DNA of 64,000 nt from Cerrena zonata (Eukaryota > Basidiomycota > Agaricomycetes > Polyporales > Cerrenaceae). The stretch is from contig JASBNA010000002.1 in assembly GCA_038087015.1 (NCBI GenBank), forward strand, positions 868,001 through 932,000, given 5' to 3'. Below, in pieces: positions 1-64,000 of the stretch. The first letter of the stretch is position 1. The number at the start of each line of letters is the position of its first letter. A program made the position numbers and the translations under genes. The notes under the pieces were generated by a model, which was not told the DNA's origin, searched no databases, and worked only from the letters and a program-made list of their open reading frames with translations.

Positions 1-643
1 CCATCTTATGTTCAATCTCATACACCCATCTTGTTAAAATCGCAATACCCCCTCTGTAATGGGAAGAAACGCCACATGAAGCTTCTGTAGAATATTATTT
101 ATCTATTTCTGGATCTCTGTGTCACTACCTTTAGTACTCATAATCCAATTCCAATCCAATTTGGTCGGACACGAATTTCTTACATGCTGTGATATGATGG
201 ACCCACAATAACGTCGACTGCAGGCTGCGTAGAGTTGAGATGAGAAATAGAGAAACAAAAATGCTTCACTTCGATCCATTTTTTGCATTATACTCGTATA
301 AAACACCGAGATAAGTAACTAAGCAAAGGTATACAACCAGGTCCAGATTTTGAATGGAATAAGATCATTAGATCATCACGAGATGGACACCGAAAACGAA
401 AACGAAAGAAGAAAAATAACAATACGGGACTGGGGCGGGCAGGGATGGCTATAAGCAAAACCATCGGTGACGAAGGAGGAGGCGGAGGTAGAAGGAAGTG
501 TGGGTAGACGAGAACGCAAGCAGGGGAGAACCAAACGCAAGCAACGAAAGCCAAACTTGAGAGCCGGAAACAACGGACACCACGCACACTCTCTCGCTAT
601 GATAATGGGGGTGTCCTTAACTCTTCCTCCAAGCCTTCCTCCT
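1..643. other. 3' flank of the SAP gene; no gene seen
   Basis: No coding region with recognisable protein sequence is visible here. The stretch is the 3' flank of the minus-strand SAP-domain gene, with mixed AT-rich and purine-rich DNA and only short chance reading frames. Confidence 0.5.
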
Positions 644-2989
644 TCAGAAATGCGCCGCCCCAGTCCAAAAACCCAGCGCGACGCCTTCATATCCAAAATC
701 GCCAAACCGGGTATCCTGATCTACCTCTGTTCCATACATCGTCCTCTTCATAGGCGGAGCCGGGGTTTCAGGTGGCATGCCAGCGCTGGGTAATGTCAAC
801 CCAGATGCCCGTTGCCGGCTGGGATTCACGTGAGGATTATGATCTCGATCTTCTGGGATAGCAGACAAACCTCTAGTGGGTGTTCGAGGTCGCATGAGAT
901 CGGCTGGGCTTATGCATTGGTCAGCCATTGGATCTGATCCCATGCTTGAAGGGCCGGCTTGTTGTGATCGGGAGGGAGGACGAGGAGGTGGGTTTCCAGC
1001 AGCTGCACCCCGAGGGCGATTGTTAGGTCCATGTCCGAGGTTGCCGTACAAATCATTACCCGTTCTAGTTCTTCTTCCAGCTGGGCGTCCCTCATATAAT
1101 GAACTAGGGCCTGGATCGCCTCCTGGGGTAGGTGAGGTAGGTGCAGGTAATGAAGGTGCAAGTGGTCCAAAAGTAAACGCCCCTGCTTCGTACGAGGTGG
1201 GTGCAGGTGTAGACGTAACAGCGTCGCCGAAGTTGAAGGTAAATGTGAATGGGTTACTGAGAGGTTGATTTTCATTAGCGTTTGCAGAACTTGTGATGGG
1301 GGAAATTGAGTGCGTGTTGGGCGGAGATAAACTGACTAGGTCAGATAAATGGGTAGTGGGTGGGGGAGGATCCATTTCAGTATCTAAATGCTCTTCGGGT
1401 CCTGTGAAAACAGTAAACCCTGGTCCTGAAGGTGGGCGTGATGGCACTTCAAGTTCCTCGTCCTCGTCCTCCTCTTCAGCAGCGGGCGTCACAGTAGCCG
1501 TGAGAACACCATGATCTCTCAGCTTAGCACGTTTCTTGGATGGTCGAACAACTTGGGTTGCTAATGTTGCAGGACTGAACTCGGATTCCTTGTCAGCCTC
1601 AATAATCCCCGGCAGTTCATCTTTGGCTCCACGACCACGTTTGCCGAGTAACGACGGCGGCAACCCTTGCAGTTGGAAATATGTGTCAACGTTGGATGGT
1701 CCTGCATGAGTAGGTGACACGGCTGTCTGGTCACTAAACAGGGAATGAGATCGTAAGTATTGTGGAATAAACAAGGGAACGCACGTGAGTCGTGATTTGC
1801 CAGAGGTTGCAGTTTCTGTCCTGGAACGAGGTGCCACCTTCAACATGGCTACTTGTTCTTTCAAAGTCGCAATTTCTGATTCCATTTGATTGGAGCGAGA
1901 GGCGTGGCCTTTAAGCATGTTGAGTTCGTTTGTGAGCTCGGAGACTTTGGTTGCGAGAGGAGCAACATCGGTCAAGCGGCTGGTTGCCTGTTCCAATTCT
2001 GTCTGCAATGTTGAAATTTGCTCCCGAAGTGGATTGACCTAGATATATGTGGTCAGATCCGCACCGAAAAGAAGTTGGTCTCTGACGTACTATCGTCATT
2101 AAGTACGCCTTGAGGCCTTCACTCATATCATTGCTAATTATGGGAGGTTCGACGTTGGGAGGATCGACGATCATAGGGGTTGCGACTGGGACTGGTGGTT
2201 CAGGCAAAGTTACGACTGGGGAATCGTCATGATGTATCCCGGAAGGACCTGGTGCTGAGGCATCTACATCTACATAGACGAGTGAATATATGCGCGGCCA
2301 CTAAATTAGAGGGAAACTGACCATTGGTCGCAGTAGGTTCCGGTTCTTTGTATTAATGAGTACCTCATGGCTTAAGGTTATGGGAGGGAAAATCTCACCT
2401 TCTTCTTCTTGAATGGCTTCTTCGGTGGGTTTTACACTCCGACTAATCTTGCCGCTAGTTTTGCTTTTCGGTACACTCAGGGAACGAGTGACATTCCGTG
2501 CCCCACTGCCTCCAGCGATTGTTGGTCGCCCTACGCCCAGCCTATATTGAGTGGCCTTGGCCTTGCGGGTGGTACGAGCTGGAAGGGAAACAGGGGGTCG
2601 GGATTGGGAAGGCCCAGCAACATTCGGTGCTGGCTCAGATTCGTGGCCTCCATTATCTTCATCGTCGGTATCATGGATAATGACAGAAGAACTAGAAGTG
2701 CCCCTCGGACGAGATCCGACGCTGCTTGCTCTACTCACTATACGAAGCGATGAATTTCGTTTTGCCTGAGGAATTTGGGATGGTTTGGGTGGTCCTGTTA
2801 CAGAAAGTAGTAAATCAATGAGGGCTTCAGATTTGAGATTCGCTCTGAGACCATGGTCCTAAATATCGGATACGTAAATGATCAAATTATAGCCAGTACA
2901 AAGAGAATGTGCGGACGCACTTTGCAGAGTCTTTGGAGGTCGACCCTCTTCATGCCCTCGAGCGTTTTTCTGTCTGGAACGGTAGCCAT
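644..2989 (-). CDS. SAP-domain and coiled-coil nuclear protein
   Basis: The gene starts at the ATG at 2989 (MATVPDRKTLEGMKR). After the first intron the sequence continues LCKDHGLRANLKSEALIDLL, a SAP-type helix-turn-helix (DNA/RNA binding) at about residues 8-40. A basic Ser-rich linker follows, then a coiled coil encoded around 1850-2040 (heptads such as TLQTELEQATSRL), then a long Pro/Ser-rich disordered tail. Introns have GTGCGT, GTCAGT and GTACGT donors; a further in-frame 51-nt intron is likely at 1734-1784 (GTGCGT...TTTAG). SAP proteins usually act in chromatin, RNA processing or SUMO pathways, but the partner here cannot be told. The ending, rich in aromatic residues (FGDFGYEGVALGFW), looks conserved rather than random. 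I recognise the domain, not the specific protein. A CACGTG/TGACGT cluster lies at 3105-3115 upstream. Confidence 0.75.
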
Positions 2990-3104
2990 GGCGGCGTTGT
3001 CCGTGGAGGGACCGGCGGCGGCGTTGTGGTGGGTGGTGATGAGTGTTCTCAGCAAGTCTGAGTCCCGCAAGCACCAGTTCGATTCCGACGCGACGCGAAT
3101 AAAC

Positions 3105-3115
3105 CACGTGACGTA
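3105..3115. promoter_or_regulatory. E-box plus CRE-like element
   Basis: CACGTG followed immediately by an overlapping TGACGT core, about 115 bp upstream of the SAP gene start and 400 bp upstream of flavocytochrome b2. CACGTG binds bHLH factors and TGACGT binds bZIP factors in fungi. Its function here is inferred from position only. Confidence 0.35.
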
Positions 3116-3443
3116 GGCGCCGGAGTGGTTGAACGATGTTGATGGGCTGTTCGCTTAGGATGATGGCATTAATAATAGGGAATCGACCCTGCTAGCTGCC
3201 CTAATGCGGCCCTGCACATGGTGAAATTGAATTTTAGACTTTGGTCCATATTGCCACAGTTGTCGCCGCCGTCGATGATGAGTGCAAACCCGCCCGACTT
3301 CAAAGCTTCATGTTGAGCGCAGCGCTCTGCAGCGTACTGTCAGTCCGCCTATCCCATTGGTCCCCTTGGTCTCGGACCGACTGTCCGTACGCTGCCTGAG
3401 CATTCCACTCGTGATCACTTGCACACAGACAGTACTGGGCAGG

Positions 3444-3450
3444 ATATAAA
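3444..3450 (+). promoter_or_regulatory. TATA box of flavocytochrome b2 gene
   Basis: TATAAA lies about 65 bp upstream of the ATG at 3515, with a pyrimidine-rich stretch between them. This is a usual layout for a well expressed fungal gene. Confidence 0.5.
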
Positions 3451-3514
3451 TCCCCATTCTCACCTCAGCCTGACCAACGCTTCTTTAAAGACCTGTTCTT
3501 ACCTCTCACCCACC

Positions 3515-5644
3515 ATGTCTCTTACCCTGAGCGAAGTTTCAAAGCACAACACCGACAAGTGAACCAACCGTTCAACTCTTCTTAACATCACACTCACCTT
3601 GGTCACATTAATTATAGGTCATGTTGGGTCATCATTAAGAATAAAGTTTACGATGTTACAGACTTCCTTGCGGTATGTCGTAGCAATGTTAAACCGGTTG
3701 ATTGACTCACGTCACTCCAGGAACATCCCGGCGGTGCCAAAATCATTCTCAAGTATGCTGGTCGGGATGCAACCTCTGCATACGAGCCCATACATCCTCC
3801 AGATGCATTGGACAAAAACCTTGCTCCAGAGAAGCATCTTGGAGACCTAGACTCCAGCTCAGCTGCCGCTCTCTCAGATGCTCGTCAGCATCGTAAGAAG
3901 ACAGAGGACGAGCTTCGTATGGAGCGAGAGCAGGCTAACAAGCCGCCTTTAAGCAGGATACTCGACCTCCAAGAGATGGAGGTATGTCCACCCTTCTCAG
4001 ATGCCACGTAGACTCAACGGACCTTACGTCAACCTCTACAGAATGTCGCACATAAACTTATCTCCAGTAAGGCCTGGGCATACTATTCCTCAGCGTCTGA
4101 CGACGAAATCAGTAAAGTCTTCCGGCCTATCCAAACGAGCGGAAACTGACTCTATTCATAGCGAACATCGAGAATGCACGGGCCTTTACTCGCTTCTTCT
4201 TCAACCCACGAGTCATGCGTCGTTTAAGCAATACTAATCCCTCTACAACGATTCTGGGATTCAAATCACGTATCCCAGTCTTTGCAAGTGGTGCTGCGTT
4301 AGCAAAATTGGGTCATCCAAGAGGAGAAGCGAACATCACGGAAGGATGTGGCCGTACCTCGATTGTCCAAATGGTCTCGTCCAATGCGTCTTTATCGTAT
4401 GCCGAAATTGCCGCTGCGAGAGTCTCACCAGACCAGCCACTCTTTTTCCAATTGTACAAGCACAAGGATCAGTCGCTGGCTCTTAAACGTATTCGAGAAG
4501 TTGAAGCTCTCGGCTACAATGCTATTTTCCTTACTGTGGATGCTATCGTAGCTGGAAATAGGGAAAGAGATGTACGTGCAGGCTGGACAGAAGAGGATGT
4601 CGAAGCTATCGCAGAGGAGCAGCAAGGCAAGGGCAAGAAAGGCGAACTGCCAAGGAAGAAAACCGACATGGAAGAATTGGAATCGGCGATTGACGTCAAG
4701 GGTACTGCTGGTGCTTTGGTTGCAAACGATGACCGGGACATGACTTGGGAAGAGGTGAGCATAATTGAAGAAGGTCTAGATTTGTATATTTACTCTGCCT
4801 TGGTTCTAGACAATCCCCTGGCTCCGCAGCGTCACAAAACTTCCAATTGTGATCAAAGGTGTCCAATGTGTAGAGGTGGATATTTCCGTTCTCTCATTCA
4901 TCATTTCAAGCAACTTATCATAGAATGCAAGGATGCCGTCTTGGCTGTGGAAGCTGGCGTAGATGGAATTATGCTTTCAAATCACGGAGGTTAGTCGACA
5001 AATCGTCCCACTTTTCGTTGAAATTAATTTATCTTCTCATTAAAGGTCGTCAATTGGAATAGTCAGTAACGAATTCATATCACAACTACACATATGCGGG
5101 TAGAACTGACCTTTTACCATATCTAGCGCTATGCCTTCCTTGGAGGTTTTGTATCGAATCCGCAAACAGCGACCAGATGTCTTCTCCAAGACGGAAGGTA
5201 AGAAGCCCCAATATTCAACATTATTTCACTCCCTCTAACCTATTTTTTTGTACCATAGTTTATCTTGACGGCGGTGTTCGTCGAGGGACAGACGTCGTAA
5301 AAGCATTATGCTTAGGCGCAACCGCTGTCGGTCTCGGACGGCCTTTCCTTTATGCCCAAAGTGTAAGCATGATGCGTTTCATCTTGGATCTGCTGACTGG
5401 ATGTTGATGTTCCTAAATTCTAAACATAGGCATACGGCGCGGCTGGTGTGGTAAAGCTAATCAGATTTTGGAACGTGAGATGGTGACGGCAATGACACTT
5501 GTTGGTGCTCGAACGGTGAAGGATTTGGTCCCTGAGATGGTACGTAATTTTTGGCCCCTGCTCTCATCCCTTGAAGAGGATATTTGTTAATACTCGTTAT
5601 AGGTTGAACGAGTGGATTGGCAACCCGTCGTGGCGAAACTCTAA
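3515..5644 (+). CDS. CYB2: Flavocytochrome b2 (L-lactate dehydrogenase, cytochrome b5 plus FMN domains)
   Basis: Oxidises L-lactate (or a related 2-hydroxyacid) to pyruvate with FMN and passes electrons through a b5-type heme. The first exon ([15 protein letters not shown]) opens directly into a cytochrome b5 domain with both heme ligands, HPGG and the His of EPIHPP. The FMN domain keeps the [39 protein letters not shown] and SNHGGRQLE motifs, including the catalytic His and Arg of NHGGRQ. About nine short introns are needed; the one inside VQCVE-DAVLA has a GTGGAT donor. No mitochondrial presequence is visible before the b5 domain, so a cytosolic enzyme is possible. Near the end, at 5456, the frame breaks: the conserved reading [12 protein letters not shown] needs one more G (AAAGGCTAA rather than AAAGCTAA). 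Either a base is missing or the last exon is spliced differently. Confidence 0.9.
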
Positions 5645-5874
5645 ATGCTTCTTCATTAAACGGTAACATGCGAAATCTCCGAAATGAAACTCCTCACATT
5701 TACACAGAACTTATTTCAACACTGCATCATTATCTCTTCACTTATCACCATCTGTATATTACCCCTCATGCGTCATACCAACTATCTTCGGGAATTCAAA
5801 TCAAATATCGAATAGGTTTGATGATTTGTCGTCGAATTACAAGACGATTTATGATTTGAATGTGGTATATCCAA

Positions 5875-7079
5875 TCAAGGCTGAGTGGTAGGTCCAGAGT
5901 CTTCGACGTAAATCCCACTGTAGAAAAGATCCGTCTCTGTGATCTGTTGAGGCTGGCCATTAATCGGGAGCCTCAGAGCACCTACAAACATTGTGAGGTC
6001 ACTTCCGAAAAATATCGAAGTGGAATTGAATGTACCGATGTGCCAATCTGTTCCCCCATTCCCGTTTAACGAGCCTGTGAACACCTTCTGCAGAGGGCTA
6101 CTTCCCGTTGAAACCCAAAGTCCTCCGGGTGAGCCAGTTTCCAAAATAAAGTTGTACTAAATTCCGGACCGTCGAACCTTCATGACTTGTTACATTTGAT
6201 TAGAATGAAAGTACTCACCCAAGTTCCTTTGACGGGAGTAACAGACCAAATGCTCTTTCCGCCAGTGATGACTTGTAGGGTGTCAGCCACACCATTTTGA
6301 CCGGACAGCTGTCCGTACTTGATGTCAGCGAAATGGCTCTCCCAGAATACGATTTGGTGCTCGTATGCAGGATCTTGATGATGTCAATCGGTCAATTTAG
6401 AGAATGCACGAAGGCTTCACATTTTTCCGTACCTGGAGGATTGACGGTTGGAATTTGGAGGGAGACATGGAAGAACCTATAGAAGGCGGAATGAGGTTCT
6501 AGACCTTTCAGCTTCAAAACAGGTGTCAGGTACATACAAATGACCCGAAAGCGAGTTTGTGGTTTGAGGTATTAATTCTGTCCTCAGCATAGGACCTCCG
6601 TTCCAAGTAGAAGAACCATTGATTATAATTTTGGCTCCCTTGCGTCTCACCGGTGGCTGCATAGATGTCGGACGTCCAGCGGAAAGCACTGAGCAATTAT
6701 AGACACTTACTAGCAGGGTTCTTGAATTGACTTCCGAGGGTAACCCAAGAAGATGCCGTTTCGCCCTAGAGTCGTTTAGCATATAATGGGTTAGGATGAG
6801 AAGGCGGCTTTCTTACATGTAAGTTACCCTATATGCGGGCTATTAGACTGCGTGTGTGTAGGTTCATAAGGAACACTCACGTAAATGTAAGTTTGATACG
6901 AGCCAACCTGATTACTCCAACTCCATTTGTTAAAGTCGGCAGAGGTGCTACCAGGTACATGTAGGTATGTAGGGAATCCGTGTCAAATAGGCTCACCTGT
7001 AATCATTGAACCTACCGTCCCAGACAACCGTGGCAGATGCCACTGAAGCGAGTGCAAAAAGGGCGAGAAGAATCTTCAT
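5875..7079 (-). CDS. Secreted GH131 family beta-glucanase
   Basis: Starts with a signal peptide (MKILLALFALASVASA) followed by the GH131 opening TVVWDGRFNDY. It continues through FNKWSWSNQVGSYQTYIY, LGSQFKNPA, WNGGPMLRTELIPQT, HQIVFWESHFADIKYG and the late GGTDWHIGTFN/LFYSGIYVED motif. GH131 enzymes act on beta-1,3/1,4/1,6-glucans outside the cell and are nearly restricted to fungi, consistent with plant or fungal wall degradation. Glu residues in RTELIP and FWESHF sit where acidic catalytic residues are expected. Eight or so short introns are required. At 6637-6639 the run CCC should be CC for the frame to pass from NPAT-TGETQ into GAKIIINGS, so the gene carries an apparent one-base insertion. 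No carbohydrate-binding module is visible. Confidence 0.88.
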
Positions 7080-8014
7080 CTGTAGTTCGTGATGTACAAC
7101 AGGAAGAGGGGATGAGGCAGAATAGTACATCTTGGGAGTGTACCGTTTTATATTCGTCTTAATTTCGATTGAATCCGACAAAATACCGTCGCTTTCGATA
7201 CACAGCGTGAAAGTGGGTTTCCGAAGGTGGAGTAGCTGTTATAAGAAGCACGGGTTCCATCTAGAACATATACTCTTACTAGCAACTAGACCAACTATGT
7301 TTGATCACGAATAGCATGGTTAATACTCGGACCGACGAGCGACCGCCACGGAGAGTCAGAAGGCCACGGACTGAAATACGATATATCTACAGTCCAATCA
7401 GGCGTAGGTCCGGGGTAAAGCTTCAAAGTGTTGGCCAACAACAAGATTTGATGTAGAGATGTTCGGCAGATGATGTCACGGAAAGCTTCTGTGAGCCAAA
7501 TGCACTAGGGGGCGGAGTCACAGCATGCGGGGAAGTTATAGTAGAAACCCTAAGATGTCATTCATCGTACTATTGAATTGAAGAATACCGGAGATATGTA
7601 ATGAGGCGTAAACGTTTACGATGCTCGCCAGAAAGCACGTAGGTCGCGAGAGAGTATCGCGATAAATGATGTTATAGGATCGCTCGCAGGTACAAAATAT
7701 GCAGGTTATGCATACCAAGCATTTGGAACCGAGGACGTCGATTGAGACGATGAAGGTGAAAGGTAGGGTGAAGGTGGCGGCGTTGTAGGGGAAAGCTCTG
7801 AGTTATGGGGGACCGGAGAGTGCCGAAGCTAGATTTGAAGTGGATAATAGCGGCCCCGAGCCGTTGAACCTGACACACCAGCCTGAGTCTCTCGGGTTTG
7901 CACAGGCTTGCCTCTTGCCTCTCACCATCATCTCTCGCATAAACCACCACTCATCTTGTATTTTTACCTCAATTATATACGACCCCCTCAACGTTTCCAT
8001 CCTCCTCAAACTTC
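7080..8014. other. Divergent intergenic region with possible promoters
   Basis: Separates the GH131 gene (-) from the intronless gene (+). An AT-rich TTTTATAT element at about 7144-7151 lies some 65 bp upstream of the GH131 ATG and may be its TATA box. Pyrimidine-rich DNA at 7900-8010 precedes the plus-strand gene. No further gene seen. Confidence 0.4.
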
Positions 8015-9226
8015 ATGTCTTCTTCCGGGCGTCCACAACACCTCCGTCGCCGATCACAGTCCGCCTCAGCAAACCTCTCGGCCTATTCTCACTTGGACAG
8101 TGACAAATGGCACAAAGCATCCAAGCGGCCTCGTCCTAGCTTCCTTCGTAGTCCTACTCTGCAGAAAGTCAAGTCCGATCTCCCTGAAAAATGGGAGATT
8201 GACTTTTGGCGTCGTGGAAAGAAAGCACGGAAAGGAAGCTCTGTAAGTGAAGCAAAAATAGACAGATTTCAGGAATGCTTATCTCGACTCCAATCTCCCA
8301 AGTCACCTAAAAACGCGGCAGCAAGCGTGTTTCAGCTTGCACCCAGCATTCACGACCCGGACTCCTTCAGTCGAGTCTCTTCAGGATTCCCTTCTACTTC
8401 CGCCGCATTTCAGTTGTTCCCTAACCGCCCCCGGCGAAGCTGTCGTTCTCCACGACATACACCTCGCTCTTCGCAACCATTATCCCCCGTCGATCTCGAG
8501 CTTCCTTCCGTTGAAGAGGCTGACCGATTGCGCACAGATGCTTTCTGGGACCTGCACCGGAGCATAGCGGAAAGTGGTGATGGGTTTGTTAGCCGCATGC
8601 GTGAGTGGGAATCGACCCATCACCAAGCACAGACATATGCACAGACATCCAACTACGGTCCCTCCGAACTATCCCAGCCAAGTCGAGGAAGAAAACGCGT
8701 CGCGCCCACGTACGAGGAACAACCGGGTGATTTCGACTCGATGGATGAAGAAGACGATATCGTCATCGTATCCCATGACGATTGCCAACCGCCTCTCAAG
8801 AAGCGCGCCCTCTCTATGAGCGTCATGAAAGGCAATCCCTATTCAATCGGGGCGTCTTCCATCTCATCCAGGGCAAGCGAACGGTGTTCTTCTCCCATTG
8901 ACATCATCGAGGATGAAGACGATTTCCCTTCATCCACTCCGTGCACATCCCCAATTACACCCGCCCTCACTCATGCATCGGCGAGTTCCTCTCTCGTCTC
9001 ACTTGTGCTTTCCGCGCCCACCATCCATGATCAGTCTTCATATCTTCCCGGTGCAGGCTCGTTCTCAGGGCCATCAACTCCTCACAGTGAAAGGGCAGTT
9101 GCCGCTCTCGCATTGGCAATGGCTAATGGAGCTGGGGGGCTGAACGACTATGCCGATGTTCTCCATCTTGAGGGACAGCAGGAATTGCCTATGAACCAAT
9201 CTTCAATCGGAGATATGTGGGACTAG
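8015..9226 (+). CDS. Intronless conserved hypothetical nuclear protein
   Basis: A single uninterrupted 403-codon frame, unusual in a window where nearly every gene has introns. The product is Ser/Pro/Arg-rich and mostly disordered, with basic clusters that could be nuclear signals (SRGRKRVAP, PPLKKRALS), an acidic stretch (DSMDEEDDIVIV) and a more ordered middle around KWEIDFWRRGKKARKG and FWDLHRSIAESGDGFVSRM. The last 40 residues include a hydrophobic AVAALALAMANGAGGL segment and an acidic end (GDMWD) that look conserved. I do not recognise a domain; a transcription or cell-cycle regulator is possible but not shown. Confidence 0.7.
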   Translation: MSSSGRPQHLRRRSQSASANLSAYSHLDSDKWHKASKRPRPSFLRSPTLQKVKSDLPEKWEIDFWRRGKKARKGSSVSEAKIDRFQECLSRLQSPKSPKNAAASVFQLAPSIHDPDSFSRVSSGFPSTSAAFQLFPNRPRRSCRSPRHTPRSSQPLSPVDLELPSVEEADRLRTDAFWDLHRSIAESGDGFVSRMREWESTHHQAQTYAQTSNYGPSELSQPSRGRKRVAPTYEEQPGDFDSMDEEDDIVIVSHDDCQPPLKKRALSMSVMKGNPYSIGASSISSRASERCSSPIDIIEDEDDFPSSTPCTSPITPALTHASASSSLVSLVLSAPTIHDQSSYLPGAGSFSGPSTPHSERAVAALALAMANGAGGLNDYADVLHLEGQQELPMNQSSIGDMWD

Positions 9227-9858
9227 ATTTCACCCCAGATCCAACTATTCAACGCGGACAACTCCTCTTGAAAAACTTAACTTCTTTCTTGGTTGTGGCA
9301 CGGAAGTTTATCTATTTATTCTTGAACTCATGAAACTTTTTCCCTATTGTCGTCCTATCGCCATGTCCTTGGCAAAGTCTCTTCGGGTATTCTAAAATCC
9401 TTTCAATCATTGAATCCAAAATCATAAACGAAATTACTCGTTCACTCACAATCATCTTTTTGTCTTTCTCGCATCTCTTTCACCAAAGTCAAATGTTGCT
9501 ATATCCATTATCACTCGCATTATTATCCTAACCCATATTCATCATACTCATCACTTACACCATATACAATCTTTCAACCTCGTGTATACCTACTACTATC
9601 ATCATCGTTTCCGTCATACTATCACCCCATCATAGTTCTCCGTCTCCAAGTTTCAAACGCTTTCTCGTCGTATCCTGTTGTAGATCAATAAATTCGAATT
9701 GTGTCGTTGACTGTACAACTGTCCAAGAATGTCCTCAGGTGTGCTGGAATTATACAATGCACCTTCATCGGTGCTTCCTGAAATTAAGAGGGATACCCTG
9801 AGAACATTCTTGTCAAGAAATTGTGGTCGCCCCGGTCAAGTCCATTACAGACCGCATT
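9227..9858. other. Convergent intergenic / 3' UTR region
   Basis: Pyrimidine-rich, AT-leaning DNA with CATCAT and TCAC microrepeats between two gene 3' ends. It has no coding frame of note and probably holds both 3' UTRs and polyadenylation signals, such as AATAAATTC at about 9688. Confidence 0.45.
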
Positions 9859-11281
9859 CTATGGGGGGTAGAGGTGGTCACGGTTAGCATGACCTTCTAT
9901 GCTGGAGCTTCCTGCGCTGTCTTGGGAAGGGCCTGCGAGCGGATCCTGCGAAGGAATGGCATCATTATTCGGTCTAGCGAATCGTAGCCCATTCCAAGGC
10001 ACTGTCTTCCCGCTATGCCATTGTCCCATAATGTCCTGTGCAGCAGCAGCAAAGGTAGCTGTCATCGCTTGGAATGACGTCTCGACAAGTCTCTTATTTT
10101 CCAATAAGAGCTCGGAAATAACATCTTCCGCTTCGACTCGTTTCTTGATTTCTTCGAGGAGGAGAGATTCAGCTCGGAGTCGCGCTGTGTCGTTCAGGTG
10201 CATGTTGTGCTTCATGGCTGCGAAACGGGAATATTAATTTAGCTTGCCATGGAAGATGCCTAAAAGTGATGAATACCTTCGAGTATAGAAACCACCTTAG
10301 CTGGGACTTCTATGTTTATTCCTTCATATTCAAACGGTAGGAAGTGCATTGAATGACAAAGGTCAGTCACGTCAAACATATCCGACATGTTGTCATCAAA
10401 ACGATACGCAGTGTCTCGAACTTCAGAGCTCTCGATGGACGAAAGGTGTCTTGCAACTTCACGTTCCTCTGCACGACTCTCAGGAGAGACCACCGGACCT
10501 CTTCGAGATGGTTGAGTAGGAGATGTGTGTTTAGTCGCACTGGCAACCTTTTTGGCATCGTCCATCGACTTGTCGGGAGTAAGCAATCCAAATGGTCGAG
10601 GTGCCGTGTCCATTTTCCGTACTTGTAAATGTGGCAAGCCCTGGTTTTGAGTCGTCAAAATGATATTACTACTCCGGTTCTGCCCACTAGGATCGAGTTC
10701 AACGTCAGCGAAGCGAGAGTCTCTTGAGCTAGATGCCTGTCTAGACGGGACGTCAACGTAGCAAACTGACGTGGATCGTGAACCGTGTCCTTTTCCTTTC
10801 GGTGTGGGGTACGGCAGAGGTTGGGATACAGTGTGTAAAGCGGGGACATCTAAAGTATGCAAATGAGCAGGTTAGTTAATAAATATATTATATGCACTTA
10901 CTTGGTGCTTCATCAGGAGCGTCTGCTACCTTTCCATAGGTTCTACGTTCTGTGATCGATATCATGAGCAGGCTATTCAAGACAGTGTCATTCGCAATGC
11001 GTACTTCTCTCGACTATAGACTGTTTCAACTTCAAGGTTCTATTGGCATCTGCAGGTGCACCTAGAAATTAGGTACACACCTCAGTCATCTAATGATGTT
11101 CTACGCACTTTGTCTCCGAGTGTTACGAGAGGTAGAGTTCGCAGTCTTTCGACCCGGTCTGGCAGGTGAGCTTAAGTGCTTCAAGTTCCAGAAGCTTCAA
11201 TCATTGATCGTGGTATAGAGTTTGCTATACACTCACCTCGCCGTCGCCCGCCCTGGATATGCTAGAATTACGAGTCTTCAT
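9859..11281 (-). CDS. Coiled-coil protein of unknown function
   Basis: The last two exons are clear. A 10260-10862 exon encodes a disordered Ser/Pro/Arg-rich region ending in an ordered LPFEYEGINIEVPAKVVSIL segment. After an intron it joins AMKHNMHLNDTARLRAE, LLEEIKKRVEAED and LLLENKRLVETSFQAM, a coiled coil of about 60 residues. Upstream, an exon near 10905-11020 encodes RIANDTVLNSLLMISITERR-TYGKVADAPDEAP. The 5' part is uncertain: the only nearby ATG (11281, MKTRNSSISR) leads into a basic exon (PGRKTANSTSRNTRRQ) that is in a different phase, and KLKQSIVER and VRIAND are also one base out of step. Either small exons are missed or there are one-base errors. I do not recognise the family. Confidence 0.5.
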
Positions 11282-11613
11282 TGCTTACTCGTCAGATGCC
11301 ACCGTGTTGCAGGTATAAGATGAAGAAGCAAAAATAGGAGGCATTATGAGAATCGAAATGAGATCAATTATGTACTACGTCGCGTGAATTAGACTATCTT
11401 TAAATTACCGTTTATGCTCGGCTTGGCAGCCGCAAGGTTTGCCAATTCCGCAGGTGCATAATCGCGACGACTCGCTGTATAATTTTAAGTCAAACCCCAG
11501 CTTGAACAGGAAAAAAAGTGTAGTGTACTAAAATACAATAAAATATGAAAGCCTGATATAGAACCGAACAAGAATGGCCAAAGTATACTACAACGTAAAA
11601 AAGCGCAAGTGCA

Positions 11614-12499
11614 TCACATAGCACTAGCAGCAGTGCCGAGTACCTTTGCTGCAAGTGCACGGAGAATCTGTACCAGAAAATAATTATGAGTTCGATGTTG
11701 AGTAGTGTTACTGAACGGATACTTACTTCTGCTCTCTGAGTACCACCTAGATCAGAGAAGACGGCAGCAACACTCTTCCCTTTAGCATCCCGAACAGCTC
11801 CAAGTCGATTGCCTGCATAGGCTCCAACCATAAGTCCCGGAATGTTGGCAACGATGAAGCCTAGACCTCCGCCACAAACGGCACCGGTCCATGACCACCA
11901 TGGTGCGTGGCGTTGGACCTCTGGTCGTAGTAGCTATGGAAATCGAGGTAAAGCAATGTTCAATTTCATATACTGAGGTAACTTTCTTACCTCTTCAAAT
12001 ACGTCAGCAAAGACACCATCTGCATCAGGTCGACCGGGAGGTGTTGCCCCAGTGCTGGATCCTCCTCCAAACATGCTAGCGAATGTTGAAAAGAAGCTCG
12101 CTGACGCGTTAGGATCAGATGCCTTCTCTTTTCGCGAGCCGTATAGACTATCATATTCCTGCCTTCGAGTAGGGTCTGACAGTACGTAGTACGCATCCGC
12201 TACAGCCTAATGAAAGACTGTTAAATATGCGAGGAACGTGAAAGAGACAAACGAATTTACCTGGAACCGTTCCGTAGCTGCTTTCTTCTCAGCTGCGTTA
12301 GCCTTTGCTAGCCGATCTGGGTGCGTCCTAGATAAATACAATCATTAACAACTATCCCGAATTCGTTCTCTCAATTCAATAGAAGTTGGGATTCCTGAAC
12401 GCACTTTAGAGATTCCCTCTTGTACGCCTGTCTAATCTCATCTGTAGTAGCAGTTGGAGATACGTTAAGAAACGCATAGTAATCAGGTAATGTAGACAT
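11614..12499 (-). CDS. J-domain (DnaJ-like) protein with glycine-zipper C-terminus
   Basis: N-terminal J domain: MSTLPDYYAFLNVSPTAT, EIRQAYKRESLK, the HPD motif in THPDRLAK, and ADAYYVLSDPTRRQEYDSL. HPD is the residue set that stimulates Hsp70 ATPase. A linker with SFFSTFASMFGGGSS follows, then an ordered segment LLRPEVQRHAPWWSWTGAVC and a Gly-rich hydrophobic stretch (GGGLGFIVANIPGLMVGAYA) reading as a glycine zipper or membrane insertion. It ends in ILRALAAKVLGTAASAM. Five exons with standard GT-AG introns. The co-chaperone role follows from the HPD motif; the partner and membrane location are inference. Confidence 0.85.
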
Positions 12500-13189
12500 G
12501 ATAGTGGTGGTTGTGGAGAGAGTAGTGAATGAGACAGAAAGATGGCCACCGGGGGCAGTCCATTATTGCTGTCGTGGAACGTGAAAGTCTCAACCGTGAC
12601 TGCGTGCCAAATGGATCCGCATGACATCAGATTTCCGGCTGGAGTAACCCTAACCCCATTACCTGAGTCTGTAAGTTCCAAAATGGAAACGCTTCAAGTT
12701 CACGATGGACTCGGACTCTCTTATATGAAGAGCCACCGAAGGAGGGCTACATACTCGGTAAGCTCTACCTCAAGCTGCACCGTCCTTTCGGTCTGGGCTG
12801 ACAATGAAGTGTGAGATCATAGACGTCGACGATTAGTGACCAACCTGTCTTCAAATCTCTCTATATCCGTGAAGTGCACAGACATGCACAACAATGTATT
12901 GTACAGTGCGAAAGCGACAGTGCTAATAGTACAGGCATATCTCATACCGAAAAGGTACGAAGACAGCAGAAAGTAGCCAGAGAGACAAACAGACAAAATG
13001 CGGGCCTCAACGATACAGTAATACAGAGCAACAGACAAGGTCAAAAAGGTAAAACAAATCCAAAAAGTAATGTAATTCACACGAAAGAGAATTGCACATC
13101 GAACGAAGAGGCAAGAAGGGGGGCCGGAACCGGAGATACTCAATGTATAAGATTTGGGAGGAAAGTGTCAAAATTTAGGACATCCAGTG
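12500..13189. other. Intergenic region
   Basis: Promoter of the J-domain gene and 3' flank of the membrane-protein gene. A TTATATGAA element sits at about 12720. The rest shows no coding signal. Confidence 0.4.
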
Positions 13190-15979
13190 TCAAGGTGGTG
13201 GCTCTCTGGAATTGGTACTGTTACCAGTAGGCGAAGCCGATGCTGGAGGGGCAGGCACGGGTGCAGGTCTAGGATGCTCAAACTCATCCGTCGGGGACAT
13301 GCGTTCCCTCAACGGACTGAGGGCACCACGTACGCCCATCCGCGGACCGGATGGGAGTCCTATCATTGGTCGGGAGATAGGAAGCCCAGAAACTGATTGA
13401 CCTGCTACCATGGGAGGAACTCTGAGATTGGCACGAGTCGACATCTGGAGTGCTGTTAAGGGGGATACGCTTAAATTTGATGATGATGAACCAGGCTGGG
13501 TAAGAGGGTTATCGCTGAGAGAACGTAGGGGACTACTGGAGACGGAGCCCGGGAAGGATGTAGCAGGAGATGATTGTGGCTGACCAGGTTTGGTGAGATC
13601 TATAATGCAAATAAAGTTAATTGATGACATCCTCAAATTAGTAAAAACCGCCGAGAAGACATACCCCCAATGAAAGAAGTGATCTCGTATTGCGTCCCCA
13701 TCGAATCCATTCTCACCCTAGTCGTGCCTACTATTGAGTCATTCCCATCGTCTGAAAATGGCACAGATGCAGTCCTGCTATGTTCGGCAGCAGGCATCGT
13801 TGGAGGCAACAACTCTGACGTCGCAGGCGACGGTCCTTGACTCCTTGACCTATCCTGAGTTTCCTCAGTCTCCGTTTCGTCACCTTCGTCGATATCTTCG
13901 AGCCCTTCCCCGGAATTTCCAGAAGCACTAGTTAAACTTTGTTCCGTTTGAATCGTTACTATAGGAGGGGCGGGTGTCTCGGCGATTCCGGCCGCGGCCA
14001 GTATAGTTGACATATCGCCAACATCTACACTGTCTCTCAGCGGTGGTGCTGGGAAGTTGCTTAAAGAGAATTCGCTCAGTGAGGCGGAAAGTACGGCATC
14101 AGAGCTAGAAGTTCTGTCTGATGAGGAGGAAATTGAGAGGCCCTTGAGATTCGCGATGGTTTTGTCGAGCTCGGCCTGTTCTCGGAATAAGTAGGAAATC
14201 GAAGTCGCGCGGGAGACTTGGCCTGGTTCAGGTGTCTCCGGGAGGGGAATTCGGGGAGGGGGTGTTAGGACAGATAGAGGTGAATCAACAGCAATACGTG
14301 CGCGAACGACGCCTCCGAGCCCATAGATTGGTGAATCTGTCCCAGGTGACATAGGCGTCATCGGTCGAGAAAACGCTCGGGGAGGAATTGTCAATGGTGT
14401 CAAATTTGCAATCGACTGTGGGGAGCCAGTGCGGCGAAAGTTGGAATTTGAATCAACCCCCCTAAGAACCGATGTGAACACTGGGTCTTGCCATTTCGCG
14501 CTTTCTTTAGGTTCCAGAGGACTGAGCCCTGTATCGATGGAGTTACGGGAACCTTTCACTTCGACCTCTTGAGAGTTTTCAACCAGACCGAGCGGTGACT
14601 CGCCGCGTTCTGCTTCGTCTCCTCCCCAAAGTCGCTCATCGTCAAGTTGAGGGGACGGTGATGAAAAACTGGGTAACCGAGATGCCAGATTACGAGGATG
14701 TAACCAAGAAGACAGGCGAGAAGCAGCTGATGCCCGGCGACCGTCTGTCAAAGCTGTCCGCGATTTCTCATTGACAGAAGAATAGTTAGAGTTGGAAGGG
14801 TTGGAAGGGTTGGATGGATTGGAAGCATTTGGTGCTTGATTAGCCTGGGTTTCGCCAGAATCTCCTGATGGGCCCATCGACAAAAAGTCTGGAGACGACG
14901 GCATCTGTGGGACTTGAGCAGGAGATATACGGAGGAAATAGTCTTGTTGTGTCATGGGACGTAAACCGTTGAATGAAGAGCTGCGCAGATGGTTTTTCTT
15001 TGTACCACGAATAGCGTGTCGAATGTGGTAGAACGACGAGATGAGGACGTAGAGGAGGAGGATGTACATCTCGATACCGGTTAGGAATGTACCCAGGACG
15101 TTGGACGACATCATGACTGCGAGAATCCATGTTAACATGATCTAAGACTTGCGTTTGTTCTACTTACAATGCACGAGATCAGCGATAGCCAGTCCCAAAC
15201 CAATACCGATAGCGATCATGGCGGGGAAATAATCACGAAGGGTTTTCCAACGGGGTATACCTCCCCTAGATGACAAGACAGCGAGATAGGTATTGAGTAG
15301 AAGCTTGAGCAGCAAGACTGCAGATACGATAATTCGGATAGTGCATTCTATCTGATAGACAGGTCCACTAACGTGGAATGCAGGGATGGCTCTGTAGAGT
15401 ATCTGCAAGATGGCGATAGCAAAAGCGCTGACTGCTAGACCGATTTTGAGGACAGTACCGAGCAACCCCCATTTTCCCCAGCTACCAGAGTGCAGACCAT
15501 CTTCATCAACGGAGTATTCGTTGGGCGGTGGTTGGGCGACTAAAAGCCAGAGGAAGAGAAACAAAATGCCGTTAGCTATTGCGTAAAGAATTTCCCTCGC
15601 AGTACCGAGAGGCCCGAGTTCCAATAATGCTGTTGAATCTTGAATGACCGGTGAGCCGTGAACTAGGATGTCAGATAGGTCGAGGATAGATCCAACGAAA
15701 GGCGACGGCAGAGGCCAGGTGAATAGCAACAACCCAGCTGGAGGGAGATAATAAGGCTAAGAAGTCTGTTAGTGTAGGAAGTGGTGCAACATACCGGCTT
15801 ACAGCCCCAATGAGCAGAAGAATGTAAAGATGCCAAACGCCATCAAGCCCACCGCAAAGAACGGAATGTCAGCGAGGATTGATTCAACCTACGACCGCCG
15901 TTGTATTAGGAAAAGATACTCGAGGGAGGATGGAATGAGTACTGACAGAAGCATTGTCACTCAAGTTCTTCAGTTTCAT
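13190..15979 (-). CDS. Polytopic membrane protein with long cytoplasmic Ser-rich tail
   Basis: Starts at MKLKNLSDNAS, then about six or seven hydrophobic segments, among them WHLYILLLIGAVS, AIANGILFLFLWLLVAQ, LKIGLAVSAFAIAILQILYR, TIRIIVSAVLLLKLLLNTYL, AMIAIGIGLGLAIADLVHF and GIEMYILLLYVLISSFYHIR. About 550 residues of low-complexity Ser/Pro/Thr-rich sequence follow, with acidic patches (EDIDEGDETETEETQ) and a short tandem SNPSNPSNP run. The family appears to be a conserved basidiomycete protein without a named function. In the second exon the frame must shift between ADIPFFAVGL and DGVWHLY: one extra C near 15844 (+ strand) would restore it. That break is likely sequence error. Confidence 0.7.
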
Positions 15980-16564
15980 GGTTACAGTAAGAGTACAGAG
16001 AGCGAGAGCAGGAAACGAGTGTCGAAATGAATGAATGTGACGAGGCTTCTGGGCACGTCAGCGCCGGCACCTAAAGCACAGAAAAGCTCGACGAGGGAGA
16101 ACGGTCTCCCAGAGAGCCGGGCGATAGGAAAGACTGGGATGCAATCCCAGAGGAAAGAACGAAGTCTAGGATTGCGGGGAAGAGACGGCTTGTGAGGGGA
16201 CGGTTTATAGGTAAATTGGCATGACAAACCTGCAGGACCGGTGCAGCGAAAGAAGGAGAAAAAGTCAACAACGCATGGGGTCGAGATGAAGAAGAGAAAA
16301 CGGGCTTTCGGGTCGGTTGTTAGCCTCGACTAGCGAGCAATCTGGAGGAAAGGGCAGACGGAGATGGGCTCGCAATGGGCGGGCGCGTCAATTACCACCA
16401 CTGGTTGACCACTGGCCTCTATTGGTCGCTCGCGTGTCGTCAGGTCCCCGGCCCTGAAACCAAGAAAATCTGATCTCCTCTCTCGTCGGCCTCTGTCCCT
16501 TCCCTTTTGTCCCATAATCCCGTCCCCACCATCATCTCCGTCCCCCTCTCCTCAATTCAAACCC
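15980..16564. other. Divergent promoter region, membrane protein / ADE8
   Basis: Non-coding DNA between two divergent starts. Pyrimidine-rich tracts at 16480-16560 lie directly upstream of ADE8. No gene seen. Confidence 0.4.
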
Positions 16565-17372
16565 ATGTCGCATTCTCACAAACGTCGTATAGTCGTCCTC
16601 ATCTCGGGCTCAGGTATTCGCTGAAACTCCCCCCAAACTATGTCCCCTCTCGGCTCAGCTCTTCTGCTCAAGGCTCTAACCTTCAAGCCCTTATTGATGC
16701 TCAAAACACTCCCGCCTTGCCCGATGCAAAAATAGTCCTCGTCGTATCAAATCGCAAAGCAGCATATGGCCTCACCCGCGCTTTGCAAGCAACTCCCCCG
16801 ATCCCTACAGCTTACCTTGCTCTCCAGCCTTACCTCAAAGCTAATCCCAAGCGGACGAGGCAAGACTATGATCGCGAGATTGCAAGGATAGTCGTCGAGG
16901 CAAAACCTGATCTTGTCGTCCTTGCGGGTTGGATGCATATAATGAGTGAAGCCTTCCTCGACGTCCTGATTGGTGAAACGCAGCTGGAAGGTATAGAAAG
17001 GGTGTCAAAACCTATTCCCGTGATCAACTTGCATCCTGCTTTACCTGGAGCATTCGACGGTGCTCATGCTATCGAACGGGCCTTCGAGGCATTCCAAAAG
17101 GGTGAGATCGCCCACTCAGGTTGTATGGTTCATAGGGTCATCAAAGAAGTCGATCGTGGAGAACCCGTCGTTGTTCGGAATGTCGAGATAGTCAAAGGGG
17201 AACCGATTGAAGAGTTCGAGACCAGACTTCATAAAGCAGAGTGGGAGATCATCGTTCAAGGGACAGCAAAAGTCCTAGACGACGTTGCACCCCTCGAGGT
17301 GAGTTCATCGCCTAGTTGGTGTGGTAGTATGATAATCAGTTGGACTGACTGATCTTGCAGGGCTCGTCGTAA
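16565..17372 (+). CDS. ADE8: Phosphoribosylglycinamide formyltransferase (GAR transformylase)
   Basis: Transfers the formyl group of 10-formyl-THF to GAR, the third step of de novo purine synthesis, in the cytosol. The start MSHSHKRRIVVLISGS joins through a short intron to GSNLQALID, giving the GSGSNL phosphate-binding loop. VVLAGWMHIMSEAFL, VINLHPALPGAFDGAHA (catalytic Asn and His) and the Asp of EVDRGEPVVV match the PurN active site. A second intron leaves a final exon of only GSS-stop. It is monofunctional, as in yeast, rather than fused to GARS/AIRS. About 225 residues, near the family's usual length. No frame problems. Confidence 0.95.
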
Positions 17373-17978
17373 TGTATGCGCGTATATATACAAACATGCG
17401 GCATAGGACGCCCTTGGACCCATAGCAGCACCAAAAGCATGTATTTGTACCTGATCACCGTAACTAAAAATGCGTGCCGCTACGGAGTATTCACAAGCCT
17501 CATCGCCTCGCCCACCGGGAACATGAAAGATTGTGAGACGTTTATTTGACAACTCGTACGGGGCACTAAGTACTTATGGATAAATGAATCATGGGCACTT
17601 TGGGGGGTACTAATCCACATGGTACAGAAAAAGATAAATGATGATGGAGATGGGCGATACAAGTTCAGGGTGTTCGAGGTGATTTCATGGGTACATTTTT
17701 GCGCAGCGCATTGCAACGCATAGGTATGGGTGGGGAGGTATCTCGATCCGTTCGGTGAAAAGCAGTGCGACGAGAGAAAAAGAGCATGTACCGGATTTGC
17801 AAATTCGAAAAAAGTGGAAGAAAAAAGGATACGAAAGTTCCACATGTTGTGAGTGTCCGTGTCGTCCAAGAAAAAGGGGTGTTCGAATAGATGAGTGGAT
17901 GGAGAATTGGTGTGTAGGAAGAGGGAAATTGAGAGAATGGGGAGTCGTAACATATCGTTTCCTCGTTGTATGCATCGT
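17373..17978. other. Convergent intergenic region
   Basis: Between the 3' ends of ADE8 and the LIM gene. Long frames on both strands here are low-quality shadows without recognisable protein sequence, so I call only UTR DNA. Confidence 0.45.
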
Positions 17979-20900
17979 TCAAAGGCCGTAATCATTTCCA
18001 CTAAAACTGTTGTTCCCACCCGTCAACTGACGGACTAAAAACATACCTCTTCCTTCACCACCAACATTCCTAACACCCGTCACTGACTTGGGACGAGGGT
18101 ATCGACCCGCCCCAGGGCGCGGACCATCGAACATCTTTGTTGGGCTTGAAGACAACTGACGCGTAGGACTGAGTCCACCTCCAGTCAATTGACGCAGAAG
18201 TGCGGGGTCATTGCCACCTATGCCAGTGAACTGACGTGCAATGGTGGTGGTACCTGTGGATTGAGGCGCAACAAAGGGACCACGACTGCCAGTGGTAATG
18301 GGTTGAAGAGGAGGTGAGCGGACAGGAGATGCCTGACGCAATTCCATAGGAAGCAGGAGCTAGATACAGTCAATATATTTAGTTCATTTCCAACACTCAC
18401 GATCAAGAACCAAACTTACCAAACACTCTCGGCACCAAACCCTCCCCTCCGCATCCGTCTTTGCAGCACTATCCAACTTCTTCCCACACCCAGGTTTACC
18501 CATTTCCTTCCTCCTTCCCTTCGCCTCTTTGCCACCACAAATCAGACACGAAGCATGCCACCTACTACCCTGAGGTCCGGGGACGACACCTCGTTCCATA
18601 GGGGAGACTCCTATATTGCATTCCGGGCACACATTAGTGTTTCCAAAACGATTGGGAGGGAAGGTAAAGTTGGTTGAGGTGGGTGGCGCGGTGGGTGGTG
18701 GACGGTCGTAACGACTTGAAGTGGTGGGGTATTTGGCGGTGGTTTGGATAGAAGGCACGGAGCGAGATGGGGTGTGGGATTGCATTGGGAGAGCGGTCGA
18801 GGGTGTTATTGGGACTTTGCGGAGAGTGATCTTCTCTGGAGGTGCGCACTGAAAGAGGATAATGAGAAGTCCGTTAAAGAGAAGGTAAGAAGAGAAAGAC
18901 ATACTCTAACATGACAAGCCCCTTCCTCGTCTCTGACGAACACAGCATGGCCACCCTCTTTCTCCTCAAAGACATCCCCACAAACATTGCACGTGAAGCA
19001 AGCAGTATGGTATGTCTTTGGCGGGATCCCAGTACTAGTAGGTTCCACTGGGACAGTAACGAACTTGCCTCCATGTTTAGTATTAAACAAAGGAAGCCTG
19101 CATTTCGCACAACGTGTATTTGGTGGAAGAGGGTCTGGGACCGTAATGCCAGCAATCGACCTCGTAGACTTGGCCGTAGGCGTGGTATCCAGAGAACTCT
19201 TTGTAAGGTTACTACGAGATTTCCTAGAGGGAGGGCTGACAGATGGAGGTGTCGACGGGCCACTCGACTGGGTAGACATCGTATCAGAGAAATCGGATAA
19301 GTCAGGTGTAGGTGGGACGGAAGCTTCGTAACTCTGACGCAAAGAAGTATTCGATCTGCTCGTGCGCAATCCGATTATGTTCGAAAGGTCACTTCGACGA
19401 ACGGGTATGGGGATCTTAGACATAGAGCCACTTGACTCGGAAGCCGGAATGGAAACGTCGATCAGGCTGACAGGCTCTTCAGCTGGTATCTCGCCTAGCA
19501 AGGATTCGACTTCTGCATCGCCAGTACGATCCCTGCGTAGCGTGTAATTCGTCTCGCCGGTCCTCTGTGCCTGAACCTCAGTTTCGCCTGTCCTTTGAGC
19601 GCGAAGAGAATACGTTGTATCCCCAGTGGATTGGATTCGTACACCTCGATCACCCGTTCGTTGTCGGCGTACATAGTCCGTTTGGCCTGTGGTCTGCGGG
19701 TAGATCGTCTCTCCTGTCTGCTGGCGACGAATATAATCTCGTTCTCCTGTTTTCTGACGGCGGATAGGTGCGGAACTATAATCCGTCTCTCCAGTCTTCT
19801 GACGACGAATAGGTTGTACGCCATAAACTGTTTCTCCAGTTCTCTGACGAGATAAGTAAGAGGTCGTGCCAGTGTAATCGCGCTCAAGTGTAAATTCTGT
19901 ATCGCCTGTTCTCTGACTCCGGACCAAAGGCAGTACAGATTCACCTGTACGCTGTGACCGAATTCCAGAAAACTCTGTTTCTCCAGTATTCTGGGACTTT
20001 AAGGCAGATTTGAGGGAGGAAGTGGACGCCCATGATTTAAGGGCAGGGCGAGTTGGTGTATTCCGAGGGGTGGTGTGAGTGCTTTCGGTCTCACTGACGG
20101 GGTTATCGCTAAATCGTGGACGTGACCTCGATCTTGATTTTGACCTGCGTCTCCGTGTAGGAGTCGTACGTTCGGAGGAAAGATCAACTGGGGCGGTGGA
20201 TTTAGGACTAGAAGAAGCCTGGTTTAAGAACCTTCGCTTCATTTCCTCGATAGCCGCTTCGGTAGGTTTAGGGCTACCATGCCGAGAACTATTAGCAGAC
20301 ATTGGGGAACTGGACTTGATATCTGATTCGAAAAGTCGACGGCGGACAGGACTATCGTCAATTTCGGGGTCCGGACTCTTCAGTCGACTATACGAATATC
20401 GACGGGCACGAGGACTGCCTGCGTCAGTATCACTGGAATCGGGCTCAGGACTTCTGTATCGATCGAGGACGCTAGCAGTGTTACTTCGTCGTTCAATCTT
20501 TGGGCTTGTCTCCCGACCAAATGAGGAACGATGGCGGGTTGGAAGGGGACTATCCTGGTTCTTGGGGCTAAATGTATCCATGTTAAGTCTTCCGACGATG
20601 TCGTCCCTGGCAGGGGTACTCTCTCGACTCCGTATAATGCCCAGCCGTTGTTCAAGTTCCTGCAAAGTAGGACTTCCTTCCCGACTTTGGTTGTTGTTCC
20701 GTTTCATTCCACCGATGTTGCTTTTAGGATCGGTCTTGGCGTTCGGAGTGGCTGGTGTACTACCATCACGAGGAGGCCGCTTAAGGCAGGTCTCGAAGCA
20801 ATCTACACAACTTGGTCGTCCTAGCAAGTCAACCATAGGATGATCCCCAATGTTCTTCAAGCATCCATCACAGTTGAAGCATTTCCTATGCCAAACACTT

Positions 20901-21634
20901 CCTGCGGCCTCGACGAAACCACCTTCGGCCTTGAGAATTAGAACCGGACGGAAGCAACCTGGGCAGTCACCCTTGGATCCACCGTTGACAACGAAGCAGG
21001 GTCGACATAAGAATCGGTTGCCCATACCACCTGTTAAGCTTTCTCCAGTTGATGATAGAGTAGATGGGTCAGGGTAAATCGTAGCGTCGGGAGGAAAGAC
21101 AGTAGAGCATAGGGCGCAGTGATATGAATCCAGAGACTCCTTGGATTGTAATACAGAGCCATAGACCTTGGCCAGTTCGCTACCACGATGCAAGTTTGGT
21201 AATATTCCCTCCTCAGCGTTAGAATCTTCAGATGCACTGGTCGAATGCTTGAGAGGAGAAGGAGGTCTGCTAGCAGTAGCGGCCGTAATATGAGCGGAAA
21301 CCTTTGCGCCGAGCCTTGTCTGTGGTGCTTGAATATAACTGGCAGGTCTGGGGAAGCGGTTCCCTCCAGTGTTAGATGGTCGAAGGGGTGCAGTAGTAGA
21401 CGTTGTGTTACTGCTTGGTTCTCGAGTAGGAGACTTGTCTCGAGTTACATAGGTACGGGACCAGCGGTCTTGCTTAGATTCATCATCACCCTTGGGACCA
21501 TTTGACAACGGGGGCTGCTTTACATGTTAATTACAGCTTATTCCGTAGTAAAGATACGTACCGACTGAGGAACCACCACATTTATTACATCTTGCCCCAG
21601 TAACAATATCACCACAACGTCTGCAGAATCCCAT
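17979..21634 (-). CDS. LIM-domain protein with tandem RQxTGET repeats
   Basis: The start MGFCRRCGDIVTGARCNKCG is a small Cys-rich ribbon. A Cys/His region follows (CALCSTVFPPD to CRPCFV), then a LIM domain (CPGCFRPVLILKAEGGF, WHRKCFNCDGCL, GRPSCVDC). After about 300 disordered Ser/Arg residues come about 14 imperfect TG(E/D) repeats, then a second LIM (CAKCRLPLFN, YHTACFTCNVCGDVF), and a third Cys-rich module (CPECNIGVSPMER, WHASCLICGG, VWCRECL). The tail repeats RQLTGG. LIM domains bind proteins; fungal multi-LIM proteins act at cell-growth sites and actin structures, and the architecture recalls paxillin-like proteins, though that is inference. The first splice requires four rather than five C in the run at 21510-21514 to stay in frame. 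Confidence 0.82.
19509..19992 (-). repeat. Coding tandem repeat, consensus RRQRTGETxY
   Basis: About 14 consecutive units of 9-15 residues in the LIM protein, each holding TG(E/D) or a close variant after a basic residue: QNTGETEF, QRTGESVL, QRTGDTEF, RQRTGETVY, RRQKTGETDY, RRQQTGETIY, TTGQTDY, RRQRTGDRG and others. Units differ at the DNA level, so this is an old, selected protein repeat rather than recent slippage. Confidence 0.9.
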
Positions 21635-22577
21635 ACGAGACTATAAATGAATGGTGCAATAAATCAATCTTGAGTAACGTTAAGAGTCGTGGAGTAATAC
21701 TAATACGAAAGAGAAGAAGGACCGAACTTGAACCAACTCAATGAGGCAAGTCGAACATACGCGATCACGTGAATGACCTATGTGGCTGTTCGCGTCGCGT
21801 CGCGTAAGTACTTACAAGCTGCTCGATCATATACTCGATATGACGCTAAGCTACGCTATGGCTTCGATGACTTGCTCGACTTGGCAGACTTTTGGACCAG
21901 TCCTAAACTACCTCTTCTCTCCATCCGCTTGCAGAACGACGAAACCGAGTATTTCCAACGGCAGCAGATTTGGCCGCCGGGAGTTTCAAGAGTTAGCGCT
22001 TATTAACACCGAGTACCGACGATCTCTTGCAATTCGTCCTCAACCTTACCGTTTGAGTACTCCAAGGGTCTGTCGGATCAGACATCGCGGTCTATCTTCG
22101 TCAGCTCTAAACTTCGAAACGCGGTGTTTTCCATCTTGTATGACCCAGCTGCCACGATAACACCCTGCCCCCGATACCCATCCGCATTCTTCCGAAGCAC
22201 ATTACAATCATATTCTAGATATGATTGTCTAGTCTCCTTCAGGAAGACCCAAACAGATATTTTCAAGTAAACATCCTCTAATTTTCTCTGTCAATAACGA
22301 GGGTTGACATCCAGAAATATTGGTGTGACGATGCTTGACCGCAAGACGGCGCAAGTTCGTCATATAGACATGTGTCCGTCGAAAAAATAAAGTATCTCTG
22401 ACCGATCTCTCCCGCACTGAAAGGGGACACCCTGAAATCGGCTGTACAAGATTAGTGTCTATTGACCGGATTTTTATCTCCCATACGGCTGACCTGTGCT
22501 AACGACGAGAGGTTAAATATATCGTTCGGATCTAACAACATGCTATACACACATTCTCCCATTTTCTCATTGAAGAC
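21635..22577. promoter_or_regulatory. Divergent intergenic region with E-box at 21765-21772
   Basis: TCACGTGA is a perfect palindromic E-box (CDEI/Cbf1-like) 131 bp upstream of the LIM gene start. The rest of the region has scattered frames (21773-22160) with no recognisable protein sequence, and I do not call a gene there. Confidence 0.4.
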
Positions 22578-23937
22578 ATGAGATGCTCTTCAGAATTTTC
22601 CACCATTAGACGATTCCGAACCCTCTCTCCAGCCAGAGCCCTTGTGACAGTTGATGGGTTTGACCCACAGACTGGTGCACAATGTGTCTATGAAATGCCC
22701 TATGTTGCTTTACAATCCGGGCAAATACTTGGAAGCGAGGCATTAAGCATCGGCATTGCCTTTCGTAAGCTTTATCTTCTATCCAGATTGGCTGTCACTG
22801 AGATCGTGTTGATGCTACTCTTGAAATAGCGATCCAGTTGCTGGCAGGAATAATATGCATCCGAGCCCTCATTCCATTCAAGTGCACGGCAAAGTCCAAG
22901 CTGTCAAAGCTTCTCATATGCCACATACTGGGCCTGGAATTAACTAATGCCGTAGGGTTCATTTGCGCTATGACTGGTTTTCATTGGTATCTGGCGATGG
23001 GCCAAGAAATATTGCAGAAAACATACCATCTTCTCAACCTTCATGAACCTACATGTGCCGACCTTGAAGCTTTTCAAGGGCTTCCGGCGGAGATGGAAGA
23101 CTGGGTTTTCAAAATGAACACCATAAACCTCATCATGAACGTTGCCTTTGCTTTCACCGGACTATTGACCGATTCAATGCTCGTTCGTTTCTTGCGCCAC
23201 CTTCCCAAAAGCAGACGTTCATTCACAGTTAGATATGGCGTTGTCGACAAATATGGAAGTTCACGCTCTTCTCGAAGGCTGAGCTCATTGTTATCCTGCC
23301 AGCTTTCTTAATAGTTGGCGAGACAGGTATGCTATTCATATGAACTCGTTTACACTATAATTCACCATAGCTTGGCTCCATAGTGCTGGGTATACTAACA
23401 CTTTGCGGTGACGATGATACGGGCACACCACTAGGCATCGATTTTGGCATGGGTTACTTCGGATGTTCACTCGCACTCAATGTTTCATTGACACTTCTCA
23501 TTGTCTATCGGTTATTGAGATGCAAATCCCAAGCACAGGATGTCTTGGGACGTGGTTATGGGAAACACTACAGCATCATCTCGATGTTGTTCGCGGAGTC
23601 GGCATTCATGAACGCTGCTTGTTCAATAGTAATTCTTGCGAGTTACAAATTCAGCAGCGACTCGTTGACTGTCCAGATGGTGTTTAACATCTGCCTCGCC
23701 TTTACCCCAGCTGTGCAAGTAAGCCCACCATCCGTTTCATTTATCACAACTGCTCAATCAGTGTCATACCTCTAGGCTTGTTCAAGCTACTTGATTATAC
23801 ATCGCGGCACACGAGGATTTTACGGCAGTTGGAGTGCCGACCTCCCCATCTCTCATTTATCAACTCTCGTCTTCGAATCTAACACACCCGAGGGGAACGA
23901 GCATAACACGGTACTAAACGTCAGGTCTCAGTGCTAG
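22578..23937 (+). CDS. Seven-transmembrane protein of a basidiomycete-expanded family
   Basis: The exons give hydrophobic helices in order: LQSGQILGSEALSIGIAF, PIQLLAGIICIRALIPF, LLICHILGLELTNAVGF, INLIMNVAFAFTGLLTDSML, AELIVILPAFLIVGET, GYFGCSLALNVSLTLLIVYR, SIISMLFAESAFMNAACSIV and VQMVFNICLAFTPAVQ. The TD-SMLIWR motif after helix 4, LNVSLTLLIVYRLL and the final YLIIHRGTRG are hallmarks of a large agaricomycete 7-TM family of unknown function, possibly receptor-like. The intron at 23181-23235 must use the second acceptor (CACAGTTAG) to give IWRCRQIWKFTLF. The junction before LGSIVLGILTLCG is one base out with the best donor, so that splice is unresolved. Confidence 0.72.
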
Positions 23938-24262
23938 ACTGAAGACATCCGCCGGGTCGCGAAGGCGTTATTATCATCGATTCCTTCGGGATGCCATGGA
24001 CCTTTCTCGGACAGGTATTCGGTCCACTCGTGTTTCTGCTCATATGCGATCGCCCGTCGCTTCAAATAGTATAGTAATGATCATTATAATCCGTAGAGTA
24101 TCTTATAGTAATATCAAAAAAGAGCCTCAAGTTGCTTCAGTTTTTGATGTCAACTTTGTGAGGAACAAGTAGCATCTAGAGCCTTCCGATTGGTAAAATA
24201 GCAGATTAGTACTCTTATGTCATACGTGGTGATAGGGTCAGTCGTTAGTAGATGTGCTGTAC
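23938..24262. other. Convergent intergenic region
   Basis: AT-rich DNA between two 3' ends; nothing recognisable seen. Confidence 0.4.
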
Positions 24263-27200
24263 TCAAGTAGATGGGATGTATACCTCTTCGCCTGCCTCTT
24301 CTACATTAGGTTTTGAAGCTTTAGGTTTGTTCGAAGCCTGTCGTCGATTTAGTGTATTATGCCCCTAGTCCAAAAAACTACTTACCTTACGTAGTAGCCA
24401 TGGAACGTCCAAAGTAAGACGTGACTGTAGAATGGAGATATATTCATCATCGGAAGGGTGGCTTGCTAGCTCGTGTAGTGAGTCACTGAGATTCGACGTC
24501 CACGGAGATGCATCAATAAATTCCCCTGCGGAATGAGGGGTCAATATCTCAAACGTGCACACCCAACGCAATTACTACTTACTTGATGTTTCTCCAAGAT
24601 GAATGAAAATATTTTCCAGCGCAGAGGATATAGACGGTATGATTAATAGCGCAATAGCTTCATCGTCCTCCAGAAATTCATGATGTACAATCAACATCAT
24701 GACATCACGGATGTGATCCCAAGCATCCAGAACAGTCAGCGATTGACATTGTCGGTTCCCACCACATGCTTCAATATAAGCTGAGAAGGCAGCTGAGTTG
24801 GATCATCAATCGACTGCCAAGCATTTATTCAACGGAGACAGACTTACATGCAACTGCCAGATTGCTTGATTCGTGCCTCAGGCACAGTGTCCAGATGCTG
24901 TCATCGTCCCACAGCTTGTTAATATCTTTGAAGTCAGGCCGCCTTCGAAGTCGTTCTACTAAGGCCAACGCAGTGACTAGAGCGTCGGCCAGAGCATCTT
25001 CGTATCTGTCTGTGGGATGTGTTATCAAGAGATCCAACAACGCTGCCAGAAACGCCGTGGTTGTTTGACGGTATGCCAGTTTCGTCACATCACAATTCCA
25101 CGCAATGGTTAGAAAATGGAGCATTTGGCGGATTACAACTAACTCGGTATCCGAAAGGCTACGGGTTCGGATTTTTCTATAGAGTTTGTTGGTCAAATGT
25201 TAGAGAGAAATGCAAATCACCAACCTCGTTAACGACGTTAATTCTGTAAGAATTGTCTGTTCATGAATAATGTCCTATTGGTAGTGGAAAGAACGCACTT
25301 TCATCCAATTTCGCGAACAATTTTGGATCCTGGGTACATTTCATGAGTACAGGTCGGACGATCTTTGGGGTGACCAGGGTCAAATATTCTAGGGCGAGAT
25401 TCTTGACTGCGAAAATGGTAAGTGAGCGTATCGTGGCTTGGTAGTCAGGGACATACTATATGAGTCTTTCTCCGGATCTTCGAGCAAGATGAATACATAA
25501 CAGATAGACTGGCAGATGTCTTCAATTATTGGCTCAAAACTTGTTTGTGTACTTTCCGGTATCCGCAATAATTGCGTTGTGACCCAGCATAATCTATGCA
25601 GGGTACAAAGACTCTCGGTGGATAATATCTCGTTGCTTTTGAGACACGCTGAGAAATGTCGAAAAGCCCTCTGGAAGAGCCCAGTGTGATATTATATGAA
25701 GATGTATTGTATGAAACAGATAAACATACCGCAAAACTTGAAATCGCAGCCGAAGGGGCACCATGAACGGTTGTATAAATACTCTCCTGCCACGGATATT
25801 GCTGGTCCCTCAGGCTAGGCTTGTTTATATCAAATAGCCATGTACAAGTCTGTGATAACTATCAGAAATGTATCACCACTATCGAAAATGAGAGACACAC
25901 CAGGTGGTCGATTATTTCTGAGTCTAAAACTCGGTTATCGCTCCATACCCTCCAACTCCAAGGCACAACAGAGCTATATTTCAGGATGATGGTTTGAGGT
26001 AGGTCAACAGTGGGCGAAGGAGTGATGACAGCCAAAGAGTTTAATGGGTCTACTGGTTGAAGTACTCGGCGAATCAGTGCAAGTAATATTGCTTGAGTAT
26101 GAGGACGAAATGTCGGGCTTCCGCATGTTTCGTTAAGTTCTGCACCCTATCCATCCTGTTAGCAAGGGCGTGTAGTCTTAAATACGACAGGCCATACAGC
26201 AAAGAGGGCAATGGTCATAGAGAACATAATCCTAGTTTCCGTGTTGCACTGCGTCTCTTCTGCAGGATCTAACTGAGTATAGTGGTTTGTAATGTGTTGT
26301 CTCAAGATTATTAAGATTTCATTCGGAGAGGACCTAGACAGAAAGTAAGAGCACGAAATTCGAAAAGAAACGACATAATATACTCTGTGATCCAGGGTGA
26401 ATTCGCCCCTAATTGCGGACCGAGCACATATACACCATAGATCAAATGAATCGCTGCACGTAAAGCTGCAGGAGAGACATTCGGTGTTTGAAGTAGCTTG
26501 GGAACATTTCTCCATTCGTCTTTTACGATCACTATCAGTAGGAACAAAATTACCTTGACAATGAAAACACAGACATACGAGGGAAACTGAAGGACTGCAC
26601 GGAAGTGTCATCTCTTCTCGATGCTGCGATAGGGTCTCGAGCTCGGCCACTTTTGTTTCACAAGAGTTGTCCCATAACGGCAAGTATAGCGTGGCTTAAC
26701 TTCGCCAAAATAACATCCACCCAGCAGACAACTACAGAGGAGTGTCCTTGTGGCATCTCTGAAGCAGCAATCTGATGGAAGAGAATACGAAATACGAAAA
26801 GCTTTTCCATAAAGTCATATCTCACTGCAGAGAACATCAAGAGGAAAGCTAGACCGAGTGTAAATTCATACATACATAACGAGGCCAGTCCATTGATTAA
26901 ATGCGCTCGAAACTCGTCCATTAGAACGATTCGGGAATCTAGAAGTACGTCCAAGAACGCCGTTATTGCATTCGAAGCCTGAATGATAAGGTTGTGGGTT
27001 TCTTCTGGGTGCTATAATGACCGCATATAGTCAACATTAACCGTAGATCAATTATAAGAAGCGCATACATCAAGAATGTCCCTAGCATCCAGTGCGAGAA
27101 GTTCACCTGACTACTTTCTCGATAGAAGGGCAATTTGGTATGTCAGAGGCGGCCGGGTGCACAAGCTGTGATTGGGCAAAGTCTTCATATGTCTGGGCGA

Positions 27201-27291
27201 CTTGGGTATCATCGAAGTTCCCGTCCTCTGATTCTGTTTCGCTGCCACTGTCAGGGCTCGCGGAGATTATGGCTTCAGTTCTTATAGCCAT
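24263..27291 (-). CDS. Large multi-exon helical protein, unrecognised
   Basis: Starts at ATG 27291 with an acidic disordered N-terminus (MAIRTEAIISASPDSGSETE). It continues in many small exons separated by 50-60 nt introns, encoding mostly helical, Leu-rich sequence, for example LMDEFRAHLINGLASLCMYE, TLGLAFLLMFSAVRYDFMEK, LRRRPDFKDINKLWDDDSIW and SILQSRLTLDVPWLLRK. The end is Lys/Glu-rich (NKPKASKPNVEEAGEEV, stop at 24263). The pattern suggests an ARM/HEAT-like helical scaffold, but no motif fixes it. One junction near 26697 (AKLS / ATLYLPLWD) reads through only if a TT run on the + strand is shortened by one. Exon limits in the middle are approximate. Confidence 0.5.
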
Positions 27292-27562
27292 GATAGATTG
27301 AGGGGCACGTTAGTAGGTGGGATTAGGTCCAAATGGGCTTTATGAAAGAGACGTGAGGTAAGAAGTCGAAGATTGATATGAGCGCCTACTTCAACACCTC
27401 GTAGAAGAGGGGACAATAAGTTCAAACCAGGAAGATACAGTTTTGTGGGCCCCGTTAAGATGGAATTACCAAGCATTTCTGTTGACCTTTACCTTGTTAG
27501 ACACGCAGAACAATCCTCACCAAGCAAAATCGGCCAAGAGGAAGGTCAGAGCGCAATAGATA
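27292..27562. other. Short intergenic region
   Basis: Promoter of the helical-protein gene and 3' flank of RPC5. No gene seen. Confidence 0.35.
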
Positions 27563-28533
27563 TTATAGACCTCGGATAGTTTTAAGCACAGCAGTAATGT
27601 CCGTAGTACACTCGAGATCTTCCTCATGTGTAGCAAACATATTTTGATACGCCTCAGCCGTCTCGGCCGTCTACAACAGTGCACACAAATTCAGCACGAC
27701 GACGAACAAAGCCAAAACATAAAACAACCACATACCTGCCCCCCACAAAACTCATAATCATCCCATTTCTCATCCTCCTCTGCACGAATCCGCATCAACA
27801 TCTCCCTTCTCACAGCAGTCATCCCACCTCCAAATGGCATCCCTTTATCGTCTGCAGTTTTCCGAATAGAAACCTGGACTTCTTTGGCTTCTCCGGAAGC
27901 TGCTTTCTTTTCTTTCTTCGGTGCAGGTGCGGGTGTTGGTTCGTCTGGATCAGGGAGGAGGACCATCATCCGAGTCATCGTCTGAACCTGCTCCTCGACG
28001 TTTCGCTTTCCGAGTAAGGATGTCCATATATGTTAAAGGTAGGTCGAAGTTGATGGGTTTCGTTAATGGGATGGAGGTGTAGTTTACCTACAGACAAAAA
28101 TGAATATCTCTTCACGTCACACAGAAGGATATACTCACCATCCCGAAGAACACCAAGAACATAAGCTCCATTATGAAGAACCTGTTCACTCCGCATCCTA
28201 ATCTCACTCAACCTCGGCTCCTCATCTTCCCTCCCCTTCCCTTTCACCGCACTATCCTCATTCTTCTCCTTATCATCAGTAACCCTAGCCGCACCCAAAT
28301 CCTTCGCTCTCTCATGATTCCATACCTCCGGCCTCGTATCGACAGGCACATGAACTTCGAGTCTTCGGACTCCAGGCTTTACACGAGCTCGGATTTTCTT
28401 TCCGCTTGCAGGCGGCTGTAGGAGGGACATCTAGGGGTCGAGTGAGTAATGGATATTGGTGGAGGTGTACATGGGGTGCGAGGATGTTGGAAAAGTAGAT
28501 TGGGAGGGTCGATACTAGACGGTCTTCTTCCAT
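27563..28533 (-). CDS. RPC37: RNA polymerase III subunit RPC5 (Rpc37-like)
   Basis: Part of the Pol III TFIIF-like subcomplex that helps initiation and termination at tRNA and 5S genes. The start MEEDRLVSTLPIYFSNILAP and HVHLHQYPLLTRPLDVPP match the conserved RPC5 opening. GKKIRARVKPGVRRLEVHVP, LGAARVTDDKEKN and LHLHPINETHQLRP continue it, followed by LTYMDILTRKAKRR and a DDDSDDGPPP acidic loop. The C-terminal exon ends in LECTTDITAVLKTIRGL. The frame breaks three times, at homopolymers on the + strand: GG 28411-28412, AAA 28035-28037 and GGG 27953-27955. Each is one base too long. As the subunit is essential in yeast, sequence error is far likelier than decay. A 48-nt alternative intron (GTACAC...CCTAG) could bypass the first break but would delete conserved residues. 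Confidence 0.88.
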
Positions 28534-28923
28534 CTTTGCGTTTATGGGAGCCGGTGAAATCGAGTCGTTCAAGTATCGTGGGAATTACTCTGTTCCGTTC
28601 GCTTGGCGCCAACATGTTGGAGAACCTTCAAGCTCAAGCTCCAACTTGAAGCTTGAAGCTTCGAGTTCAAACTTACAAGCAGTAAATGCTAAAACTAAAG
28701 GGGGAGGCGAGATAGAACAATTATTTTGATTTGCGAGACGATGCTCACTGATATAAAACATGATGCAAGAAGAGATGATAATGCTACATATTACTGACAC
28801 CGAGAAAACCTATTGCACAAATGAAATTGAAAAAGCAATTCACGAACGATAAAAAATAAACAAAAATAAAGAACTTGAATGACAGACGACAGAAAATATT
28901 AACAATCAACTCAGAATACGTAG
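28534..28923. other. Intergenic region with small AAGCTT-rich repeat
   Basis: RPC5 promoter and 3' flank of the next minus-strand gene. At 28625-28680 there are imperfect alternating CAAGCTC / AACTTGAAGCTTGAAGCTT units with hairpin potential. From 28790 to 28920 it is A-rich, probably 3' UTR. Confidence 0.4.
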
Positions 28924-31329
28924 CTATACACCATGCGGGTCTGGGGGTTCCCATACTGTTCTCGAATCAAACGAAGGGCGGGGTTTGTCGGCTTGATTGT
29001 GATCGGTAAACGTCAAACTAGTAGGAGTCTCTGGATGCTGAGTGAAATGTTGAGCATCCGATGGAGTGTCTGACGACCCTGCTGAGTGAGGGAGAGAAGA
29101 GAGTTCTCCCAAGTTCGGTGACGGGAAATACAACAACATCAGTCCAATGACTCGGCATCGGAATATGTTCTGCACTATGAGAGCGAGAGGTGTAGGATAT
29201 TGATCTCGAACCTCTAGAGAACTGACTCGCGGTTTGCCAAGGTCTCGACTCCGCATGGGAAGGACTTGAACTCGGGCGCTCAGTGTTTGCTGGGCTATAC
29301 AAACTCGACTGATTGTGGAGGTCATGATGAAGGCCTGTGACTGACGACCAGTCTGCCGTCCGACGCGGTCGCCGTGATACGACACTAACAGGCGAGAAGG
29401 CGCGGCGTGGACGACCTTGGCGGAATACTTTGGCAGCTTCCAGCTCAGCTCGATACATGGGATCCCAGGCTGATGGGTGTTGCAATATCGCCTCACGTTC
29501 ATGGCGCCGGACGACACGGCTGAAACTGTGCATCGTGAATGCTGAGATAATGATCCCTAAAAATGAAAGGTAATATGTCAATGGGCTCCGCGGTTAGTTG
29601 CTATGGATGGAGTTGTACGTACAATTGAAGATGAGCCATCCGAATGGTCCAAGGAGAAAATTACAAGTAACACCAACAAGGACTACACACGCAGTCGCAA
29701 GGAAAATAGCTGTTGTGAAAGTTGTGTATAGAAGCTAAGCATATACTCAGTGACCCGTACTAGTAGTATCTATTTTTATCAACTCACCTCGTCACGAAGG
29801 ACTTTTTTGAGTAATTTCATTCGTGGCATGTACTTGCTTATACGACTCATAACAGACGGCGGACGAGGGGGCGGAGTCGCAGCACGCACGCCGGGCAAGT
29901 CCACCGTTCGCGTTGTAGAGGAGCGGTCATCGGAAGGGGATTCTGCGAAGACAACAGAGGACGTCCAAGTCGGTTGAGGTCTGCTTCCATAGCGCTCTGG
30001 TTTCGATAGTTTCTCCTGCGTCATAGGCACCGGAGAGTCGAGTCCGCAGCAAGTTCGCAACTTGTCAGAGAAGGTAACGAGTAGCGACGGCCTCCGTTTA
30101 GAAGGAAACTGATCGTTCCCTTTGGTCATGGTGGACGGAACCGAGTCGGAATGTTCGTTTGGAACATAATCCCACCATCCTCGGCGTAACTTTTGTGGAC
30201 CGTCCACAGGCGTGTTTCCCGCTGTGGAGACTGGTATTGACAGTCTGCCTCGATCCACAGACTTCCGGGATGTCAGCCAGACGGCGACGAGGACTATGGA
30301 CACGTAAATAAATTAGTAAGGATGGGAGACAAACAGGGAAGCTGTCTTGTGCTTACAACAACCGCAGATGAAGAGGGACTCGACCGTTTGCAAGACGATA
30401 AGAACAGGCACAATTTTGGACCGCTCTACCGAAATACAGCTGCCTGTGAATCATTGAACGCATCATGAGCAGGTGACAAAATGAAATATGAACACGAGTT
30501 CAGTTTTACCTGACAACCGTCGTCGGCCCCGATACTGCGAGAGGTCGAGGCCCATAAGTGCTAGCATAGTCAGCCGTAGGATCACAAGGATCAGGAGTAC
30601 GACCCTCGAACTATTCAAACAGCGATATGCTTTTGTACCCAGGATGCCGGTCATCTAGTCAGCTGTAAGTGCCGAAACAGCGGACCGAGACTCGATACAC
30701 ACCAAGAGCGTATAGGATAATGTGATCCCAATTCTGAATACAAATCCAATACTGTGGTAAATGGGGGAAATGAGGAACAATTAATGAAAGACGTTTAACA
30801 AGACTACTCACGGGGTACAATGCAGGGATTGGATGAAGAATGGAACGAGCATTGCAATGACGGACATGAGTCCCAATATCTGGCTGCAGCAGAGGAGATA
30901 AAACAGTCCCTTCTTCTTGATATGACCCTCGCGAACATAACGGAATGAAGAGAGGGAATTAAGTAAAAAGAAGACACCAGTTGCGCCGAAGACCAACAGC
31001 CATCCGTTTGCCGTTCGGATATCGGTGGCTAATGGCGAGCTCACAAGTGAACCGTCAGGCAGAGCATTATAAGATGGGCGAAATGATTCGATGGGGGTAT
31101 CATAGAAGCGAGCAAAGTCAGGTATTCGAAGTGTGGTTGCGAGTTCAATGACTACAATATTTGGGGTAGAGCAGCTCGAAGGTGATGGTGTGCATTGTAT
31201 GAAGTCGGATGAGGTCGTTGTAGGATTATTGGATTCTGCCAACAAAACATGTCTCGTAACAGTAGCCGAGGGAAGATCAAGCGAATGGTGGGTCCGTGTA
31301 GGAGCTAGCGAGGAGATTGGGGGCGGCAT
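28924..31329 (-). CDS. Membrane protein with 7-TM pattern and long cytoplasmic regions
   Basis: The extracellular-type N-terminus (about 150 residues, Thr/Ser-rich, with CTPSPSSCS) is followed by hydrophobic segments: GWLLVFGATGVFFLLNSLSS, LFYLLCCSQILGLMSVIAML, SIGFVFRIGITLSYTLL, VVLLILVILRLTMLALMGL, VPVLIVLQTVESLFICGCFL, TTFTTAIFLATACVVLVGV and a last one around FLLGPFGWLIFN. A large loop between helices 5 and 6 carries WWDYVPNEH and basic Ser/Pro-rich sequence, and the tail is Ser/Arg-rich. The topology fits a receptor-like or sensor protein, but no named family is recognised. At 29126-29128 (AAA on +) one base too many breaks the frame between WTDVVVFP and SPNLGELSS. Confidence 0.65.
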
Positions 31330-32106
31330 GAGATGATGAAAAGAGAGAAAGAGGGTGTCGCCGTCACCAGGAGGCGGGCATTTGCAGACGAAGGAGAGAG
31401 CAGGTAAGCAAAAGGAGTCGGCGAGGAGGAATGTCGGGGAGGGATGCCTGGGAGAGTGAGTGTATGCGGGAGGGGAACTGAATTGTTGCGAGGGGAGGGG
31501 GAGCCTGAGGAAGAGAGAGTATAGGATGGAGTCCGATAGACTCCGCCAGGGAAGACATAGGTACGGGGGGAGTGACAGGGAAAGCCTAATGAAGGCTTAA
31601 TTGAGCGAGATTGAACACACCGTCTACATCACCCAATCGAGTTAATGTATGTGACCCCATGTCAAACGCCCATGTGCAATGTTACCTATCTATAGCTGTG
31701 CGAGATTGTACATAGTATAATATTGATATGTGCTTCGTGTAAACCGTGGGATCCCTGTTTAATAAACGCGCCTTGTCATCCATTGCAATCTGGTGCAATA
31801 GCTCGATATGGCAAGTGCTGCAGTACGCCAGAGTGCGAGTCTGACCGCCGGGTCAGTGGCACGCCGGAGTCCGAGTCACGGTTGGCACTCGAGTCCGAGT
31901 CGGACTCGGACTCGGACTCGGATGCCAGTGGTATACTCGTACTACCATTAGCTTCTCACTGCACCGTACGTTCAGGTTCAGGTTTAAACATAACAGAATC
32001 GATCATATTTAAAGCTTTCACAAATGATTCTAAATACAGAAACACACACGAATCACAGTAGACCACTTTTTGTGGTCACGGTACGGTACTAGTACTACTA
32101 CTACTA
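31330..32106. other. Promoter of the 7-TM gene and left flank of the transposon
   Basis: The first 250 bp are the purine-rich (+ strand) 5' region of the minus-strand 7-TM gene. Beyond about 31650 lies the likely left end of the Plavaka-type element. It contains a GAGTCC/GACTCG repeat (31863-31925) and an ACT/AGT repeat beginning near 32085. No gene called. Confidence 0.4.
31863..31925. repeat. GAGTCC / GACTCG hexanucleotide repeat
   Basis: Several GAGTCCGAGTC units followed by about four copies of GACTCG. It resembles the DNA of Ser-Asp/Glu codon repeats but lies outside any called gene, at the left edge of the transposon. It may be a subterminal repeat or the remnant of a coding repeat. 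Confidence 0.6.
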
Positions 32107-32150
32107 CTAGTAGCGACATCTGCTGCAGTAGTAGTCACTACTAGTACGAC
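32085..32150. repeat. ACT/AGT trinucleotide repeat with palindromic arms
   Basis: ACTAGTACTACTACTACTAC and a matching GTAGTAGTCACTACTAGTAC stretch flank a CTGCAG core. It overlaps the last codons of the 32107-33822 gene (SDYYCSRCRY) and can fold into a hairpin. Confidence 0.6.
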
Positions 32151-33822
32151 TCGGACTATTGCCGGCAACATTAGACCTACGGTAGGCATCCCGTATACCC
32201 ATATGGCGAACTTCCTCGCAAGTATCACCAGACACATGAGTGATCCTGGGGTAGACCGTCAGTACTCTCCCCCTTACAGCATCCACTCGGAACTCGTCAT
32301 GATCCTCCCTCGCTTGCGCCGCTCGGATTGATTCTAGTGGCGGTAAGTCTTCAGAACCGTCTTCATCTTCTGAGCCAGATCCGATGCCACTCACGCTGTT
32401 ACCGACCGCATCTTGAACAGATTCCTCACCCGGGCCCCTCTTCCGAGTTCCCAACATCTTTTTCTTCACCTCCTCCTGCTCCTGCTCCTCCTCTTCCGAG
32501 TCATAAACCTCCTCCTCTCCAATAACCTCCTGAGTAGGCTCATCCGCATGTATGTAGATAATATATCTACCTTTGCGGATCGGCCTTGCCTTGTAGCCTT
32601 TGTACATCACAACGGAGACGCCATCGACTTTCGATCCTTCACTGGCAAATTCCCGATTGGACTCGGAACTGGGCGCCCCAGAGTGATCGCACTCGAACTT
32701 CAAGGTGGCGGTGAGTATACTAGCCTTCTCACGAGCCAGATTGGCTTGTTCTTGGTAGAGAGAGGCAGAACTGATGTGTAAATCCGCCTGTTCTTGGTAA
32801 AGAGTGGCAGCCCGCTCTTCGGCTGCGATAAGTTGATTTATGGAAGCATGAAGGCTATCCGTTTTGGCTAGGTAAGTCACAGTGACCGTATGAGCTCAAT
32901 GAGACGATATTATAGAAAAACAAAGACATACCTGCCCCAAGTGCACACCCACATGTATGAGTGGGCGGCGGCACATTCTCTTTGTTTCCCTCTTGATCCT
33001 CCACTGGCAGGTCCAACTCATCCATAGTACTGCTAGTAGGCTGACTCGGAACGACTTGGATTGGCTCCATTAGTACGGTGACGCCTGAGGGTAAAAATGA
33101 TTGTTATTTTTACTTTGGGCCTTCATCTTGATTAGAACACTTACTTTGACGTTCGATTTGAGACTTGAACGCTCTCAACTGTTGGTTCAAGTCATCGCGC
33201 TGACCGTCATGGTGAGGTACACCTTTCACCGTCACTGGCATGATCTCCGAGTCCTTGACTTGGGTAGCCACCCAGTCCACTGGAACTCCTGCACTCTCGC
33301 CTTTCACGCCATCCAAGTACGAAACCAATGTACGATCGGCTTCAGACTCAGAGTTAGCCAGGACGCGAGTGTCGGTAGGGGTTCCAGGCACAATACACGG
33401 ACTATTAGGTGAGAACGCTCGACGGACATCCATGGGCTCCCCGTCTTCACTATAGTATTGACCATTCTTGTATACAAAACGCTCGCGCAAGATTTCATGT
33501 TGATCTGAGTCAGTCACGGTGGTTAACGTGCGTTCCCACTGACTATCCGTAGTCTGGGAGTCGAGCGCACCCCCGGCGGCGAACATACTTAAAAAATTAG
33601 AGTGAGTCAATTATCCCTCATAGAAATAAGTTCCAGTACTCACACTGCCGTCTTTTCTTGGCCAGAGGCAGCCACCTTGCGTCCGAGTGTGTGATCGTCC
33701 TCTGAGTCGCTGGAGATACATTCGGGCGAGTATGCCTGTGTGTCATATGAGTCGGGAAGATAGCTTTCCTGTTCATATGAATCGGGGCGATAACTTTCTG
33801 CGTCGAACTCGTGTGTCTGCAT
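32107..33822 (-). CDS. Transposon-borne protein of unknown function
   Basis: Starts at ATG 33822 with a Tyr/Ser/Asp-rich imperfect repeat: DAESYRPDSYEQ, ESYLPDSYDT, QAYSPECISSD. It then encodes FVYKNGQYYSEDGEPMDVRR, a KSQIERQ helix, and ENVPPPTHTCGCALGAG. A coiled-coil region has two near-identical units (ERAATLYQEQADLHISSASL / YQEQANLAREKASIL), then VVMYKGYKARPIRKGRYIIY and a strongly acidic stretch (YDSEEEEQEQEEVKKK) before a basic tail. Four exons, all joints clean. It lies on the same strand as the transposase, 233 bp beyond it, inside the presumed element. No family recognised; a DNA-binding helper is one possibility but nothing shows it. Confidence 0.55.
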
Positions 33823-34054
33823 GACGAAAATTCTGGTAGTGTCAAGAGGGTTAATAGGAAGGTAAGGGATATGGAGTGCAAGTGGTGAAAAAAGCGATTT
33901 AATCCTGCTTACAAATGTATACCAGTGGGCTTGACTCGGAGTCGGTCTCTCAGGTGAGTCGATTATACTTCCGTTGATGCCACCCCGCAGGTGGCGCTGG
34001 TAGCAGACAACTTAGCATAAACCTCAGAACATTTAGAACGGCTAAGCAAATGAA

Positions 34055-37000
34055 CTATAGACTGGCATAACCAAGTGAGGCCTGCATGATGTCAACAACC
34101 TCTTCGACATCAGCATCTTCCTCCTCCTCCTCCTCCTCCTCCTCCTCCTCCTCCTCTTCCTCCTCCTCTGCCTCCTCGACTTCATCATCGGAATCCTTAT
34201 CCTCATCGGAATCCTCATCGTCTTGTCCTTCATCCTCGCCCTCGTTCTCAGCACTACTAGTTTCCTTCGCGCCGGTAATTCCCTCGTCCTCCTCGTCCTC
34301 CTCGTCCTCAGATGCATCAGGCAAGATGTCATCAAAATCGAGTTGTGGATCGTCGACCTTCAACGGAACATGACCTATCCCACCACCCCGATAGCGCATG
34401 TACATATCCCTGTCGACAAAACTGAATTAAATTCAGTTTTATATCCATAATGCGAATGTATTGTGGCTTACCAATTGACGTAGTAGTATTTCCAGCGCAT
34501 GTCAGCATCAACCTTCAGGTTATTGTCGACCGCCGCCATGCCATGCGCAAAGGCAGGTATTATGTGCGCACCACGGATCACATCATCGGGGTTAAGAAAG
34601 CCACATGCACCATCTTCTTCTACAGGGATCAGTTCCAGTCGATGAAGACGACGTTGTTTGAACCCGGCCTTCCAGGTCTGGACTCGTTGGTACCAGTGTA
34701 CAAAGAGTAGTTCTGTGTGGTGCATAGGAGCGTCACCATTGGGAACCACATGAACAACGTCAGCATGATAGATGCCAAGGACCCGCGCATATGCAAATGG
34801 ATGGCCTCCAGGTGACTCGCCAGAGTCTGCATCAAGATCCGTCGAGATGGACATGATGTTAGCGTGACGATTGGCATTAATAATATCGTAATCGCGGCGC
34901 ATGTCGTAGGTTGAATAATTGATTTGCATCGTCTTGTGTTCGAATAGGCGGCCATTGACAATCATCGCCTCCGAACGATCACTAGGATCGAATTGTGTAC
35001 CATCATCAGCTAGATCAGGGTTACGCAGACGACCAACAAGATGGTTCTCCAGTTTCGGCAGGAAGTTCTGGCAAATAATGTTTCGTCATTTGGAGTACCA
35101 TTATCTCAAGACGACGAAGATAAAGATACCTTGTAGCGAACATCATCTTCACGGGCTTCTAACCAGTTCCAAATTCGTAAGGAAAAGTTACGTGAAGGGG
35201 AGATGTAATGGTGTTGATGGATCGACTTCTTGCGCAGCGTCTGCTTTGCCTCCTTGATGCGTGCTTCATCCTCTCGTCTCTTGCGCAGACTGCTTTTGAG
35301 TATCCGTTCGCGTCGATGTATACGTGAGATTTGACGGGTAAATTGAATCTTGTTCGTGCGCCCATAGTACCGCTTTACACTGCGATGCTCGAGCTCCCCC
35401 TTTGGCGCAATCATGACCATCTTTACTAGGAATCGAGCAATAAAAATATGGCACTTACGGGTTGCGTGGAGTATGAGTCAGTCGTGCCGAATTTCGGTAT
35501 TTGGCGCATGTAATCACCCATCGCATGTAGCTTATAAGTAGCGAGTTGGAAGACCTTTTTCGTCGCCACGCGTGAGGGAGTGGGACGTTGTAGATTCGAG
35601 GGAACCGGAACACCGCGTCGAGATTGCTGTTTAGCGCGACGTCGCATCCGTGCAGCTTCTTCCTTCGGTAGCTCCCTGGTGTCATAACTGGGACAGATAG
35701 TGTTGGTGAAATGTCGAATTTTTGTACCAAATGTCCGGGTGAGATCCTGTAGTATCTTGATGGTGGATGTGGTATGCAAACGTAACTTTGCATTAGCATG
35801 CCATTCGGCCATGACAAAAACAAGGTCTTGTATAGCACGATCATGTCCAGTATCCAGAAACAACCCTTCTATAACAGGCAAGCAACACTGATAACATAAA
35901 ATGAATGGTAGGCTTATGCAGATTCAACTACGTCATACCTGAAGTAAATCTTCGAAGTTCCGTGCTGCCAACTTCTTCAGAGCAGATGCGTTGTTATGAA
36001 AGCGACGAATGGTAGAGCGTCCAAAGGTTGGTACGAGACGATATCTGGGGGCATTGCATATCAATAACGATGACTGGCATGTCAATCAAATAAAGTATTG
36101 TATACCTTTCGTTGAAATGTTGTATACTTGTGCCCCCAAGCGCGATCAATATGCGAATGAGGTGTGTCAGTAAAGCTTTCCACACTCCTAGCTCGATTTC
36201 GTGCATCAAATCGACCACAAGGATGAGGAAGAGATTGATGAGATCCCCCAATCGGTCCGTGAAGGCGTTCTATCAACACCACCTTAGTACGCATGCAGAA
36301 ATATGAACACGATGTGGAACGTACAACAGTAGGCACATATGAGTTAGGTGAGAGGAGAGCTTCCACGGCAGCTGATTTTACACCCTTTCCGCGTTCATAA
36401 ATGGCAGCGCGTGCGAGCTTGATTTTGTACGAGAGGGCATGAGATGGAGCTCTCTGAAATGTATCACGTCTTGAGGTATCATAAACAGTCCCCACCTCCT
36501 TGATGCGATCCTTCGTCACAAGACACTGTGGGCATGGGCACTTACCCAGATTGCGAATGGTAGCGAGGAGGACTCTACATCAAACAGGGTCAGAGTCCAT
36601 ACGCTATCAAGGGAAATTGGAGAATCTTTACTTTTCTGGGTAATCCGCCGAATAGGTGAATATTCGGGGATACACACGGCGTGTTATCCCATCAGCACAC
36701 TTTATCACAATGCCATGATGACATGCATTGACGAATTCATCATCCAGGACAACTCGCAACACTTCATGCATGAGCTCACGACGACAATGAGTGAGAACGT
36801 CTGCAGGAGGACCTTCCCCGGTCAACTTAAGATACCAATCATGGAACGTGTCGGGTAGCTGGAGTTATAGTTGTTAGACAACGAAATATATTTAGATCGA
36901 GATTGAACATACCTTAGGAATGTATGCGATGTGATGGCAACTGCCCGATGAAGGGCACACACGAATATATTTTGATTCGTTTCCGAAATACATGTAGATT

Positions 37001-38271
37001 GGCCAGAGGGATGCGTCACCAAAGTTCGTCAAGTGAGTGGAGTCCGAATACCACATAAGTCCACAGATGATACGCTCAAGTGAACAACCAACTTCGGGTG
37101 GTTGTTGCTGCAATCTCTCGTACGCGAGATTGAATTCCTCACTCGTATACAACTCGCCATGAATGCGTTCATCCTCGGGCGACGGAGCATTTCCACGCGC
37201 CCAGAATTGGCGATATGGGACGTATTGAAATGTCAATGAAGCGGGGTTGGTCCATACAGCTTTAATGACTTCGACAAGAGGGCGATGGATGAGGCCTGGC
37301 ACTGTGAAAATGGGTACAGGGTCATCTCCGTCAATGGGATGAGGTTTCCCATCTGGGACCGCTATCTTGACAGAGCTTTCACGCCACCCGTCACTATGCT
37401 GCTGTGCAATAGCAGCATCGAGCAAGCGTGTTTCACGTTGTGCGTTGAAATGAACCAATTCGTCGGCCTTGAGGAGCGGAAAGATCGACTGTACCAAGCG
37501 ATTGGTATCTTCGAGGGATTTCGTGGGGGTGGACCAATGCCAATCCATGATCAGCTGAGCCGACATGGATGAACAGGACAATGTTGGGGGTAGGACTGGA
37601 GCGGATTTGTGAAGTGGATCGACAACGGTCGCAACTCGCTCCTGTAGTGCGCCAGGGACGCTACTTCGTGGCTCAACAAAGTGGATAGGGGTGGGGGTAA
37701 AGAGTGTTGGGTTGGTGGGGGGGACAGGACGCAGAGACTTAGAATAGAGTCCATAGCGATCCATGGGACCGCTGTGCAACTCAAATAGAGGCTCATCAAG
37801 CTCTGGAGAGGGAGAGTCCAGCCTCACAGGGGGAACGGTGGTCTTTGAAACGTCACACCGTATACTACGTTGCTGCTCGATTATCTTCCAAGTGGGGCGT
37901 TTGTTGCGGCGACCCCGCCCACAGGATTCCGGGAGATCGACGAGCTCATTTGGATCGGATGCAGGTGGTATATGACCGGGTGGGAGCTCCCAATCCATAG
38001 GCAAGTCGTCTAGTAATTCCGATTGATGGCTACTAGCGTTAGTGACTTGCGTCGTTGACTTCGCTCTCTTCTTTAACTTCTTCGCCGCACGTTTGACACA
38101 GTGCTCGATCCGGCGAACTTTCTTCCTCAGTTTCTTGGCCTGAGACTGCTCCCAACGCCTGTGATGGTCGCATTTGGATTGGTGAATATGCAAACCTCGT
38201 GCTGTGTCCGAGCCTCGACGACATGTTGGAACACATGGAAATTTGGACTTGATGAAAGTGTCGGAATCCAT
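34055..38271 (-). CDS. Plavaka-type transposase
   Basis: The N-terminus (MDSDTFIKSKFPCVPTCRR, GLHIHQSKCDHH) is a degenerate C2H2 zinc finger, then a basic region. The core has the family signature SDSTHLTNFGDASLWPIYMY, FGNESKYIRVCPSSGSCHH and IAYIPKLPDTFHDWYLKLTG. A Cys ribbon (CPCPQCLVTK) and the acidic catalytic motif VVDLMHEIELGVWKALLTHL follow, then VPTFGRSTIRRFHNNASALK, KLRLHTTSTIKILQDL, YKLHAMGDYMRQIPKFGTTD and GELEHRSVKRYYGRTNKIQF. The C-terminus is very acidic with an uninterrupted Glu run. All exon joints checked keep the frame, so the gene looks potentially functional. It catalyses cut-and-paste movement of the element, by family knowledge. At about 1,200 residues it is full length for the family. 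Confidence 0.9.
34119..34171 (-). repeat. (GAG)n microsatellite coding poly-Glu
   Basis: A nearly pure CTC run on the + strand encodes about 20 consecutive glutamates near the C-terminus of the transposase. Its purity points to recent slippage expansion. Confidence 0.9.
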
Positions 38272-38747
38272 GGTCAGGGGTAGGAGTGAATACAGGTAGG
38301 TGTGGCTAACTGATAAATCAATACATAGTGTATGGATCGATGAACTTGAATATAATACCTTTGAGTTTTATACCAAGTGGAAGAGTGGAGGTGCTGCCAC
38401 TGAAGCACCGTCTCGCAATATGCAAGACTTAGCCAGATTTCTGAGTGAAGCGTGGGGTAGCCAATCCGAGTGAGGCCGACCAGAGCCTGAATCGGCCGAG
38501 CACTCGGAAGACATTTGTAAGGAAGTCGGAATGCGAAATGAGGTACAGTTGAGATTCCGCTTGGTGGTCTCTGCGCATAACTAGTTATATTCAACACCCG
38601 CGATGAGAAGCGGGAAACAAACCTTAAACATGAGCCCTGCGACTCAGTCCACAATCACCAAACCCCCACCGCGGCTGGCAATCCTCCCCCACTGCTCACC
38701 CCTTTGCTTCAGCCCATTTATTCCACTCCTTGTCGGTAACTAACACC
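38272..38747. promoter_or_regulatory. Shared divergent promoter of the transposon
   Basis: 476 bp separate the start codons of the transposase (-) and the DUF6698 gene (+). Pyrimidine-rich DNA precedes the plus-strand ATG (38690-38745). The layout allows co-regulation of both genes from one control region. Confidence 0.5.
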
Positions 38748-40835
38748 ATGGGTAGTCGTCAGAAAAAAGACAAGAAAAACGAAAAGAAAAGAGATAAAAA
38801 GAAAAGTAAAAATGCTCACTCAGGCGGAGTGGAAGATCATGATGAGCCTCCTCGTCCTCCCCCTACATCGGTTGTGCCTCCTCCCCCACCTAACATCCCT
38901 AGTATTCGACTTCCTCCTACTGGTAGCAATGCTGCGACTAGAGCTACTCCGATACCAGCAAATGCTGGTGCTAGTTCATCACGCCCTTCGGTCCAACCAG
39001 TAGCAGCCATGTGAGTCAACGTTCCACATTACGTCGCGCTCACAGACTGCTAACAAGATAGCTCTAGCGAGCCACAACAGACCATGCCTAGAGGAATCAA
39101 GAGACCCAGCAAAAGTAAGAAAGCGAAACGTAGCAAGAAACGCAAGAGGACTGAGAAGCTGTCAGTCGAAGATCTCCTAGACGAGGACATCAAGAAAAGG
39201 TTCGATATTGGGCACTATGCCCGTTGCTTTGCGAGGCTAGGTGGGGTGTTTACACCAGTGGGCGATATCCTAGAAGTTGGAGAAAAGTGGGAGTGGGCGT
39301 GCAAGAAGTGGGATAGCGAGCAACGAACTGCTCTTGACGTGGACTTAAACAGCATCGGTGATACCCAGCGCGGTGCTAAGTATAGCAACACAGCTTCCGA
39401 TTCCGATTCTAATTCGGATTCAGAGGAGGAATCCGATTCAGATTCGGACTCAAGTGACCCTGAGTCATCTTCCAGCTCTTCTGATTCTGATTCTGATTCT
39501 GATTCAGAATCAGAGGAAGATGTGCCTATCACCGGTCCTAGTAAGTTTATTGGACAGCAAGGGAACGATATCATTACTCACCATTGACATATCAATTCGA
39601 AGGTCCGCAGAAAGACCCTAGAGATATGTCTCAGTATAAGATAGAGTAAGTCGTCTTCAGTACGTCTCATGATACATTGCAAACTCACCTTCAATTTTGA
39701 GGCATTATCACAAGATAGAGGGGTGGACGATCCTTTGCTCCATTGTCCCGAACTTGAGCGAGGCGGTACATCAATGTGTCCAGCGCGGACACTCCCTCAA
39801 GACGCTTCCTTTCACTCGGGCGGTAAGTACAACATTGTCCTTATTAGTCGATGCGATCATTTGCTCACCATCTACCCGCAACGAAATCGTATCTCAGCTC
39901 CAAGGTGGGATTTTGAGATGCCGCGGCAACGACACGAATGGTCTAAGGACACGATGCTTTTACTACATCAATCAAGATACATCGGAACTTTCGCCGCCGA
40001 TTCCCTTGGCTCAACATAAACTTAAGGAATTGCGCGGGTGGAATCACCCCGCAATGGCGGCGCTGCTCCTGCCAATCAACCATGCTCTGACAGACGAGTA
40101 AGCATTTCAGGGGACCTTCGAAGGACATTAATAACTTGGTTCATCATAGGAATTTGAAGTTAGCGAGGGCGCGACTGATTGCGACGCATCACGATCTGAT
40201 GCCTCGTTACCTCTATCCCGAGAACCATGTCATTGAGGAGCATCATGAAGAAAAGGGTTTATTCCAGGGTCACTACATTATCTTTGTAAGTAATCACCTC
40301 TCTCCGGTCTTAAATGGTTTGCTTATCTGAGAGTGTTAGATACTGCAGCACGTATATACTGCGCCTAGTTCCGTGTGTGATGGACCAGGGCAGGCGAGAA
40401 CGAGGAAGGGAAGTAATGCTCAACGGATGGGTATCTCGCGTTTGACCCCACGCCTGGTCGGGTATGCAACTGCACAGGTACGTCATTTCGGGGACTCGGA
40501 TACCTTGTGTTTACAGCCAGTTTCTCACACGGGGTTTGACAGGCACAGTTCGCGATCAACAATCAGCGAACCTGGGATGCGAACTATTATGATTTCGACC
40601 TCGCGAAGTTCTACTGGAACATTGTGAGGATACTCTCAACCGGGCCTGAGGGGCTGGCAATAATGAACTACATTAACGAGTAAGTCGTCCTGCAGAGCCG
40701 GAATCATATGAACTCACATGTGCCTCTATTAGGAGAATTTTCGGTGAAGAAGAAGTTCGTGAGCGCACCGGTTTGTCTGCTGCTGACCGTTTTTTCGCTC
40801 AGCGTGAGTTGCGCAGGATTGAGGAGGAGGCTTAG
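38748..40835 (+). CDS. DUF6698-family protein of the Plavaka-type element
   Basis: Starts MGSRQKKDKKNEKKRDKKKS, a highly basic N-terminus, followed by a Pro-rich linker and KRPSKSKKAKRSKKRKRTEK, a strong nuclear signal. The first ordered block is DIKKRFDIGHYARCFARLGG. An acidic Ser-Asp repeat (39395-39520) separates it from the DUF6698 core: GRGNDTN-type loop (ILRCRGNDTNGLRTRCFYYI), LRGWNHPAMAALLLPINH, GLFQGHYIIFILQHVYTAPS, ISRLTPRLVGYATAQAQFAI and FYWNIVRIL. The end is RELRRIEEEA. DUF6698 proteins are numerous in Agaricomycetes; their activity is unknown to me. Shared divergent promoter and placement suggest an accessory protein of transposition. Seven or so exons, all in frame. Confidence 0.82.
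39395..39520 (+). repeat. Ser-Asp/Ser-Glu coding repeat (GATTCN)n
   Basis: GATTCTGATTCTGATTC-type DNA encodes SDSDSNSDSEEESDSDSD and SSSSSDSDSDSDSESE blocks within the DUF6698 gene. It is a spacer of CK2-like phosphorylatable character, and the repeated hexamers suggest slippage. Confidence 0.85.
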
Positions 40836-41561
40836 ATTATTTTAATCGGAATATATATATTTTTGGCTTTCCCTACTGTGTGCACCGATGACCTAAGAAG
40901 CAAATGATTGAAACAGCAATATAAGATACCGCCCTATACTGCAGCAAACAACTTTCAATGTATAGTAGGAAATAGGTATGTGGTAGGGGATTAGTCTATT
41001 TATACATAAACAAGATTCTACAGTAATATGCGAGCTGTGCCATATCGCAAATATGTCGAATAGGTCACATTGCTCGCGAGCTGTGCCACAGGCCGCGCGT
41101 CGTGATTCTGATATGTATCGATATGTCGGATATCGGCGCCAATGTGTACTGTGTGTCCTATACATGCTGTATATCCCAATTTACAGTCTTCCCCGATTCG
41201 CTGATGTACTGCCATGTTTGCCCAGGGACGTCCACGGCTATCCTCCGCTGATCATTCCACCCTGGGACCTCACCTCAGCGCATCGCAACCCAAGTGCCCA
41301 CCCACTGCTCCTCCGACATCTCGCGTCCCCATCGTCGTCCTCTCCTCCTGCTGCGTGCGTATACCCGTCGCGATCCTTCACTCGTTCTTGACAACATCGC
41401 CCTAAATTAATTCACGGCCCGTGGAAGCACCCATCAACCTTAGCGCAAACTGCCGATTGGCCTAATTTCACCGATCCTTTAACTTTCTTTTTCACCAATC
41501 AATCCTGCACACTCAAACTTTGTTCTCCATTCGTCCCAAAACATATTAATCAACAACCAAC
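40836..41561. other. Right flank of transposon and FAP7 promoter
   Basis: AT-rich 3' flank of the DUF6698 gene, then the presumed right end of the element. GAGCTGTGCCA occurs twice, at 41033 and 41079, which could be subterminal direct repeats. From 41400 the DNA is pyrimidine-rich and leads into FAP7. No gene seen. Confidence 0.45.
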
Positions 41562-42223
41562 ATGACATCAAGTCCAAAAGGACCCGTCATCATCATCACC
41601 GGCACCCCTGGCACAGGAAAGACAACCCATGCTCAACTTTTGGCCGATGAATCTCCTGTTCCTCTCAAGCACATCAATGTAGGAGATCTCGTCAAGGAGA
41701 AAAATCTGTACGAAACATATGACGAAGAATGGCAGAGCTACACAGTTGACGAAGATAAAGTTTGTTCATCCTACCGTTTTCGCCACAATCGACACTAAAA
41801 TTGCCACAAAGCTGTTAGATGAGCTAGAACCGATCGCCTCCGCGGGAGGTGTTATACTTGACTGGCATACATGCGAGTTATTCCCGGAGAGATGGGCTGA
41901 TCTTGTCGTCGTCCTACGTTGCAATCACACCAAACTATGGGAACGATTAGAGAAGAGGTGTGTGTCAATTAAAACATCATTACATACAACATAATCTTAC
42001 TCGAAAAAAAAACAGAGGCTACCCTCTCAAGAAGATCCAGGAGAATAATGAAGCAGAAATTATGGAAGTTGTCCTAGACGAGGCACGATCATCGTACGCC
42101 TCTGAGATCGTCGTCGAATTACAAAGCGAAGGCACAGAAGATCTCGAATCAAATGTACAGAGAATAGTTGACTGGATAAACGCATGGAAGGCAGACAGGG
42201 AAGCAGGCAGCACACAGAGTTAA
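41562..42223 (+). CDS. FAP7: Adenylate kinase-like ribosome biogenesis factor FAP7 (AK6/hCINAP homologue)
   Basis: A P-loop ATPase/adenylate kinase that acts in final 18S rRNA maturation of the small ribosomal subunit. VIIITGTPGTGKTTHAQLL is the Walker A loop; HINVGDLVKEKNLYETYDEE and the acidic DEDK loop follow. GGVILDWHTCELFPERWADL holds the conserved Asp-x-His of the family, and VVVLRCNHTKLWERLEKRGY is the LID region. The C-terminal helix reads LESNVQRIVDWINAWKAD. Three exons with introns at 41760-41811 and after EKR, the second starting GTGTGT. Length of about 185 residues fits the family. No frame problems. Confidence 0.93.
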
Positions 42224-42363
42224 CGTCGCTCACTTCTGTCTCCTCGCATATCCGCCGCCACTTCCTCCTAACTCCACGTTCCGCGGAGGCGTTCCATCAA
42301 CCCCAAATCGCCCGCCGAGACACGTCGATACATCGATCGTCGTCTCTTGGCAAGCCAACCTCC

Positions 42364-43252
42364 CTACCGGGAACGGACCCACATGCCTCTTTGTTCGAGT
42401 GGGAATCCAAACGGTCGTTCCCTCTCATTCTGCAGGCGCTTCTTCGTCTTTGGCTTTCCTTCTAGGATACGCTTCTTTTCGAAGTACACGTAACTGTGAA
42501 AATATAGGAAAGTAACGTGTTAGCCGGATAGTCATTTGCTTGGTTCACTTCAAGTCAATTGTCGGAAGCAATGCAACTGGGAACTTACGCTGCATAATAG
42601 GTCCCGTTAGAAGCTCCTTGGTTTGGTCCAGAAAGCTTCACTAGAAGGTTGGTAAGACATCAGAAGTCTGAAGCAGGTGATAAGTATGGACGTGCACTTA
42701 CTGAATCGTCCGAACGAGTTACTGTTGATACCTCCAATCTCAGCCAACCAGTGCGTAGTCTAGCGGTACCAGTCAATACAGCATCTCAACATCCTCTGCA
42801 GTGGCGTACCTTGAAGCCCGGAGTCTTCTGTAATAACCGGATCTTACGCCTGACCTCATTACAGTCATCGCTACCATATACTCATCAGAACCGACGTGTA
42901 AGCAAAGTCATAGAACACTCACTAGACAGGTACATCTCCTTCCTAATGACACGATAATCCAAGACGCGTCGCGAATAAATGCACTCGTTAGTCACCCAGA
43001 GTCCTATTCATTCGATAGAAGAAAACGTGTGCTTACATCGTCGCCCTTCAATGTGATATCTGACCAATGTTTCGGCTTAGCAGCAGCACGAGACGAAGAA
43101 GGTTCACTTTCATGACTTCCTTCATCGTCAGAAGGCTGAGACGCGTTCGACACGCGTGCTTTCTTCTTTTGAGGTTTAGACACAGCGACTGTCACCTCAG
43201 GTTCTTCGGCGTCCTCGGAGAGGTCGATGACATCCGACTTGCGTTTGGGCAT
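42364..43252 (-). CDS. DUF7726-type small nuclear protein
   Basis: Starts MPKRKSDVIDLSEDAEEPEV, a basic/acidic N-terminus resembling a SUMO-interacting VIDLSED motif, then QKKKARVSNASQ and HWSDITLKGDD. Later exons give CIYSRRVLDYRVIRKEMYLS, DDCNEVRRKIRLLQKTPGFK, TTHWLAEIGGINSNSFGRFM, KLSGPNQGASNGTYYAA and YVYFEKKRILEGKPKTKKRL. The DDC-NEVRRKIR ... GINSNSFGRFM ... YYAAYVYFEKKR pattern matches fungal DUF7726 proteins, which look like small helix-turn-helix DNA binders. The splice between YLS and DDCNE is one base out with the consensus donor, so that boundary is unresolved. Function unknown. Confidence 0.68.
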
Positions 43253-43772
43253 TCTGTGTTGGCTTGGCAGACTGATACTGAGACTAGGATAGATACTAAG
43301 ATAGACACAAAGTGGTAGACGGTGACAGCGGAGAAGGTAGAGGGAAACCGATAACCCTCTGGTGGCGCGTAAAGCCGGAACTTTATATACGACTGATGGG
43401 ACGCGTCGTTGCGCCACTACGACTAGTAGACGTGGTGCTACGTCCCGACACCCAATTGCATAGACCAAGAAAATAACGGTCTAGAGTGGACTAGCAGCGG
43501 AGTCGGTTAGAGAACCAGCGACTAACGTAAGCTCTAGTATCTTCTGGAAATGTATCCGCCGACGTACAGAGTTTGAAGACTCGGGAGGATAGAAACTGAT
43601 AGAAATAGTAACTTCTGAGAAATCATGTGCAATAGGCTGAAGATAGTCATCCCGGTACGAAAGAGAAGTATTAACCAAATGGCAGTAAGCAACAAGATAC
43701 AATAGCATATTAGAGATCAACAGGAATGTAATTATGCATTTTATTGAAGTTTATTCTCCTCAGTTGGGATTA
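43253..43772. other. Intergenic region
   Basis: Upstream of the DUF7726 gene and downstream of MMM1. One 79-codon frame on the minus strand (43481-43720) has no recognisable sequence and is not called. Confidence 0.4.
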
Positions 43773-44951
43773 CTAAGTCACATGCTGCTGTTTTTCAATA
43801 TCCTCTTTGATATCCTGTACGCTTGCAAGACCAGGTAACGCAATCTTCCAGGTACCCTTGTCTACAATGACTTTCCTGATCTTTAATGAGAGATCAGGAT
43901 TGGGCCAGTTTCAGGAGGGAAACAGTACTTACTTGATGTGTGATCAATTCATGCAGCTTAGGAACATCTGCAAGCTTTGCTCTACTACCCATGAGGGAAG
44001 TAGTTTTGAGATCCAAGACGAAGTCAGTCTGAGGTGCAGGTAGTACAATCGTTAATGCAGGATGCTCAGTACCGGGCTCTGGAGGGATGATGGATACCTA
44101 GCAAACATTACAGACATTAGGATATACATAAATTGATAAAATATAAGCCTTACCGATGAGGCGAATAGTGATAGCGATATTGTCAAAGAAACTGGGAGTC
44201 GTGCAAAAGAAACAAATGGATAGTTGAATAGAACAGACGTCGAAAAGGATATTGAGATGGTATCAACATAGTCCAGAGTGAACTCGACGCGCTAGTGATT
44301 AAATACATCAATAATAGATCAAGGTTTTAAAACCAAGGTACGCACGCGTTCCGAGGACGGGGTATTAGTACATTTATGTCGTGGCTCAGACAAGCGAGGG
44401 GCAGAGACACCCAAATTGACAGAATGAACTCGTATCGGGTCCTAACAGGGTATATTATTGTATATTTAGTTATTTACAAATCAGATAATCACGTACGACG
44501 AAAGCTGCTGGCCGCAACTTATTCGCGAATTCCTCTACGCGCCTACGTGCAATCTCCTCGCCCTCCGTGCCTGGTATATTGTCACATAGTTTCATCCTAT
44601 ACGAGTTTAGAATCTAAATAGTCCTATGATATATATTTACTTCCCCCATTCGAATATCTCATCACATACCTCTTGCAGAATTACATTAAGCCAGTTCATG
44701 GTGGCCTGACCGGAGCCCGACCGTACATCCGGTGGCAGCTTGATAGAATCTATACTATCGGACAAGTCATCTCCATCTTCTGTTGTCGCTACCCGAGGGT
44801 GGTAGGAAACGGGTTTGTATGGTTGGCCAGAGTCGGTATCGAAGAATAAATACTTGAGAACGAGTACTAGGAGACACAGAATTGAAAGTTGTCCAAGTAG
44901 GAGTCCCTGAGTGAATGTAGGTTGCAATGTGAATATATAGGCATTAGCCAT
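43773..44951 (-). CDS. MMM1: ERMES complex subunit Mmm1
   Basis: The ER-anchored subunit of the ER-mitochondria encounter structure, transferring phospholipids through its SMP domain. Start MANAYIFTLQPTFTQGLLLG leads into one transmembrane helix (LLLGQLSILCLLVLVLKYLF, residues about 17-36). The SMP domain begins at MNWLNVILQE-ILNSYRMKL and runs through DNIPGTEGEEIARRRVEEFA, DPIRVHSVNLGVSAPRLSEP, RVEFTLDYVDTISISFSTSV, FNYPFVSFARLPVSLTISLS, DFVLDLKTTSLMGSRAKLAD and WKIALPGLASVQDI. Introns use GTATGT, GTACGT, GTGCGT and GTAAGT donors; the one after CTNTPSSER must begin at GTGCGT. About 325 residues, at the low end for the family. No frame problem. Confidence 0.92.
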
Positions 44952-45223
44952 TGCCCCCCTTTTGCAGAATTATGGTGGTCGTGGATAGTCGTAAGTCAAG
45001 TTAAGAGCAAGTGCGGTCGTAAGGTCGGAAGTAGTAACGAGATGTATTCCGGCACGCGGAAACGCGGAGAGACGAGACGAGGACGGTGATCGAGTCTGGT
45101 GATCGGCGTCTCTTCAATATTTTTACATTCCAAGTTCTTCGTTGAACAATCTTACTTCTGGCTCTCGGCAGGTTTCTAAACACTGCTCTTCGACGAGCAA
45201 TAGTTGAATACGCCTTTCAACTA
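44952..45223. promoter_or_regulatory. Divergent promoter MMM1 / TFIIIA
   Basis: 272 bp between the two start codons, rich in CpG, without an obvious TATA box. A compact bidirectional housekeeping promoter. Confidence 0.45.
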
Positions 45224-46885
45224 ATGTCCACTTTGTCTTCGACGATCATCCTAAGAAAGCGTAAACGTGGTCAGGACGATGGTCTAGTGCTTCATCTTGC
45301 ATCGTCATCTTCTCCTGAAAATGATGTATCCTCTTCGGAATCTGAACTATCTGAGCCTCTTGCATCCACTTCCAAACTCCTACAATCTCCCAAGCGAAAG
45401 AAAAGGTACGCATGTCCCTTTGAGGGATGTGACAAGGTCTACACAAAACCCTCGCGTCTTGCTGAACACGAGAGGTCACATACTGGTGATGTACGTTCGA
45501 ATGAATCTAGTTGTGTATATCTGAAGAATCATAATTTCACTTGTAGCGACCATTCGCATGTGTAACGTGCGATAAGAGATATCTTCGGGAATCTCATCTT
45601 CAAGCACATTCCCGTTCTCACCTTCCCACCTCTGCTAGACCTTTCGCTTGCGCAGAACCAGGATGTGAGAAGCGATTTTGGACAGCCCAACATCTTCAAT
45701 CACACTCTGAAGTACACAGAGGAGAAAAACGATACCAAGTACGTTGGCCTAGATATAATTATTTGCAAATCTAACAGACTCCTACAGTGTACCCATCCCG
45801 GATGTGAGGAAATATTTGCAAAGCATCACCAACTGCGTGATCACTTGTGCACTGTCCATGCCCCACCTGGTACCAAACCCTATCAGTGCGAACATGATGG
45901 TTGCACGAAATCTTTCTCGATGAATCAACACCTACGTGCCCATTTAAGAACCCATGATGGTAAATCGTATAATTACACTTTTGCGGTGCTGTCAATTGAC
46001 CATATCGATTATTTAGAGAAACGATACACTTGTATACATGTATCCTGTCTGTCTTCTCAGCCATACTTCGCAACATGGTCGGCATTACAACATCATATGC
46101 GAAGCGTCCATCCACCGTCCTGTCCTCACCCCGAATGTAACGGGAAGATCTTCACAGCTCAGAAGGGTCTACGAGCGCATATGAAGATTCATGAACAGAG
46201 AAATGTAGAAGCTGAGCTTCAAGCTGCTCTCGCTGAAGTTGCCGCTGATAGCGACAACGAGCTGCCTAGGAAACGTAGAAGGGGCGGTGAAGTAGGACGA
46301 GACTGGGTTTGTGCCGTTTCAGGATGTAATAAAGATTTCAAATCGGTTTGTCTATTTTGTTCATCACTTCTCAATTTACTATTAACCACTATATGATCTT
46401 CACAGAAAAAAGCTTTGACGGTCCATAATAAGGTGACCCATCTGGGGCTCAGGGAATTTGTTTGTCCGCATGAAGATTGCGATTATGCATTTGGATATAA
46501 GCACCTCCTACAACGTCATCTTACCAAGCAACATTCGACCACTGCCGAACCTCCATCCAACGAACAAGGGGCTGACAACCAAGATACCGGCAAAATTTCC
46601 GACGCCTTCAATATTGATGATATCACCGGAGTCTCCTATGATACTCGTGCAAAAGAGATGATGCAAACATCCAAACATTTACAATGTCCTCATCCACACC
46701 TACATGGTCTCCTAGAGCCATCCGCCAGTTCTTCGTCTATGCCTGGAGCAAGTCGGAACTGCGACTATGTTTTCTCAAGAGCATATGACCTTCGTCGACA
46801 TTTACGTGCTATCCACGGAGTCGATATAGAGAAGGACCGTGTTGAAAATTGGGTTAAAGCCCATAGAGATTCCACCCCCGTCTAA
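45224..46885 (+). CDS. TFC2: Transcription factor IIIA (C2H2 zinc fingers)
   Basis: Binds the internal control region of 5S rRNA genes and 5S RNA, recruiting Pol III. After an acidic Ser-rich N-terminus nine C2H2 fingers are visible: CPFEGCDKVYTKPSRLAEHE, CVTCDKRYLRESHLQAHS, CAEPGCEKRFWTAQHLQSHS, CTHPGCEEIFAKHHQLRDHL, CEHDGCTKSFSMNQHLRAHL, CIHVSC (with a long loop), CPHPECNGKIFTAQKGLRAH, CAVSGCNKDFKSKKALTVHN and CPHEDCDYAFGYKHLLQRHL. A tenth, split finger lies near the end (CPHPHLHGL, then CDYVFSRAYDLRRHLRAIH after about 15 residues). Between fingers 7 and 8 is a spacer with PRKRRRGGE. Introns are short and in frame. Confidence 0.9.
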
Positions 46886-47307
46886 TCTATTTTTTCGCGT
46901 CATACTAACACCCTTTCATCTATCTGTCATCTCATCCTTAGTTCACTTGCCGTCACATTGCTATCTAGTTTTTTTGCTGATATATTATGCCTGGACAATA
47001 TGCCACCGCCCGACGCACTACGATGGTCTGGTACATATGATATACTAACAACAGCCTAATGCTCGAATACGGGAGAGATGTGTGTGGAGATGCACATATA
47101 ATGAATAAGTTCAAAAAACGAAAACGATGGTGTATGAGGATCGATGAGGACAGTAAATAGCTTAGTTCCTGAGTCTACTGCGGGGTAATATGAGTAAATT
47201 AAAGCAGGTATCATGGGTTGCGGGGGATGGAGATATACACATGTGGACGTTATTGCTTGGAGAGGGGTCATGCATGGACATGGACATGGGGTGGAAGAAT
47301 GGATACA
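46886..47307. other. Convergent intergenic region
   Basis: 3' flanks of TFIIIA and the CNH-GYF gene. Nothing beyond UTR DNA is seen, with several TACATATG/ATATAT polyadenylation-like elements. Confidence 0.45.
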
Positions 47308-50300
47308 CTAGTCATCGTCAAGGCTGGATGCCTGTCGTTCAGAATAATTCGAAGATGACAAAGGAGAAAGTCGAAGGATGCGGAAAGAACCCGCCCTCCG
47401 TTCACATAGGTACAGTTCATCATCTTTCCGTCCGAGGAACAAAACCTCGTCTTTGTGGTCGTCAGAGTCCCTATCGTCTCTACCAAGCGAGAAGTCAGTC
47501 TTGGCGGGTGACTTCGCAGGACCCGTGCTTTGCTTTTTGAGCTGACCACGGGTGACAGGGAACTTGGATGGTAGACCGAAGAGGCCGGAAGGTGATACTG
47601 CTGGAACATCAGACCCAATCTTCCACACGAAAGGACCGCGTCGGTTGGTGCTCGAAGACGGTGGGTGGTATTGAGGCAAGACCGATCTCGAGAAGTCAGC
47701 CGGTTTCAGCAGAGCATCGCCGAAATCAACAACTTCCAAACCACCCTGACGCATAGCGACAAGGACCGCTCGGTCATCGACATCAAAGGCTTCTAACCGT
47801 TTGACGTCCCCAAGACGAGGTAAGGTCTTATCCTCTTCCGACTCTGTGCTCCAAAGGAATCTTCCTTTCAGCACCGAGCGTCCCCGGGCATCCACAATTG
47901 TGGTACTGTGTCCACCACGAGAAGAGAAGAATAGCGCCGGAGGACCAAAGTGTCTGGGCTGAGCAAGGAGGGAAAGGGGCTTGAGAAGAGGTTTCGAGGT
48001 ATCAGTCAGGAGAGGGAGAGATTGTACGACGGATTGTGAAGGTGGAGGGGGAGATGAACGGAAAGGGTGGCTAGGGTCCAGACATTGAGAGCGAAGTTCT
48101 TTGAGGAGGACGTATTCGGCATCCTCCTCGCGGCGCACTGGCAGCTCAGGGGGTAGAAGGCCGTCCTTATACCAAGCTTGCATAAGTGAGGTCTTCCAGG
48201 GACCTTATCATAACAATAAGTAAATTGTACGACTTCCACAACGTTACGGAAAACATACCATGAACTACGCCCTTTGGATCTTTATAATACCACTTCGACG
48301 GCGGAGATGGTGTTGGTACAGGCAACCCTGGAGGGGAGAACTGCACTTGGGACAAGTCGGTAGTGGTAGTACCATTCGAATCAGGTTCATACTGAGAGCG
48401 ATAATCTATGAATGCAGGATAAGTGGGAGGAATAACATAATCATCGGCGATCGTTGCAAGAGGGAACTTGGGGGCAAAAGATAATTGCTGGAATGTAGTG
48501 TATGCGCTCATCTGAGCAGTAGCCATAGTAATAAGTTCGTCAGTGGCATTGGCTGCTTCCTGGTTTTGAGTTGGGGTATCGCAGTTGGATTGCATAGCGT
48601 TTGGACTCGGACTCGGAAGAGGGGATTGACCCATCCCACCTTCGTCCGTCAGTCCAGGTGAAGCAGGTACGATCGTAACACCAATGGAGACATTGACAGC
48701 GGTATCCTCTTCGCCAGAAAGGAGACCTGGCTCTCCCTCAGGAGCATCAGTGGCATCATTAGGATCAGTCGACCTGTTTTCCCTCACTCGCCGACGAGCA
48801 GCCCTTCGCTCAGCTCTACCAATTCGTACTTCACGTACTCGTACAGTAGCAGGCTCCAAACCGAACACGTTTTGAGAGAAGACGAGGAAGACTTCTACGA
48901 GATCGTCACCTTGGAGTTGGAGCTCCAGTGAACGTGGGGAGTCAGGTAGGATGAACGTGCGCGAAAGACCCAGCGCAGTCCTGTAAGTACCAGCGAAAAG
49001 TTCCACCTTCTCACCGCACTCTCCACAAAGGATAGCTAGGAAACTAAAAAAGATGAACAGTAATCAGAAGAGTCCAGACATAGAGTAAATTAAACAATTT
49101 ACCTTTTCTTAGCAGTTTCGACCGCTTTGATCATGACAGAGCCTTTGGTACCAGGCAACTTGACGTACTCAAGTTTTGGGGCAGGGATATGTTGAGTCAT
49201 AGGAGTGTTAATATTCCTCCTTGAGTCCGAATCTGCAGTTCCAGGTGTCGGTGGTCGATCATCATTTCTCCGACTGTGGAAAGCATTCGTAATGATCCTC
49301 GGAATGAATCTCGAACCCGAAGGTGTCAATACAGGAAGAGGTGGCGGCGGAGGTGGTACGAAAGCTGATGATGCCATGGTGTGTCCATCTGCAGTAGAAG
49401 GTCGACCACTTGAGCTCACACGTGAACCAGTGTGAGATGAAGAAGGCAGTCCACGAGTGGACTGAGAACGTGATAGAGTACGCTCTCTGCGTGTCTCTGA
49501 ATCAGAATGGGCTTCAGAAGCTTCTGGGTGTGCTTCTGGTACCGAAGGTATTGAAGCTGAAGAAGCTTGTGAGCCATTCGGGAATATACCTTCGAAGACA
49601 GACCACCTTCGACGTCGTCTATTCGATTGATCACCAGTGCTACGCCTTGTGAATGTCGAATGCGTATCTGAAGTTCGCGGACTAGCAGGTGGTTCTTCAT
49701 CGCCTGACGCGACTGAACTGATCATGATAGCGTCCTGTGGCTGTCGAGTCCCAACGGGTGGAAGTTCCGGTAGCCGACTTTCAAACAGGGCTTCAGCTAA
49801 CGAGATCCGCTCTCGAGTAGGTGTTGTAGGCGAAGACGGAGCTGGATCAGGGTCTTCATCCTCATCATTCTCAGGCTCAGGAGTATCTCGGGCGGCTGCA
49901 CTGCTCAACGTTCGCCGAATGGGAGGGTTAGAAGCATTAGGAGAAGCCATGAGAGCTTGCCGTAATGTGAGCAGGGTTGGCGTCGGAGACGGGGGTGCAC
50001 CGCTTGGAGACACAGTGACATTCCCGGAATTTGGCCTAAGCATACTCAGGTCCAAATTTCCCGGGCGATGTCTATGTCCATGAACGGAAGTTGAGGTTGA
50101 GGTTCGAGTAGCTCCCGATGGCGTCGGGGTAGCATGTGCGAGTGATGCACCTGAACCTGAAGCAGCTGCACTGGTTCGTTCATCCAACGCTCGACTTCCG
50201 CTTGGGGCCGCTACTAGATTAATGGCCTCATCGTCACTAGAGGCCCAGTCAGGTTTGGCATCATCTTGAATAGCATCTCGTTCAGTATCCTCAGAAGTCG

Positions 50301-51729
50301 GACGTCTGCGGACCGTTCCAGCCAATACGTCGTTTACGGAAGTTGTCCGTGCCCGATTAGCGTTAGTTGGCAAATTCACAGAAGAGAGTTCCCGTGTTCG
50401 CAGGGAAGGCGGCGCAAAGGTTGAGTACGCAGGGGGAGGTCCAGCAGGTGTGGTTGTCGTTGGGGCTGATTTCTGCGTTTGAGGTTTGACAGGAGTTCGC
50501 GGGGCACCGTTTGGAGATGGAACGGAGATTGATGATCTGCGTGCCAGTTTGTCATTACTTCCATGTGAAGACGAAAATAATTTTGGTTTTCCATCCTTCT
50601 CTGACATGGCCCGCTTGTGAGCCTCAGCGTTGGCTGCGCTCGCCTTTTTGGCCTCTTCTCTGCGAGTCCGTTCCCGTTCTCGGCGAATTTCTACATCCAT
50701 CCTCCATTCGATCGCGCGTTTAACCTCTTCGAGGGCATATACCCTAACGCCGTCACGTCTGCCCGCGATAGCCACCAGTACGCCACGCTGTTCCATTACA
50801 ACAACACATTTGAAAGGAACTCTCCTGATCAGCGTGTACGGCTGTGTCGACGGAGGCGCTTGTAGAGGAAGCACATCCAACCCTTGGGCGTGACATAACA
50901 ACAAATAGTTGGGCGCGAGAAAAGCACCACTCGTTGGGGGAGAGCTGAAATGTGCTGGTGAAATATGTGATGTGATCGTCGAGAGGTCTAGCCCAAGGTC
51001 TTGAAGAGTCGGTGCAGGAAGAGGAGGTGGCGGAGTGGATGGGCGTGAGGGAAGCGGGGAAGATGCCCGAGACGACGAACGTGGAGCAGGTGTTGGTGTT
51101 GGCGAGGGCTCTGAGGCCATGGTTTCTCGTGTTGGTGTTGTTGGTTGAGGGTCACGTCGGTGAATGAGATTTGAGAAGAAACCGGAGAAACGGTTTGAGG
51201 CACGGTTCTGATGGAATCAGTCTTGTAATGCCAACCCATTGAATGCGTGAGGACTTACATCTTGCATTGACCTATGACGAAGCCTACGATCATGAACAGG
51301 AGATCTAGGATTGCCAGAGTTAATCGAGCCTGTGGTAGGTGCCAGATTGGAAGTGGTTTGCGAGAGAAAGGTTGAACTAGTACTTTGAGGAGTCGAAGGA
51401 GCTACAGGACTTGTGGGTTCGGTAACTTGAACGACTGGAACACTATGTACACTTGACACATCTGCCTCATCAAGCGGAAGCTCCTGGGCTGTGGCAGGGC
51501 TTGCAACCGAGGGAGAAGGGGTATGAATGTCATGCGATTTGCCGTCTGTAGTGATTTTAGGAGGGTGAATGGTCACATCTTCGTCAGGCTGAGGAACCTC
51601 CTGAATTTCATCTCTGTCGTCGTCTGTTTCAACTGTGTGAGTGTCGCTCCATTGGTCGTCCTGCATGGGTGTCATTGACGGCGCATTCGCGTCCAGAGTG
51701 TCTGAAGAAAGCCCAGCAGGGAAGGACAT
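47308..51729 (-). CDS. Large protein with a split CNH domain and a GYF domain
   Basis: About 1,400 residues in five exons, all in frame. A disordered N-terminus leads to HISPAHFSSPPTSGAFLAPN, YLLLCHAQGLDVLPL, VVVMEQRGVLVAIAGRRDGV and RVYALEEVKRAIEWRMDVEI, the first half of a citron-homology (CNH) beta-propeller. After about 450 disordered residues the domain resumes with YVKLPGTKGSVMIKAVETAK, KRSFLAILCGECGEKVELFA, LVEVFLVFSQNVFGLEPATV. A GYF domain follows (WYYKDPKGVVHG joined over an intron to PWKTSLMQAWYKDGLLPPEL). The last 250 residues hold an ordered block around VVDARGRSVLKGRFLWST-type sequence. CNH binds small GTPases or Vps/GEF partners; GYF binds proline-rich peptides. A signalling or trafficking scaffold is inferred. 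Confidence 0.8.
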
Positions 51730-52238
51730 AACGGCTACAGCCGCAGGCGACTCGGAGCCAGGACGGGTGATCGTGAAGTTCGTGGAGACAAAAAGAGTGA
51801 GATAGAGCAGAAAGATAAGAGAGAGTACTCTGGACGCTGCCGGCTAGTGGTGGTAAGAGGAAAGAAAGTGGAAGCCGGGCAAGTCGCAAGCACTGGCGAA
51901 GAGTGCTCTGAGACCGAAATTCAAGCTGTTACCAAAGCTGTCACTCCCTGGCGCCGTAAGCACGCTGACCCTCCCGATCGGCTTCATGTTCACCAAATAC
52001 CTCCGCACAGCTCTCACAGATGATGTACTATGAAACCAAACAGAGAATAGTCTCATTTACGACAAAGAACCTCGACGAAATCTCACAATGTAGCAAATAC
52101 GCTCAGCTTCTCTGACCACTCACGATTCAGCATCACATCAATGTATTCCACCCATCCATCTGGAAGCCGAGTACAATACACATCGATCAAGTGCCTGACA
52201 AAACACTATCACCTCATACCTACACAACTTTAATCAAC
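51730..52238. other. Intergenic region
   Basis: Promoter of the CNH-GYF gene and 3' flank of cyclin H, with no gene-like sequence. The first part is purine-rich on the + strand, as expected for a pyrimidine-rich leader on the minus strand. Confidence 0.4.
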
Positions 52239-53499
52239 TCAATCATCATCGTCATCGTCGTCGTCCACCAACATCTGGTCACCGAGTTCGCTGCCAAAGG
52301 GATCTCCGTCGGCCATGGCTTTTCGTATCTGCGCAGCCTTCCGTGTCCGTTTTTCAGCTGCTTTTCTCTCCTGCTCCTCGCGTTTCTTGTTGTACGCGTT
52401 ACTGCCAACGATCTTTTCGGGATTCTTGCACAATTTCAAGCGACGGTCAACTTCCCGTACAGCCTCGACTTCCGGTGGTGAACCTTGGGTGAGAATCATG
52501 TTCTTGATGGGCTCCAGCAGCTGTAGCATAGCGGTATCGGGCGTTGGCGAAGAAGAATCCGACGGTGATCCAGGTGTTGATCCCGGACTACTACACTTTG
52601 CACGTGCCCATGCAGAAGCTAATCCTGGGGACGCGAGGGACATGCATGCTAGAGCAATTTGGGATGGGGCGTAGATGAGCTCGGCATCGGTGAGGCGGGA
52701 AGCTCGTACATGTGCCAAAGCAATGTCATATGCTTTCCGTAACTCGTTCAGATCTATGTCAGGCAGTGCCTAATATGATATAAACAGACAGAGATGAAAT
52801 CATAGAACTAAGGTTCATACCTGTAAGTCGAGCCAGAGTCCCCACAATGCCCTATGGGTGTGCCATACGGCAAAGTCGAAACCTAAACTTTGAGCAACGA
52901 GAAACTCGATGTCTACAACATCAGACGGCGATGTTCTTGGAATGTGTGCAGCAAAGTGTTCTAGGGCTATAGGATGGTTCGTAGTCTTTGTTGCAAGGAA
53001 GAGTGTGGTTAACCTGACATGGGGTATCAGTTTCCATGATCACATAGTCAGATGGCGGCCTAGTGTGAACGAACATCACGTTCTTGGGATGCCAGTCCAT
53101 GACTGTATTCTTGAGATAAAATCTTTTGAGATACGTAACGGCAGTGGCTTCCACTTCCTCTGGGAACCGGAAGTGGCCACAGAACTGGGATACTTTGCTC
53201 GCATAGAGTTTGACTAGGAGAAGCTCCTCGTCTGCGTCCAAGAACGAGACGTCAGCAGAGGTCCCAGGCTACAAGGGATGTTCAGTAATGTTTCGATCCG
53301 TATCCAGGATAAGTCAACCTGCCGAGTCCGCCTCGAAGGCATCACGGATGACTTTCACAGCAGCTTCATTAAGGGTGGTTCGCGTGTGGGCAAGTTGTTC
53401 AGGTGAGAACCGCCAGTGTCTGTATTGAGTGCTGGCTTCATATAGCGGAGACCTTGCACTCGCGGTGGAAGCAACGGACGGAGTCTGTTCAGCAGCCAT
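52239..53499 (-). CDS. CCL1: Cyclin H (TFIIH/CAK subunit)
   Basis: Activates CDK7/Kin28 in the CDK-activating part of TFIIH, needed for Pol II CTD phosphorylation. From MAAEQTPSVASTASARSPLY it runs YEASTQYRHWRFSPEQLAHT, the conserved cyclin H opening. The cyclin fold follows: LDADEELLLVKLYASKVSQF, FRFPEEVEATAVTYLKRFYL, NTVMDWHPKNVM and LTTLFLATKTTNHPIALEHF. The second fold reads DIEFLVAQSLGFDFAVWHTH, RALWGLWLDLQ and RLTDAELIYAPSQIALACMS. The C-terminal helix is basic and ends in an acidic DDDDDDDD run. The start at 53499 follows the homology. An alternative upstream ATG at 53771 opens a short frame and is treated separately. Confidence 0.92.
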
Positions 53500-53925
53500 G
53501 GGGTTGAGTGCCTGATGTACGATGAGGAATAATGAAAGAGTTGCCAGTCGCTTATTGTCCCCGAGATCTCCGTCTTGGGTGTATACAATCCTTCCCGGCC
53601 CGGGCATCTCGTTGCCTGCAGAAGCCAATCAGAGGTGTCCGCCCTGTCTATTTGTAGATGAGAGATGTGTTCGCAGTTGTTGCTGGAGACCAAGAGCTTG
53701 GAATGGGATCTAACACCGCTTTCGTACCTCCGAACTTTATTCTTAGTCGCAATGAACTCGGTTCGCTCGCCATCTGATTTCCTGTTTGTTTTCTCTTTCT
53801 TTCTCCCGCTTTACTGACTGGTTTAGGGCTCTTTCTGCTACTATTTCTTTGATTACATAGACGGATCGGTGACGCAGTGGTCGCTTTCGATCGCGACGCG
53901 GAACAGTATTGATCGTATACTCGCA
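53500..53925. promoter_or_regulatory. Divergent promoter, cyclin H / secreted protein
   Basis: Between two divergent starts. An ATG at 53771 on the minus strand reads MASEPSSLRLRIKFGG followed at once by GTACGA, so it could be a 5' exon or leader exon of cyclin H, or a uORF. No second coding exon of that frame is convincing. Confidence 0.4.
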
Positions 53926-55401
53926 ATGTCACGTTCGGAACGTCCTACTGTGCTGGCTAACTGTCCGTTCTCTTATCTTCTTTCGTTCTTCGTCAGTCTG
54001 GCACCGCGCTCGTTTCTTTCAACACTGTCCCTTCTCGCCTTCCTTAGTTTCGTTGTCCTACCCAACTCTTCTTGTGCTTATGCACAAAGTTTCCCGCCGA
54101 CCGCCAAGAACGGTCAAATCTTCACCAACGGTCTCGCTATCATTGATGCTCCTCAGATGAGCAGGTGCGTTACGGTTCAATAAGACACTACTAGAAGTCA
54201 AATCTCAATTACATCTATCTCCCAGTACCCAACATGCTGGTAGTAATATTGTGCTAGCCATAGATGCAAGTCATCTTCAGAAGTTCTGTCATAAACAACC
54301 TTCTAATTTCAGAGTGGCGTTTTAGGTTTCAGGGAATGGCAAACTACCTCAAGCTGCATCAATACCCAATTCGGGATTGCCATACAGCTTTACCTTCTTG
54401 AACATCTTCCTGGTCTCTGCACAGACCAGCCAGAATTTCACGGTCTCGCAAGGACCAGACCTCCTCACGCAGGAATCCGGAAGCACCGTGAAACACTTCA
54501 ACTGGCCAATCCCAAACTGTATCTCGCCAGGCTTGTACAATGTAAGAACATGTATTCTCGTGTATTTCATACAGCATATTGACTAAATCATATAGCTAAC
54601 CTTTTACGAATGTTCATTGATCGATGGGTACCCATACTTCACCATCACCTCATACCCAGTCACAGTTGAAAATAGCTCGCCGAATGGCACCTGTACCGAC
54701 GGCCTAAACCCGCTTCAACCCCAACCTCAGAAGGATTTCTCTCGCGGCCTAAGTCCATTCTTGGATCCCACTTTAACCGTCACAGAAAGCAGCACCTCGA
54801 CCCCTACCCCCACATTCTCGATGCCTCCTATGCCAGGCACTATTACAGTGACTATCGGATCCTCAGGCATCCCATGGCCCATAACGGTGGTACCGTCGGA
54901 TATGTCTGCGACAGTATATGCCCAACCAACGGCCCCCGCGTCGCCCAAACCCGGGGTAATCACAATCACTCAAATGACAACATTGACACCTACCGCAGTT
55001 GGCGGAACTACAGTCATCTCAGAACAGGCAGTAACAGTGACAGTTACTCCTTCTCCTGTTACCATCCTTGTTGTGTCAATGGAAACTGTGATTAGCACGA
55101 CTACTGCTCCGGGGACGACAGAAGAGGTGACTTCAACGTGAGTATTCTTTGCCTATTTTTCCCTTAATGAGGAAATGATGAGATTGCGACTTGTCTGACA
55201 ACTTCTTATTTCCCCCTTTGGATCTTGATCAGCCGTACTGTGACGATGATGACGACCACCGCTGTTTTGGGTCCGGATGATGGAGATGGATCGAATGGGT
55301 TTGTTCCTATTAATGCTGCAACTTCTTCTCTCGTAGCGTTCGCTGCTCGGACATGTTTCTTCGCTTTCATTACTGTGGTTGTGATACTTTTCAGGTTGTA
55401 G
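53926..55401 (+). CDS. Secreted or cell-surface Ser/Thr-rich protein
   Basis: Starts MSRSERPTVLANCPFSYLLS, with a long hydrophobic leader (FLSTLSLLAFLSFVVLPNSS) before SCAYAQ. The ordered part reads NGLAIIDAPQMS-TQHAGSNIVLAID, VSGNGKLPQAASIPNSGLPY, SFTFLNIFLVSAQTSQNFTV, STVKHFNWPIPNCISPGLYN and LTFYECSLIDGYPYF. This matches a family I associate with agaricomycete secreted proteins of unknown function. A Ser/Thr/Pro-rich, probably O-glycosylated stalk (repeated TVTV, TTTAPGTTE) follows, and a hydrophobic C-terminus AFAARTCFFAFITVVVILFR that could be a GPI signal or membrane anchor. Intron 2 (54264 onward) seems to be GC-AG, starting GCAAGT. Role probably structural or adhesive; not proven. Confidence 0.75.
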
Positions 55402-55707
55402 TTTAGTGTGTACAGATTTGACGACCATTTCTGGTAACTTGCGACCAATAAGCAGGTCCTTGTCTCAGCATGTATTTTTTTCAATGTTATATACCATTTC
55501 ATTTCTTAGAGTACGTAGTTACTCAATCTCAACTATGACATTCATTCTCTGAATCACGCCGCCTTCTCAGATTAATTTCCTTGGGCAGATACACTATATG
55601 ATTAAGTGTATTTTGGTGATACATAACCTGTCAGCGCATGACATCCTAGTATACAGATACAGAAAATTTACGAATACAAGATATACAGGGAGCAGATACG
55701 CGGTCAA
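55402..55707. other. Convergent intergenic region
   Basis: AT-rich DNA between two 3' ends. Nothing else seen. Confidence 0.45.
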
Positions 55708-57125
55708 CTACGCCACTGTGCCGAGCTGAGCCTCTAATGTCTTCAGGTGAGACATCCCACATGCTCCACGCTGCCAATCTTTGACTAGACGATACTTCCG
55801 CGGAACTCCACACCCGGGAACATCACAAAGCTGAAGTGTCTTGGCTGAAGGGACCGAAGGTTGACTATCAACTTCCATTGAGATAGCACCACTCGAATCT
55901 TCCTGGGAAGATGGATGTATAGCTGTAGTAGGAACAGCAAATGAGAGTACCATTTTCTTGGTGCTTTCTCCCCCCGCGTTGGTCTCTGTCTTGATACTAG
56001 ACACCCAACGGTACATAGTAGGAAGTACCACTGCTGGAGGTTCGCTCCCTTCAACGCCTTCCTCTTCGTCTTGGGCGTTGATAACAGAGGCGAGTGGTGT
56101 GGCTTTGTCTTCAGCTGAAGCGAGTGCATTCCGCCTACCTTTTCCACGAGATTGTTTCTTGAGTAGACGGTTTATAGTCTCCGCCTATTCATTCATTAAC
56201 AAACATGTTAGGATTCGTATTGCAATTTATTAAACACTGGACTTGCCTTTTCGTCCTCAAGCTTCTTCTCCGTCAAGTTCTTCCGTTTCCGTGCCGTCTC
56301 CTCACGCTTGAGTGCAATTTCATCTTCCGTGAGAGGTTTCTTCTTACGAGGGTTCGGTGGTTCGACTGACAATGCGTGAGATTGAGCATCACAATTCTTC
56401 ATGGATATTACACGACAGACTTACCGAGAGAAACATGACTAGTCTCCGCAACATTGGCAAGAGCAGCTTGACGTGCTGTCAACGCCCTGCTTGGTAGATT
56501 CGTAGCAACAGAGTTGGACCTAGTCGAGTCTACATCCTCCTCGGACTCGGGGTCTTCCGATTCGATGTCAATGTCGTCTGTATTGACTCGAGTTACCATC
56601 TAATAAATCACGAGAGGAGTCGAATGATTAAGATCCTACCTCGGGGAGGTCCCCGTCGAGATGCGGCACGAGAAGTAGTGCTAGGACCTGGAGTTGAGTT
56701 GTTGGTACCAGGCTGAGTTGGCAGCTTGAGTTTGATTTTGAGTCTGGGTTGGGTAGTGATTTCCTCCTCTGCTATTTCGGAGGGTGGAGGTGATAGTTCG
56801 TCGATATCTGAGCCGTCCTAGTAGACCAAATATATCATGAGTATTTGATGAAACGAGTAGCATTTACAGTGAACATACTTGCTCCTCCTCTTCAAGTTCA
56901 TCCTCTTTCTCGGAGAGTTCCTCTTCGTCATCAGGGTTCACTTCATCTTCCCCGACATTAGATTGAGCTCCCTCATCACCATCGTCTTCAGACATTTGCA
57001 TATCTATTTGGCAATGAAAGATCATTAGAGATATCATACAGGACATTATCAATACCATACTCACCACTGGACTCTTGCAGTTCGTCCTCCTCTTCCTCTT
57101 CGTCGTAAATGATCTTCCTGGCCAT
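55708..57125 (-). CDS. IES2: INO80 chromatin remodelling subunit Ies2 (INO80B)
   Basis: Subunit of the INO80 nucleosome-remodelling complex. Start MARKIIYDEEEEEDELQESS, then an acidic exon and DGSDIDELSPPPSEIAEEEI, QPRLKIKLKLP (the RLKIKLK motif typical of Ies2) and a disordered linker. The PAPA-1 region is RKKKPLTEDEIALKREETAR, KRKNLTEKKLEDEKAETINR, LLKKQSRGKGRRN. The end is a HIT-type zinc finger: LCDVPGCGVPRKYRLVKDWQ, RGACGMSHL. Seven short exons in frame, standard introns. The first ATG, at 57125, is chosen because the acidic MARKIIYDEEEEEDE opening is conserved in the family. Confidence 0.85.
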
Positions 57126-57572
57126 ATTTTACTGGGTGCGGTATGATAAGCTTCGCGTGATGTTAGAATGTGATGAGTGGCGACTCCGTTGAAGGGGTTT
57201 GTAGACTGCAAGCCTGCTGCCAGTGTTTACTAGGATCGCGACACAACTCGATCGTTCAAACGTTCGCATGCACCACGTGGGGTGATCGAGCAATTCCAGC
57301 GGCTTGACATGAGCCTCCTCTGTTCTGTATTTACCACCATCATCCCAAGGTTGGTCAGCCGTAACTCAACAGAATATAACTTACAGTATAAGGGGTTCCG
57401 TATCATGGACTCTGGATACCACTGTATTCTACGAAGCCTCTCCTAAGCATTACCATGTGGTGTGCAATGATAACGGATGACCATGGCCCGGACCTGCAAA
57501 GAATCGGACGGTCATAAGCACTGTCATCTTCCAAAGTCCACTTTTCCTCGACCCTGGAGTCTGCTGTGAGCT
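57126..57572. promoter_or_regulatory. Divergent promoter, IES2 / PNGase A
   Basis: 447 bp between two divergent start codons, with a CACGTGG E-box at about 57275. No gene seen. Confidence 0.4.
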
Positions 57573-59933
57573 ATGTTTTTGGGGGCACTCTTTCTGGGTT
57601 TACTTTTCCGCGTAGTAGCTCATCCGTCTGCTGATGAACTCCGCCCGCTCTACGACGTACTGGCTAAAGGCCCGCCTTCCGATGCTTTGAGTGTTTCACC
57701 TCAAGCACTCTCCCCTAGGGTTCCGCTGTCAACTGACGACGATACCCCTTCCCCTCTTGTCGACCTGCAGGTCTATGCTCCTCCTGTAGTCCCCAAAGGT
57801 TCGGCGAGTTGTGAAACAGTCCTTCTAACTCACGAATTCGGGGATGGAAGCTTTGGAGTGCCTGGTATAGCGGACTATATACCTCCTACATCAAGTACAT
57901 GCGGACAAGTAGGACGTTGGGCCGCTATCACGTTGAATGTCACCGTCTACTCGTATGTTCTTTAACTTGTGGCAGTAAATTGTCGACCTAAACATAGTTG
58001 TGATTCCTAGCATTGGAACTCAGTATGATCGTCTGAGTGTACGTGCTTTCCCCGAAAATTGGTTATATAGTTACAACAATTTAGCATGAATAGTCGCTAT
58101 ACCTTTCACACGTCGAGAGTATGTATAATATTTAGGGACTACAATATGATTATCGCTGACAGGTTTCTTAGTTCTTCGACATTCCAGTGCGGAACCCACA
58201 AAATCAGGAACAGTTTGGACGTGAGTGCATCTTCTGTACTCTTTAGCTCTCGACTAATGCCAATATTCTGCAGGATGTATGTATCGTTGCTACCTCGACG
58301 TTTCCCCACTTACGCCGAGAAATAAATAGTGTGAAAGATGTTACGCACTATAGTGCACTATTCTCCAAACCAGGTCAGATCCTTATGGACTTTAGTAACA
58401 TCGTGTCGGCAGACCTGTGAGTGACCTATGTTTTCTACAAGATTCATACATAATAGGTTTATAGCGGATTGGACGCAAGCTTCCACGGTAGGTTATTTCA
58501 TTAGTGAGCGAGAAGATCACTTTCTAACGATACATTACAGTCAACGTGACAGCAACATTCTATACTGCCACCCCTTCCTTCCCTGCTGCAACGACATCTG
58601 ACTTAGTATTGCCTCTTTCCAATCTTTCTCCGAACACAGTCAACTTCTTCACCATCGACAACGACGCAGGCGGTACCACAAATATTACCATACCTCCAAC
58701 AACACAGCAAGCATTCGTTGAAATATACGCCTCTGGAAACTCTAACGAGGAGTTCTGGTATCTGAACACACCAGACGAATTCCTGGGCTATTTCCCATCA
58801 TCCACAGGATTAGTTGGGAAAGGGCCTTTCCGCGAAATTCAACTGCTCGTCGATGGAAAGTTGGCTGGAGTCGTCTGGCCTCATGCTGTCATTTATACTG
58901 GAGGAATTACTCCGACGAACTGGAGGCCATTGACAGCATACGGGACATATGACCAACCTACTTATTACATTGACGTTACTCCATTCATCCCACTTCTGAA
59001 TGATGGTAAACAACACGCATTTACATTACGTGTTCAAGGACAGGGTGTCTCGCATTCTATCAACTCGAATTGGTTCGTCTCTGGCTCGGTGCAGCTCAAA
59101 TTGGGCAACAGTCGGGTTACAGGCAGAATGACCACGTATGACATTCAGTCTAGTCCCGTTATTCACACTTCTGGAAGTGCTACTACAGATAATAGTACTG
59201 TCAGTGCTTCTGTAGTGGCCCAGCGTCGTGTGAACATCGCAAGTGAAATTCGAGGGCGATTCTGGCACCCAGACAGGTGCGCTTCGAACAGAATCTCAAG
59301 TACAGCAATCTTCAGAAGTATGAAGGAGAAGGATGGGTACAGGTATGTGTCTAACACGTTTCATGCCTAAACCATGTTCTGATTTGTGTATTAAGTGGGG
59401 GAACCAGCTAACTGAAGGTACTACCCAGTCCGTACATGGTGGTCGAAACGTCTTCCGTGATGCGTTCTCATATCCCTTGGACGTCTTTTCCAACTACACC
59501 TTGTATACAATGCAATTCGGTACACCCATTTCCATCTCACTAGGTCTAGTTCTAATTCGACAAAAATTCTGTAGGTGCATATGGCTCCGCCATCAACCAA
59601 ACGTTCAGCCGAACACTCTTATCCCCCTTCTCGGCCCACACAAACACTATCCTCTCAATCCAACACGCTCGCGGTGACGTAGGAATGGACGATGCTCCCG
59701 GTCTTCGGCATGCCATCAATGGGACTGGTGCAACTGACCAACAATTTGCCTTTAGTTCAACCTCTGGGGAGACTTACTTCCGAGATATTGCAGCGAAGAA
59801 CAACGGCTGGGTAAGAGATTCGGTATGGGGTACGCTGAAGGACCTTGAACCACCTGTACCGAAGAATCAAATCTTTGAGAGTGGAGGGCATGGTTTGAGG
59901 CGGGGATTTAGGGTACCAAGGCGGGAGTTGTAG
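57573..59933 (+). CDS. Secreted peptide-N-glycosidase A (PNGase A family)
   Basis: Cleaves N-linked glycans from glycopeptides. The signal sequence MFLGALFLGLLFRVVAH is followed by VDLQVYAPPVVPKGSASCET, VLLTHEFGDGSFGVPGIADY, and RWAAITLNVTVYS-IGTQYDRLS. Two small exons give SLYLSHVEI and LRHSSAEPTKSGTVWT, the conserved family motif. Then DVTHYSALFSKPGQILMDFS, GLDASFHVNVTATFYTATPS, FREIQLLVDGKLAGVVWPHA, IYTGGITPTNWRPLTAYGTY and DQPTYYIDVTPFIPLLNDGK. The last part reads HGGRNVFRDAFSYPLDVFSN and NGTGATDQQFAFSSTSGETY. Two homopolymers are one base too long, GGG at 59254-59256 and GG at 59276-59277, breaking SEIRGDSGTQT-VRFEQNLKY. The exon joint before DVTHYS is also unresolved. Confidence 0.85.
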
Positions 59934-60251
59934 CTACCAGTGTAAGTACTTCGAAGTACCTATGTAATAAAGAAACATCATTTGTAGGGCACATCGGGGG
60001 AAAATACCAATCGCCATCCAGAACGCAGTCACAGTACTTGGTTGGAATTGAGCACATCTTTGCAAAGCCACTGAGAGAAGGTCATTGTACCAAGGGGTGG
60101 GTATGATTCAGATTGACAAGCCTATTGTGAAAAATTAAACAGTTGACTTGTGCTCTGGGAATTATAGAACAAAACTCTAAATTAGGACAGGTAATTGGAT
60201 TGGTATATATTGCAACCAATCATGCAATGGTCAATGACTGTCTTGTTCTAT
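59934..60251. other. Convergent intergenic region; CpG-free from 60026
   Basis: 3' flanks of PNGase A and the WD40 gene. CpG sites are present up to 60025 and none from there on. Confidence 0.6.
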
Positions 60252-62481
60252 CTATTTTACCCCAAAGGTATCACCACCACAAGTTCCCCTAGAATTGAAT
60301 GTCAGTAAGAGTGCAGGTAAGAGGAATAAAATATAGTACTCACACTACAATAGGCATTTCCTGCTTGTGGATATCACCAAGGGAGAAATAACCAATATCA
60401 TCATCTAACTGGAGTAGAATTTGCCCATTTCTGATGTCATCATTTGCTCTGCTGACATCCCATAAGCATATACAGCCTAAAAATGGTGGTGTAAGCATAT
60501 TTCAACATTCAGATAGTATTAACTTGCCATCTGCTCCACCTGAGACAAGATCTACTACACCAGAAGGTCTAGATACCCACTGAGCTTTGACAACACCATA
60601 GGGAGTCTCAGCTGCTATAGAGGGTCCATGTGAGTAGACATGTAGAGGCCCCTTTGAGAGATACTGTGAGTCATAGACATGAATCACATTGTGTTTCCAT
60701 GCTAAGGCAATATATCTGTCATCTGGACTTATGGTGATAGCATTTACCTCAGTCTGGTCTTGGACATCTAACTGGATTGATTGACATGCTCTAGAATTTC
60801 TCTGAGACATGTCATGAATCCATAGTGTATGCCTAAGAAGACTGCCTTTGGTGTAGATGTATGAGTAATTTCCTGATATATATGATCAGATCTAGTTAAT
60901 CTTCTGAGTTTGGTTCAAAGGTCATCAACTTACCAGTGTTATTGATTGTGACTGCATGACCACCATCAGCAATGTCAAGGGTGCATACTGACTTTCCAAT
61001 TTCAGCATTGACTAATTTGTGAACACCAGTAGGGTCCTTTAGCTCATCATCATCAGAGGTACATGTTGTTGCAAGAAGATGACCAGCTGAAGAGCCAGTT
61101 CCCCAAGAGAAGTCTGAGATCATCTGTCTTCTGCTTACTGGGGTGATAGAAACATCCCTCTTTTTCTTGTACTGAGAAAGGTAGAGAGTCCTTTTCTTGG
61201 AATCAGTAAGGATACTTATATAATATAAAGTCAACATACCCATTATCTCCACCAATTGCTAGAAGTGACTGATTTGGCATATATCCTAACTTTCTTGGAG
61301 AGCATTCTAGTTGTACTAGAAATCTTTATCAGTATAAATCAAGCACTAAGAAAAAGTATACATACATTTATGCATCTGGGGCAATTTCCCCCATTCTATT
61401 GATTTACAGGACCAAAACCTGACACATAAATCATAACCAGCAGAGGCTAGAATATATGGCCTAGGGAATTTACTATGAGTATACAATAGAGAGATAATAA
61501 CAGTCACATACTTGAGAGGGTTGAATTGAATATCAGCAACTGTCATATATCTTTTGACACCTGAACAAAGCTTATAGCTGTAGCTTAATAGCTGTACAAT
61601 TGAAACATACCATTTGTAGTCCCTTGTATTTCTATTGAGTGCCCTTCAGTAGTCATAACTATAGTTTTTCAGTATAGACTTTGAAAATATCATGAAATAA
61701 ACACATACCTTCATCATGGTTGAGGGCAACCAAGGAGCCCTCAAGGTTATAAGGGTTTATCTCAGATTCCCCTAGATTCAAAAGATATACATCATAAAAT
61801 AAATGTAATATGACAAATAGACATACCAATATCATCTCCTCCAGTAGTTACACTAGCAATGGCACAATATTGCCCAGATTGAACAATGCTATTGACAGCT
61901 ACATCACAGCATAAGATTTGAGTTCAGAATATAATTATAACCTTACCTCCAGGGGATTTATTTATATGCTGCTTAGGCCTATGAGCCAAAAAAGCAAAAG
62001 ATGATCTTTCCCAAGGAAATGTGTTCTGAGCTGTCTAAAAATGAACACTTTAGCATAAGTAGCTGAAATTATGAAGTTTAGTTTGTAATTTTACCACTAA
62101 TCCTATAGTTGAGCTTTCTGTACCATTGTGCCAGGACTGTTTGCTATGTCTTCCTGAAAATGAATCTGTTGTATCTTTGGATATACCAGGATGAAGTTCA
62201 CTTCCCCTCCCAGGTCTTAGTGACAGATGTCTCACTTGAGACTCAATCTTAACACACCTTGGATGTCTTGTTGGAGGCCCAATCCTAACATGTGAAGGGC
62301 CTGCCTGAGCAGAAGGCTATTTACAACTAATGAGGCAGCTTCATGTTGTATAGAAGACAGTTAATACCTGTGTCAGGAATCTCATCATTCTCATCATCAG
62401 AAATCATGATAAACTCCTGCTTTTGGGGCTAGAACCAAGGTTAGGCTGGATTTTTTTTTGAAAAAAGCAGCACTCACTAGG
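60026..62481. other. CpG-free island (2,456 bp)
   Basis: Reading every line and line boundary, no CG dinucleotide occurs between the CG at 60024-60025 and the CG at 62482-62483. TpG and CpA look frequent in exons, introns and 3' flank alike. Arg is encoded only by AGA/AGG and there are no TCG, CCG, ACG or GCG codons within it. Such depletion in DNA of moderate GC is the mark of long-term 5-methylcytosine deamination, or of strong selection against CpG. Confidence 0.95.
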
Positions 62482-62645
62482 CGACACACTTGAAACCTAC
62501 TCTTCCCGATGTATTTAATGTCATCTGAGTTATAGCCGGAGTCTTCGGAGCCCTGCAGTACAATTAATGTCATTAACATGCTGACAACTTGACCTGAACC
62601 AGTTCAAATATCTCTGACCTTCCGGGGAATCTTAGGTTGCGGCAT
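60252..62645 (-). CDS. WD40-repeat protein
   Basis: Start MPQPKIPRK, then GSEDSGYNSDDIKYIGKSRF and a disordered region containing PQKQEFIMISDDENDEIPDT, GPSHVRIGPPTRHPRCVKIE and a basic Ser-rich stretch. A beta-propeller follows with blades such as AVNSIVQSGQYCAIASVTTG, YMTVADIQFNPLKY, YILASAGYDLCVRFWSCKSI, QMISDFSWGTGSSAGHLLAT, TEVNAITISPDDRYIALAWK, HNVIHVYD and VVDLVSGGADGCICLWDVSR. About 15 small exons, with introns from about 45 to 90 nt and clean GT-AG sites. Reading frames and splice sites survive over 2.4 kb with no CpG, so the gene seems functional. Its target is unknown. Only the first exon and most of the second keep CpG. Confidence 0.75.
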
Positions 62646-62896
62646 ACTCTCTGAGTTATTGTATTTTTTATGGGATTCAGAGGATATGAGAATGGGTTGT
62701 ACTGGCGTTGTTTAAACAGTTTAATCGTACAGTCATCGTGCGTTCAACGTACAGTTGCATCATGGTCGCGCGATCGATCGAGGAAGCAATAGGCGCTGCC
62801 ACAGTATGATATTTCGACCAAGTTTCTAGTCCACGGTAATCTGACTCGCTGTGGGTACCCTCACCTTGCGTTGCTCAGGAGTGAAGTGTTTAAATC
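62646..62896. promoter_or_regulatory. CpG-rich divergent promoter, WD40 / D2HGDH
   Basis: 251 bp between the start codons. CpG is frequent, including a palindromic GCGCGATCGATCGAGG block at 62767-62782. This CpG-rich promoter abuts the CpG desert of the WD40 gene body. Confidence 0.6.
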
Positions 62897-64000
62897 ATGT
62901 TTGTTCCACGACGTCTCGTACGGGCTGCGACACTCTCACTTCGTAGGGCACACACCTCTGCCCCAGCTTTGAACTCCGTAAACGCAGAAGACATTGCTCA
63001 CTTTTCCAAATTTCTCACACCAACGTCTATCATCTCGACATTGTCGCCTCAACCATCTCCATCCTCAGAGCTGGCTCCATTTAACAATGACTGGATGAAC
63101 AAGTATCACGGACAGTCCACTACAGTCATACGACCTCGAAGCACACAAGAAGTTAGTGAAGTGGTCAAGCGGTGTAATGAACGAGGAATTGGTATTGTCC
63201 CACAAGGTGGAAACACTGGTCTTGTTGGTGGCGGAGTGCCGATAAAGGATGAACTTGTTCTGAGTCTGGGTAATATGAACAAGGTGCGCTCCTTCGACCC
63301 TGTCTCTGGTAAGTATCCTTGCCCCCATGCTAAGAACATAATTCTGAAGTATTTCGACCAGGTATCCTTGTTGCGGATGCCGGATGTGTCCTAGAGTCAC
63401 TCTCAGAATATCTTGCCCCTCACAACCATATAATGCCTCTTGACCTTGGAGCTAAGGGCAGGTATGTTCAACGTTATCATTATTCATACAGTATTTTAAT
63501 TGTGTTGAGTAGTTGTCAAATCGGCGGGAATGTCTCCACGAACGCAGGCGGTCTTCGTCTGCTCCGATACGGTTCCCTCCACGGCTCGGTACTCGGTCTA
63601 GAGGTTGTTTTGCCCGACGGAACCGTCCTCGACCAACTATCAACACTCCGCAAGGACAACACTGGCTACGACCTTAAACAGTTATTCATCGGCGCAGAAG
63701 GAACACTTGGTATTGTCACTGGGGTTTCGATTCTTACAGCTCCCGCTCCTCAGTCCGTAAACAATGTGGTACTGGCTTTACCCAAATTCGACAACGTCCT
63801 CCCCCTCTTCACGAAGGCCAAACGCCAACTTTCAGAAATCCTGTCTGCTTTCGAGTTCTTCGACAGAACAGCGTACGATCTTGCGGTAAAACACGGTCAA
63901 GGACGTGCGTTGAACGAAGATGAAACAGAAGGCGCGGAGTGTTTCGTCCTCCTCGAAACTAGCGGAGGTAACAAAGACCACGACGATGAGGTAAATATCT
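62897..64000 (+). CDS. DLD2: D-2-hydroxyglutarate / D-lactate dehydrogenase (FAD-dependent), 5' part
   Basis: Mitochondrial-type flavoenzyme oxidising D-2-hydroxyglutarate or D-lactate. Start [19 protein letters not shown] is an Arg-rich mitochondrial presequence. Then [60 protein letters not shown] (FAD-binding PCMH loop), [18 protein letters not shown] and [57 protein letters not shown]. The gene runs off the window at 64000, where a donor-like GTAAAT follows DDE. Three exons seen so far, all in frame. The choice between D2HGDH and D-LDH cannot be made from this part alone. Confidence 0.9.

Follow-up and report, generated by a model that had tools for sequence, protein, structure and literature searches.

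Why should the body of one gene in a fungal genome lack the CpG dinucleotide altogether, when CpG density is normal near both edges of the affected stretch? The question arises from the window, by which we mean the whole stretch of DNA analysed here: 64 kb of the polypore Cerrena zonata (Polyporales), C2:868001-932000 in an assembly of 55.5 Mb and 171 contigs. A CG count over the window reproduced the observation of the initial annotation, with flanking CGs at 60024-60025 and 62482-62483 and none inside. No other distance between CGs within the window exceeds 180 bp, and the longest gap in 100 first-order Markov sequences built from the window's dinucleotides was 247 bp; from the base composition of the desert and the CpG observed/expected ratio (o/e) of the window (0.92), about 83 CpGs would be expected in it. 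CpG resumes at once on both sides, with six CGs in 59901-60024 at the left edge and 21 in 62482-62900 (o/e 1.01) at the right. The features that concern us here are as follows.

60026..62481: CpG-free stretch of 2,456 bp; GC 0.38, TpG o/e 1.32, CpA o/e 1.35
60252..62645, minus strand: WD40 gene, predicted Raf1/Dos1-like propeller; 15 exons, 543 codons, intact (hand gene model)
62645-62619, 62552-62478, 62428-62368, 62300-62095, 62034-61947, 61898-61827, 61771-61709, 61658-61611, minus strand: WD40 exons 1-8
61560-61512, 61460-61366, 61315-61240, 61190-60934, 60872-60528, 60476-60344, 60288-60252, minus strand: WD40 exons 9-15
60026..60251, minus strand: WD40 3' flank, without CpG (CG count and gene model)
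62482..62645, minus strand: spared 5' end, WD40 exons 1-2 and intron 1; CG at 62482, 62507, 62537, 62546, 62623 and 62640
62646..62895, no strand: interval, with CpG, that separates the divergent WD40 and FAD_binding_4 genes
Start near 62897, plus strand: divergent neighbour, FAD_binding_4 gene
58528..59933, plus strand: convergent neighbour gene with normal CpG; frame 58528-59370 is PNGaseA (PF12222, E 4.3e-61)

In 106,347 bp of other C. zonata sequence the longest CG gap was 210 bp; this background is a small part of the genome (the rest of the window, 20 kb of adjoining contig sequence, the flanks of two DNA methyltransferase (DNMT) deserts, and loci L001, L005, L043 and L062) and was assembled after other deserts were known, with the deserts left out by choice. 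The expectation that ordinary genes would be free of such deserts held throughout these 106 kb, but the same deserts were found on two DNMT genes, a Pre-SET gene and a cluster of WD40 genes, to which we return below.

A WD40 gene with a CpG-bearing 5' end

The gene under the desert runs on the minus strand from an ATG at 62645 to a stop that ends at 60252. Its description as a WD40 gene of some 15 exons with a usable frame and arginine encoded only by AGR was right in outline: in our hand model the AGR codons are the only arginine codons of exons 3-15 (22 codons), and the single CGG and single CGC both fall in exons 1-2. Thirteen introns are GT-AG as had been stated, and one, with its donor at 60527, is GC-AG. 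The desert had also been said to cover the gene body, which is true of exons 3-15 (13 of the 15 exons, 1,530 bp exonic), of 13 of the 14 introns and of the 3' flank, but not of the 5' end, since CpGs persist in exons 1-2 and in the promoter region. The last CG before the desert, at 62482, lies inside exon 2, four bases from the exon end. The annotated protein QCA50_001723 (P0001, 451 aa) starts further in and is identical to the hand model over 81% of the model; the longer model is backed by a DDIKYIG motif in the spared exons that resembles, by eye, the DDIQYIG of an Artomyces relative.

The interval 62646..62895 is probably the shared promoter of the WD40 and FAD_binding_4 genes. On the other side, the stop of the convergent PNGaseA gene lies 92 bp from the end of the desert, where 59556-59933, which has no Pfam match, was taken as the last exon of that gene.

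Resemblance of the protein to Raf1/Dos1

Of the 32 proteins that an alignment search yielded, one was the query, six were close relatives and were used (P0002, P0003 and P0008-P0011, 27-36% identical to the Cerrena protein), and 25 were much weaker matches, bacterial WD40 proteins among them, that were left out. Structure prediction from the single sequence was useless (pLDDT 32.5), and a seven-row alignment brought the pLDDT to 71.7. The best structural match of the predicted fold was the propeller of fission-yeast Dos1/Raf1, a subunit of the CLRC H3K9-methyltransferase. A profile comparison also matched Raf1 over its length in a single piece rather than through one WD repeat (residues 95-421 of the profile against 51-374 of the chain, 62 bits), although two repetitive WD40 proteins outscored it overall through many short matches.

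Most likely, the gene encodes a subunit of the Raf1/Dos1/DIM-9 type that would support H3K9 methylation and thereby DNA methylation, DIM-9 of Neurospora being what we take to be the counterpart of Raf1. The protein is like S. pombe Raf1/Dos1 in its propeller fold and full-length profile match, and unlike it in that identity is only about 20%; since WD40 propellers look alike, the assignment, which draws on the fold and this 20%-identity alignment, and the membership in a CLRC- or DCDC-type complex are putative. Pfam by itself did not place the protein, its best match being THOC3 at 49.7 bits, far under the cut-off of 305. The names Raf1 and DIM-9 were absent among the relatives printed by length-limited searches that needed shared words.

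The relatives bear on one alternative raised by the initial annotation, namely acquisition of the gene from a genome poor in CpG. Low GC content (0.36-0.43 in the three 1-kb bins overlapping the desert) would agree with such an origin, but the right-hand desert edge falls within one continuous gene, and the truncated copies described below carry both sides of that edge. Organism names are attached to five of the six close relatives, in every case names of Agaricomycetes; the seven-row family tree puts Cerrena next to Dichomitus, the second polypore included, with weak support (68/67). With neither a named close relative outside the lineage nor a junction at the composition edge, transfer appears extremely improbable.

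Traces of deamination

Methylation of gene bodies depletes CpG. The TpG and CpA ratios of the desert compare with 1.06 and 1.10 in the window left of it, and correspond to 187 TG (150 expected) and 202 CA (164 expected). The summed excess (75) is slightly less than the 83 missing CGs, which counts against gene-body methylation as the cause; in two DNMT deserts it is relatively smaller still (79 for 106 missing on C16 and 75 for 130 on C3).

The protein carries a corresponding trace. Among columns with conserved arginine the Cerrena protein keeps 1 of 12; for the six relatives, scored in turn against the other five with Cerrena left out, the figures are 6/9, 6/12, 8/11, 7/12, 7/13 and 6/8. In the five columns with arginine in five or all six of the relatives, Cerrena has none (0/5) and shows W, S, W, Q and C (codons TGG, TCT, TGG, CAG and TGC); W, Q and C at strongly conserved arginines are the products that deamination of CGN codons would be expected to leave. 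The Cerrena branch is the longest of the family tree (2.09 vs 0.57-1.15). If this reading is true, methylation-driven mutation can reshape a protein far, replacing conserved arginines and giving it the longest branch in its tree.

From the loss of CpG, the deamination signature, the spared 5' end and the recurrence of such deserts on other genes, we infer that gene-body CpG methylation is the favoured explanation; the depletion of CpG and the excess of TpG and CpA in the body, together with the intact start, are the pattern by which gene-body methylation is recognized in sequence. The body of a native Cerrena zonata gene would have been CpG-methylated over a very long time, with the promoter and the first ~160 bp of the gene staying unmethylated. 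Through deamination the body CpGs would have become TpG or CpA, and selection would have preserved the frame and the splice sites and released the conserved arginines. The methyl groups may have been deposited through H3K9 methylation.

Truncated copies of the gene

Five truncated copies of the WD40 gene, about 87% identical to it, lie elsewhere in the genome, and four of the five are mutually 99.86-99.95% identical over 8.5-9.7 kb. They comprise two segments of the gene.

60133..61461: first copied segment, complete or almost complete in the five copies, with a gap in four of them; CpG mostly lost before copying
62276..62692 (to 62567 in copy C80a, then an insert): second copied segment, joined directly to the first in the copies; CpG partly lost after copying

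In 60133-61461, gene and copy C80a have 175 TG or CA sites in common, many of which never were CpG, with 3 discordant sites (TG in one, CA in the other) and 6 sites with CG in the copy. About 44 CpGs are expected in this segment, and by our estimate independent loss in gene and copy would give ~22 discordant sites; with only 3, the desert in this part mostly predates the copy. In 62276-62567 the counts (26 shared, 4 discordant, 7 with CG in one or both) indicate that CpGs were lost later. Copy C114 has TG or CA at five of the six CpG sites of the gene's spared 5' end, and the converse, CG in the copy where the gene has TG or CA, occurs at 2 sites; judging from these sites, the gene seems to protect its own 5' end more than the copy does.

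In the two of the five copies that were examined there are 3 stops and 22-24 deleted exon columns, and the frame of the parent is intact. Gene-copy dN/dS is 0.59-0.60, with a divergence of 0.148-0.152 in noncoding sequence and 0.107-0.110 in exons, which is compatible with, but does not prove, decay of the copies and purifying selection acting on their parent in the window. The proposal of the initial annotation, long-lasting 5mC and deamination under purifying selection, is thus the best reading of the TpG/CpA excess, the change of arginine to W, Q and C, and the intact frame against the stops of two copies, with methylation itself as its conjectural part.

The same copies raise the alternative, also considered by the initial annotation, of a RIP- or MIP-like process, in which the five truncated copies and the inverted-repeat fragments would have triggered CpG mutation of the parent. 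Copies and palindromic fragments do exist and are themselves CpG-poor, the WD40 genes on C14 are multi-copy as well, and CpG-biased hypermutation in genes has been reported in Rhizoctonia solani AG8 (PMC4014442). That system is like the present one in that CpG turns to TpG in coding genes of an Agaricomycete, and unlike it in being a genome-wide SNP pattern between nuclei rather than complete deserts on chosen genes (PMC4014442). The counts given above speak against mutation following duplication, as most of the CpG loss in 60133-61461 is common to the gene and its present-day copies and therefore older. The CpA-biased C-to-T change seen in Ascomycota is likewise not what we found, CpA being in excess and CpG gone, and a study of 1,239 genomes describes RIP-like signatures as confined to ascomycetes (PMC12543289). 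A search for the C-5 methyltransferase domain found five places in the genome; all 11 of its candidates were scored, and the methyltransferase domains of the C3 and C16 desert genes had no duplicate among them. A Pre-SET search gave 2 hits, both scored. We regard such a process as quite improbable, and long methylation of the gene body as the better account.

Contig C116 (66,402 bp) ends in inverted copies, 99.95% identical over 9.4 kb, each with a truncated WD40 copy (L021, L022). Two palindromes, C114:2000-11900 (L024) and C110:66500-76400 (L025), are CpG-poor and hold small pieces of the WD40 5' region; the arms, seen in L024, measure 4.3 kb, and o/e is 0.32 at its centre. These palindromes are possible sources of hairpin RNA.

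CpG-free bodies on methylation-pathway genes

Two of the methyltransferase places carry deserts longer than that of the window: a gene on C3 (L061, C3:2185500-2193500) is CpG-free over 3,792 bp, and one on C16 (L060, C16:210000-218000) over 2,749 bp. Both are on the minus strand, and both have CpG-bearing 5' ends. The C16 gene combines an RFD domain (PF12047, E 3.3e-5) with a C-5 methyltransferase domain (PF00145, E 2.4e-12), the domain content expected of a DNMT1 of Basidiomycota, and has a C-terminal methyltransferase exon; the C3 gene has PF00145 methyltransferase matches only. The remaining two of the four DNMT loci, C11 and C17/C19, have normal CpG (0.89-0.92). The last of these is found in duplicate with equal score at C17:8138 (L043) and C19:109441 (L044), perhaps representing two haplotypes.

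Of the two Pre-SET genes, the one on C4 has normal CpG over the 141 bp examined. The other, on C11 (C11:126700-127950; L077-L079), has 19 CGs in 126728-127063 and then none to 127950, where the sequence ends, and is therefore CpG-free over at least 886 bp; it is probably of the H3K9-methyltransferase type.

For comparison we took ten RNAi and recombination genes: four Argonaute, three RdRP, Rad51, one Rad51-family gene and one weak Spo11 match. None of the ten, eight of which are pieces of 101-141 bp, carries a desert. RNAi genes as a class were set aside on an o/e of 0.74-1.37 in the Argonaute and RdRP pieces (4/6 Argonaute and 3/6 RdRP regions sampled), and meiotic genes on the normal CpG of Rad51 (C2), the Rad51-family piece (C2) and the weak Spo11 match (C4); further Rad51-family matches on C67, C3 and C27 lie outside the sample. 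Leaving out the window gene, and counting C17 and C19 once and the C11 DNMT locus, whose subfamily is unsettled, as a pathway gene, deserts occur on 3/6 pathway genes vs 0/10 comparators, which gives only P = 0.036 (hypergeometric). The normal C4 Pre-SET gene and the two normal DNMT loci likewise weigh against our main reading.

Our main reading, to which we give a probability of roughly 0.6, is that of a native, putatively Raf1-type WD40 gene whose body was long CpG-methylated with its 5' end spared, with negative feedback within the pathway as the preferred reason: the heterochromatin and DNA-methylation machinery would hold its own genes under gene-body methylation and thereby limit itself. 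Such self-repression is the most interesting reason for methylation of the body, if an unproven one. Its full form, a self-limiting polypore circuit whose own genes (Raf1/DIM-9-like, two DNMTs and the H3K9-methyltransferase-type gene) are methylated in their bodies until these are CpG-free, with promoters excepted and arginine loss forced on its WD40 subunit, we put forward only tentatively.

The neighbours of the desert genes raise another possible cause. The downstream genes of the window, C16 and C3 desert genes (PNGaseA, Exo84 and HSF; for the latter two the final exon is assumed from open frames without Pfam matches) are convergent in 3/3 cases, the three for which a downstream neighbour is known. 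Methylation of the body, common to this explanation and ours, could then be a by-product of convergent transcription, through antisense RNA, that has no regulatory meaning and hits pathway genes by chance. In fission yeast, clr4+ and rik1+ also belong to convergent pairs, and are described as turning heterochromatic under unchecked spreading, which is drawn there as negative feedback (PMC4395908). Convergent pairs would, however, be expected to be common, and yet no further desert occurs in the 106 kb of background. We consider a mere by-product unlikely.

As a precedent for feedback, the clr4+/rik1+ case (PMC4395908) is like ours in that the machinery's own genes are targeted, that they lie in convergent pairs and that the 3' region matters; it differs in concerning H3K9me, in mutant cells and reversibly, whereas in Cerrena a presumed DNA methylation would be ancient, with its effect permanent in the sequence. 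In animals and plants, CpG methylation of gene bodies is similar in affecting the body and sparing the region near the TSS (PMC7862722). In Cerrena, unlike there, the loss of CpG is total and found on few genes. Arabidopsis ROS1 and IBM1 resemble the present case in that a pathway gene carries methylation that tunes that gene (PMC4380477, PMC11265718). They differ in that methylation is sensed through elements in a promoter or an intron, rather than being seen as CpG-free gene bodies.

In fungi, gene-body methylation is described as largely lost or lacking from most species, U. reesii and M. robertsii being among the exceptions (PMC13297926, PMC7862722). In Puccinia striiformis it is reported to be tied to allele expression (PMC12129025), and in two Pleurotus species mCG is given as almost depleted in genes (PMC5974365), which speaks against a broad basidiomycete gene-body mark. 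A literature search, with subscription papers mostly outside its reach, returned no account of fungal methylation genes with CpG-free bodies. If true, our reading would reveal ancient gene-body methylation in a phylum whose reported methylation lies mainly in transposon-rich regions, and would locate it on the genes responsible for the mark itself. The loop would leave a sequence fossil, readable in any genome as CpG-free gene bodies; such deserts would be a sequence-only readout of fungal genes methylated over evolutionary time, and how fungi restrain heterochromatin would become directly testable.

Depletion beyond heterochromatin genes

The deserts extend beyond heterochromatin genes. Five of eight sampled WD40 loci are CpG-poor (o/e 0.13-0.23, measured over ~3.1 kb each), all five in one cluster at C14:593788-688211 (L003, L004, L006, L007 and L008). 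The open frames of this cluster have 445-625 codons with 0-3 CGs per frame, and the 625-codon frame of L006 is without any CG.

Depletion of this cluster too would agree with an explanation in which the desert genes were methylated for being off during most of the life cycle, for example through pre-meiotic expression only, and which shares the methylated body with our main reading. A correlation of genic methylation with low expression, reported in Pleurotus (PMC5974365), points the same way. Against it, the spared 5' ends suggest active promoters, the dead copy having TG or CA at 5/6 of those CpGs, and Rad51, the Rad51-family gene and the weak Spo11 match are all normal in CpG. Silencing of this kind is unlikely, and we continue to prefer feedback methylation of pathway gene bodies.

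Transposons offered little as a model for the deserts: 6/8 reverse-transcriptase loci (L052-L059, sampled from 116 matches) have normal CpG (0.79-1.12), and two are depleted (0.29 and 0.24). Two further loci, L064 (C27) and L066 (C75), with intronless Spo11-like and Dmc1-like frames, have CpG present, look like contaminating ascomycete yeast and were dropped before the count of ten comparators; some contigs of the assembly may be contaminants. Searches of the genome for HORMA and SRA domains also located matching places.
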